From an uncultured Ruminiclostridium sp. (GTDB lineage Bacteria; Bacillota; Clostridia; Oscillospirales; Ruminococcaceae): a stretch of 36,487 nt of DNA. Location of the stretch: the NCBI GenBank assembly GCA_947624435.1, contig CANQKE010000027.1:1-36487 (forward strand). Reading direction: 5' to 3'. Shown in pieces: positions 1 through 36,487 of this stretch. The translations under genes and the position numbers were made by a program. The notes under the pieces were generated by a model. That model did no database searches, was not told the DNA's origin, and saw only the letters and a list, made by a program, of their open reading frames with translations. Position 1 is the first letter of the stretch, and each line of letters begins with the position of its first letter.

Positions 1-208
1 TATGTCGAGCGAGGTTGACGCAGTATTGGCGAAAATATGCCCGTAAAAACCGACTTGGGTTCGGTTCCCGCATGCCTGAGCAAAATGAATTTCCTTAAGG
101 GAAATTCAAGAAAAATTGCGCATGGAAAAGAGCTGAGGACGAGCCAAAGGCGACGGACGAAGCCTTTTCCCATTAATAAAAATTCCCTCGTATAACGAGG
201 GGATTTTT
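1..208 (+). ncRNA. Structured RNA, 5' end cut by the window (raiA-type suspected)
   Basis: No convincing protein is encoded here, but the stretch is dense in pairing. GGG 57-59 and CCC 67-69 close a 7-nt loop TTCGGTT that resembles the T-loop of a tRNA. The alternative pairing ACCGA 49-53 with TCGGT 61-65 competes with it. A palindrome GAATTTCC/GGAAATTC lies at 87-107. The arm ATGGAAAAG (122-130) pairs with CTTTTCCCAT (164-173), enclosing GCC-AAA-GGC. The whole stretch ends in an intrinsic terminator at 178-208. This pattern suggests a stand-alone noncoding RNA read on +, with its 5' part outside the window. A tRNA-like T-loop in a Firmicutes RNA of about 200 nt reminded me of raiA-motif RNAs, but that family name is a guess. 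It could instead be an interspersed repeat. Confidence 0.45.
178..208. terminator. Two-way intrinsic terminator
   Basis: A 13-bp stem has arms at 178-190 and 196-208 and a TATAA loop. The stem runs from AAAAA through a CCCTCG/CGAGG core to TTTTT, with one imperfect pair, so both strands end in a T-run. On - it closes the pyrE/tRNA-Pro transcript. On + it closes the RNA at the left edge. Confidence 0.8.
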
Positions 209-218
209 ATTAATGATG

Positions 219-295
219 TGGTCGAGGTGACGGGATTCGAACCCACGGCCTCTGCGTCCCGAACGCAGCGCTCTACCAAACTGAGCCACACCTCG
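219..295 (-). tRNA. tRNA-Pro (CGG)
   Basis: Read on -, the acceptor arm CGAGGTG (295-289) pairs with CACCTCG (229-223), followed by discriminator A and an encoded CCA (221-219). The anticodon stem CTGCG/CGCAG encloses the loop TTCGGGA, giving anticodon CGG and hence proline. The T arm has the usual GTTCGAATC core. The tRNA starts 28 nt after the pyrE stop with no obvious promoter between, so it is probably cut from a pyrE-tRNA transcript that ends at the 178-208 terminator. Confidence 0.95.
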
Positions 296-323
296 TTATT
301 AAAACCGTAAACGGTCTGTAATT

Positions 324-983
324 TTAATAATTTGCGCCGTATTGCGCGCGGTATTCTTTCATAGCGGGGAGATATTCCTTACCCTCGATGACGTTGTTTT
401 CTATGGCGGAAATAATATCCTCCATATTAACTATCGAATACACCTTTACGCCGAAATCCTTATACGCCGACTGAACCGCGGACAGATCGCTGTCCAAAGC
501 CTTTTCCATGCGGTCGACGGTTATCACCATGCCGGTGATGTTTACGTCTGCGGCGCTTTTGAGCTTGGGAAGAACTTCCCTTAACGCCTTGCCGGAGGTC
601 ATTACGTCCTCTATGATAACTACCTTGTCGCCGTCCTTAAGCTGTCTGCCGACGAACATACCGCCCTCGCCGTGATCCTTTACCTCTTTGCGGTCAAAGC
701 AGTAGCCGCCATTCCAACCGGTCTTGTTGTATAAAGCCACACTGGCGCTTACCGAAAGAGGAATTCCTTTGTAAGCGGGGCCGAATAAAACCTCGGCTTC
801 GATATTATTGTCGGTGATACAGTCCGCGTAAAACTCACCCAGCCGCGCAAGCTCAGCGCCGGTGTTATAGTTTCCCGCGTTGATGAAGTAAGGGGCTATG
901 CGCCCGCTTTTCAGCGTGAATTTTCCGAAAGTAAGCACGCCGCTGTCTACCATGAATTTTATAAAACTCTCTTTGTAAGTCAT
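324..983 (-). CDS. pyrE: Orotate phosphoribosyltransferase
   Basis: PyrE (219 aa) joins orotate to PRPP to give orotidine 5'-monophosphate in the cytosol, the fifth step of UMP synthesis. The PRPP-binding motif typical of type I phosphoribosyltransferases is visible as VVIIEDVMTSGKAL. The N-terminal region matches the family, with FGKFTLKSGRIAPYF. An upstream in-frame ATG at 1016 exists, but it sits almost on the expected transcription start, so the ATG at 983, about 10 nt after AAAGGG, is preferred. The gene stands divergently from the other pyr genes and has its own promoter (1020-1048). A tRNA-Pro follows closely on the same strand. It is rather long for a bacterial PyrE but within the range of clostridial forms. 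Confidence 0.95.
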   Translation of the reverse strand: MTYKESFIKFMVDSGVLTFGKFTLKSGRIAPYFINAGNYNTGAELARLGEFYADCITDNNIEAEVLFGPAYKGIPLSVSASVALYNKTGWNGGYCFDRKEVKDHGEGGMFVGRQLKDGDKVVIIEDVMTSGKALREVLPKLKSAADVNITGMVITVDRMEKALDSDLSAVQSAYKDFGVKVYSIVNMEDIISAIENNVIEGKEYLPAMKEYRAQYGANY

Positions 984-1019
984 AACCTGCGCGCCCTTTC
1001 TTCTTATTCCGACCATATT

Positions 1020-1048
1020 ATTTTATCATATCGTTCCACCGTTGTCAA
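1020..1048 (-). promoter_or_regulatory. pyrE promoter
   Basis: On -, the -35 TTGACA (1048-1043) and -10 TAAAAT (1025-1020) are separated by exactly 17 nt. Transcription would start near 1013, leaving a leader of about 30 nt before the pyrE ATG. The -35 box is 59 bp from the -35 box of the divergent pyrC promoter. Confidence 0.8.
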
Positions 1049-1107
1049 GAGGTAAAATTAATTATTTTTGTTTTGCGATATGTCTGCAAATGAAGCCGCA
1101 TAAGTGC

Positions 1108-1136
1108 TTGACAGCGGCGGGTTTTTATGATATAAT
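1108..1136 (+). promoter_or_regulatory. pyr operon promoter
   Basis: A consensus -35 TTGACA (1108-1113) and -10 TATAAT (1131-1136) are 17 nt apart. Transcription would start near 1143, giving an A/T-rich leader of about 220 nt before pyrC. I see no PyrR-type binding hairpin and no intrinsic terminator in the leader. A 64-codon reading frame in it has a weak ribosome site and no family resemblance, so I treat the leader as noncoding. Confidence 0.85.
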
Positions 1137-1363
1137 GAAATGACTACGGAAATATGTCGATAATGCCGACGGGCCGCAGACTGAATATAATGCGCTTTCC
1201 AAAGCTTTATGACCTGCCGGAATATCTTATGCGCCATGATTTTTTCCTTGTCACCGAAAAAATTATGGCTATTTTTGCGAAAAATTTCTTACCACACCTA
1301 AAATTTTTTAAGCATAAATGTCTGAATATGTGTAAATTTTACGGCTGAAAAGGGGGAAACCTG

Positions 1364-2644
1364 ATGAAAACTTTACTTAAAAACTGTTACGCGGTATCTC
1401 CCGAAGACGGGTTAGAGCAAAAGGCCGACATACTTATATCGGACGGTATCATAGCCCGTATCGGCAATATAGACGGGGAGAGCGGCGCCGAGTTGATAGA
1501 CTGCGAGGGGCTTACCGCGTTGCCGGGGCTCTGTGATATGCATGTTCATCTGCGCGACCCCGGGCAGACTCATAAAGAGGATATACTTACCGGCTGTACG
1601 GCCGCAGCCGCGGGAGGAGTTACTGCGGTGGCGTGTATGCCAAATACCGTGCCTGCGGCGGACTGCGCCGAGGTCATAAAATATATTTCGGATAAAGCGA
1701 AGAACGCCTCGGCGAAGGTCTATCCCGTCGGGTGCATAACAAAGGGGTTAAAGGGCGAACAGCTCTGCGATTATCACGAGCTTAAGTCGGCGGGCTGCGT
1801 AGCGGTGTCCGACGACGGGCGGCCGGTGGAGCTTACCGCGATGATGGAACAGGGCATGACCGGCGCGGGCAGTCAGGGGCTTGCGGTGATCTCCCACTGC
1901 GAGGACTTAAAGGTGATAAACGGCGGTATCATAAACGAAGGCGAGATCTCAAAAAAGCTCGGGGTAAAGGGCATGAGCCGACTCAGCGAGGATACCGTGA
2001 CCGCGCGGGAGCTTGCTATCTCGGGAGTGTGCAAAGTGCCGATACATATCGCGCATGTTTCCACCAAAGGCAGCGTTGATTTGATACGTGCGGCGAAAGC
2101 GGCGGGGATAAAATGCACCTGCGAAACAGCGCCGCATTACTTCACTTTGACCGATGAAAAGCTGCTCAGCCGCGACGCGGATTACCGCATGAACCCTCCT
2201 TTAAGGACGGAGGAGGACAGGCAGGCGGTGATAAAAGGGCTTATCGACGGCACTATAGACTGTATCGTTACCGACCACGCGCCGCATACCGCACAGGAAA
2301 AATCGGACTTTGAAAAAGCGCCGAACGGCGTTGTAGGGCTGGAAACATCACTTGCCGCGTCGCTTACCGTATTGTATCATAATAAGCTGCTCACTTTATC
2401 CGACATAGTGCGGCTGATGTGCGTAAATCCGCGCAGGATATTAAGCATACCGGGTGGCAGGCTTTGCTGCGGAGCGCCCGCTGATATAACGCTGGTGGAT
2501 ATAAACGAGCAGTGGACGGTAACCCCGATGCTGCTGCATTCCAAATCGCATAATACATGCTTTAAGGGCATGACCTTCAAAGGAAAGGTAAAATATACGT
2601 TCCTTGACGGAAGACCGGTATACAGGGACGAAAAGCAGGATTGA
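1364..2644 (+). CDS. pyrC: Dihydroorotase
   Basis: A 426-aa amidohydrolase that cyclises N-carbamoyl-L-aspartate to dihydroorotate, step 3 of UMP synthesis. The type I bacterial dihydroorotase zinc signature HVHLRDPG is near residue 60, followed by KEDI. The later metal ligands lie in HIAHVS and the catalytic aspartate region in VTDHAPH. The length is normal for the class I family. The ATG at 1364 follows AAAGGGGG at good spacing. It is first in the pyr operon, and its stop lies 17 nt before the start of pyrF. Confidence 0.96.
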   Translation: MKTLLKNCYAVSPEDGLEQKADILISDGIIARIGNIDGESGAELIDCEGLTALPGLCDMHVHLRDPGQTHKEDILTGCTAAAAGGVTAVACMPNTVPAADCAEVIKYISDKAKNASAKVYPVGCITKGLKGEQLCDYHELKSAGCVAVSDDGRPVELTAMMEQGMTGAGSQGLAVISHCEDLKVINGGIINEGEISKKLGVKGMSRLSEDTVTARELAISGVCKVPIHIAHVSTKGSVDLIRAAKAAGIKCTCETAPHYFTLTDEKLLSRDADYRMNPPLRTEEDRQAVIKGLIDGTIDCIVTDHAPHTAQEKSDFEKAPNGVVGLETSLAASLTVLYHNKLLTLSDIVRLMCVNPRRILSIPGGRLCCGAPADITLVDINEQWTVTPMLLHSKSHNTCFKGMTFKGKVKYTFLDGRPVYRDEKQD

Positions 2645-2661
2645 GAAAGGAAGAGGGAAAT

Positions 2662-3594
2662 ATGTCATTCGACAGACTGGCAGAGAAGATCTGCGAAAAG
2701 CAAAATCCCACGGTGGCGGGGCTGGATCCGAAGCTGGACTATGTTCCGCAGTATATCAAGGAAAAGGCGTTCAATAAATACGGGGAAACGCTTAAAGGCG
2801 CGGCAAAGGCGCTGCTGGAATTCAACAAGGGACTTATTGACGCGCTGTATGAGATAGTTCCAGCGATAAAGCCGCAGGCGGCATATTACGAAATGTACGG
2901 CTATCACGGAGTGAAAACCTTGTACAAGACGCAGGAATACGCCAAAAGCCGCGGAATGTACGTAATCACCGACGGGAAGAGGAATGACATCGGCACTACC
3001 ATGGAGGCATACGCCGCCGCGCATTTGGGAGAGGTCACTGTAGGAAATGAGAATATATCGCCGTTTTGCGCAGACGCGCTTACGGTGAACGGCTACCTCG
3101 GAAGCGACGGGATAACACCGCTGCTGAGCATCTGCGAAAAGTACGACAAAGGGATATTCGTGCTGGCGAAGACCTCTAATCCTTCAAGCGGGGAATTGCA
3201 GGACAAGCTGATAGACGGCGTTCCTATATATGAATATATGGGGCAAATGTGCGAAAAGTGGGGCGAACGGCTGCCCGGCAAATACGGCTACACCGGAGTA
3301 GGCGCGGTGGTAGGCGCTACATATCCCGAGCAGATAGCTAAGCTCAGGGAAAAGCTGCCGCATACGTTTTTCCTGATACCGGGATACGGCGCTCAGGGCG
3401 CGACGGCAAAGGATATATCCGCGGCGTTCGATAAAAACGGGCTGGGCGGTATCGTCAACAGCTCGCGCGGAATAATGTGCGCCTATAAAAAAGAGGGCTG
3501 CGACGAGCGCGATTATGCCGGCGCGGCGTTCAGAGAGGCGGCAAGAATGAAAAAGGAGATAATGAGCTGTATCGGTCAGATAAAGCTTAGCTAA
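2662..3594 (+). CDS. pyrF: Orotidine 5'-phosphate decarboxylase
   Basis: Converts OMP to UMP, the last step of the pathway. At 310 aa it is the longer PyrF type (family 2) common in clostridia and actinobacteria. The catalytic Lys/Asp array shows as DGKRNDIGTT near residue 106-115. The phosphate-binding end of the barrel is IVNSSRGIM. The ATG at 2662 is chosen over the in-frame TTG at 2641 because a strong site (AGAAAGGAAGAGG) precedes it. It is co-transcribed with pyrC and carA. Confidence 0.96.
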   Translation: MSFDRLAEKICEKQNPTVAGLDPKLDYVPQYIKEKAFNKYGETLKGAAKALLEFNKGLIDALYEIVPAIKPQAAYYEMYGYHGVKTLYKTQEYAKSRGMYVITDGKRNDIGTTMEAYAAAHLGEVTVGNENISPFCADALTVNGYLGSDGITPLLSICEKYDKGIFVLAKTSNPSSGELQDKLIDGVPIYEYMGQMCEKWGERLPGKYGYTGVGAVVGATYPEQIAKLREKLPHTFFLIPGYGAQGATAKDISAAFDKNGLGGIVNSSRGIMCAYKKEGCDERDYAGAAFREAARMKKEIMSCIGQIKLS

Positions 3595-3611
3595 AAAGAA
3601 AGGAAATAAAA

Positions 3612-4721
3612 ATGAATTTGAGTTCAGTCACGGCTAAGGCCGCCTATCTCATACTGGCCGACGGGAATGTCTTTAAGGGCAAAAGCTTCGGCTGCGAGGG
3701 AGAAGTCATAGGGGAGATAGTATTTACCACCGCGATGACAGGTTATCAGGAAACGCTGACCGACCCCAGCTATTGCGGACAGATAGTTACCCAGACATTC
3801 CCGCTGATAGGAAATTACGGCGTAAACGCTCAGGACGGAGAGTCCTCAGGCAGTGTGGTGAGCGGATATATCGTGCGCGAATATTGTCAGTTCCCGTCGA
3901 ATTTCCGCTGTGAGGAGGATATAGACAGCTTTCTTAAAAAGCACGGCATAATAGGGCTGTACGACATCGACACACGCAGGCTCACCAGAATAATAAGGGA
4001 GACCGGCGTAATGAACGGGATAATAACCCCGACGCTGCCGGATGAAAAGGACATGCCGGCGCTGCTGGAAAAAATACGCGCTTACAAGGTGGAAGCACCG
4101 GTGCCCAAGGTCAGCGTAAAGCAGCCGGAAAATTATCCCGCCGAAAACGCGAAATACCGCGTGGCGCTGATAGATTACGGCTATAAGTACAATATCAGGC
4201 GTGAGCTTACAAAGCGCGGCTGCGACGTGACGGTGTTCCCGCATGACGTGACCGCTCAGCAGATAAAGGAATTTGCTCCGGACGGCATAATGCTGTCAAA
4301 CGGGCCGGGCGACCCGCAGGACAATCAGGAGTCGATAAACACGTTAAGAGAATTGATACCGGCCGGGATACCGACGTTCGGTATCTGCTTAGGACATCAG
4401 CTGCTTGCGATAGCCAACGGCGCAAAGACAGTAAAACTCAAATACGGACACCGCGGAGGAAATCAGCCGGTGACCGACCTTGACGCGGACAGGACATTCA
4501 TCACCTCGCAAAACCACGGCTACGCGGTAGTAAGCGAGAGCGTACCGGAAAGCGCGGGCGTAGTCAGCCACATAAACGGCAATGACAAGACCTGCGAGGG
4601 GGTAAGGTACACCAACGCTCCGGCGTTCACCGTGCAGTTCCACCCGGAGGCGTGCGGAGGTCCGCAGGACACCGCGTACCTGTTCGATAAGTTTATAGAT
4701 TTGATGGAAAGCCGCTCATGA
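3612..4721 (+). CDS. carA: Carbamoyl-phosphate synthase, glutamine amidotransferase subunit
   Basis: The 369-aa small subunit hydrolyses glutamine and passes ammonia to CarB. The N-terminal half is the CarA-specific domain (FTTAMTGYQETLTDPSY). The C-terminal half is a class I amidotransferase with nucleophile Cys259 in GICLGHQ and the His/Glu pair in FHPEA. Residues such as LSNGPGDP are typical. AGAAAGGAAAT precedes the ATG. It sits 49 nt before carB, as expected for an alpha-beta complex made from one transcript. Confidence 0.97.
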   Translation: MNLSSVTAKAAYLILADGNVFKGKSFGCEGEVIGEIVFTTAMTGYQETLTDPSYCGQIVTQTFPLIGNYGVNAQDGESSGSVVSGYIVREYCQFPSNFRCEEDIDSFLKKHGIIGLYDIDTRRLTRIIRETGVMNGIITPTLPDEKDMPALLEKIRAYKVEAPVPKVSVKQPENYPAENAKYRVALIDYGYKYNIRRELTKRGCDVTVFPHDVTAQQIKEFAPDGIMLSNGPGDPQDNQESINTLRELIPAGIPTFGICLGHQLLAIANGAKTVKLKYGHRGGNQPVTDLDADRTFITSQNHGYAVVSESVPESAGVVSHINGNDKTCEGVRYTNAPAFTVQFHPEACGGPQDTAYLFDKFIDLMESRS

Positions 4722-4770
4722 CGCGGCGGTATCATACAAAGAGCATTAAGCTGAGAAAGGGACAGACGAT

Positions 4771-7700
4771 ATGCCGTTAAGAAGTGATATTAAAAAGGTG
4801 CTTGTGATAGGCTCCGGCCCGATAGTTATCGGACAGGCGGCGGAGTTTGACTATGCGGGTACGCAGGCGTGCCGCGCATTAAAGCAGGAGGGACTGGAGG
4901 TAGTGCTGATAAACTCCAACCCCGCTACGATAATGACCGACAAGCACATGGCGGACAAGATATACATAGAGCCGCTGACGCTGGATGTAGTAAAGAAGAT
5001 AATTTTGATAGAAAAGCCGGACAGCATACTTTCCACGCTGGGCGGGCAGACGGGACTCACGCTTTCCATGCAGCTCGCCGAGGAGGGCTTTCTTGCCGCA
5101 CACGGGGTAAAGCTGCTCGGTGCGAATCCCGAGACCATACATAAGGCGGAGGACAGGCAGGCGTTCAAGGATACGATGGAATCCATCGGCGAGCCCTGCG
5201 TACCCTCTCAGGTGGTGGAGTCGGTGGACGACGCGATGAAGTTCGCCGACGTTATAGGCTATCCTGTTATAGTGCGCCCGGCGTTCACCCTCGGCGGCAC
5301 CGGCGGAGGCATCGCCGATACCCCGGAGGAGCTGCACGAGATAGCCACCAACGGACTGCGCCTGTCGCCTATACATCAGGTGCTTATAGAAAAGTGCATT
5401 TCCGGTTGGAAAGAAATAGAGTTTGAGGTCATACGCGACGCGAAAGGCAACGTTATCACCGTCTGCTCGATGGAAAACTTCGACCCGGTCGGCGTACATA
5501 CCGGCGACAGCATAGTAGTCGCGCCCGCTGTTACGCTTGCGGATAAGGAGTATCAGATGCTGCGCACCGCCGCGCTGAACATAATACAGGCGCTGAAGGT
5601 AGAGGGCGGCTGCAACTGCCAGTTCGCACTGAAGCCGGACAGCTTTGAATACTCGGTAATAGAGGTAAATCCGAGGGTGTCGCGTTCCTCCGCGCTTGCA
5701 TCCAAGGCGACCGGCTACCCGATAGCAAAGGTGGCTACAAGGATAGCGATAGGCTATTCGCTCGACGAGATAGTAAACCAGGTCACCGGAAAGACCTACG
5801 CTTGTTTTGAGCCGGCGCTGGACTATATAGTGGTAAAGTTCCCCAAGTGGCCGTTCGATAAGTTCGTATATGCGAAAAAGACGCTCGGTACGCAGATGAA
5901 AGCTACCGGCGAGATAATGGCGATAGGCACCAGCTTTGAAGAGGCTATGATGAAAGCGGTGCGCTCTATCGAGCTCGGTATGGACACCATGCGCAAAAAG
6001 ACCTTTATCACCATGACAGACGAAGAGGTAAGGGAAAAGCTCAGGGACGTAGACGTCGACCGTTCTTTCTGCATATTCGAGGCGCTGCGCCGCGGATTTT
6101 CCACCGAAGAGATAGTAAAGATAACTACCGTTGACAAATGGTTCATAGAAAAGCTGAGAAACCTCGCCGAGCTGGAGCTTTGGCTGGAGGACGGCGAGCT
6201 TACCCAGGAGAAATACGATATCGCCAAGAAGTACAGCTACCTTGATAAAACGATAGAGCGGCTGAGTGGTCAGAAGCTTGCCGATAAGGGAATAAAGACC
6301 CGCCATGCCGTATATAAAATGGTAGATACCTGCGCTGCGGAATTTTCGGCGGACACCCCGTATTTCTACAGCACTTATGACGAGGAGAACGAGGCGGAGG
6401 AATTCATACAGCAGCACCCGACCGATAAGAAAAAGATAATAGTTTTCGGTTCCGGACCTATAAGGATAGGACAGGGCATAGAGTTCGACTACTGTTCGGT
6501 ACACTGCGTCTGGGCGCTTAAGGAAATGGGCTGTGAGGCGGTGCTGTGCAACAACAACCCCGAAACGGTATCCACCGACTTCGACACCGGCGACAGGCTT
6601 TATTTTGACCCGCTCACCAACGAGGACGTGGATTCTCTGATAGCGACCGAAAAACCGTACGGCGTTGTGGTACAGTTCGGCGGTCAGACCGCGATAAAGC
6701 TTACCAAGCATTTGCAGGAATCGGGCGTAAGGATACTCGGTACCTCGGCTGAGAGTATCGACGCGGCGGAGGACAGGGAGAGATTCGACGAGCTGCTCGA
6801 GCAGTGCGGTATCCCGCGTCCGGCGGGACATACGGTGTTTACCACCGAGGAGGCGCTCACCGCGGCAAATCAGCTTGGATATCCGGTATTGCTGCGCCCG
6901 TCTTATGTGCTGGGCGGTCAGAATATGATAATCGCGCACTGCGACAGCGACGTTGAGGAGTACATGGCAATAATCACCGCCACCGAGCTTGAAAACCCCG
7001 TGCTTATCGACAAATATCTTATGGGTACCGAGGTGGAGGTAGACGCGATATGCGACGGCACCGACTACCTTATCCCCGGAATAATGGAGCATATCGAGCG
7101 CGCGGGCGTACATTCCGGCGACAGTATCTCGGTATATCCGGCGCAGACGCTGTCCGATAAGATAAAGGACACGATAATCCTTTATACCGAGCGGCTCTCC
7201 AAGGCGCTGAACGTAATAGGTCTGGTAAATATCCAGTATGTGGTATATAATAACGAGGTCTATGTGATAGAGGTGAACCCGCGTTCCTCCCGTACCGTGC
7301 CTTATATAAGCAAGGTCACCGGCGTACAGATGGTGGATATAGCTACAAAGATAATGCTCGGTCAGTCGCTTAAGGAGCAGGGCTATTCCTCCGGACTTTA
7401 TCCGGTAGGAAAATACGTTGCGGTCAAGGTGCCGGTGTTCAGCTTTGAAAAGCTGCACGACGTGGACACTCAGTTAGGACCGGAAATGAAGTCCACCGGC
7501 GAGGCGTTAGGCATAGCTAAGACCTTTGAAGAAGCGCTGTATAAGGGACTTATCGCGGCGGGCTTTAAGATGTATAAAAAGGGCGGCGTAATGTTCTCTG
7601 TGAGAAATTCCGACAAGCCGGAGATAGTAGACCTCGCCGCAAAATTTGAACAGCTCGGCTTTGAGCTGTACGCGACCAGCGGCACGGCCTCTATGCTCAA

Positions 7701-7977
7701 TCACAACATGATAGCCGCAAACTTTACCTACCGCGTCCACGAGGGGAAAGAGCCGAACGTTATCAGTCTGCTGGAAAGCGGCAAGATAAATTACGTGGTA
7801 TCCACCTCGGAGACCGGAAGAAAGCCGGCATTGGACAGCGTAAAGATACGCCGCAAATCTGTAGAGAGGTCGATAGCCTGCCTTACCTCGGTGGACACCG
7901 CCAACGCGTTGGTAAAATGTATCGCTATGGATAAAACAGTGGACGATCTCGAAATGGTGGATATTACAAAGATATAA
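4771..7977 (+). CDS. carB: Carbamoyl-phosphate synthase, large subunit
   Basis: A 1068-aa synthase subunit that makes carbamoyl phosphate from bicarbonate, ammonia and two ATP. The two homologous halves are plain. Each opens with a GSGPI(V/R)IGQ nucleotide motif (residues about 14 and about 564) and contains an ATP-grasp fold with EVNPRVSRSS or EVNPRSSRT. The last about 130 residues form the MGS-like allosteric domain, with YATSGTASML. The length is standard. GAAAGGGACAG precedes the ATG. Only one carA/carB pair is seen, so it probably also supplies arginine synthesis. Confidence 0.97.
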   Translation: MPLRSDIKKVLVIGSGPIVIGQAAEFDYAGTQACRALKQEGLEVVLINSNPATIMTDKHMADKIYIEPLTLDVVKKIILIEKPDSILSTLGGQTGLTLSMQLAEEGFLAAHGVKLLGANPETIHKAEDRQAFKDTMESIGEPCVPSQVVESVDDAMKFADVIGYPVIVRPAFTLGGTGGGIADTPEELHEIATNGLRLSPIHQVLIEKCISGWKEIEFEVIRDAKGNVITVCSMENFDPVGVHTGDSIVVAPAVTLADKEYQMLRTAALNIIQALKVEGGCNCQFALKPDSFEYSVIEVNPRVSRSSALASKATGYPIAKVATRIAIGYSLDEIVNQVTGKTYACFEPALDYIVVKFPKWPFDKFVYAKKTLGTQMKATGEIMAIGTSFEEAMMKAVRSIELGMDTMRKKTFITMTDEEVREKLRDVDVDRSFCIFEALRRGFSTEEIVKITTVDKWFIEKLRNLAELELWLEDGELTQEKYDIAKKYSYLDKTIERLSGQKLADKGIKTRHAVYKMVDTCAAEFSADTPYFYSTYDEENEAEEFIQQHPTDKKKIIVFGSGPIRIGQGIEFDYCSVHCVWALKEMGCEAVLCNNNPETVSTDFDTGDRLYFDPLTNEDVDSLIATEKPYGVVVQFGGQTAIKLTKHLQESGVRILGTSAESIDAAEDRERFDELLEQCGIPRPAGHTVFTTEEALTAANQLGYPVLLRPSYVLGGQNMIIAHCDSDVEEYMAIITATELENPVLIDKYLMGTEVEVDAICDGTDYLIPGIMEHIERAGVHSGDSISVYPAQTLSDKIKDTIILYTERLSKALNVIGLVNIQYVVYNNEVYVIEVNPRSSRTVPYISKVTGVQMVDIATKIMLGQSLKEQGYSSGLYPVGKYVAVKVPVFSFEKLHDVDTQLGPEMKSTGEALGIAKTFEEALYKGLIAAGFKMYKKGGVMFSVRNSDKPEIVDLAAKFEQLGFELYATSGTASMLNHNMIAANFTYRVHEGKEPNVISLLESGKINYVVSTSETGRKPALDSVKIRRKSVERSIACLTSVDTANALVKCIAMDKTVDDLEMVDITKI

Positions 7978-7996
7978 GCTCTGAAAGGAAACGGCT

Positions 7997-8524
7997 TTGA
8001 AAATAGGCAAATACAAGGTAACGCTGAATTACGGGATATTAAAGGGCTTTCTTGACGTGCTGGGGCTGCTGATGGTGATAGTGCTTACCGACCTTACCCG
8101 CTCTTACATCGGGCTGAACGTGTTCCCCGACCGCGCGCTGCTTACCGTATATCCCGACGGAGTGCCGCTTATGCGGTGGCTGCCGGGACTGATACTTCCC
8201 GCTGTAGGATATATCTATACCGTTTTGTCGGTGGTATATATCTTCAAAAGCAAAAAGCAGCCGAAGCGCTTTTCGGTGGACGAAAACAACGCTCAGCAGT
8301 ATTACGACCATCTCATGTATGCAAACAGCATACTGCGGGTACTGGTGCTGCTGGCGGTGTGGGATTATTCCTACATCATACAGATGCACTTGATGTACGC
8401 GAATATTTCATGGTTCAGCATACAGGTGATAGGCGATATCATAGTAGGCACCGTGACGGTGCTGTATATCCGCAGCAGGATAAAAACTTTCGCCCCGCCG
8501 ATCTGCGAAAAAGAAAACGAATGA
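7997..8524 (+). CDS. Four-helix membrane protein of unknown function inside the pyr operon
   Basis: A 175-aa protein I do not recognise. It has four hydrophobic stretches: about residues 15-32 (FLDVLGLLMVIVL), 58-78 (LPGLILPAVGYIYTVLSVVYI), 105-125 and 132-152. A basic loop (KSKKQPKR) follows the second helix, and the charged tail ends in CEKENE. The start is TTG at 7997, supported by GAAAGGAA six nt upstream and the lack of a better ATG. Its stop overlaps the region just before pyrK, and both neighbours are closely spaced, so it is co-transcribed with carB and pyrK. A link to dihydroorotate or pyrimidine handling is conceivable only from position. Confidence 0.8.
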   Translation: MKIGKYKVTLNYGILKGFLDVLGLLMVIVLTDLTRSYIGLNVFPDRALLTVYPDGVPLMRWLPGLILPAVGYIYTVLSVVYIFKSKKQPKRFSVDENNAQQYYDHLMYANSILRVLVLLAVWDYSYIIQMHLMYANISWFSIQVIGDIIVGTVTVLYIRSRIKTFAPPICEKENE

Positions 8525-8538
8525 AAGGAAAGCTACAG

Positions 8539-9315
8539 ATGAGCTATTTTTACGGCAGCTATCCGATAATCGAAAAGACCGCGCTTGCGGGACAGATATA
8601 TTCCTATACGCTGCACTGTCCCGAAGTGGTACGGCAGGCGCAGACAGGCCAGTTCGTACAGATAAAGGCGGAGGGCTATACCCTGCGCCGCCCTATCTCT
8701 ATTTGCAGCGCCGATAAGGAAAAAGGCACGCTGCGGCTGGTATTCGAGGTGCGCGGCGGCGGCACGGATAAAATTTCCCGGCTCAACGTCGGGGAGCTTA
8801 TGGATATAATAGCGCCGCTCGGAAAGGGCTTCACTGTACCGGAAAAGCCGGAGGGCAGAGTGTTGATAGTAGGCGGAGGCATAGGAGTTCCTCCAATGTT
8901 GGATATCGCGAAAAAATACGGCGAAAGCTGCACCGCTGTACTCGGCTTTCGCTCGTTTGACAGGATAATACTGGATAAGGATTACGCTGCGGCGGGCGCA
9001 AATACGGTAATTTGCACCGACGACGGTTCTTACGGGATAAAGGGCACGATAGCCGCCCCTCTTAAAGCCAAGCTTGATAAGGGCGGCATTTCAAGAGTGT
9101 ACGCCTGCGGCCCGATGCCTATGCTGAAAGCGGCGGCTCAGGCGGCAAAGGACGCGGGCGTTGACTGCGAGGTATCGCTCGAACAGCGAATGGGCTGCGG
9201 CGTGGGTGCGTGCGTCGTCTGTGCCTGCACGGTGATACGCGACGGCAGGCGGCAGGTGCTGAGAGTCTGCAAGGACGGCCCGGTATTCAAGGGCAGCGAG
9301 GTAGTTTTTGATTGA
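8539..9315 (+). CDS. pyrK: Dihydroorotate dehydrogenase B, electron-transfer subunit
   Basis: A 258-aa iron-sulfur flavoprotein that passes electrons from the PyrD FMN to NAD+. The FAD-binding motif RRPISI is near residue 52, the NAD-binding GGGIGVPPM near 110, and the C-terminal [2Fe-2S] cysteines lie in MGCGVGACVVCAC. The ATG at 8539 follows GGAAAG. A longer upstream reading frame exists but overlaps the membrane-protein gene. It partners the pyrD just downstream, defining a class 1B enzyme. Confidence 0.95.
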   Translation: MSYFYGSYPIIEKTALAGQIYSYTLHCPEVVRQAQTGQFVQIKAEGYTLRRPISICSADKEKGTLRLVFEVRGGGTDKISRLNVGELMDIIAPLGKGFTVPEKPEGRVLIVGGGIGVPPMLDIAKKYGESCTAVLGFRSFDRIILDKDYAAAGANTVICTDDGSYGIKGTIAAPLKAKLDKGGISRVYACGPMPMLKAAAQAAKDAGVDCEVSLEQRMGCGVGACVVCACTVIRDGRRQVLRVCKDGPVFKGSEVVFD

Positions 9316-9328
9316 AAGGATAACGAGC

Positions 9329-10246
9329 ATGTCAAGACCTGATATTTCGGTAAATATCTGCGGCGTAAGGCTTAAAAATCCGATAATCGCCGCGTCGGGA
9401 ACCTACGGATTCGGCGAGGAATATACCGACCTGTACCCGCTCGAAAAGCTGGGCGGCATCTCCTGCAAGGGTACTACTCTTATGCCCAAGGACGGGAATA
9501 TCCCGCCGAGGATAGCCGAAACGCCGTCCGGTATACTTAATTCCGTTGGACTGCAAAACCCCGGCGTGGAACATTTTATAAGCGAGGATCTTCCGCGGCT
9601 CAAGCGGCAGGATATCGCGGTGATCGCAAATATCGCGGGCGCTTCGATAGAAGATTACGAAAAGACGGCGGCAAAGCTGGACGAAACCGACGTTGATATG
9701 ATAGAGCTCAACATTTCCTGCCCTAACGTAAAGCAGGGCGGCGCGACGTGGGGAGTTACCTGCGCGGGTGCGGCTTCCGTCACAAAAGCGGTGAGAAACG
9801 CCACTAAAAAGCCGATAATGGTAAAGCTCACCCCGAACGTCACCGATATAACCGAGATAGCCAAGGCGGTGGAGGCCGAGGGCGCGGACGCGGTATCGCT
9901 TATAAACACACTGCTGGGTATGAGGATAGATATACATACCCGCCGCCCTATTCTTCACAACAACGTCGGAGGGCTGTCGGGGCCGGCGGTCTTTCCGGTA
10001 GCGGTGAGAATGGTCTGGCAGGTGCATAACGCGGTGAAGATCCCCGTAATAGGAATGGGCGGCATAGCAAGCGCCGAGGACGCGGTGGAGATGATGCTCG
10101 CGGGAGCGTCGGCGGTACAGATAGGCACCGCTATTTTCACCGATCCGTATGTTCCTGTAAAAGCCGCCGAGGGGATAGAAAAGTACCTTTCAGATAACGG
10201 TATCGAAAAGATAGGCGATATCGTCGGACAGGTAAAGCCGTGGTAA
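9329..10246 (+). CDS. pyrD: Dihydroorotate dehydrogenase B, catalytic subunit
   Basis: A 305-aa FMN barrel enzyme that oxidises dihydroorotate to orotate, step 4 of UMP synthesis. Class 1B features are visible: catalytic Cys131 in LNISCPNV, the FMN-binding motif VKLTPN, and GMGGIASAEDAVEM plus GASAVQIGTA near the phosphate site. The ATG at 9329 has GAAAGGA upstream. An in-frame TTG at 9308 would overlap pyrK and lacks a ribosome site. The gene ends only 13 nt before a glycosidase gene. Confidence 0.96.
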   Translation: MSRPDISVNICGVRLKNPIIAASGTYGFGEEYTDLYPLEKLGGISCKGTTLMPKDGNIPPRIAETPSGILNSVGLQNPGVEHFISEDLPRLKRQDIAVIANIAGASIEDYEKTAAKLDETDVDMIELNISCPNVKQGGATWGVTCAGAASVTKAVRNATKKPIMVKLTPNVTDITEIAKAVEAEGADAVSLINTLLGMRIDIHTRRPILHNNVGGLSGPAVFPVAVRMVWQVHNAVKIPVIGMGGIASAEDAVEMMLAGASAVQIGTAIFTDPYVPVKAAEGIEKYLSDNGIEKIGDIVGQVKPW

Positions 10247-10259
10247 AGGAGAGAATTTT

Positions 10260-11516
10260 ATGAAACTTACGAAAGCTCCGATGGGGTGGAACAGCTGGGA
10301 CTGCTGGGGCGCTGAGGTGACCGAGGAGGTTGTACGCAAAAACGCCGAATTTATGGCAAAGCACCTTAAGCAGTACGGTTGGGAATATGTGGTGGTGGAT
10401 ATACAGTGGTCCGCTCCAAACGCAAAGGGACACGAGTATCAGCCGTTCGGGACGCTTAATATAGATGAGTATTCGCGCGTTATACCGGCCGAGAACCGCT
10501 TTCCCTCCTCAGCAAACGGAAAAGGCTTTGCCCCGTTAGCGGAGTATATCCATTCGCTGGGGCTAAAATTCGGTATACATATCATGCGCGGAATACCGAG
10601 AGCCGCGGTGCATGAGCACCGCAAAATTTACGGCAGCGATAAGCGTGCGGACGAGATAGCGCGCTTTAACAGCGTATGTCAGTGGAATCCCGATATGTAC
10701 GGCGTAGACGCTTCAAAGCCCGGCGCGCGGGAATATTACGAAAGCGTTTTTTCACTCTATGCGTCATGGGGCGTGGATTTTATAAAGTGCGACGACATCG
10801 CGCGGGAGCTGCCGCATGAAGAGGATGAGCTTATCCTGCTGAGCGAGGCGCTGCACAGCTGCGGGCGGGATATGGTGCTTAGCTTATCGCCGGGCCCCGC
10901 GCTTTTGGAAAAGGCGGAGCTTTATAAGCAGACGGCGGATATGTGGCGTATCACCGATGATTTTTGGGATAAGTGGGAATTATTGTACGACATGTTTTCC
11001 CGTGCGGAAAAATGGTGCGTCCATACCGGAGCGGGAAGCTGGCCGGATGCGGATATGCTGCCGGTCGGGGCGATATTGCAGGATTACGGCGAGGACAACC
11101 GCACCAAATTCACCGAGGACGAGCAGATGACTATGCTGACCTTGTGGAGCATATTCCGCTCGCCGTTGATGATAGGCGGAGAGCTTACCAAGTGCGACGA
11201 TTTCACGCTTTCTCTGCTGACAAATGAGCGGGTGCTCAAAATGCACGAAAACGCGCGAAATTCCCACCCGGTCTGGCGCAGAAAGATAAACGGGAACGAG
11301 ATAATACTTTGGACGGCTTTTTCTTCGCAGGGAGGAAATTACCTCGCAATATTCAACGCGGGAGAGAGCAGGGCGGATATTACCGTAGCTTTGTCGGATG
11401 TTGAGATTTACGAGGACAAAACAGGCTTTGAGCTTTGGAGCGGGGAGAAATTTTCCGGCGGGGAAATAAAGCTTTCTATCCCCTCACACGGAGCAAAGGC
11501 ATATTACATAAACTGA
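10260..11516 (+). CDS. GH27 glycosidase, beta-L-arabinopyranosidase / alpha-galactosidase type
   Basis: A 418-aa enzyme without a signal peptide, so probably cytosolic. It opens with [10 protein letters not shown], the GH27 hallmark. Predicted nucleophile is Asp178 in KCDD and acid/base Asp234 in [13 protein letters not shown] is the usual late barrel motif. The C-terminal about 90 residues form the beta domain. VDIQW near residue 46 and HIMRGIPR replace the motifs usual in alpha-galactosidases. To me they recall the GH27 branch holding bacterial beta-L-arabinopyranosidases, which suits the GH51 arabinofuranosidase next door. Substrate assignment is inference. AAAGGAGAG precedes the ATG. Only 13 nt separate it from pyrD, so it appears to belong to the same transcript. 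Confidence 0.88.
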
Positions 11517-11529
11517 AAGGACTATCTCT

Positions 11530-13008
11530 ATGGAAAAGACGGGCATTTACATAAACGCAAAGGACGTTAAGGGCAGGATAAACCCGGAGATATACGGCAA
11601 CTTTTCCGAGCATCTCGGTCGCTGCATTTACGAGGGGATATATGTCGGGGAAAACTCGACCATACCCAACACACGCGGGATAAGAAACGATATCGTAAAG
11701 GCGTTCAGGCATATAAAGCTGCCGGTGCTGCGCTGGCCGGGCGGCTGCTTTGCGGACGAGTATCACTGGAAGGACGGCATAGGCGAAAAGTCCTCCCGCA
11801 AAAAGATGATAAACACCAACTGGGGCGGAGTAGTCGAGGATAACAGCTTCGGCACGCACGAGTTTTTCGACTTATGCGAACAGATAGGCTGCGAGCCGTA
11901 TATAGCGGGAAATCTCGGCAGCGGCACGGTAAACGAGCTTGCCGAGTGGATAGAGTACATAACCTTTGACGGCGTTTCCCCTATGGCTGAGTTAAGGCGC
12001 AAAAACGGCAGGGAAAAGCCGTGGAAGCTCAAATACCTCGGTATCGGCAATGAAAACTGGGGCTGCGGCGGCAATATGCGCGCTCAGTATTACGTCGATG
12101 AATACCGCCGCTATCAGAGTTTTTGCAAGAATTTCAGCGGCAACGAGCTGTTCAAGATAGCCTGCGGTCCTAATGCGGACGACTGGGACTGGACGGAGGT
12201 CATAATGAAGAACCTCGGCCCGTGGCACACCCGCGGTATATCGCTGCATTATTACACCGTTCCGTCCGGCAACTGGGATAAAAAGGGCAGCGCGCGGGAT
12301 TTCACCGACGAGGAATATTACGAAACTATAAGAAAGACCTTGTACATGGAAACTCTGCTGACCCGTCACGGTCAGATAATGGACAGGTACGATCCCGCTC
12401 ATAATATAGGGCTTATCGTGGACGAGTGGGGCTGCTGGTACGATGTGGAGGAGGGCACTAATCCCGGATTTTTATATCAGCAGAATACCATGCGCGACGC
12501 TGTCGTTGCAGCCTGCAATCTGAATATCCTTAATTCTCACTGTGACCGTGTGATAATGGCGAACATAGCGCAGGCGGTCAACGTGCTGCAAGCGGTGATA
12601 CTCACCGAGGGCGCGGGAATGGTGCTTACTCCGACTTATCATGTGTTTGATATGTATAAGGAACATCAGGGCGCAGACAGCGTATACTGTTATGTCGATA
12701 CCGCAAAGGCGGGCGAAAAGATACCGATGGTGTCCGCAAGCGCGTCGGTAAAGGACGATACCATGACTGTAACTCTCGCTAACTGCTCGGTAAGCGACGA
12801 TACGGAAGTAAAGATAGATATAGCCGGCTATGAGGCGGGAAAAATATCGGACGCCATAGTGATGAACGCTCCGGTACGCGAGCTTAACGACTTTGACGAC
12901 CCTGACAGGGTAAACGTAAAAGAATTCGACGACGTTTCGCTGTATGAGGGCAACGTTACCGCCACGCTTCCCGCTTGCAGCGTAGTTAAGATAACTCTTA
13001 AAAAGTAA
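11530..13008 (+). CDS. abfA: GH51 alpha-L-arabinofuranosidase
   Basis: A 492-aa intracellular retaining enzyme removing terminal arabinofuranose from arabino-oligosaccharides. Acid/base Glu175 lies in GNENWGCGG and nucleophile Glu299 in [18 protein letters not shown] and SEHLGRC are family signatures. After the barrel comes the usual jelly-roll domain (about 395-492). No signal peptide is present. GAAAGGA lies before the ATG, 13 nt after the GH27 stop, so the two form a pair for arabinose release from imported pectin or xylan fragments. It is the last gene of the 11.9-kb + unit and ends at a clear terminator. Confidence 0.95.
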
Positions 13009-13023
13009 ACTAACCTATAAATA

Positions 13024-13051
13024 AAAGACAGGTCATAAGATCTGTCTTTTT
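13024..13051. terminator. Two-way terminator between abfA and the U32 gene
   Basis: AAAAGACAG and CTGTCTTTT form an extended stem around ATAA, followed by TTGTTTT on +. The opposite strand also ends in TCTTTTATTT. It lies between convergent genes, so it probably serves both. Confidence 0.85.
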
Positions 13052-13054
13052 GTT

Positions 13055-14257
13055 TTATTCGGCAGGCTTTCTTATGATAGAGCCGGGTGGGAATTCGGTT
13101 TGCGATACGAAAGAAAGCTTTTCGGTCGCCTTATTTGCGATAGTTATTTTTTCGCCGTTGGAATTTATCAGGTAGGTAAGTTCTAACGGCACCGGCTTTT
13201 TACCCGGGGAAAGCACCTCCAGCGCGTCGTTTACCGTGAAATAATTGCGCTGCGTCATGTTGACTGTACCGTTTTCACAGCCGTCTATCACGCCGACAAA
13301 ATCATAGGTGCGCAGATAGCCGCTGCTTTCGTAATACTGGTTCGCGTCGTCATGAGAAAAGAAAAATCCGGTGCAGTACGGGCGGTGGCTGACTTTGAGG
13401 ACTTCCTGCGCCGCCCACTCCGGCAGCGGCTCGCCCTTTGAAAGAGCGTTGACGGCGGCGCGGTAGGCGTTTGTTACCACCGCGACGTAGTAAGAGGACT
13501 TAGCCCGCCCCTCTATCTTAAAGCTGGATACGCCCGCTTTTTCCAGCTTATCCAGGTGGCGTATCATGCAGAGGTCTTTTGCGTTTAGGATATACGTGCC
13601 CTCGCTGTCCTCGCCTATCGGGAAGAACTGCCCCGGCCGTTTTTCCTCCACCAGATCGTACTTCCATCGGCAGGGCTGAGCGCATTCTCCTTTATTTGCG
13701 TTTCTGCCGGTGAGGAACGAGGAAAGCAGACACCGCCCCGAAAACGAAACGCACATCGCGCCGTGTACGAACACCTCTATCTCCATATCATCGGGTATTT
13801 TATCGCGTATGCGCCGGATATTGTCTATGTCCACCTCCCGCGCTAATACCACGCGTTTAGCGCCGAGCTTGTACAATTCGCAGGCGGTGGCGTAATTCAC
13901 CACGCCGGACTGGGTGGAAATGTGTATATCAAGCTCGGGCACGGTGTTTTTTATAACGGCGACCGAGCCTATGTCGCTGACTATCGCGGCGTCTATCCCG
14001 CAGGCGGCGGCGTTTTTTATATATTCCGGCAATGCGTCTATCTCGCTGTTTGACGGGATAGTATTGCAGGTGAGATATACCCTGACGTTTTTGGAATGTG
14101 CAAATTCTACCGCTTTTTTCAGCGTGTCAAAGTCAAATTTAGCTGCGGAGGCGCGCATACCGTATTCCGTTCCGCCCAGATATACCGCGTCGCAGCCGTA
14201 ATTCACCGCGGCGGTAAGACATTCCGTATCGCCTGCGGGGGATAACAGTTCTGCCAT
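13055..14257 (-). CDS. U32 family 'peptidase', tRNA-hydroxylation TrhP type
   Basis: A 400-aa protein beginning MAELLSPAGD and carrying the U32 signature around VFVHGAMCVSFSGRC, followed by the conserved cysteines of GECAQPCRWKY that bind an iron-sulfur cluster in this family. Members once called collagenase-like peptidases include TrhP, needed for 5-hydroxyuridine at tRNA position 34, and RlhA for 23S rRNA. In Bacillus subtilis the TrhP genes (yrrN, yrrO) lie next to mltG (yrrL), the same neighbourhood as here, which favours a tRNA role. That is inference from synteny. GGAAAGGAGC precedes the ATG. It is the last gene of the tmk operon. Confidence 0.92.
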   Translation of the reverse strand: MAELLSPAGDTECLTAAVNYGCDAVYLGGTEYGMRASAAKFDFDTLKKAVEFAHSKNVRVYLTCNTIPSNSEIDALPEYIKNAAACGIDAAIVSDIGSVAVIKNTVPELDIHISTQSGVVNYATACELYKLGAKRVVLAREVDIDNIRRIRDKIPDDMEIEVFVHGAMCVSFSGRCLLSSFLTGRNANKGECAQPCRWKYDLVEEKRPGQFFPIGEDSEGTYILNAKDLCMIRHLDKLEKAGVSSFKIEGRAKSSYYVAVVTNAYRAAVNALSKGEPLPEWAAQEVLKVSHRPYCTGFFFSHDDANQYYESSGYLRTYDFVGVIDGCENGTVNMTQRNYFTVNDALEVLSPGKKPVPLELTYLINSNGEKITIANKATEKLSFVSQTEFPPGSIIRKPAE

Positions 14258-14328
14258 GCTTGCCCGCTCCTTTCCTTATCAAAAAATATGCGCCCGCCGT
14301 GTATTTCTGCACGAAAGGCGCATGTATA

Positions 14329-15717
14329 TTATTCCGCTATTGCGTCCTCAAGTCCGCAGGCTATGAGGTTTTGTTCATGCTCTTCGATAGTTTCGGCAAA
14401 ATACATCTCGGTAGTCTCCGGATCGGCGCAGAAGTAGTAATATGCGGTATCGTTGGGATACAGCACCGCCTTTATCGCGTCCATACCGGGATTGCAGACA
14501 GGCCCTACCGGTATGCCCTCGCATTCGTAGGTATTGTATGCGTCGAACATTTTGGCATTGGCGCTTATCTCGCTCTTGCTCATGTGAGGCTTGATATGCT
14601 CATCGACGTAAAGCACCGTAACGTCCGATTCAAATTTCGGGAAGGATTCCGACGCCGCCATTCTGTTATAGAATACCGACGCGACGTTTTTCATGTTCTC
14701 TACGCTGTCCGCTTCTTTCTGTACGATAGACGCTAAAGTGATGGTCTCGTCCAGCGTCAGACCCATTTTGGTCATGCGGTTATAATATCTTCCCTCAAGA
14801 TTTTCATTAAAGCTCTCAAACATTCTGTCTATTACGTCCGCCGCATTTTCGGAGGTGTCCAGCTCTTTATTGTCCTCCAGCTCCGGTATGGTGTAAAATT
14901 CATACTTGTTCGGGAACAGATAGCCCTCCATCTGATAGAATTTCAGCGGCTCATTTTCAAGCCTTTTCTGGAATTTATAGGTATCTTCCAGCTTTTTGCA
15001 CTGCGCGAGGAAATCCTCCGCTCTGCATACCAGATTATCCTCGAGAAGCTGCGCTATCTCGTCGGCGGTCATGCCCTCTATAATAGTTATCTCGGTGACC
15101 TTATTTGCGATAGTTACCGTCTGCATCTTCATAAGCAGGGTACTGTAGGACATGGTGCTGTCCACCGTGAACGTACCGTTTATAAAATCGTTTTCCTTAT
15201 CCGACATAGACACATACATCTTGAATATCTCCGGCATGGTGATAACGCCCTGATTTGCAAGCTGCATCGCTATATCGTCAACGGAGGAATCCTCGTCGAT
15301 ATATATCTGCGCCTGGCAGTAGGTCTTCCCTATACCGGTAAAATCGAACGCCGTCTTGATGATATACACCGCTAAAAACGATGAGATCGAGATAATGAAC
15401 ACCGACAGCAGTATCCCCGCAAAAATATGGGTAAAGGTGCGTCTGTGACGGTTCTTTTTCTTTATGCTCTCATTGCGCTGATGCTTGCGGCGAAGATAAT
15501 CCTGATACTCCTCCTCGGTCACTTCGTCCTCCTGAGCTTCGGCTTTGGAATATTCCTCCTGCTCCGGCTCGTCGGGATATCCCTCGTCGGAGTATTCCTC
15601 ATCGGGATATTCCTGCGCATAGCTGTCCGCGCCGTCTGTTACCGGCTCCATTTGTACGGTATCGGCGGCGTTTTCATCGTTGTCGTCAAATATCATGTTT
15701 TCGTTTTCTTTATCCAT
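14329..15717 (-). CDS. mltG: Endolytic murein transglycosylase
   Basis: A 462-aa YceG/MltG protein that cuts nascent glycan strands at the outer membrane face and sets their length. Residues 1-73 are strikingly acidic (many E, D, Y), then a basic stretch (KKKNRHRR), one membrane helix at about 96-121, a LysM-like region, and the catalytic domain with Glu in ASIVQKEAD and FYNRM. The C-terminal part has the family motif GIPVGPVCNPG and the ending typical of the fold. GGAGG precedes the ATG. The long acidic cytosolic tail is larger than in E. coli MltG but common in clostridia. Confidence 0.95.
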   Translation of the reverse strand: MDKENENMIFDDNDENAADTVQMEPVTDGADSYAQEYPDEEYSDEGYPDEPEQEEYSKAEAQEDEVTEEEYQDYLRRKHQRNESIKKKNRHRRTFTHIFAGILLSVFIISISSFLAVYIIKTAFDFTGIGKTYCQAQIYIDEDSSVDDIAMQLANQGVITMPEIFKMYVSMSDKENDFINGTFTVDSTMSYSTLLMKMQTVTIANKVTEITIIEGMTADEIAQLLEDNLVCRAEDFLAQCKKLEDTYKFQKRLENEPLKFYQMEGYLFPNKYEFYTIPELEDNKELDTSENAADVIDRMFESFNENLEGRYYNRMTKMGLTLDETITLASIVQKEADSVENMKNVASVFYNRMAASESFPKFESDVTVLYVDEHIKPHMSKSEISANAKMFDAYNTYECEGIPVGPVCNPGMDAIKAVLYPNDTAYYYFCADPETTEMYFAETIEEHEQNLIACGLEDAIAE

Positions 15718-15728
15718 ACGTCCTCCAA

Positions 15729-16277
15729 TCAGTCGGTAAAAACGGTATCAACGCAAATATCCCCGTCCTCGGTCGGCAGACAGCCGAAAATATATTCCTT
15801 GTAGCAGATACCGACCGTCTTTATATGATCTTTACTGAGAAATCTGTCATAATATCCGCCGCCGTAGCCCAGCCTGTAGCCTTTTTTATCAAAGCATAAA
15901 GCCGGCACTATGCACAGCATGTTTTCCGTCGGGATAAGCTCTTCACACTCATCGTTCGGCTCAAATATGCCGAAGCTGCCTTTTTTCGTATCGGAAAACG
16001 ACTTTATTCTGTAAAAACGTATATCGCGGTTTTCACACCTGGGCACGGCAACCGCAATACCGTTATCAAAGCAATATTTTATAAGCCGCCTTGTGTCCGC
16101 CTCGATGCGGGTGGAAATATAGGTCAGCACCGCGTCGGGACTCAGCTGCTTTATATGTCGGGTAAGCTTATCGTATATCGCGGCGTCCTTTTGTATTTTT
16201 ACAGGCAGCTGCGCCAATTGACGCCGCATAGCGGTAAGCTGTCTGCGCAAGTTTTTCTTTTTATCGGCAGCCGTCAT
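15729..16277 (-). CDS. 5-formyltetrahydrofolate cyclo-ligase
   Basis: A 182-aa enzyme that uses ATP to convert 5-formyl-THF to 5,10-methenyl-THF, recycling folate. The family motif LGYGGGYYDRFL with preceding DKKGY is clear near the C-terminus, and the basic N-terminal helix (KKNLRRQL) is typical. I chose the ATG at 16277, whose ATGA overlaps the stop of the upstream DJ-1 gene, a sign of translational coupling. An in-frame GTG six nt earlier is possible. No independent ribosome site is evident. Confidence 0.93.
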   Translation of the reverse strand: MTAADKKKNLRRQLTAMRRQLAQLPVKIQKDAAIYDKLTRHIKQLSPDAVLTYISTRIEADTRRLIKYCFDNGIAVAVPRCENRDIRFYRIKSFSDTKKGSFGIFEPNDECEELIPTENMLCIVPALCFDKKGYRLGYGGGYYDRFLSKDHIKTVGICYKEYIFGCLPTEDGDICVDTVFTD

Positions 16278-16816
16278 ATACACTGCATGGACGCGCGTAC
16301 GCTGTTTGATTTTGCTTCGCCTTTAAGCTGCTTTGCAAGCTCCAGACCGAATTCTATCGCCGCGCCCGCTCCTGCGGCGGTGGTGATATTGCCGTCGGTG
16401 ACTACCTTTTTATCGGACAGCGACGCGCCGGTAAGGAATTCTTCAAAGCCGGGGAAGCAGATAGCCTGTTTGCCGTCAAGCAGCCCTAATTTTCCTATTA
16501 TGGACGGCGCCGCACAGATAGCGCCTATTCGTTTATTGTTGTCCGAGCAGAAGCGTATCGCCGCCTGTACGGCAGCGCTTTTTTCAAGATTCAGCGTGCC
16601 GGGCATTCCGCCGGGCAGCACTATCATCTCCACCTTGTCGGTAAGCAGCACGTCCTGCTCGATAACGTCCGGGGTGACGGTTATCCCGTGAGAGCCGGTT
16701 ACTTTATCTCCTCCGACGCCTACCGTAACGACTTGTACGCCCGCGCGTTTTAATATGTCGATAGGCGCGATAGCCTCGGTCTCCTCAAATCCGTTTGCCA
16801 AAAATACGTATACCAT
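16274..16816 (-). CDS. DJ-1/PfpI family protein (YajL/ThiJ-like)
   Basis: A 180-aa single-domain protein with the nucleophile elbow Cys101 in GAICAAPS, Glu14 in GFEETEA and the PGG motif (VLPGGMPGT), all standard for the DJ-1 branch. Members act in stress protection, with claims of glyoxalase or deglycase activity still debated, so the precise reaction is open. AAAGGAGCAGC precedes the ATG. The stop overlaps the folate gene start by four nt. Confidence 0.93.
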   Translation of the reverse strand: MVYVFLANGFEETEAIAPIDILKRAGVQVVTVGVGGDKVTGSHGITVTPDVIEQDVLLTDKVEMIVLPGGMPGTLNLEKSAAVQAAIRFCSDNNKRIGAICAAPSIIGKLGLLDGKQAICFPGFEEFLTGASLSDKKVVTDGNITTAAGAGAAIEFGLELAKQLKGEAKSNSVRASMQCI

Positions 16817-16834
16817 AATGCTGCTCCTTTCAGA

Positions 16835-17716
16835 TCATTTGCCGCCGATACGTACGGCGCTGTATTTTTCAAGCATATATGCGGGGTGGTAGGAACGCTT
16901 TGCCTTTCTCAGGTTCTCCTCGCCCATATCCTCCTCGCGGTTTATATATTCATATCCGCTGCACAGCTCGTTTGCTATGAGCCAGTTTATCATCGGATAC
17001 GCTCCGTCAAGATCGGTGAACGCTTTTTCAACGTGCGTCACAAACGTGTTTGAATTCTGCCGTTCCCCGTAAGAAAACGCCTGTACTTTTCCGTTTACCC
17101 GGATAAGTCCGCCCTCTAAGCCGAGCTCGAAATAATGCTCCAGTCCGACTCCTACCGCGCACATCTCGTCGCTTTTGTCGGGATTTATTTCACAGTTGTT
17201 GCGGCGGCACCATTCGGCGCTCATCTCCATACATTCCGCGATATTGTCCGGAGTGATCCTTTCAAAGGTGTAGTCAAGCTCCTTGAACCGGTTAATATAA
17301 TTGCGCTTTGAGTGCAGCTTTTTGCCTTTCAGCGTTCGCAGTGATTCGGCGCTGTATATGTAATCAAAATAATCCTCTTTTGCGAAAAATTCAAATTCTC
17401 CCGGGAACTCTTGCTCCAGCAGCAGCTTTGCCGATTTATCCATACTGACGAATTTAAGCTTCAGCCCGACCGATCTGCAATAGCCGTCAAGCTCATGTAT
17501 CAGCCCTTTTACATCTCCGCGCCCGGCGGGGAAGATAAAGCCGTCGCCGGATTTACATATATAAAAATCCTGCCACCGCGATATGGTGTTATCAAAAATA
17601 TCCTTCCAGACGAAATTGTTCGTGAAATTATATTCGCAGCCCTGATAGTCCGACAGCTCCAGCAGCGGCTGTATCCATTGCTTGTCCGAAATATCTATTT
17701 CTTTGAATTTAAGCAC
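16835..17716 (-). CDS. DUF2156 (phosphatidylglycerol lysyltransferase-like) protein
   Basis: A 293-aa soluble protein with the two tandem GNAT-like halves of the DUF2156 family. Motifs seen are SDYQGCEYNFTN at the start, KGKKLHSKRNYINRF in the middle, and INREEDMGEENLRKAK near the end, the last being the most conserved stretch. The fold is related to the C-terminal domain of MprF and to Fem-type transferases, which suggests an aminoacyl or acyl transfer, but the substrate of stand-alone members is not known. The start is GTG at 17716 with AAAAGGG upstream. The gene lies 15 nt after tmk. Confidence 0.88.
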   Translation of the reverse strand: MLKFKEIDISDKQWIQPLLELSDYQGCEYNFTNNFVWKDIFDNTISRWQDFYICKSGDGFIFPAGRGDVKGLIHELDGYCRSVGLKLKFVSMDKSAKLLLEQEFPGEFEFFAKEDYFDYIYSAESLRTLKGKKLHSKRNYINRFKELDYTFERITPDNIAECMEMSAEWCRRNNCEINPDKSDEMCAVGVGLEHYFELGLEGGLIRVNGKVQAFSYGERQNSNTFVTHVEKAFTDLDGAYPMINWLIANELCSGYEYINREEDMGEENLRKAKRSYHPAYMLEKYSAVRIGGK

Positions 17717-17731
17717 CCTATCAATCCCTTT

Positions 17732-18397
17732 TCAGCTAATATTTACCGTGCGCTGTATTATTTTTTCCAGCTCCGCGCTTATTGTGTCTACCGGCAGAGG
17801 CTTTTTTCCGTCGGAACAGGGGAGTATCTCCCAGCCCTGCTTTTTAGCGGCGTACATTGCCGCGTCACGGCAGTTTTTCAAAAAAACGATATTGCTTTCA
17901 TGTATGTCCTTTTTATGCTCGTCGCCGTGATACCTTTGACTGAGCAGCTTTTGCGAGATGTCGGTGGGCATATCTAAAAACACCGTCAGCGCAGGCTGGG
18001 GTATCCCGAATTTTCTAAACTCATGATCGGTCAGCCAGTCGAGAAAGCTGTCCCAGTTTTCGCGCGGCAGCTTTGCCATCTGATATATCGCGTTCGACGA
18101 GGTGTAACGCGCCGCGATTATTGTTTTGCCCGCTCTGTAGTCCTTTTCCCAATCGGTCTTATAGCTTATATATCTGTCTATCGCATAAAATGATGACGCG
18201 GTATAACAGCCCGTCTTAGGGTCTTTTTCGTTGTATCCGTCGGCCAAATACCGCAATATTATCTCTCCGCTGGGACTGTCATATATCGGAAAACTGATAA
18301 ACCTTACACGGCTGCCGTATTTTTCTTTCAGCCGCTCAAGCTGTGTGGTCTTTCCGGAGCCGTCCAGCCCCTCTATAACTATCAGATTTCCGTCCAT
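17732..18397 (-). CDS. tmk: Thymidylate kinase-like protein
   Basis: A 221-aa kinase that phosphorylates dTMP to dTDP. The P-loop GLDGSGKTT is at residues 10-18, and DRYISYK is the DRY-type substrate motif. The fold matches thymidylate kinase although the middle is longer and more divergent than usual, so this may be a second, clostridial type. AGGGAGCAGGA-like sequence precedes the ATG. It heads a six-gene operon with a consensus promoter. Confidence 0.88.
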   Translation of the reverse strand: MDGNLIVIEGLDGSGKTTQLERLKEKYGSRVRFISFPIYDSPSGEIILRYLADGYNEKDPKTGCYTASSFYAIDRYISYKTDWEKDYRAGKTIIAARYTSSNAIYQMAKLPRENWDSFLDWLTDHEFRKFGIPQPALTVFLDMPTDISQKLLSQRYHGDEHKKDIHESNIVFLKNCRDAAMYAAKKQGWEILPCSDGKKPLPVDTISAELEKIIQRTVNIS

Positions 18398-18428
18398 GTC
18401 CTGCTCCCGTTCGGTGTGTATTTATACT

Positions 18429-18457
18429 ATTGTACCATAAAATAACCGGATAGTCAA
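18429..18457 (-). promoter_or_regulatory. Promoter of the tmk-mltG-U32 operon
   Basis: On -, -35 TTGACT (18457-18452) and -10 TACAAT (18434-18429) are 17 nt apart, with TGG directly before the -10 box. The start of transcription would be near 18422, about 25 nt before the tmk ATG. No other promoter was seen among the next five genes. Confidence 0.8.
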
Positions 18458-18477
18458 TACACACGCTTATCCAATAT

Positions 18478-18512
18478 ACAAAAAAATTCCCCGCTAAAAG
18501 GCGGAGAATTTT
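18478..18512 (-). terminator. Terminator of the PepSY lipoprotein gene
   Basis: Arms 18483-18494 and 18501-18512 form a 12-bp stem around a 6-nt loop. On the - transcript the one imperfect pair is a U-G wobble, and a run of seven U follows, which favours action on -. Confidence 0.85.
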
Positions 18513-18538
18513 ATAGTTATGGTTCGGTTACCGTATGC

Positions 18539-19903
18539 CTAATCATCTATATCTTTTTCGGATTTGAGGATATTACCGTTCGCTGCATCTATCTCGTAGT
18601 CATATTCATATATGCCGGAGCGGAACTCTATTTCATAAACAGTCCTGCCGTCGTCCCTGTCAAGCTTTACGACAACATTCGACGCATTCGATGAGCTTAC
18701 TCCCGCATGGGAAAACGCCTTTTGCTTGGCGGAGTTTTCACCGATGTATTGAGTTTGGGTACTGCTGTTTGAAGTGCCGCTGTTGCTCGGAGCCGCGGCG
18801 GGCTTGGTTTCCTTTTCGGACTTGATTATATCGCCGCTCACCGCGTCTATCTCATAATCATACTTGGTATTGCCGGAGCGGAACTCTACATCATAAACGA
18901 CTTTTCCGTTATCCTTATCCAGCTTTACGACAACGTTCGACACATTCGACGAGCTTACTCCCGCGTGGGAGAATGCCTTTTGCTTGGCGGAGTTTTCACC
19001 GATGTATTGAGTTTGGGTACTTCCGCCGTTTGAACTGCCGCCGTTGCTCGGAGTCACGGCGGGCTTAGTCTCCTTTTCGGACTTGATTATATTGCCGGAA
19101 ACCGCGTCTATCTCATAATCATATTCGGTATTTCCGGAGCGAAATTCTACATCATAAACGGTTTTCCCGTTATCCTTATCCAGCTTTACGACAACATTAG
19201 ACGCATTCGATGAGCTTACTCCCGCATGGGAAAATGCCTTTTGCTTGGCGGAGTTTTCGCCGATGTATTGAGTTTGGGTACTGCCGCTGTTTGAACTGCC
19301 GCTGTTACTCGGAGCCGCGGCGGGCTTGGTTTCCTTTTCGGACTTGATTATATCGCCGGAAACCGCGTCTATCTCATAATCATACTTGGTATTGCCGGAG
19401 CGGAATTCTACATCATAAACGACTTTTCCGTTATCCTTATCCAGCTTTACGACAACGTTCGACGCGTTCGACGAGCTTACTCCCGCATGGGAAAACGCCT
19501 TTTGCTTGGCGGAGTTTTCACCGATGTATTGAGTTTGGGTACTGCCGCTGTTTGAAGTGCCGCTGTTGCTCGGAGTTGCGGCGGGCTTGGTCTCCTTTTC
19601 GGACTTGATTATATCGCCGCTCACCGCGTCTATCTCATAATCATATTCGGTATTTCCGGAGCGGAATTCCACGTCATAAACGACTCGGCCGTCGTCTTTG
19701 TCCAGTTTTACCGTCATGCCGGAAGTGTCCGCCTCCGCAACGCCGGAATTAGTAAGCGCCTCCAGCTGAGCCTGGCGCTCGGTAATGTATTTTGAACCGT
19801 CAGCGACAACTATACCGGAATTTCCGGCTGTCCCGGACTGGCAGCCTGAAAGAAGTATCAGACCGGTTACAGCGGAAATAAGAATATACTTTTTCGATTT
19901 CAT
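18539..19903 (-). CDS. Lipoprotein with five tandem PepSY units
   Basis: A 454-aa secreted lipoprotein. The signal peptide MKSKKYILISAV... ends in a lipobox with Cys21 (LLSGC). Then come five PepSY domains, each with VKLDKD(D/N)G, VYDVEFRSGN and YDYEIDA(V/A)SG(D/N)I, joined by linkers rich in Ser, Asn, Gly and Thr. Units 2 to 5 begin YIGENSAKQKAF and are almost identical; unit 1 is more divergent. PepSY domains are thought to inhibit or shield peptidases and to bind peptides at the cell envelope; no peptidase gene is adjacent. The start chosen is the ATG at 19903, seven nt after GGAGGT, not the upstream in-frame codons. It is a single-gene unit with its own promoter and terminator. Confidence 0.9.
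   Translation of the reverse strand: MKSKKYILISAVTGLILLSGCQSGTAGNSGIVVADGSKYITERQAQLEALTNSGVAEADTSGMTVKLDKDDGRVVYDVEFRSGNTEYDYEIDAVSGDIIKSEKETKPAATPSNSGTSNSGSTQTQYIGENSAKQKAFSHAGVSSSNASNVVVKLDKDNGKVVYDVEFRSGNTKYDYEIDAVSGDIIKSEKETKPAAAPSNSGSSNSGSTQTQYIGENSAKQKAFSHAGVSSSNASNVVVKLDKDNGKTVYDVEFRSGNTEYDYEIDAVSGNIIKSEKETKPAVTPSNGGSSNGGSTQTQYIGENSAKQKAFSHAGVSSSNVSNVVVKLDKDNGKVVYDVEFRSGNTKYDYEIDAVSGDIIKSEKETKPAAAPSNSGTSNSSTQTQYIGENSAKQKAFSHAGVSSSNASNVVVKLDRDDGRTVYEIEFRSGIYEYDYEIDAANGNILKSEKDIDD
18560..19600 (-). repeat. Tandem coding repeat, about 260-bp unit
   Basis: The segment TTGCTTGGCGGAGTTTT recurs near 18722, 18980, 19242 and 19503, a period of 258-261 bp that matches one PepSY unit plus linker. 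Differences between copies are mostly silent or in the linkers (Thr-Ser, Gly-Ser variants), consistent with recent expansion by slippage or gene conversion. Confidence 0.9.
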
Positions 19904-19947
19904 GTTCTTTACCTCCATACCATAATCGACTAAATTCCTATGTTTTG

Positions 19948-19976
19948 ATTTTAACATAAAAACAGCCTTATGTCAA
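19948..19976 (-). promoter_or_regulatory. Promoter of the PepSY lipoprotein gene
   Basis: On -, -35 TTGACA (19976-19971) and -10 TAAAAT (19953-19948) have a 17-nt spacer. The leader would be about 40 nt and includes the GGAGG site. Confidence 0.8.
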
Positions 19977-20091
19977 TACGGTGATTGTGAATTTAGTCTG
20001 AAAATCAGGTGAAATTTGAAAAAATAATATAATACGCGCTTGCAAAATAATTGCTGATACAATTTTACCACTTACGTTTTTGAAAAAACTC

Positions 20092-20120
20092 TTGACAAAT
20101 TTTATAAACTGTGTTAAAAT
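20092..20120 (+). promoter_or_regulatory. tRNA-Arg promoter
   Basis: -35 TTGACA (20092-20097) and -10 TAAAAT (20115-20120) are 17 nt apart, ending 18 nt before the mature tRNA 5' end. Confidence 0.85.
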
Positions 20121-20138
20121 ATATGACTGTAACGACAC

Positions 20139-20215
20139 GCGCCAATAGCTCAGCTGGATAGAGTATTTGGCTACGAACCAAAGGGTCGGGGGTTCGAATC
20201 CCTCTTGGCGTGCCA
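20139..20215 (+). tRNA. tRNA-Arg (ACG)
   Basis: The acceptor GCGCCAA pairs with TTGGCGT (first pair G-U), then discriminator G and an encoded CCA (20213-20215). The anticodon stem TTTGG/CCAAA encloses CTACGAA, so the anticodon is ACG, read as ICG after deamination. The T arm contains GGTTCGAATC. A single tRNA with its own promoter. Confidence 0.95.
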
Positions 20216-20217
20216 AT

Positions 20218-20249
20218 ATTTTACCCCACCTTATCGGGTGGGGTAAAAT
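20218..20249 (+). terminator. Hairpin after tRNA-Arg, likely terminator
   Basis: A 13-bp stem has ATTTTACCCCACC (20218-20230) opposite its complement at 20237-20249 with a 6-nt loop. No T-run follows on +, so ending may depend on the stronger hairpins of the next element. Confidence 0.5.
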
Positions 20250-20256
20250 GTTATGA

Positions 20257-20497
20257 CCCCCCTTGTTAAGGGAGATTCAGGCTGTAGAAAAAGTGTTCAA
20301 AAGCCGGAAGGAAAGAGGAGTATGAGGGGAAAACCATCAGGGTTTTCACCCTCATTAGCGATAAGTGCCGCTCGCAGAGCGGCAAAAATGAGCAAGTATG
20401 TCAACACATACTTGCTCATTTTTTGGTCAGCTTGTCGAAAATCCGACCATAGGGAGGTTTTTCGACAAGCTGGATCTCCCGTTAAGGGAGTTTTTTT
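20257..20497. repeat. Hairpin-rich intergenic element, MITE-like
   Basis: About 240 bp without a supportable gene but with five hairpins: GAGGG...CCCTC around 20324-20353; GCCGCTC/GAGCGGC 20367-20383; an 18-bp stem 20384-20423 with CAAC loop and T-run; a 14-bp stem CAGCTTGTCGAAAA (20428-20441) with 20459-20472; and CTCCC/GGGAG 20476-20490 followed by seven T. The 10-mer GTTAAGGGAG occurs at both ends (20265-20274 and 20481-20490). This looks like an interspersed palindromic repeat rather than a unique RNA. An 89-codon frame through it has no ribosome site. Confidence 0.6.
20384..20424. terminator. Strong two-way terminator in the repeat element
   Basis: A perfect 18-bp stem, AAAAATGAGCAAGTATGT at 20384-20401 paired with 20406-20423 around CAAC, with T-runs at the end on both strands. 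It would insulate the tRNA-Arg unit from the amt region. Confidence 0.8.
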
Positions 20498-20499
20498 AT

Positions 20500-20673
20500 T
20501 TACATTTGAAGTGATTCTATAACAGAACCGACCGCTTTTATCGCTTTACCGGTCGCTTTTTTAACGAGCTGAGTTTTGGTATTGCTCATCATTTTAGCGA
20601 CTGCAAAGGTGATCCCGCCCGCCGTTAAAGCGATCGCTGCGCATTTTACGTTATTTCCGGTGTTTTTGCTCAT
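20500..20673 (-). CDS. 57-aa small protein with one hydrophobic segment
   Basis: I do not recognise this protein. It begins MSKNTGNNVKCAAIALTAGG, has a helix-forming hydrophobic stretch at about residues 10-28 (CAAIALTAGGITFAVAKMM), and then a Lys-rich amphipathic tail (KTQLVKKATGKAIKAVGSV). GAAAGGAG lies eight nt before the ATG at 20673, good evidence that it is translated. An ATG nine nt upstream is less well placed. It is single, between the repeat element and the divergent amt gene. A small membrane-associated protein is the safest description. Confidence 0.65.
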   Translation of the reverse strand: MSKNTGNNVKCAAIALTAGGITFAVAKMMSNTKTQLVKKATGKAIKAVGSVIESLQM

Positions 20674-20964
20674 ATTTAACACTCCTTTCCGTGAAAACGC
20701 TTTTGCAATATTAGAATTTGCCGATAACGGTCAGCTATGCAAGGAAAGTTCTGCAATAAAGTTTGGTAATCAAAATGACGGAATTATTTTTTTATATTTC
20801 AAAATGTGCCGTATTTGACGATTTTCTTGAATAATTTGGGAATATTAGAGCTTGACCAGAATATTCTTATGTTTATTGTGCATAAAGTGTTTTGCTCAGG
20901 ATCCGAAAACCGTTAGACATTTTTTACAAAATGCAAGATTAAAATAAAAACTTGCAAAAAACTA

Positions 20965-20993
20965 TTGACAAATTCCGATCGGGAAATTATAAT
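20965..20993 (+). promoter_or_regulatory. amt-PII promoter
   Basis: -35 TTGACA (20965-20970), 17-nt spacer, -10 TATAAT (20988-20993). Transcription would start near 21000. The rest of the 20674-21128 gap holds no gene that I can support. Confidence 0.85.
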
Positions 20994-21006
20994 ATAATAT
21001 GTAAGC

Positions 21007-21047
21007 AACGGAGCTTAGCCAGTGGCGGGCTCCGTTTATTTTATTTA
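21007..21047 (+). promoter_or_regulatory. Terminator-like hairpin in the amt leader, candidate attenuator
   Basis: AACGGAGC (21007-21014) pairs with GCTCCGTT (21029-21036), with inner GCC-AGT-GGC (21018-21026), then TTTATTTTATTT. It begins within about 10 nt of the predicted start of transcription and more than 80 nt before the amt ATG, so read-through would be needed for expression. Confidence 0.5.
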
Positions 21048-21128
21048 TCGTAAAAGCGGGATAATACAAAGATGTATACGATGCTTTGCGGTAATGAATA
21101 AACCGACCTTTGAAAGGGGATCTGTTTT

Positions 21129-22895
21129 ATGGACATGTCAGTTTTGACAACAATGTCGGAAGCCGCGCAGACGTCGGTACAGGACGTGGTAAACAGCACC
21201 ATGTTCGGCACGACGGGCGTGTGGTTCTTGATAGGAGCGGCGCTGGTATTCTTTATGCAGTGCGGCTTTGCAATGGTGGAGTCCGGCTTTACAAGAGCGA
21301 AGAACGCCGGCAACATCATAATGAAAAACCTTATGGACTTTTGTATCGGCACGGTGGTATTTACGGTGCTGGGATTCGGTCTGCTGTGCGGCGAGGACGC
21401 GCTCGGCGGATTTATGGGACTGCCCACGCTGGGTATCTTCACGGATTTTGCCAATTTCCCGTGGCACAACTTCGTATTTAACCTGGTGTTCTGCGCAACG
21501 GCGGCAACGATAGTTTCCGGTGCGATGGCAGAGAGGACGAAATTTCTTTCCTACTGCATTTACTCCGGTGTTATCAGCCTTATAATATACCCGATAGAGG
21601 CGCACTGGATCTGGGGCGGCGGCTGGCTTGCACAGCTCGGCTTTATCGATTTCGCAGGTTCTACCGCTATACATATGGTAGGCGGTGTGGTAGCGCTTAT
21701 CGGCGCGGCTATGGTAGGTCCTCGTCTGGGCAAATTCACCAAGGACGGCAAGCCTAAGGCTATACTCGGTCACTCCATGACGCTGGGCGCTCTGGGCGTG
21801 TTCATACTCTGGTTCGGCTGGTACGGATTCAACGGTGCGGCAGCCTCCAATCAGGACTTTTTGGGACAGATATTCCTTACCACGACTATCGCTCCCGCGG
21901 TGGCAACGGTAACTACTATGATATTCACATGGCTGAAAAACGGCAAGCCCGACGTTTCGATGTGCCTTAACGCGTCGCTTGCGGGTCTGGTTGCAATAAC
22001 CGCTCCCTGTGCGGACGTTGACGCGCTCGGCTCTATAATAATCGGTATCGTTGCCGGCCTGCTGGTGGTATTCGGCGTATGGCTGCTGGATTACAAGCTG
22101 AAGATAGACGACCCGGTCGGCGCTGTAGCGGTGCATTTCTTCAACGGTGTATGGGGTACTCTCGCGGTAGGTCTATTCGCTACCGGAAAAGGTCAGGACG
22201 GAATTATCGGTCTGTTCTACGGCGGCGGCTTCAAACAGCTCGGCATACAGGCGCTCGGTATGATAACCGTGCTTGCATGGGCGTCAATAACGATGTTCCT
22301 TGTATTCCTTGCTATTAAAAAGACTATCGGTCTTAGAGTTTCCCGCCATGAAGAGGTCAAAGGTCTTGACTCTACCGAGCACGGTCTGCCCACCGCATAC
22401 GCGGACTTCGTTCCGGCAGGCGATACTGTTTACAGCGGCGGTGACACCGTAACGGCGGTAACTCCCGCAGAGCCGGTAGAAAAGGCGGTAGTAGTACAGC
22501 ACGTCGGCAAGAAGGACAGCGAGTTCTCCGCTTCCGACGTAAAGATCACCAAGGTGGATATAATCGCAAATCAGGAGAAGTTCGAGATACTCAAGCACAA
22601 GCTGTCCGAGATAGGAATAACCGGTATGACCGTAACTCATGTAATGGGCTGCGGCATGCAGAAGGGCTCTACAGAGTTCTACCGTGGCGTTCCCGTCGAT
22701 GCAAGGCTGCTGCCTAAGATGAAGGTCGAGGTAGTGGTTTGCAAGGTGCCTGTTGAAAAGGTCATCGAGGCGGCTAAGGAAGCGCTGTATACCGGCAATA
22801 TCGGCGACGGTAAGATATTCGTCCATGATGTGGAGAATGTTGTAAAGATCCGTACCGGTGAAGAAGCCTACGACGCTTTACAGGATAACGAATAA
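21129..22895 (+). CDS. amt: Ammonium channel fused to a PII signalling domain
   Basis: A 588-aa protein. Residues 1 to about 425 are an Amt/Rh channel of 11 helices (GFAMVESGF, FGWYGFNGAA, HFFNGVWGTLAVGLFATG). After a linker of about 45 residues, about 471-580 form a PII (GlnB-type) domain with the T-loop GCGMQKGSTEFYRG and the nucleotide loop TGNIGDGKIFV. In free PII systems GlnK plugs Amt under nitrogen excess; here the gate is tethered. The Tyr51 position used for uridylylation in E. coli reads Val, so control is likely by ATP/ADP/2-oxoglutarate binding only. AAAGGGG precedes the ATG. Confidence 0.95.
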   Translation: MDMSVLTTMSEAAQTSVQDVVNSTMFGTTGVWFLIGAALVFFMQCGFAMVESGFTRAKNAGNIIMKNLMDFCIGTVVFTVLGFGLLCGEDALGGFMGLPTLGIFTDFANFPWHNFVFNLVFCATAATIVSGAMAERTKFLSYCIYSGVISLIIYPIEAHWIWGGGWLAQLGFIDFAGSTAIHMVGGVVALIGAAMVGPRLGKFTKDGKPKAILGHSMTLGALGVFILWFGWYGFNGAAASNQDFLGQIFLTTTIAPAVATVTTMIFTWLKNGKPDVSMCLNASLAGLVAITAPCADVDALGSIIIGIVAGLLVVFGVWLLDYKLKIDDPVGAVAVHFFNGVWGTLAVGLFATGKGQDGIIGLFYGGGFKQLGIQALGMITVLAWASITMFLVFLAIKKTIGLRVSRHEEVKGLDSTEHGLPTAYADFVPAGDTVYSGGDTVTAVTPAEPVEKAVVVQHVGKKDSEFSASDVKITKVDIIANQEKFEILKHKLSEIGITGMTVTHVMGCGMQKGSTEFYRGVPVDARLLPKMKVEVVVCKVPVEKVIEAAKEALYTGNIGDGKIFVHDVENVVKIRTGEEAYDALQDNE

Positions 22896-22938
22896 CTAGG
22901 CATGCCTAAACGGCGAAAGCTGTTAGATTACCTCTTTA

Positions 22939-22969
22939 CGCCCCCGCAGAAATGCGGGGGCGATTTTTT
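22939..22969 (+). terminator. Terminator after amt
   Basis: A perfect 10-bp GC stem CGCCCCCGCA / TGCGGGGGCG with a GAAA tetraloop, followed by ATTTTTT. Confidence 0.95.
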
Positions 22970-23013
22970 GTTAAATATCATTAAGGTTGAGTTTTATGTT
23001 TTTCATTTTACTC

Positions 23014-23042
23014 TTGATTTTCTGTTCGATTTAGTGTATTAT
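23014..23042 (+). promoter_or_regulatory. che operon promoter
   Basis: -35 TTGATT (23014-23019) and -10 TATTAT (23037-23042) with a 17-nt spacer. The leader to the cheA ATG is about 42 nt. Confidence 0.65.
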
Positions 23043-23090
23043 ATTATTATAGATCAATATTAGGTTTTAACAGCGGAAAGGCGTGGCGAT

Positions 23091-25151
23091 ATGGCGAAAA
23101 TAGAACCGGGCATGGAGTCCATGCTGGATATGTATATATTTGAGACCGGCTCACTGCTGGAACAGCTCGACGAGATAATTCTGCGCACCGAGAGCGAGGA
23201 TACGCTGGGCGAAGATGATATCAACGAGGTGTTCCGCATAATGCACACGATAAAAGGCTCGTCGGCGATGATGGGTTTTAGCAATCTTCAGGAGCTGGCG
23301 CATAAGGGCGAGGATCTGTTCTTTATCATACGCGAAAAGCCGGAGCTTATAAAAGAGGCTCATTTTGTGTATGAGCTGATATTCAACGTATCCGATCTTT
23401 ACAAGGCGGAGATAGAGATAATACAGGCAAGTCCCCAGGATTTTGAGCCGACCGATTTTTCCGATACCGTTTCCAAGCTGGAAGACGCGGCGAAAAAGCT
23501 TAAGGCGATAGAAAACGGCGGTGAATCTGCCGAGCCCGCGCAAAGCCAGAAAAGCGGCGAATTACCTCCCGAAAGCAAGCAGGAGGGCGCTATGACGGTG
23601 CGGGTGCAGTTCGAGAGCGGCTGCGGCATGGAAAATCTGCGGGCGTTCCTGCTTATAAATAAGATACAGGAGGAAGCGCAGATACTTGCCTGTGTACCGC
23701 CGGACGTAGAAACCAACGCCGATACCGCAAAGTACATAATAGAAAACGGCTTTATCGTGGTATTCAAGGCTACAGAGGTAAAAAACGAGGATATCCTTTC
23801 GATAATCGAGGACGCGGTGAACGTCGAATCCTATGAGGTGGTAAACGTAAAGCCGCCGGAGGAAGAACCGCCGAAAGAGGAAGAAAAGCCGGAGCTTTCC
23901 AAAGAGCCGGCGCCGGAAAAGAGCGTCGCTCAGAAAAAGCAGGAGGAGATAAAAAAGGCGGCGGGCAGCGGACAAAAACAGTCGCTTATCAGCGTAAACC
24001 TTGCGAAGCTTGACCTGCTGCACGATATAGTGGGCGAGATAATCACCACCGAGTCTATGGTAGTATCAAATCCCGACCTTGAGGGGCTTAAGCTGGAGAG
24101 CTTTTCCAAGGCGGCGCGTCAATTGCGCAAGCTGACCGACGAATTGCAGGACACGGTGATGTCGATACGCATGGTGCCGCTTGCCGGGGCGTTCCAGAAA
24201 ATGGGGCGCGTCGTAAGGGATATGAGAGTAAAGCTGAATAAGGACGCCGATCTTGTGCTGGAGGGCGAAAATACCGAGGTGGACAAAAGCATAGTGGATA
24301 TGCTGGGCGATCCGCTTATGCACTTAGTCAGAAACTGCATGGATCACGGGATAGAGGACAGTCCGGAGCAAAGAACTGCGCTCGGCAAGCCCGCTAAGGC
24401 TTACGTCAAGCTGTCGGCGCACAGCACCTCCGGCGAGGTCATAATAACCGTAAGCGATGACGGCGCGGGGATAAATAAGGAAAAGGTGCTTTCCAAGGCG
24501 CAGAAAAACGGTCTGCTCACCAAGCTGCCGGAGGAATACAGCTCCCGCGAGATACTTAACATGATACTGCTGCCGGGCTTTTCCACAAACGATAAGGTCA
24601 CGGAATATTCCGGCCGCGGCGTCGGAATGGACGTTGTAAAAAGCAATATCGAGCAGATAGGCGGCACGCTCGCCGTGGAGAGCGAGGAGGGGCAAGGCAC
24701 CTCGTTTATCATAAAGATACCGCTGACGCTTGCGATAATAGACGGACTTAAGCTGAGGGTAGGGGATACCGTGTTCACCGTTCCTATCTCGTCGGTGCGG
24801 GAAAGTCTGGAGGTAGGCGAGAACCGTCTGCTGACCGATACCGAAAACGGCGAGATGATAATGATACGCGGGAATTGCTACCCGATACTGCGGCTGCACG
24901 AAAAATTCAATATGCCCACCGAAGTTAAAGACCTTGACAAAGGCATATTGCTGGTAGTGGACGCGGGCGGAAAGGACATCTGTCTGTTCGCCGATAAGCT
25001 GATAGGCGAGCAGCCGGTGGTAGTCAAGCCGTTCCCGAAATTTCTCAGCCGCTACAACATCAAGCAGCAGGGGCTGTCCGGCTGCACTATCATGGGCGAC
25101 GGCACCATCTCGCTGATAATAGACGTAAACAATCTTATCAGCACCGACTGA
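23091..25151 (+). CDS. cheA: Chemotaxis histidine kinase
   Basis: A 686-aa kinase that phosphorylates response regulators on receptor signals. Domains in order: Hpt (about 8-110) with phospho-acceptor His52 in MHTIKGSS; a linker; a P2-like domain (about 165-255, begins MTVRVQFESG); an acidic Pro/Glu/Lys linker; the dimerisation helices P3 (about 300-365, contains MSIRMVPL); the ATPase P4 with NCMDHGIE and GRGVGMDVV; and a CheW-like P5. All kinase motifs look intact. A GGAAAGG-type site precedes the ATG. It is first in the che operon. Confidence 0.96.
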   Translation: MAKIEPGMESMLDMYIFETGSLLEQLDEIILRTESEDTLGEDDINEVFRIMHTIKGSSAMMGFSNLQELAHKGEDLFFIIREKPELIKEAHFVYELIFNVSDLYKAEIEIIQASPQDFEPTDFSDTVSKLEDAAKKLKAIENGGESAEPAQSQKSGELPPESKQEGAMTVRVQFESGCGMENLRAFLLINKIQEEAQILACVPPDVETNADTAKYIIENGFIVVFKATEVKNEDILSIIEDAVNVESYEVVNVKPPEEEPPKEEEKPELSKEPAPEKSVAQKKQEEIKKAAGSGQKQSLISVNLAKLDLLHDIVGEIITTESMVVSNPDLEGLKLESFSKAARQLRKLTDELQDTVMSIRMVPLAGAFQKMGRVVRDMRVKLNKDADLVLEGENTEVDKSIVDMLGDPLMHLVRNCMDHGIEDSPEQRTALGKPAKAYVKLSAHSTSGEVIITVSDDGAGINKEKVLSKAQKNGLLTKLPEEYSSREILNMILLPGFSTNDKVTEYSGRGVGMDVVKSNIEQIGGTLAVESEEGQGTSFIIKIPLTLAIIDGLKLRVGDTVFTVPISSVRESLEVGENRLLTDTENGEMIMIRGNCYPILRLHEKFNMPTEVKDLDKGILLVVDAGGKDICLFADKLIGEQPVVVKPFPKFLSRYNIKQQGLSGCTIMGDGTISLIIDVNNLISTD

Positions 25152-25170
25152 CAAATAACAGGAGGTAATC

Positions 25171-25716
25171 ATGCCTACTAACAGCCATGAGGAAAACAAC
25201 GCTAAGGATACGTTCGAGGAATTGCTGGAGCTTAGGACGAAAGCTCAGCTTGCCCGCCAAAACGATTATGAAAACGCGCTGGCAAAGGTGCTGACGTTTC
25301 GCACGGCGGATCAGGTATACGCGATAGAGATAGAAAATATCACCGAGATAATAGAGATGCCGCATATCACCGTTGTGCCGGCAGTTCCCGATTATATCAA
25401 GGGAATAATAAACGTGCGCAGCCGCATCGTTCCGGTGATGAGCATACGCCTGCGTTTCGGAAAGCCGGAAACGCAGTACACCGACCGCACCTGCATAATC
25501 ATAATAAACGCGGGCGGAATGACGGTAGGACTTATCGCGGACAGCGTGTCCGACGTTATCTCGGTGACGGAGGAGAACAAGGCTTTGACTCCGGACGTGA
25601 TGAACGTAAATTCCGATAAATTTATAAAATACATAGTTGAGACCGACGACGGGGTAAAGCTGGTACTGGACGTTGAAAGGCTTATCGGCGTTCAGGAACA
25701 GGACAGACCGGTATAA
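25171..25716 (+). CDS. cheW: Chemotaxis coupling protein
   Basis: A 181-aa adaptor linking receptors to CheA. After a charged N-terminal helix of about 30 residues, the SH3-like CheW fold shows as YAIEIENITEIIEMP, YIKGIINVRSRIVPVMSI and GLIADSVSDV. AGGAGGTAATC precedes the ATG. It is 19 nt after cheA and only 3 nt before cheR. Confidence 0.94.
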   Translation: MPTNSHEENNAKDTFEELLELRTKAQLARQNDYENALAKVLTFRTADQVYAIEIENITEIIEMPHITVVPAVPDYIKGIINVRSRIVPVMSIRLRFGKPETQYTDRTCIIIINAGGMTVGLIADSVSDVISVTEENKALTPDVMNVNSDKFIKYIVETDDGVKLVLDVERLIGVQEQDRPV

Positions 25717-25719
25717 AAT

Positions 25720-26544
25720 ATGCTCAGAATAGACGATGCGAGCTTTGAAAGACTTATTGAATACATAAAAACAAATTTCGGGATAGACTTGTCCGGTAAA
25801 AAGAAGCTGGTGGAGAGCAGACTCAGCATAATGCTGGCCGAGCGCGGTTTCAAGGATTATAAAGAATACCTCGCCCGCTGCTTTTCGGGAGATAAAAACG
25901 GCGAGATAGTTATGCTTGTGAACAGTCTTACCACCAATCACACCTTTTTCATGAGAGAGCCGGAGCATTTCCGGTTTCTGAGCGACACCGTACTTCCTTA
26001 TCTCGTTGAGAAAAATTCGGCGAAAAGGTGTATGCGTATCTGGAGCGCCGGCTGTTCGAGCGGGGCGGAGGCGTATACCGCCGCGATGTGTATAAGCGAG
26101 TATCTTCGCGGTGAGCGGCATAAGTGGGACACCAGAATACTTGCGACTGATATTTCGGTAAAGATACTTTCCGAGGCGCAGGCGGGAATATATCCGAGAA
26201 AAAGTATACAAAGCCTGCCGGACGGATGGGAGAGCCGGTATTTTCTGCCTATAGGACAGGATAAGATAAAGATATGCCGTGAAATACGTGAGAACGTTAT
26301 CTTCAGAGTGTTCAATCTTATGGACGAGATACCTTTCAAAAAAGCGCCGTTCGACCTTATTTTCTGCCGTAATGTTATGATATATTTTGATAAAAGCACC
26401 CGCGCCGCGCTTATCAACAGGTTTTGCAATGCGCTTGCACCGGGAGGATATCTGTTTGTAGGACATTCGGAGGGAATGCCGCGCGGCATCACCGGACTTA
26501 AGTACGTCGCTCCGGCGATATACCGCAAGCCGCTCAACAGCTGA
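25720..26544 (+). CDS. cheR: Chemoreceptor glutamate methyltransferase
   Basis: A 274-aa enzyme that methylates receptor glutamates with SAM. It has the N-terminal helical domain (about 1-70) and the Rossmann part with the SAM motif WSAGCSSGAEAYTAAM, then LATDIS and FDLIFCRNVMIYF. It lacks the TPR extension of some homologues. It starts 3 nt after the cheW stop and is probably translationally coupled. Confidence 0.95.
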   Translation: MLRIDDASFERLIEYIKTNFGIDLSGKKKLVESRLSIMLAERGFKDYKEYLARCFSGDKNGEIVMLVNSLTTNHTFFMREPEHFRFLSDTVLPYLVEKNSAKRCMRIWSAGCSSGAEAYTAAMCISEYLRGERHKWDTRILATDISVKILSEAQAGIYPRKSIQSLPDGWESRYFLPIGQDKIKICREIRENVIFRVFNLMDEIPFKKAPFDLIFCRNVMIYFDKSTRAALINRFCNALAPGGYLFVGHSEGMPRGITGLKYVAPAIYRKPLNS

Positions 26545-26575
26545 CTATAGTCGGCGCTGACGGAGGTAGTTTGGT

Positions 26576-27148
26576 ATGATAAAGCTGATAGCTGTCGGCG
26601 CAAGTACGGGAGGCACCGACGCGATAATAGAAACGATAAGAACGCTGCCGGAGGATTCTCCGCCGGTGGTGATAGTTCAGCACCTGCCGGACGGCTTTAC
26701 TTCCATATATGCCGAGCGGCTGGCAAAGCTGTGCCGAATGCGGGTAAAAGAGGCGGACAACGGCGACAGATTGTCAAAAGGAGTTATTTATACCGCGCGG
26801 GCAGATCGCCAGCTTACCGTATACGGCGGAGCGAGAGGGCTTTATATAAAGCTGGGAGGCAGCGCAAAGGTATGCGGACACTGCCCGTCGGTAGATGTGA
26901 TGTTTGATTCTGCGGCGGAGTGCTGTGCAGGCAAGGCGGTCGGCGTGCTGCTGACCGGAATGGGCAGAGACGGCGCTAACGGGCTGCTTAAGATGAAACA
27001 GTCCGGCTGCGTTACCATGACGCAGGACAAGGCCTCCTGCGTTGTGTACGGAATGCCGCGCGCCGCTTTTGAACTGGGCGCGGCCGATATTCAGGGTTCT
27101 CCGAGAGAGCTCGGCGAAAGGCTGAACGAGATAATAAAAGTAAAATAA
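26576..27148 (+). CDS. cheB: Stand-alone CheB methylesterase domain
   Basis: A 190-aa protein consisting only of the CheB catalytic domain. The triad is Ser10 (GASTGG), His36 (VQHL) and Asp132 (GMGRDGA). Full-length CheB (about 350 aa) carries an N-terminal receiver that inhibits the esterase until phosphorylated; it is absent here. The site GGAGGTAG and the ATG directly before IKLIAVGAS show the gene is not simply cut at a late start, and the 31 nt before it holds no receiver remnant. The activity would demethylate or deamidate receptors without control by CheA. Confidence 0.94.
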   Translation: MIKLIAVGASTGGTDAIIETIRTLPEDSPPVVIVQHLPDGFTSIYAERLAKLCRMRVKEADNGDRLSKGVIYTARADRQLTVYGGARGLYIKLGGSAKVCGHCPSVDVMFDSAAECCAGKAVGVLLTGMGRDGANGLLKMKQSGCVTMTQDKASCVVYGMPRAAFELGAADIQGSPRELGERLNEIIKVK

Positions 27149-27163
27149 AATTCCGAGAGGGAA

Positions 27164-27189
27164 AGTCTGAAAAATTTATTTTTCAGACT
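27164..27189 (+). terminator. Hairpin after cheB, likely terminator
   Basis: An 11-bp stem AGTCTGAAAAA / TTTTTCAGACT around TTTA. The T-run lies inside the stem and the tail is weak, so efficiency is uncertain. Confidence 0.5.
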
Positions 27190-27193
27190 GTGA

Positions 27194-27239
27194 GTTTTGC
27201 GCTTTGCTGAGTACGGTCAGCAATTTTGCTTCGCAAAAC
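27194..27239 (+). promoter_or_regulatory. Structured 5' region of the 5'-nucleotidase gene
   Basis: GTTTTGCG (27194-27201) can pair with CGCAAAAC (27232-27239) around an inner 7-bp stem TTGCTGA/TCAGCAA (27204-27223). TTTTGC (27224-27229) competes for the same GCAAAA (27233-27238). Two exclusive folds in a leader may be regulatory, or the stretch may be a small palindromic repeat. No clear -10/-35 pair was found here. Confidence 0.4.
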
Positions 27240-27262
27240 CGCACAAAAACTCGAAAGGAGAA

Positions 27263-27281
27263 ATGCTTGTTTCACAAGCAT
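27263..27281 (+). promoter_or_regulatory. Palindrome between ribosome site and start, with overlapping mini-ORF
   Basis: ATGCTTGT-TTC-ACAAGCAT is a perfect 8-bp hairpin inserted between AAAGGAG (27254-27260) and the start ATG at 27292. The palindrome opens with an ATG that begins an 8-codon frame ending TAA at 27287-27289, two nt before the real start. Either the hairpin loops out the spacer or the mini-ORF couples translation. Confidence 0.5.
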
Positions 27282-27291
27282 GGTTATAAAA

Positions 27292-28956
27292 ATGAGCTTA
27301 ACAAGAAAAATTTCCGCATTCATCGCGTCGGCAATGATATTAATGCTTTTGGGCGGGTGTAATAATAATGCAAAAGCGGACGACATCATCATTTTATATA
27401 CCAATGACGTGCATTGCGCGGTAGATGACGATATCGGCTATGCAGGACTTGCGGCGTACAAGCACCGCTGCGAGGAGATCAGCCCTTACGTCACGCTGGC
27501 AGACTGCGGGGACGCTCTGCAAGGGAACGTGATAGGAGTGGTTTCCGACGGGGAATATCCGGCGGAGCTTATGGAGCGCGCGGGATACGACTTCGCGGTA
27601 CTCGGAAATCATGAGTTTGACTACGGTATGGAGCGGCTGGATCAGCTTATGGAGATAACCGGCGCTCAGTATCTCGGCTGCAATATCCGCTATACGGGCG
27701 AAGATGACGCGGCGTTTCTTTCCCGGCTTTTGCCGTACACGATAGTATCCTACGGCGATGTTAAGGTCGCCTTTATCGGAGTATCGACGCCGGAGAGCAT
27801 CGCAAAATCCGTTCCGGCGTACTTTTGCGATGAGAACGGTAACTATGTATATGATTTCTACGGCGGAAGCGGAGAAGAATTATATAAATGCGTGCAGGAG
27901 AACGTGGACGCTTGTCTGAAAGACGGCGCGAATTATGTTATTGTCCTTGCACACCTCGGAACGGATGAGGCGTCCTCGCCGTTTACATCAAGTGAACTGA
28001 TCGCAAATACAAAGGGTATCGACGCCGTGCTGGACGGTCATTCCCACAGCGAAATTCCCTGCGATATCGTAAAAAATGCGGACGGCGAGGATGTGCTTTT
28101 GTCCTCCACCGGTACCGGGCTTTGCAATATCGGCCGTCTTACCATTACCGCCGGCGGTAATATCCAGACAGGGCTGATAGGATCGTATCCGGATACGGAC
28201 AGCGAAATGGCGGGCTGCATAGAAAGTATGCAAGAAGAGCTTGAAGCCGAGATGTCAAGAAGCGTCGCTGTATCGGAAGTGGCGCTTACCACCGTTTCCG
28301 ATTCCGGCATGCGCCTTATACGCAACAGGGAAACCAATCTTGGGGATTTCTGCGCGGACGCGTATCGTGCTGTGTCAGGGGCGGATATCGCTGTCGTGAA
28401 CGGCGGCGGCATTCGGGCGGATATTTCGGCCGGAGAGATCACCTACGGGGATATTCTGGGCGTGAATCCTTACGGAAATTCCTTGTGTGTGGCAAAGGCC
28501 ACCGGACAGGAAATACTGGACGCTTTGGAGATGGCGAGCCGTTCTTGTCTGCCAAATCCGGACGACGGGGAAAATGCGGTAGGTGAAAACGGAGGCTTTT
28601 TGCAGGTATCGGGGCTTAAATACAGCATTGACACTTCTGTAGGATCCACGGTTGAGACGGACGAGCAGGGAAATTTCCTCTCCTGCGGTGACAGCCGAAG
28701 AGTAAAGGACGTCATGGTCCTTGAAAAAGACGGCAGCTATACAGAACTTGTGCCGGATAAAGTATATACGGTAGCGTCTCACAACTACCTTATCAAGGAA
28801 GGCGGGGACGGACTGAATATGTTCATGGACAATGAACTGACGATCAATGAGGGAATGATAGATTATGATATACTTTCGACTTATCTCACGGACGATCTTA
28901 ACGGAACTGTGGGGGATGAGTACGCTCTGCCGCAGGGACGTATAGTGATAAAATAA
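27292..28956 (+). CDS. Lipoprotein 5'-nucleotidase / 2',3'-cyclic phosphodiesterase family (UshA-like)
   Basis: A 554-aa surface lipoprotein. The signal MSLTRKISAFIASAM... ends at a lipobox with Cys23 (LLGGC). The metallophosphatase domain has the metal motifs YTNDVHC, DCGDALQGN, GNHEFDYG, AHLGTDE and DGHSHSE. The C-terminal nucleotide-binding domain begins about residue 315 and has GGGIRADI and GDGLNMF. It would strip phosphate from extracellular nucleotides for salvage. The start at 27292 is chosen because its first 15 residues match those of the next gene; ATG 27280 in the same frame is an alternative. Confidence 0.93.
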   Translation: MSLTRKISAFIASAMILMLLGGCNNNAKADDIIILYTNDVHCAVDDDIGYAGLAAYKHRCEEISPYVTLADCGDALQGNVIGVVSDGEYPAELMERAGYDFAVLGNHEFDYGMERLDQLMEITGAQYLGCNIRYTGEDDAAFLSRLLPYTIVSYGDVKVAFIGVSTPESIAKSVPAYFCDENGNYVYDFYGGSGEELYKCVQENVDACLKDGANYVIVLAHLGTDEASSPFTSSELIANTKGIDAVLDGHSHSEIPCDIVKNADGEDVLLSSTGTGLCNIGRLTITAGGNIQTGLIGSYPDTDSEMAGCIESMQEELEAEMSRSVAVSEVALTTVSDSGMRLIRNRETNLGDFCADAYRAVSGADIAVVNGGGIRADISAGEITYGDILGVNPYGNSLCVAKATGQEILDALEMASRSCLPNPDDGENAVGENGGFLQVSGLKYSIDTSVGSTVETDEQGNFLSCGDSRRVKDVMVLEKDGSYTELVPDKVYTVASHNYLIKEGGDGLNMFMDNELTINEGMIDYDILSTYLTDDLNGTVGDEYALPQGRIVIK

Positions 28957-29012
28957 ATACACGTACAGCGAAAAGCTGAACGGTATGATAAATTTCCGAA
29001 AGGAGAAAAAAC

Positions 29013-31484
29013 ATGAGCTTAATAAGGAAAATTTCCGCGTTCATCGCTTCGGCAATGCTGATAACAGCCGCTGTTTCGGCGGTCGGTATCGTTTCGGCAG
29101 AAAGCACGCCCGACGCAAGTCAGGTCGTTTCAGAAATGGGCGCGGGGTGGAATCTCGGCAACACGTTAGATGCCACCGGAGGACAAGGACTTTCATCGGA
29201 GACCTCGTGGGGCAATCCCAAGACCACCAAGAAAATGATCGACGCTGTAAAGGCGGAGGGCTTCAACACCGTGAGGATACCCGTTTCATGGGGAAAACAC
29301 ACCTCCGGCAGCAACTTTACCATTGACTCCGCATGGCTCAACAGGGTGCAGGAGGTAGTGGACTACTGTATCGACGACGATATGTACGTAATTCTCAATA
29401 TCCATCATGACACCGACAAGAAATACTATTATCCGAGCAGCACCTACAAAGATCAGTCGCTTAGATACATAAAGTCTATATGGAAACAGGTCAGCGAAAA
29501 ATTCAAAAATTACGACTATCATCTTGTTTTTGAAATAATGAACGAGCCGAGGCTTACCGGAACTAACGACGAATGGTGGTTCCCGGTAAATAACCCGAAC
29601 AGCGCCGTTAAAGATTCTATCAACATTATAAATCAGCTTAATCAGGCGGCGGTAGACACTATAAGAGCGGCGGGCGGCAGCAACAAGACCCGCAGCATAA
29701 TGATACCGGGCTACTGTGCGTCGATAGACGGCTGCACTACTCCTACTTTCAAGCTGCCCACCGACAGCGCAAAAAATCGCCTTATAGTATCAGTACACGC
29801 TTATACGCCTTACAACTTCTGCCTTAACGGAAGCGGCACGTCGGTATTCGGAGATTCGCTTAAAAGCGAGGTGGATTACCTTTTCGATACGCTGAACTCA
29901 AAGTACATCTCAAAAGGCATACCGGTAGTTATCGGCGAGACCAGCGCGTCCAACAAGGGCAACAAGGCGGAGCGTCTTAAATGGGCGGATTATTTCTGCG
30001 GAAGCGCGTCTAAGCTCGGCATACCCTGCGTATTGTGGGATAACAACGCATATCAGAACAGCGACAAGGGCGAGGCTCACGGTCATCTTGACAGGACAAA
30101 CTTAAGCTGGTACGACAAGAGCTTTGTGGACCGTATCGTGTCTTACTATCCGATAGTATCCAACGACGTATCCCGCGCGACGATATCCGCTATTTCGGAT
30201 AAGGCATATACCGGCTCGGCTGTAAAGCCGTCGGTCACTGTAAAGATAGGCGGCAAGACGCTCAAAAGCGGCACCGACTACAGCGTATCCTATAAATCGA
30301 ACACCAACATAGGCACCGCAAGCGTGACAATAACCGGCAAGGGAGATTATACCGGCAGCAAGACCGTTAATTTCAACATCGTTCCGGTACAGGTCAAAGG
30401 CTTTAAGCTGGTAAGCCGCACTTCCACCTCGTTAAAGCTGGAGTGGAGCAAGGCAAGCTCTATAAACGGCTACCGCATACAGCTTTATAAGAGCGGCAAG
30501 TGGACTACCGTCGCTACTGTTAAAAGCCCGAATACCGTCACCTGCACCGTCAGCGGACTGCCATCCGGCACGGCAAACAAGGTGCGCATACAGTCCTATA
30601 AGACGGTAAACGGCAAGAATTATTACGGTATCGAAAAGAGCGGCACCTGCTACACCGACCCGTCCGCGGTAACAGGCTTTAAGCTGGTGCAGCGCAGCGC
30701 GGATTCTCTTAAGCTCGGCTGGAACAAAAACTCCGGTGCTTCCGGCTATCTGCTGGAGCAGTACAAGGGCGGCAAGTGGGTACAAGCTGCGAATATAAAT
30801 AAAAATTCCACCACTTCTTATACTATAAAAGGACTGTCGGCGTCAACAAAATATCAGGTAAGGATAACCGCATATAAGAACGTCGGCGACAAGACGCTTA
30901 AGTCCTCGGCAAAGAGCGGCTCGTGCTATACCGCTCCGAAAGCGGTAACAGGCTTTAAGCTGGTGACCCGCGGCGCATACTCTCTTAAGCTCGGTTGGAA
31001 CAAAAATACCAGCGGTGACGGCTATATACTCGAACAGTACAAAAACGGCAAGTGGGTACAGGTCGCTAAGATAAATAAGAATACCACTTCCTATACCGTA
31101 AAGGAGCTTACCCCCGCGACCGCAAACAAGTTCCGCATAAAAGCATATAAGAACATCGGCGACAAGATAATCTACAGCGCCGAAAAGAGCGGCAGCTGCA
31201 ACACCGCTCCGCCGCAGGTAAGCGGTTTTAAGGCGTCCTCCTCTTCGGCGGGAGCCGCCAAGCTTAGTTGGAGCAAGAACGCTTATGCCGACGGGTACAG
31301 GATAGAGTACTACAGCGGCGGCAATTGGAAAAAACTCAGCGACTTTTCCGCAAGCAAGCTCTCCGCGTCCTACGGCGGAATGACGCGCGGCTCAAATTAT
31401 AAATTCCGCATAAGCGCATACGCAAAAATCGGCAGCGGATATTATTTCTCGTCGCCTGTGGAGCTTACAGTTAAGATAAAGTAA
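29013..31484 (+). CDS. Secreted GH5 endoglucanase-type enzyme with four Fn3 modules
   Basis: An 823-aa protein. The signal peptide is at about 1-29 (ends VSA). The GH5 catalytic domain, subfamily 4-like, spans about 30-382, with GWNLGNTLDA, acid/base Glu178 in MNEPR and nucleophile Glu309 in VIGETSAS. Then follow a small Ig-like MBG-type module (about 386-456, AYTGSAVKPSVTV) and four Fn3 modules (about 459-546, 549-640, 642-730, 734-823) with repeated GFKLV and KLGWNKN. No dockerin, carbohydrate-binding or LPXTG part was seen, so it is likely secreted. Substrate would be beta-1,4-glucan, xyloglucan or mixed glucan. GAAAGGAG precedes the ATG, 56 nt after the nucleotidase gene. Confidence 0.94.
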   Translation: MSLIRKISAFIASAMLITAAVSAVGIVSAESTPDASQVVSEMGAGWNLGNTLDATGGQGLSSETSWGNPKTTKKMIDAVKAEGFNTVRIPVSWGKHTSGSNFTIDSAWLNRVQEVVDYCIDDDMYVILNIHHDTDKKYYYPSSTYKDQSLRYIKSIWKQVSEKFKNYDYHLVFEIMNEPRLTGTNDEWWFPVNNPNSAVKDSINIINQLNQAAVDTIRAAGGSNKTRSIMIPGYCASIDGCTTPTFKLPTDSAKNRLIVSVHAYTPYNFCLNGSGTSVFGDSLKSEVDYLFDTLNSKYISKGIPVVIGETSASNKGNKAERLKWADYFCGSASKLGIPCVLWDNNAYQNSDKGEAHGHLDRTNLSWYDKSFVDRIVSYYPIVSNDVSRATISAISDKAYTGSAVKPSVTVKIGGKTLKSGTDYSVSYKSNTNIGTASVTITGKGDYTGSKTVNFNIVPVQVKGFKLVSRTSTSLKLEWSKASSINGYRIQLYKSGKWTTVATVKSPNTVTCTVSGLPSGTANKVRIQSYKTVNGKNYYGIEKSGTCYTDPSAVTGFKLVQRSADSLKLGWNKNSGASGYLLEQYKGGKWVQAANINKNSTTSYTIKGLSASTKYQVRITAYKNVGDKTLKSSAKSGSCYTAPKAVTGFKLVTRGAYSLKLGWNKNTSGDGYILEQYKNGKWVQVAKINKNTTSYTVKELTPATANKFRIKAYKNIGDKIIYSAEKSGSCNTAPPQVSGFKASSSSAGAAKLSWSKNAYADGYRIEYYSGGNWKKLSDFSASKLSASYGGMTRGSNYKFRISAYAKIGSGYYFSSPVELTVKIK

Positions 31485-31493
31485 ATTGATAAG

Positions 31494-31526
31494 TGGGGGA
31501 TCGGCTTTGATCCCCCATTGGTTATT
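31494..31526 (+). terminator. Terminator after the GH5 gene
   Basis: TGGGGGATC pairs with GATCCCCCA (9 bp, 6-nt loop), followed by TTGGTTATT. It separates the GH5 gene from the macro-domain gene. Confidence 0.7.
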
Positions 31527-31541
31527 AAGAGAGGAAAAACA

Positions 31542-32525
31542 ATGCCTGTTTGTATAGTAAGAAACGACATCACGAAAATGAAGGTCGACGCTGTCGTAAA
31601 CGCCGCTAACCGTACTTTGCTCGGAGGCGGAGGGGTGGACGGCGCGATACATAAAGCGGCGGGGCCGAAGTTGCTTGCCGAGTGCAAAACGCTCGGCGGG
31701 TGCGAGACCGGAGGCGCGAAGCTCACCCGCGGGTATAATATGCCGTGCAGATATATTATCCATACGGTAGGTCCGATATGGCAGGACGGGGAACACGGAG
31801 AACGGGAAAAGCTCGCTTCCTGCTACCGGACATCGCTTCAGCTTGCGAAAGAAGCTAAATGCGAAACGGTTGCATTCCCGCTTATCTCTTCCGGCGCTTA
31901 CGGTTATCCTAAAGATAAGGCGCTTAGGGTGGCTATAGATACTATCGGCGAATTTTTAGCGGAAAACGATATGACCGTTTATATCGTGATCTTTGATAAA
32001 GCGTCATATGTCATAAGTGAGAAGCTTTTTAAGGATATAAAGGAATACATAGACGACCGCTATGCCTACGAGCATATCGACCGGCGCACAAGGTCGCTTA
32101 GGGAATTCGCCGGTTATCCCATGCAGATGTCGGCGGACTTAAAAAGCGATTCCGAACCTACGCTTAAAGAGGCGGTGGAGCAGCTTGACGAGAGCTTTTC
32201 CGAGATGCTGCTGCGCAAGATAGACGAGCGCAAAATTACCGACGCGCAATGCTACAAGAAAGCGAACATCGACCGCAAGCTGTTTTCAAAAATACGCAGC
32301 GATAAGCGGTACAAGCCGTCTAAGACCACGGCGATAGCGTTCGCGGTGGCGCTGGAGCTTTCGCTTGATGAAACTAAGGAGCTGCTGATGAAAGCGGGCT
32401 TTGCGCTTTCGCACTCGAATAAATTCGATATCATCATAGAGTATTTTATAGAACACGGAAATTACAATATTTTTGAGATAAACGAAGCGCTGTTCGCATT
32501 CGATCAGAGCCTGCTCGGTTCGTGA
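31542..32525 (+). CDS. Macro domain fused to a helix-turn-helix (XRE-like) domain
   Basis: A 327-aa protein. Residues 1 to about 165 are a MacroD-type macro domain with [19 protein letters not shown], the ADP-ribose and O-acetyl-ADP-ribose hydrolase signature, and [12 protein letters not shown]. The last about 110 residues (from about 210) carry a helical part with [25 protein letters not shown] and [17 protein letters not shown], an XRE-like helix-turn-helix that I recall fused to macro and other domains in Firmicutes. It therefore may both remove ADP-ribose and bind DNA or RNA. The ATG at 31542 follows AGAGGAAAA; an in-frame upstream ATG at 31518 lies in the preceding terminator tail. The two following genes also concern ADP-ribose or sensing. 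Confidence 0.93.
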
Positions 32526-32585
32526 CGGTTTTGGTATGCGGGGGACTTTTACGGGAGTATTTTTGTTAATGCTCTAGGCAAAAAT

Positions 32586-32602
32586 GTCGCTTTGAAAGCG
32601 AC
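32586..32602. promoter_or_regulatory. Perfect 17-bp dyad, candidate operator
   Basis: GTCGCTTT and AAAGCGAC are perfect inverted arms around one central G. The dyad lies 22 nt upstream of a TATAAT (32624-32629) that has no consensus -35, i.e. where a regulator would act. The XRE domain encoded just upstream is the obvious candidate ligand, by inference only. Confidence 0.45.
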
Positions 32603-32681
32603 CAAAACGAAAAAGCTTTCCGTTATAATATTTATTGTAAGGCAAAAGCCGAGCAGTAATATTATAATGGAGGGCACGAAA

Positions 32682-33338
32682 ATGAAAAAGGATCTTACGG
32701 AGCTAGTATTTATACTCGACCGCAGCGGTTCGATGAGCGGGCTGGAGTCGGACACGATAGGCGGTTTCAATTCCGTTATCGAAAAGCAGCGGGAGGAGCA
32801 TGGCGAGGCGGTCGTATCTACCGTGCTGTTCGATAACGAAAGCGAGGTAATACACGACCGCGTGGATATTCGCAATGTTAAGCCGATGACAAGAAAGGAG
32901 TACAGCGTGCGCGGCTGCACCGCGCTTATCGACGCGATAGGCGGGGCGATACACCATATCGGAAACGTCCATAAATACGCCCGCAGCGAGGACGTACCGG
33001 AGCATACGCTGTTCGTTATCACTACAGACGGCATGGAAAACGCCAGCCGCCGCTATTCGCTCAACAAGGTGAAGAAGATGATAGAGCGGCAAAAAGAAAA
33101 ATACGGCTGGGAGTTTTTGTTCCTCGGCGCGAACATAGACGCGGTGGAAACGGCGGGAACTTTGGGCATATCCGCCGACCGCGCGGCGACCTACAACGCC
33201 GATATAGCGGGAACGCATATCCTTTATGAAACGGTAGGCTCGGCGATAACCAGAGTCCGCGGCTGCGCACCGCTTGGCGATGATTGGAAGCTGAATATTG
33301 AGGAGGACAGAAAAAGACGCAGAAAAGGAGGAAAATAA
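32682..33338 (+). CDS. von Willebrand A domain protein (TerY-like)
   Basis: A 218-aa cytosolic protein formed by one vWA fold. The MIDAS metal site is complete: DRSGSMSG near residue 13, Thr in RGCTALIDAI and Asp in TTDGMENAS. The tail is highly basic (EEDRKRRRKGGK). It resembles TerY-type vWA proteins found with stress and tellurite-associated modules. Such proteins bind partners through a metal ion. GGAGGG precedes the ATG at 32682; an earlier in-frame ATG at 32592 lies inside the dyad. Its stop touches the start of the next gene, so the two are co-translated. Confidence 0.9.
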   Translation: MKKDLTELVFILDRSGSMSGLESDTIGGFNSVIEKQREEHGEAVVSTVLFDNESEVIHDRVDIRNVKPMTRKEYSVRGCTALIDAIGGAIHHIGNVHKYARSEDVPEHTLFVITTDGMENASRRYSLNKVKKMIERQKEKYGWEFLFLGANIDAVETAGTLGISADRAATYNADIAGTHILYETVGSAITRVRGCAPLGDDWKLNIEEDRKRRRKGGK

Positions 33339-34124
33339 ATGCTCGGAGCGATAATCGGGGACATAGCAGGTTCCCGCTTTGAATGGAACAATCACAAAAG
33401 TAAGGATTTTGAGCTGTTTTCGCGGCTGTGCATGCCTACCGATGATTCAGTCATGACTTTAGCCATAGCTAAGGCGTTGCTGCTTTGCGGCGGCGATCAT
33501 ACCCGACTTAGCGAGCAGGCGGTCAGCTGTATGCAAACGCTCGGCCGAAAATACCCGTACTGCGGCTATGGCACAATGTTTAATAAATGGCTTAATTCAA
33601 ATGATCCTAAACCCTACAACAGCTACGGAAACGGAGCGGCTATGCGAGTAAGTCCCTGTTCGTATTTCGCAGACAGCCTCGATAAGGTAAAGGAGTTGTC
33701 AAGGGCGGTCACCGTTGTGACTCACAACCATCCCGAGGGACTAAAGGGCGCAGAGGCGACCGCCGTCGCGGTATGGCTTGCAAAAAACGGCAGTGATAAG
33801 GCTCACATACGTAAGGTCATCACCGAAAATTACTACCCGTTGGATTTTACTCTGGACGAAATACGGGACGGCTACCGTTTCAACGAAACCTGTCAGCAGA
33901 CCGTTCCGCAGGCTATAGAGGCGTTTTTGGAGTCCGACGGTTTTGAGGACGCTGTACGCTGCGCAATATCAATAGGCGGGGACAGCGACACGCTGGCTGC
34001 TATTACGGGAGGTATCGCCGAAGCGTATTACGGCATACCCGCCGGGATAAGAGCAAAGGCGGAGGGATTTCTTGACGATCATCTCTTGGAAATTTTGCAT
34101 GAGGCAGAAAAAACAACAGAATAA
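33339..34124 (+). CDS. ADP-ribosylglycohydrolase (DraG/ARH family)
   Basis: A 261-aa enzyme expected to remove ADP-ribose from proteins (arginine in the DraG group) or free adducts. The di-magnesium motifs are present: GDIAGSRFEW, PTDDSVMT at about 33-40, and GGDSDTLAAITGGIA near 217. The fold and length fit the family. It starts directly after the vWA stop, with AAAAGGAGG upstream, so both are made in step. No nitrogenase or ADP-ribosyltransferase gene is near, so the classical DraT/DraG role is unlikely. Confidence 0.94.
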   Translation: MLGAIIGDIAGSRFEWNNHKSKDFELFSRLCMPTDDSVMTLAIAKALLLCGGDHTRLSEQAVSCMQTLGRKYPYCGYGTMFNKWLNSNDPKPYNSYGNGAAMRVSPCSYFADSLDKVKELSRAVTVVTHNHPEGLKGAEATAVAVWLAKNGSDKAHIRKVITENYYPLDFTLDEIRDGYRFNETCQQTVPQAIEAFLESDGFEDAVRCAISIGGDSDTLAAITGGIAEAYYGIPAGIRAKAEGFLDDHLLEILHEAEKTTE

Positions 34125-34128
34125 AAAA

Positions 34129-34167
34129 TAACGCTCGTAATTCACCGATTGGAAATTACGAGCGTTA
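34129..34167. terminator. Two-way terminator between convergent genes
   Basis: A perfect 14-bp stem, TAACGCTCGTAATT (34129-34142) with 34154-34167, loop of 11 nt. On - it is followed by TTTTTTAT, so it is strongest for the LCP-like gene; on + the tail is weaker. Confidence 0.85.
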
Positions 34168-34181
34168 AATATTAAGCTTGT

Positions 34182-35063
34182 TTACCGATTTATTTTATCG
34201 TTGATGGTCTTTATGCTGTCTTCGCTTATCACATAATTATTCCCGCTAAGCTTGCCGTAGGGGATATAATAATCGCACGGCGTGGGGGAATCGTCGAAAG
34301 TATACAGCAGCGCCGCCTTTTTGGAAAGGAAGTCCTGCTCGGTTATATTGGTATCGGTGAATCCCGTGATAAATTCCATATATTCGTCCATTGACGCTTC
34401 GCTTATATCGGCGAAATTCTGATTTATAAAGCTGCTTATCGCGGTGGCCTGGACCTTGCAGGAATATTGCACGTCTTTCTCCCCAAAGTCCGGGAAGGTA
34501 AGATAATCATACAGCTGCGAGCCGGAAAACGCGCTTGTACCCTGCTTTATTATCGTCAGCGTGTTGTCCTTGTTTTCGTACTTTAATTCTTTCGGAACGG
34601 AGAGCGTGGTATTGCCCACCATGTTGAAAAACTGCACGGCGGTGGATTTTGTAAAGCGGATATATTTGGTTATCTCAGTCCCGGCGGCATTTGACAGCGC
34701 GGACATTACCGCACCGGGGTCTCCGCTGCCGTAAGCGTTTTTCAGTACCGCGCCGCCTATATCGGAATTACTCAAAAAGGGCATAACGGTAAACTGCGAA
34801 TTTTCCGCGCGGTAGGTCAGCGTCATGAACTGCTCCGGCGCTGCGTCCGCCGTTTCACTTATCATGATAAGCATTGTAAAATCATAATTGCTGTCTGGCA
34901 CGAATATCGTACCCGTAGTCGGCTGCTGCTGCACGTTTTGATTTGCTTGCTGCGAGCTGTAGTAGGAACTCAGCAGCACGTTGGATACTATGAACAGCAA
35001 CACTCCGGTGATAACAAATGTAATAAGGTAAATGTACCAGTTACTTCTTCTTTTTGTATTCAA
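34182..35063 (-). CDS. Membrane-anchored, degenerate LytR-CpsA-Psr-like protein
   Basis: A 293-aa protein with one N-terminal membrane helix (about 9-32, after TKRRSN) and an extracytoplasmic domain. The order of segments follows LCP proteins: an FTMLIM strand, TLTYRAENSQFTVMPF, TKYIRFTKSTAVQFFNMVGN, LSVPKELKYEN, then LTIIKQGTSAFSGSQLYDYL. The arginines and aspartates that bind polyprenyl phosphate in active LCP ligases (an Asp/Arg pair near the start, Arg in the YVRFR-type motif) are not at their places. It could be an inactive or regulatory homologue. The start is TTG at 35063, seven nt after AGGAGG. Confidence 0.65.
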   Translation of the reverse strand: MNTKRRSNWYIYLITFVITGVLLFIVSNVLLSSYYSSQQANQNVQQQPTTGTIFVPDSNYDFTMLIMISETADAAPEQFMTLTYRAENSQFTVMPFLSNSDIGGAVLKNAYGSGDPGAVMSALSNAAGTEITKYIRFTKSTAVQFFNMVGNTTLSVPKELKYENKDNTLTIIKQGTSAFSGSQLYDYLTFPDFGEKDVQYSCKVQATAISSFINQNFADISEASMDEYMEFITGFTDTNITEQDFLSKKAALLYTFDDSPTPCDYYIPYGKLSGNNYVISEDSIKTINDKINR

Positions 35064-35111
35064 GTGAACTCCTCCTGAGGCTTTTTATGACATTTATTTT
35101 CAATAACAGCC

Positions 35112-35140
35112 TTGACACAGCGATAAAATCGTGATAAACT
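35112..35140 (+). promoter_or_regulatory. alr promoter
   Basis: -35 TTGACA (35112-35117) and -10 TAAACT (35135-35140) with a 17-nt spacer. The leader to the alr ATG is about 100 nt and contains a small GGGG/CCCC hairpin near 35165-35176. Confidence 0.6.
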
Positions 35141-35245
35141 TACTACTGTTGACAAATTAAATGCCGGGGCAAACCCCTCACTTGAAATAATACCATAAAA
35201 CGAGGAAAAATACAATAGTATTTTAGCAAAAATACGGAGGCGGCA

Positions 35246-36391
35246 ATGGAAAAACTTCTCAGACGTACTTGGGCGGAGATAGATCTCAGCGCGTTGGAAT
35301 ACAATTACAATAATATAAAAAGCTATGCCGGCGGCAAAGAGGTAATAGCGGTGGTAAAGGCGGACGCTTACGGCCACGACGACCGCTCGGTAAGCGGAAA
35401 GCTGGCCGGGCTCGGTGTGCGCAGATTTGCCGTATCCAATATCTGGGAGGGAATAAAGCTGCGCTGTTCCGGCATTGACGGAGAAATAATAATATTCGGC
35501 TATACCGACGAGGACTTTTTTGACGAGCTGGTAAAATACAGCCTTACTCAGACGGTCGGCAGTGTGGAATATGCGCAAAGATTAAGCTCGTATGCCGTCA
35601 AAAACAAGCTGCGGCTTCCGGTACATATCAAGGTAAATACCGGCATGAACCGCGTCGGAATAGATACCCGCGAGGAGCTCGAGCGGATAATGTCGCTTAG
35701 CGGGCTTGATTTTATCGCGGCGTATACGCATTTTTCGGCAGCGGACAGCCTTGACGATGAGGATATTTCCTACACCGACGCTCAGCAGGAAAAGCTGCTT
35801 TCCGTAACCGAGGGGAAAGGGCTTATGCTCCATTCCCAGAACAGCGCGGGCATTGCGTACCATAAATGCTTTAAGGCCGACGCGGTGCGTGCGGGGATAG
35901 TATTGTACGGCCTGCTGCCGAATTATCCGCTCAAAGTGCCGTTCGATATCAAAAACGTGATGACGTTAAAATCCCGCGTTCAGCAGCTGAAAAAGCTTCC
36001 TATAGGCGCTGAGGTAAGCTACGGCAGGACGTTTCGCGCCGAAAATGAGATAACGGCGGCGGTAGTTCCTATAGGATATGCGGACGGATATTTTCGAGCG
36101 TTTTCCTCTAAAGGTAAGATGCTGATAAACGGTAAGCTGTGTCCGGTGCTTGGCAGAGTGTGCATGGATCAGACTATTGTTGACGTGACCGACGCCGACG
36201 TAGGCGTAGGGGACGAGGTTATAGTTTACGGCGGACAGTGCGAGCAGACGACCGCCGATTATAACGCGGCGCTGATAGGTACGATAGGCTATGAGCTTAC
36301 CTGCGCGGTCTCCTGTCGGGTGCCGAGGGTGATAATCGAGGATGGGAAGATAAAGGATATCGTGAGATACGGGGATATCCATTTGGGATAA
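35246..36391 (+). CDS. alr: Alanine racemase
   Basis: A 381-aa PLP enzyme interconverting L- and D-alanine for peptidoglycan. PLP lysine is Lys38 in AVVKADAYGH; the other catalytic base is Tyr259 in EVSYGRTF. Further signatures are HIKVNTGMNRVG and CMDQTIVDV. The length is normal. GGAGGCGGCA precedes the ATG. It stands alone between the divergent LCP-like gene and the element at the right edge. Confidence 0.96.
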   Translation: MEKLLRRTWAEIDLSALEYNYNNIKSYAGGKEVIAVVKADAYGHDDRSVSGKLAGLGVRRFAVSNIWEGIKLRCSGIDGEIIIFGYTDEDFFDELVKYSLTQTVGSVEYAQRLSSYAVKNKLRLPVHIKVNTGMNRVGIDTREELERIMSLSGLDFIAAYTHFSAADSLDDEDISYTDAQQEKLLSVTEGKGLMLHSQNSAGIAYHKCFKADAVRAGIVLYGLLPNYPLKVPFDIKNVMTLKSRVQQLKKLPIGAEVSYGRTFRAENEITAAVVPIGYADGYFRAFSSKGKMLINGKLCPVLGRVCMDQTIVDVTDADVGVGDEVIVYGGQCEQTTADYNAALIGTIGYELTCAVSCRVPRVIIEDGKIKDIVRYGDIHLG

Positions 36392-36412
36392 TAAAAATAA
36401 TGCACGGTTATT

Positions 36413-36487
36413 TGAACTGCTCCCCTTTTGTTAGACAATATGGTATAATAGAGATACACCAAAATAAAAGTCTAACGAAAGGGGGCA
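36413..36487 (+). mobile_element. Left end of a probable IS3-family element, cut by the window
   Basis: TGAACTGCTCCCCTTTTGTTAGAC begins with TG and resembles the ends of IS3-family (IS150-type) elements, which I recall having GTTAGAC near CCCC. TGGTATAAT at 36441-36449 is an extended -10 box. The inner GTCTAACGAAAGGGGG (36470-36485) is the near-perfect inverse of 36421-36436 and also provides a ribosome site, so a transposase gene would begin just past the edge. The call rests on the end sequence alone. Confidence 0.5.

Follow-up and report, generated by a model that had tools for sequence, protein, structure and literature searches.

The closest described counterparts of the locus analysed here are the ARG-centred systems (PMC9503650): they are predicted to counter viral ADP-ribosylation, occur in lineages that include actinobacteria, planctomycetes and proteobacteria, and carry a Nudix-HTH or WYL-HTH regulator, proposed to be a repressor, in over 42% of cases and a coupled phosphatase in a little over 55%. 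In the window considered here (the whole 36,487-nt stretch of DNA analysed), a macro-HTH gene, a vWA gene and a gene for a short ADP-ribosylglycohydrolase (ARH) stand side by side, and the main new finding, absent from the first-pass annotation, is a predicted operator with a fixed promoter before the vWA gene. Bacteria hit by phage or rival ADP-ribosylation are expected to detect and reverse the damage, and to our knowledge few ADP-ribosylation sensors have been described.

Results

As annotated in the first pass, the three genes are adjacent on the + strand, and the ARH start codon (33339) directly abuts the vWA stop codon ending at 33338. The locus comprises the following features.

31542..32525, + strand: macro-HTH gene, 327 aa, with the macro domain at aa 1-165 and a putative Cro/C1-like HTH C-domain at about aa 213-327 that includes the recognition helix (ORF, Pfam Macro, NCBIfam, solved-structure relatives)
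32585..32603, + strand: predicted operator TGTCGCTTTGAAAGCGACC, the palindrome TGTCGC-N7-GCGACC, preceding the vWA gene
32624..32629, + strand: -10 box TATAAT, exactly 20 nt past the operator and without a recognisable -35 hexamer
32682..33338, + strand: vWA gene, 218 aa, with a full MIDAS (ORF, family profile, aligned relatives)
33339..34124, + strand: gene for the short DraG/ARH-type ADP-ribosylglycohydrolase, 261 aa (ORF, Pfam, solved-ARH alignment)
34129..34167, + strand: hairpin just 3' of the ARH gene (fold compared with shuffles)

The hairpin, at -20 kcal/mol (z -6.2, equalled by 0 of 200 shuffles) and without a long U-run, likely marks the end of the vWA-ARH transcript.

The macro-HTH product matches Pfam Macro (E 2e-47, 160 bits), lies barely above the 200-bit cut-off of the NCBIfam O-acetyl-ADP-ribose deacetylase model (206.8 bits), has MACROD2 as its best solved relative and carries both MacroD motifs, NAAN...GGGGVDG and S-S/T-G-x-Y-G, whose roles we assume. 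N23 and D33, which we take to be the catalytic positions, are present in the window protein. Across the family, 35 of 126 macro domains carry a change at one or both positions, and certain relatives lack the macro domain altogether. As to the C-terminal part, a scan of the full-length product at E up to 0.1 matches no Pfam HTH, the window's own C-terminal 115 aa score under every HTH cut-off when scanned alone (E up to 1), and among 34 family members the same scan matches HTH_26 in 10 (best 1.9e-4) and HTH_3 in 7, with solved-structure profiles giving a best E of 0.12. These weak profile matches hint at an HTH-like C-terminal domain, and the MacroD-type macro domain joined to a helix-turn-helix that had been read from the sequence is retained. 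In PHROGs the C-domain is linked to a single phage family whose function is unknown, and C-domain queries against phages returned 4 and 3 records.

The only Pfam match of the vWA protein is sub-threshold (VWA_CoxE, 19.8 bits against a cut-off of 26.4), its family profile retrieves integrin I domains (best E 1e-4), and D13, S15, S17, T80 and D116, presumably the MIDAS residues, are conserved without exception in the 43 relatives aligned. The earlier description of a TerY-like vWA with full MIDAS is borne out for the MIDAS and not supported for the TerY-likeness. TerY-type Ter systems have linked Ter, kinase or PP2C genes; none stands beside the trio among the 18 window proteins scanned.

ARH matches Pfam ADP_ribosyl_GH (E 2e-35), and its stretches TDD, YGNG-AMR, TH and GGDSDT align with solved ARHs; T34-D36, G97-N98-G99, A101-M102-R103 and G213-T218 are invariant in the 11 full-length sequences used of 12 matches. 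We assume that TDD, GGDSDT and YGNG-AMR bind metal and ADP-ribose, as in ARH/DraG proteins. On alignment the macro domain and ARH each carry the motifs of their family, and the macro-HTH protein is probably able to bind ADP-ribose. In agreement with the first-pass annotation, the scan of 18 window proteins, which covered the genes flanking the trio on either side, shows no ADP-ribosyltransferase, and DarT was not found genome-wide. A 5'-nucleotidase gene lies two genes upstream of macro-HTH, outside the operator-vWA-ARH unit.

In the genome collection, 60 of 76 macro-HTH genes are followed on their own strand by a vWA gene at a distance of up to 6 kb, and for 9 of the other 16 the fetched sequence ended before 6 kb; in the phylum sample the count is 20 of 23. 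ARH, counted at E under 1e-20 (which leaves out weaker or partial matches in L084, L126 and L252), is found within 6 kb of macro-HTH in 3 of 76 and 3 of 23 cases, respectively, in 4 of 11 viral contigs and in 1 of 17 relatives. Across Bacillota the macro-HTH and vWA pair thus forms the conserved core and ARH is optional, so that the trio suggested earlier is rejected as a conserved unit. Clustering of neighbours within 6 kb yielded no other fixed partner, the largest same-strand families being an ABC-transporter ATPase (10 loci, scattered distances) and an ArsC-like gene (Pfam ArsC, 9-10 loci). Copies of macro-HTH occur in 11 contigs of the viral collection and also on plasmids or integrated elements. 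The genes between macro-HTH and vWA are variable, and some were named by eye as defence- or DNA-repair-like (GmrSD-like, Y-family polymerase).

The window operator is the only exact TGTCGC-N7-GCGACC in its genome. Among vWA matches, 121 of 132 have GTCGC-N7-GCGAC at most 350 nt upstream, against a shuffle mean of 0.02 (one split gene enters the count twice, and a locus present in two collections is counted in each). The -10 box stands at exactly 20 nt from the operator in 114 of 117 distinct sites, and in 108 of these 114 the best -35 match reaches at most 2/6. When operator and -10 box are required together, 43 of 398 phylum genomes contain 49 sites in all, whereas the reversed pattern occurs once; of the 31 sites read, 26 precede vWA, 1 precedes ARH and 4 precede neither; with no -10 requirement, the palindrome barely exceeds its reversed control (48 against 37 in 99 relatives). 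The same combined pattern returns 45 stretches from viral contigs, 8 of them with the site before vWA or ARH, while the remaining 37 look like chance. On its outer flanks the palindrome is not symmetric, with T preceding it in 98% and C following it in 98%, and the first and last spacer positions across the 117 sites are TT in 17, AA in 10, CT in 9 and CA in 9. Upstream of macro-HTH itself, inverted repeats of at least 8 occur in 11 of 127 stretches against 1.65 in shuffles; a shared autoregulatory repeat was considered there and rejected, with no common sequence in the first 45 stretches viewed.

Operator and HTH co-occur across genomes. In 299 genomes, HTH (E under 1e-20) and site are both present in 34, HTH alone in 8, the site alone in 3 and neither in 254, with a Fisher p of 1e-33 that partly restates the vWA-HTH pairing. 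Helix and half-site were compared over 138 unique HTH-site pairs, each having a site, a set that omits loci without TGTC-N11-GAC and a -10 box (e.g., L033, L039, L164, L223 and L227). The FSKI recognition helix is paired with GC/GC half-sites in 126 of 130 cases and with altered half-sites in 4, the SRQ..FS[N/L]I helix with AA/TT in 3 of 3, and the FS[A/S]I helix never with GC/GC (TT/AC twice, GT/AC twice, GC/AT once). A changed recognition helix usually goes with a changed half-site, although the tree test does not reject a single origin for the SRQ helices (p-AU 0.129), so that the AA/TT switch may be one event. A family-level search in 4 genomes gave no new SRQ helices, and among the matches listed for viral contigs the AA/TT pattern is too common to inform. 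The covariation of helix and operator half-sites indirectly supports sequence-specific DNA binding by macro-HTH, which sharpens the "possible DNA/RNA-binding part" of the first reading.

The vWA site is retained in 4 genomes with the HTH gene away from vWA (G034, G047, G058 and G074), and no site precedes 7 negative-control vWA genes without such an HTH in the fetched stretch, drawn from Fusobacteria, a second Selenomonas plasmid, an actinobacterium and two phages. There are mismatches: in G038 the vWA site is canonical while the only HTH found is a variant, and in G248 and G233 no full HTH match accompanies the site and vWA. Of the 16 short ARH genes that were read in relatives, 9 also have an operator-like site upstream. 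Four ARH genes with a site, at L162, L163, L165 and L168, have no HTH in the fetched stretch but one elsewhere in the genome; the L163 site is canonical, and the other three, in G037 (TT/AC), G090 (GC/AC) and G039 (GT/GC), are off-consensus despite the standard-type HTH found in those genomes. Among 8 ARH genes without a site of their own, those of G042 and G074 belong to genomes with a standard HTH. The same ARH subfamily is fused to SseB in L161, L163 and L164, and to Macro as well in L163 and L164. Because of these upstream sites and fusions, ARH still appears tied to the macro-HTH and vWA pair.

Discussion

From the genes, the predicted operator, the fixed -10 spacing and the helix-operator covariation we infer a circuit, which we consider quite probable, in which macro-HTH is a one-component regulator, likely an activator, that controls vWA-ARH via the palindrome and senses ADP-ribose through its macro domain. 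A macro-HTH dimer would bind TGTCGC-N7-GCGACC upstream of vWA-ARH via the HTH, and the macro domain would read an ADP-ribose ligand, by homology the likely one for this protein, whether free ADP-ribose, O-acetyl-ADP-ribose or an ADP-ribosylated end. Upon a rise in ADP-ribose, macro-HTH would activate and vWA and ARH would be produced, with ARH stripping or degrading ADP-ribose conjugates and vWA probably acting as a metal-dependent, partner-binding helper. Activation appears the most likely sign of control because the promoter has a good -10 box but no -35 hexamer, and the centre of the operator falls some 42 bp ahead of its predicted transcription start, expected at about 32636. The eraser module with a sensing part proposed in the first pass survives in this form.

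The same DNA-binding protein could conversely block the vWA-ARH promoter until ADP-ribose relieves the block, a reading that we find unlikely. A dimer sitting over the -35 region can also shut out RNA polymerase, but this promoter offers no -35 hexamer to block, and the fixed 20-nt spacing would rather suit an activator contacting the polymerase, even if negative regulators, Nudix and WYL, are proposed for ARG-centred systems in PMC9503650. Far less probable still is a palindrome unrelated to macro-HTH that serves as an RNA hairpin or as the site of another factor. Its outer flanks are indeed asymmetric and its arms could pair in RNA; however, it lies upstream of the -10 box and would not be transcribed from the vWA promoter, the inner spacer positions are often unpaired, and the half-sites covary with the HTH helix. 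An Rfam scan of 31400-34300 at E up to 1 gives no match at the operator, its sole match being a snoRNA under gathering score after ARH, and an RNA element was rejected.

As to the biological purpose of a regulator of this type, a guard against phage or toxin ADP-ribosyltransferases, in which two erasers and a chaperone reverse foreign ADP-ribosylation, was already raised in the first reading, is compatible with the regulator model and remains a tentative proposal that we hold at somewhat below even. It draws on the absence of a linked transferase among the scanned proteins, on the viral-collection, plasmid and integrated copies, on the variable and partly defence- or repair-like intervening genes (by eye) and on section 3.8 of PMC9503650, which treats ARG-centred systems; against it, the trio has no convincing PADLOC match (only an oligonucleotide-cyclase model, E 0.021, to macro-HTH), the scanned window proteins resemble housekeeping genes, and neither phage nor toxin emerged as a trigger. 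Slightly more doubtful is a housekeeping circuit for NAD metabolites, in which the O-acetyl-ADP-ribose or free ADP-ribose to be sensed and cleared would come from a sirtuin or NADases of the cell itself: the genome has one SIR2 gene and a second macro gene, and macro-HTH passes the deacetylase cut-off, yet SIR2 sits on a different contig, and both the vWA partner and the patchy spread (site in 43 of 398 phylum genomes) are unlike core metabolism.

Whether the macro-HTH proteins form a new class of bacterial transcription activators, each using its macro domain to read ADP-ribose and turning on ADP-ribose erasers directly through a single, invariable promoter layout (TGTCGC-N7-GCGACC, 20 nt, -10) across Bacillota and mobile elements, reporting ADP-ribosylation attack or NAD+ breakdown, seems to us evenly balanced. 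If true, it would be a simple circuit that senses and clears ADP-ribose modification. The widespread family offers a small, complete and testable circuit of predicted sensor, exact DNA site, promoter and targets; the operator can serve as a tool that finds candidate regulon members far from the sensor gene, including the ARH-SseB-Macro fusion; and the paired helix and half-site changes are a ready set for studying HTH site choice.

In full-text searches of openly available journal articles we recognised no description of a Macro-HTH regulator or of the TGTCGC-N7-GCGACC operator. With DarT-DarG and DraT-DraG the locus shares a Macro or DraG-type eraser; unlike both, it has no transferase among the scanned neighbours, and unlike DarT-DarG it belongs to a genome without DarT. 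MACROD1/2 and bacterial MacroD hydrolases such as YmdB and OiMacroD share the macro domain, MACROD2 being the best solved match, whereas here it is fused to a predicted DNA-binding domain, and the presumed catalytic positions are changed in 35 of 126 family members. NrtR (PMC9503650 and general knowledge) is another one-component regulator that combines an HTH with a domain binding ADP-ribose; being Nudix-type and ADP-ribose-responsive, it differs in sensor fold, in targets and probably in the sign of control. The ARG-centred systems of PMC9503650 come closest: in common are an ADP-ribosylglycohydrolase without a linked transferase or sirtuin, here among the 18 scanned window proteins, a chaperone-like partner (vWA, SseB or TY type in those systems, vWA in the window, SseB in relatives), a one-component regulator with an ADP-ribose-type sensor, and variable extra genes, Macro among them. 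Unlike them, the present locus is found in Bacillota with ARH optional, its operator-vWA-ARH unit has no phosphatase, in contrast to more than 55% of those systems, and in place of Nudix or WYL regulators with proposed repression it carries a Macro-HTH protein with a predicted operator at an activator-like position.

Gene assignments

The three genes of the first-pass annotation are all present on the forward strand, with a strong hairpin behind the last:

31542–32525, + strand, macro-HTH gene (gene 1)
32682–33338, + strand, vWA gene (gene 2)
33339–34124, + strand, ADP-ribosylglycohydrolase (ARH) gene (gene 3), its start codon directly 3' of the vWA stop
34129–34167, strong hairpin 3' of the ARH gene (z −6.2)

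The macro half of the proposed fusion is clear (Pfam 2e-47; best solved match MACROD2), whereas the HTH part of the C-domain gives a weak signal only: HTH_26 is matched by 10 of 34 family members (E up to 1; best 1.9e-4) and the best match among solved structures is weak (E 0.12). Gene 2 is a vWA protein: on its own it scores under the Pfam cut-off, but its family profile retrieves integrin I domains. The residues that we take to be its MIDAS are invariant in 43/43 relatives. Gene 3 is an ADP-ribosylglycohydrolase, its metal and ADP-ribose motifs being present and invariant in 11/11 full-length sequences. PADLOC returned no convincing match for the trio, and the other 15 scanned window proteins are housekeeping-like, with functions such as pyrimidine synthesis, chemotaxis, ammonium transport, glycosidases and alanine racemase. 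At 21129–22895, an ammonium transporter and a P-II regulatory protein are fused in one 588-aa frame. The same genome carries, away from the trio, a second macro gene (G000:C1:25297-25668) and a second, longer ADP-ribosylglycohydrolase (G000:C22:28067-29014).

Conservation of the macro-HTH and vWA genes

Conservation of the three-gene order holds for the macro-HTH and vWA pair but not for ARH. In the named genome collection, a C-domain search yielded 76 macro-HTH architectures among the best 80 of at least 582 relatives. A vWA gene lies within 6 kb downstream in 60/76 of these, in 20/23 from the phylum sample and in 10/11 on viral contigs, collections that are not fully independent because the same records (e.g., L082/L233) or near-identical ones (L073, L141 and L142) recur. 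Among the 16 misses of the 76, nine lie so near the end of the fetched sequence that under 6 kb remains, and one has its vWA upstream. The corresponding counts for an ARH within 6 kb are 3/76, 3/23 and 4/11, and 1/17 at loci fetched for their vWA. Among 99 relatives, the window's own genome counted, a close vWA (55–70% identity) occurs in 29 other genomes, and the HTH domain (E under 1e-20) is found in 30/30 genomes with that vWA versus 5/69 without (Fisher p 1.6e-20).

What lies between macro-HTH and vWA differs from locus to locus: ArsC-like genes, a Y-family polymerase, DUF2200, HD and nucleases (partly named by eye). By eye, the variable cargo inserted at L060, L062, L073, L106, L112, L127, L141 and L142 includes a Y-family polymerase and its small partner, GmrSD-like proteins and an ATPase, among others, a pattern resembling a mobile hotspot for stress or defence genes. 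The macro part is absent or replaced in several relatives, and distant Bacillota encode an HTH-only protein, its gene oriented divergently from vWA (L214, L216, L218, L219 and L227).

Operator and promoter

A repeat search in these distant divergent gaps identified a palindrome shared with the window, TGTCGC-N7-GCGACC. The core GTCGC-N7-GCGAC has one exact copy in the window (32586–32602; 0.08 expected) and is present within 350 nt upstream of 121/132 vWA hits (0.02 in shuffles), where one split gene is counted twice and one hit has 3 nt of upstream sequence. A TANNNT box stands exactly 20 nt past the 19-nt site in 114/117 distinct sequences, and in 108 of those 114 the best −35 match reaches at most 2 of 6 positions. 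As transcription usually starts about 7 nt past the −10, the site would be centred near −42, the position at which class II activators bind. The full pattern of site and −10 has 49 occurrences in 43/398 phylum genomes, against one for the reversed control; of the 31 read, 26 are followed by vWA, one by ARH and four by something else or by no obvious gene. Without the −10, the palindrome is far less specific (48 versus 37 reversed in the 99 relatives). In the window's own genome, TGTCGC-N7-GCGAC has one copy against four of its reversed control.

Two loci carry operator and −10 in front of other genes. At L259 (G079:C13:57779) they precede a secreted-protein gene, peptidase-like by eye and possibly an additional regulon member; at L303 (G342:C13:62760; same locus as L233 and L082) they precede a 439-aa gene of unassigned function that adjoins macro-HTH, with no vWA.

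The site and an HTH (E under 1e-20) tend to coincide across 299 genomes: both are present in 34, HTH only in 8, site only in 3 and neither in 254 (p 1e-33); 53 genomes have any HTH match, the 11 weaker ones being scored as lacking it. No site was found at seven vWA genes whose fetched stretches lack such an HTH, including two from Fusobacterium with a ~56% match to the window vWA, while Niallia and Acetoanaerobium (vWA 55%) have both HTH and site. Half-site letters also track the recognition helix in the sequences compared: among 138 pairs at loci with a recognisable site, unique by HTH match and site (a genome fetched twice, e.g., G092, may recur), FSKI helices face GC/GC in 126/130, SRQ..FS[N/L]I helices AA/TT in 3/3, and FS[A/S]I helices TT/AC (2), GT/AC (2) or GC/AT (1). 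With helix columns removed from the tree, single origins of the SRQ group (p-AU 0.129) and the A/S group (p-AU 0.5) are not rejected, so the number of independent helix/half-site switches is uncertain. vWA homologues are also present in 215 phage records (e.g., L178 and L179). Two phage homologues lacking the HTH were read, and neither has the operator; in Microbacterium phage Crisis the homologue lies ~3.6 kb from a gene annotated as ADP-ribosyltransferase.

ARH as a probable regulon member

Site distribution argues that ARH belongs to the same regulon as vWA. It follows vWA behind one operator in the window and at L147, L239 and L501. We read 17 chosen short-type ARH genes, the window's included (two more of this type, in G032 and G081, fall outside the set). 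Of the 16 from relatives, nine carry an operator-like site of their own, followed by a −10 exactly 20 nt away, against 0.002 expected over all 17; one gene is present as two frames. For four of the nine, the HTH is elsewhere in the genome with none in the fetched stretch, and their sites are one canonical and three off-consensus. Further ARH genes with their own site are at L078, L145, L146, L243, L245 and L252. The eight of the 17 without one include the window's, which sits behind vWA; the genomes of the others have no HTH match (G041, G056), a weak one (G049), a variant helix (G026) or an HTH adjoining the ARH gene (G059), or else have a standard HTH at another place (G042, G074). Pfam also identifies ARH-SseB-Macro triple fusions in relatives at L163 (2512–4764), preceded by a canonical operator in a fetched stretch that has no HTH gene, and L164 (3279–5123), where the scripted site search found no operator.

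The macro domain as a predicted sensor

An alignment of the 126 full-length sequences among 134 macro hits shows D9, N20, G31, H74, S116, G118 and P123 conserved in 125 or all 126. N23 and D33, which we take to be the catalytic positions of MacroD, are both present in the window, and one or both are changed in 35/126. Since they vary while the other positions stay near-invariant, the alignment is consistent with a domain maintained more for binding than for cleavage; some macro domains lacking the aspartate are nevertheless active, and the ligand is therefore a prediction.

Relation to known systems

In PMC9503650 (section 3.8), ARG-centred systems are predicted counter-measures to viral ADP-ribosylation that have no linked transferase, contain chaperones (vWA, SseB or TY) and in some cases Macro, and are regulated by Nudix- or WYL-HTH proteins. 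We recognised no earlier description of the Macro-HTH regulator or the TGTCGC-N7-GCGACC operator in a full-text literature search, subscription papers and preprints being outside its scope. The macro-HTH/vWA/ARH system appears to work like the ARG-centred systems and has most of its parts in common with them, but it differs in the kind of regulator, and sequence comparison now defines its operator and promoter.
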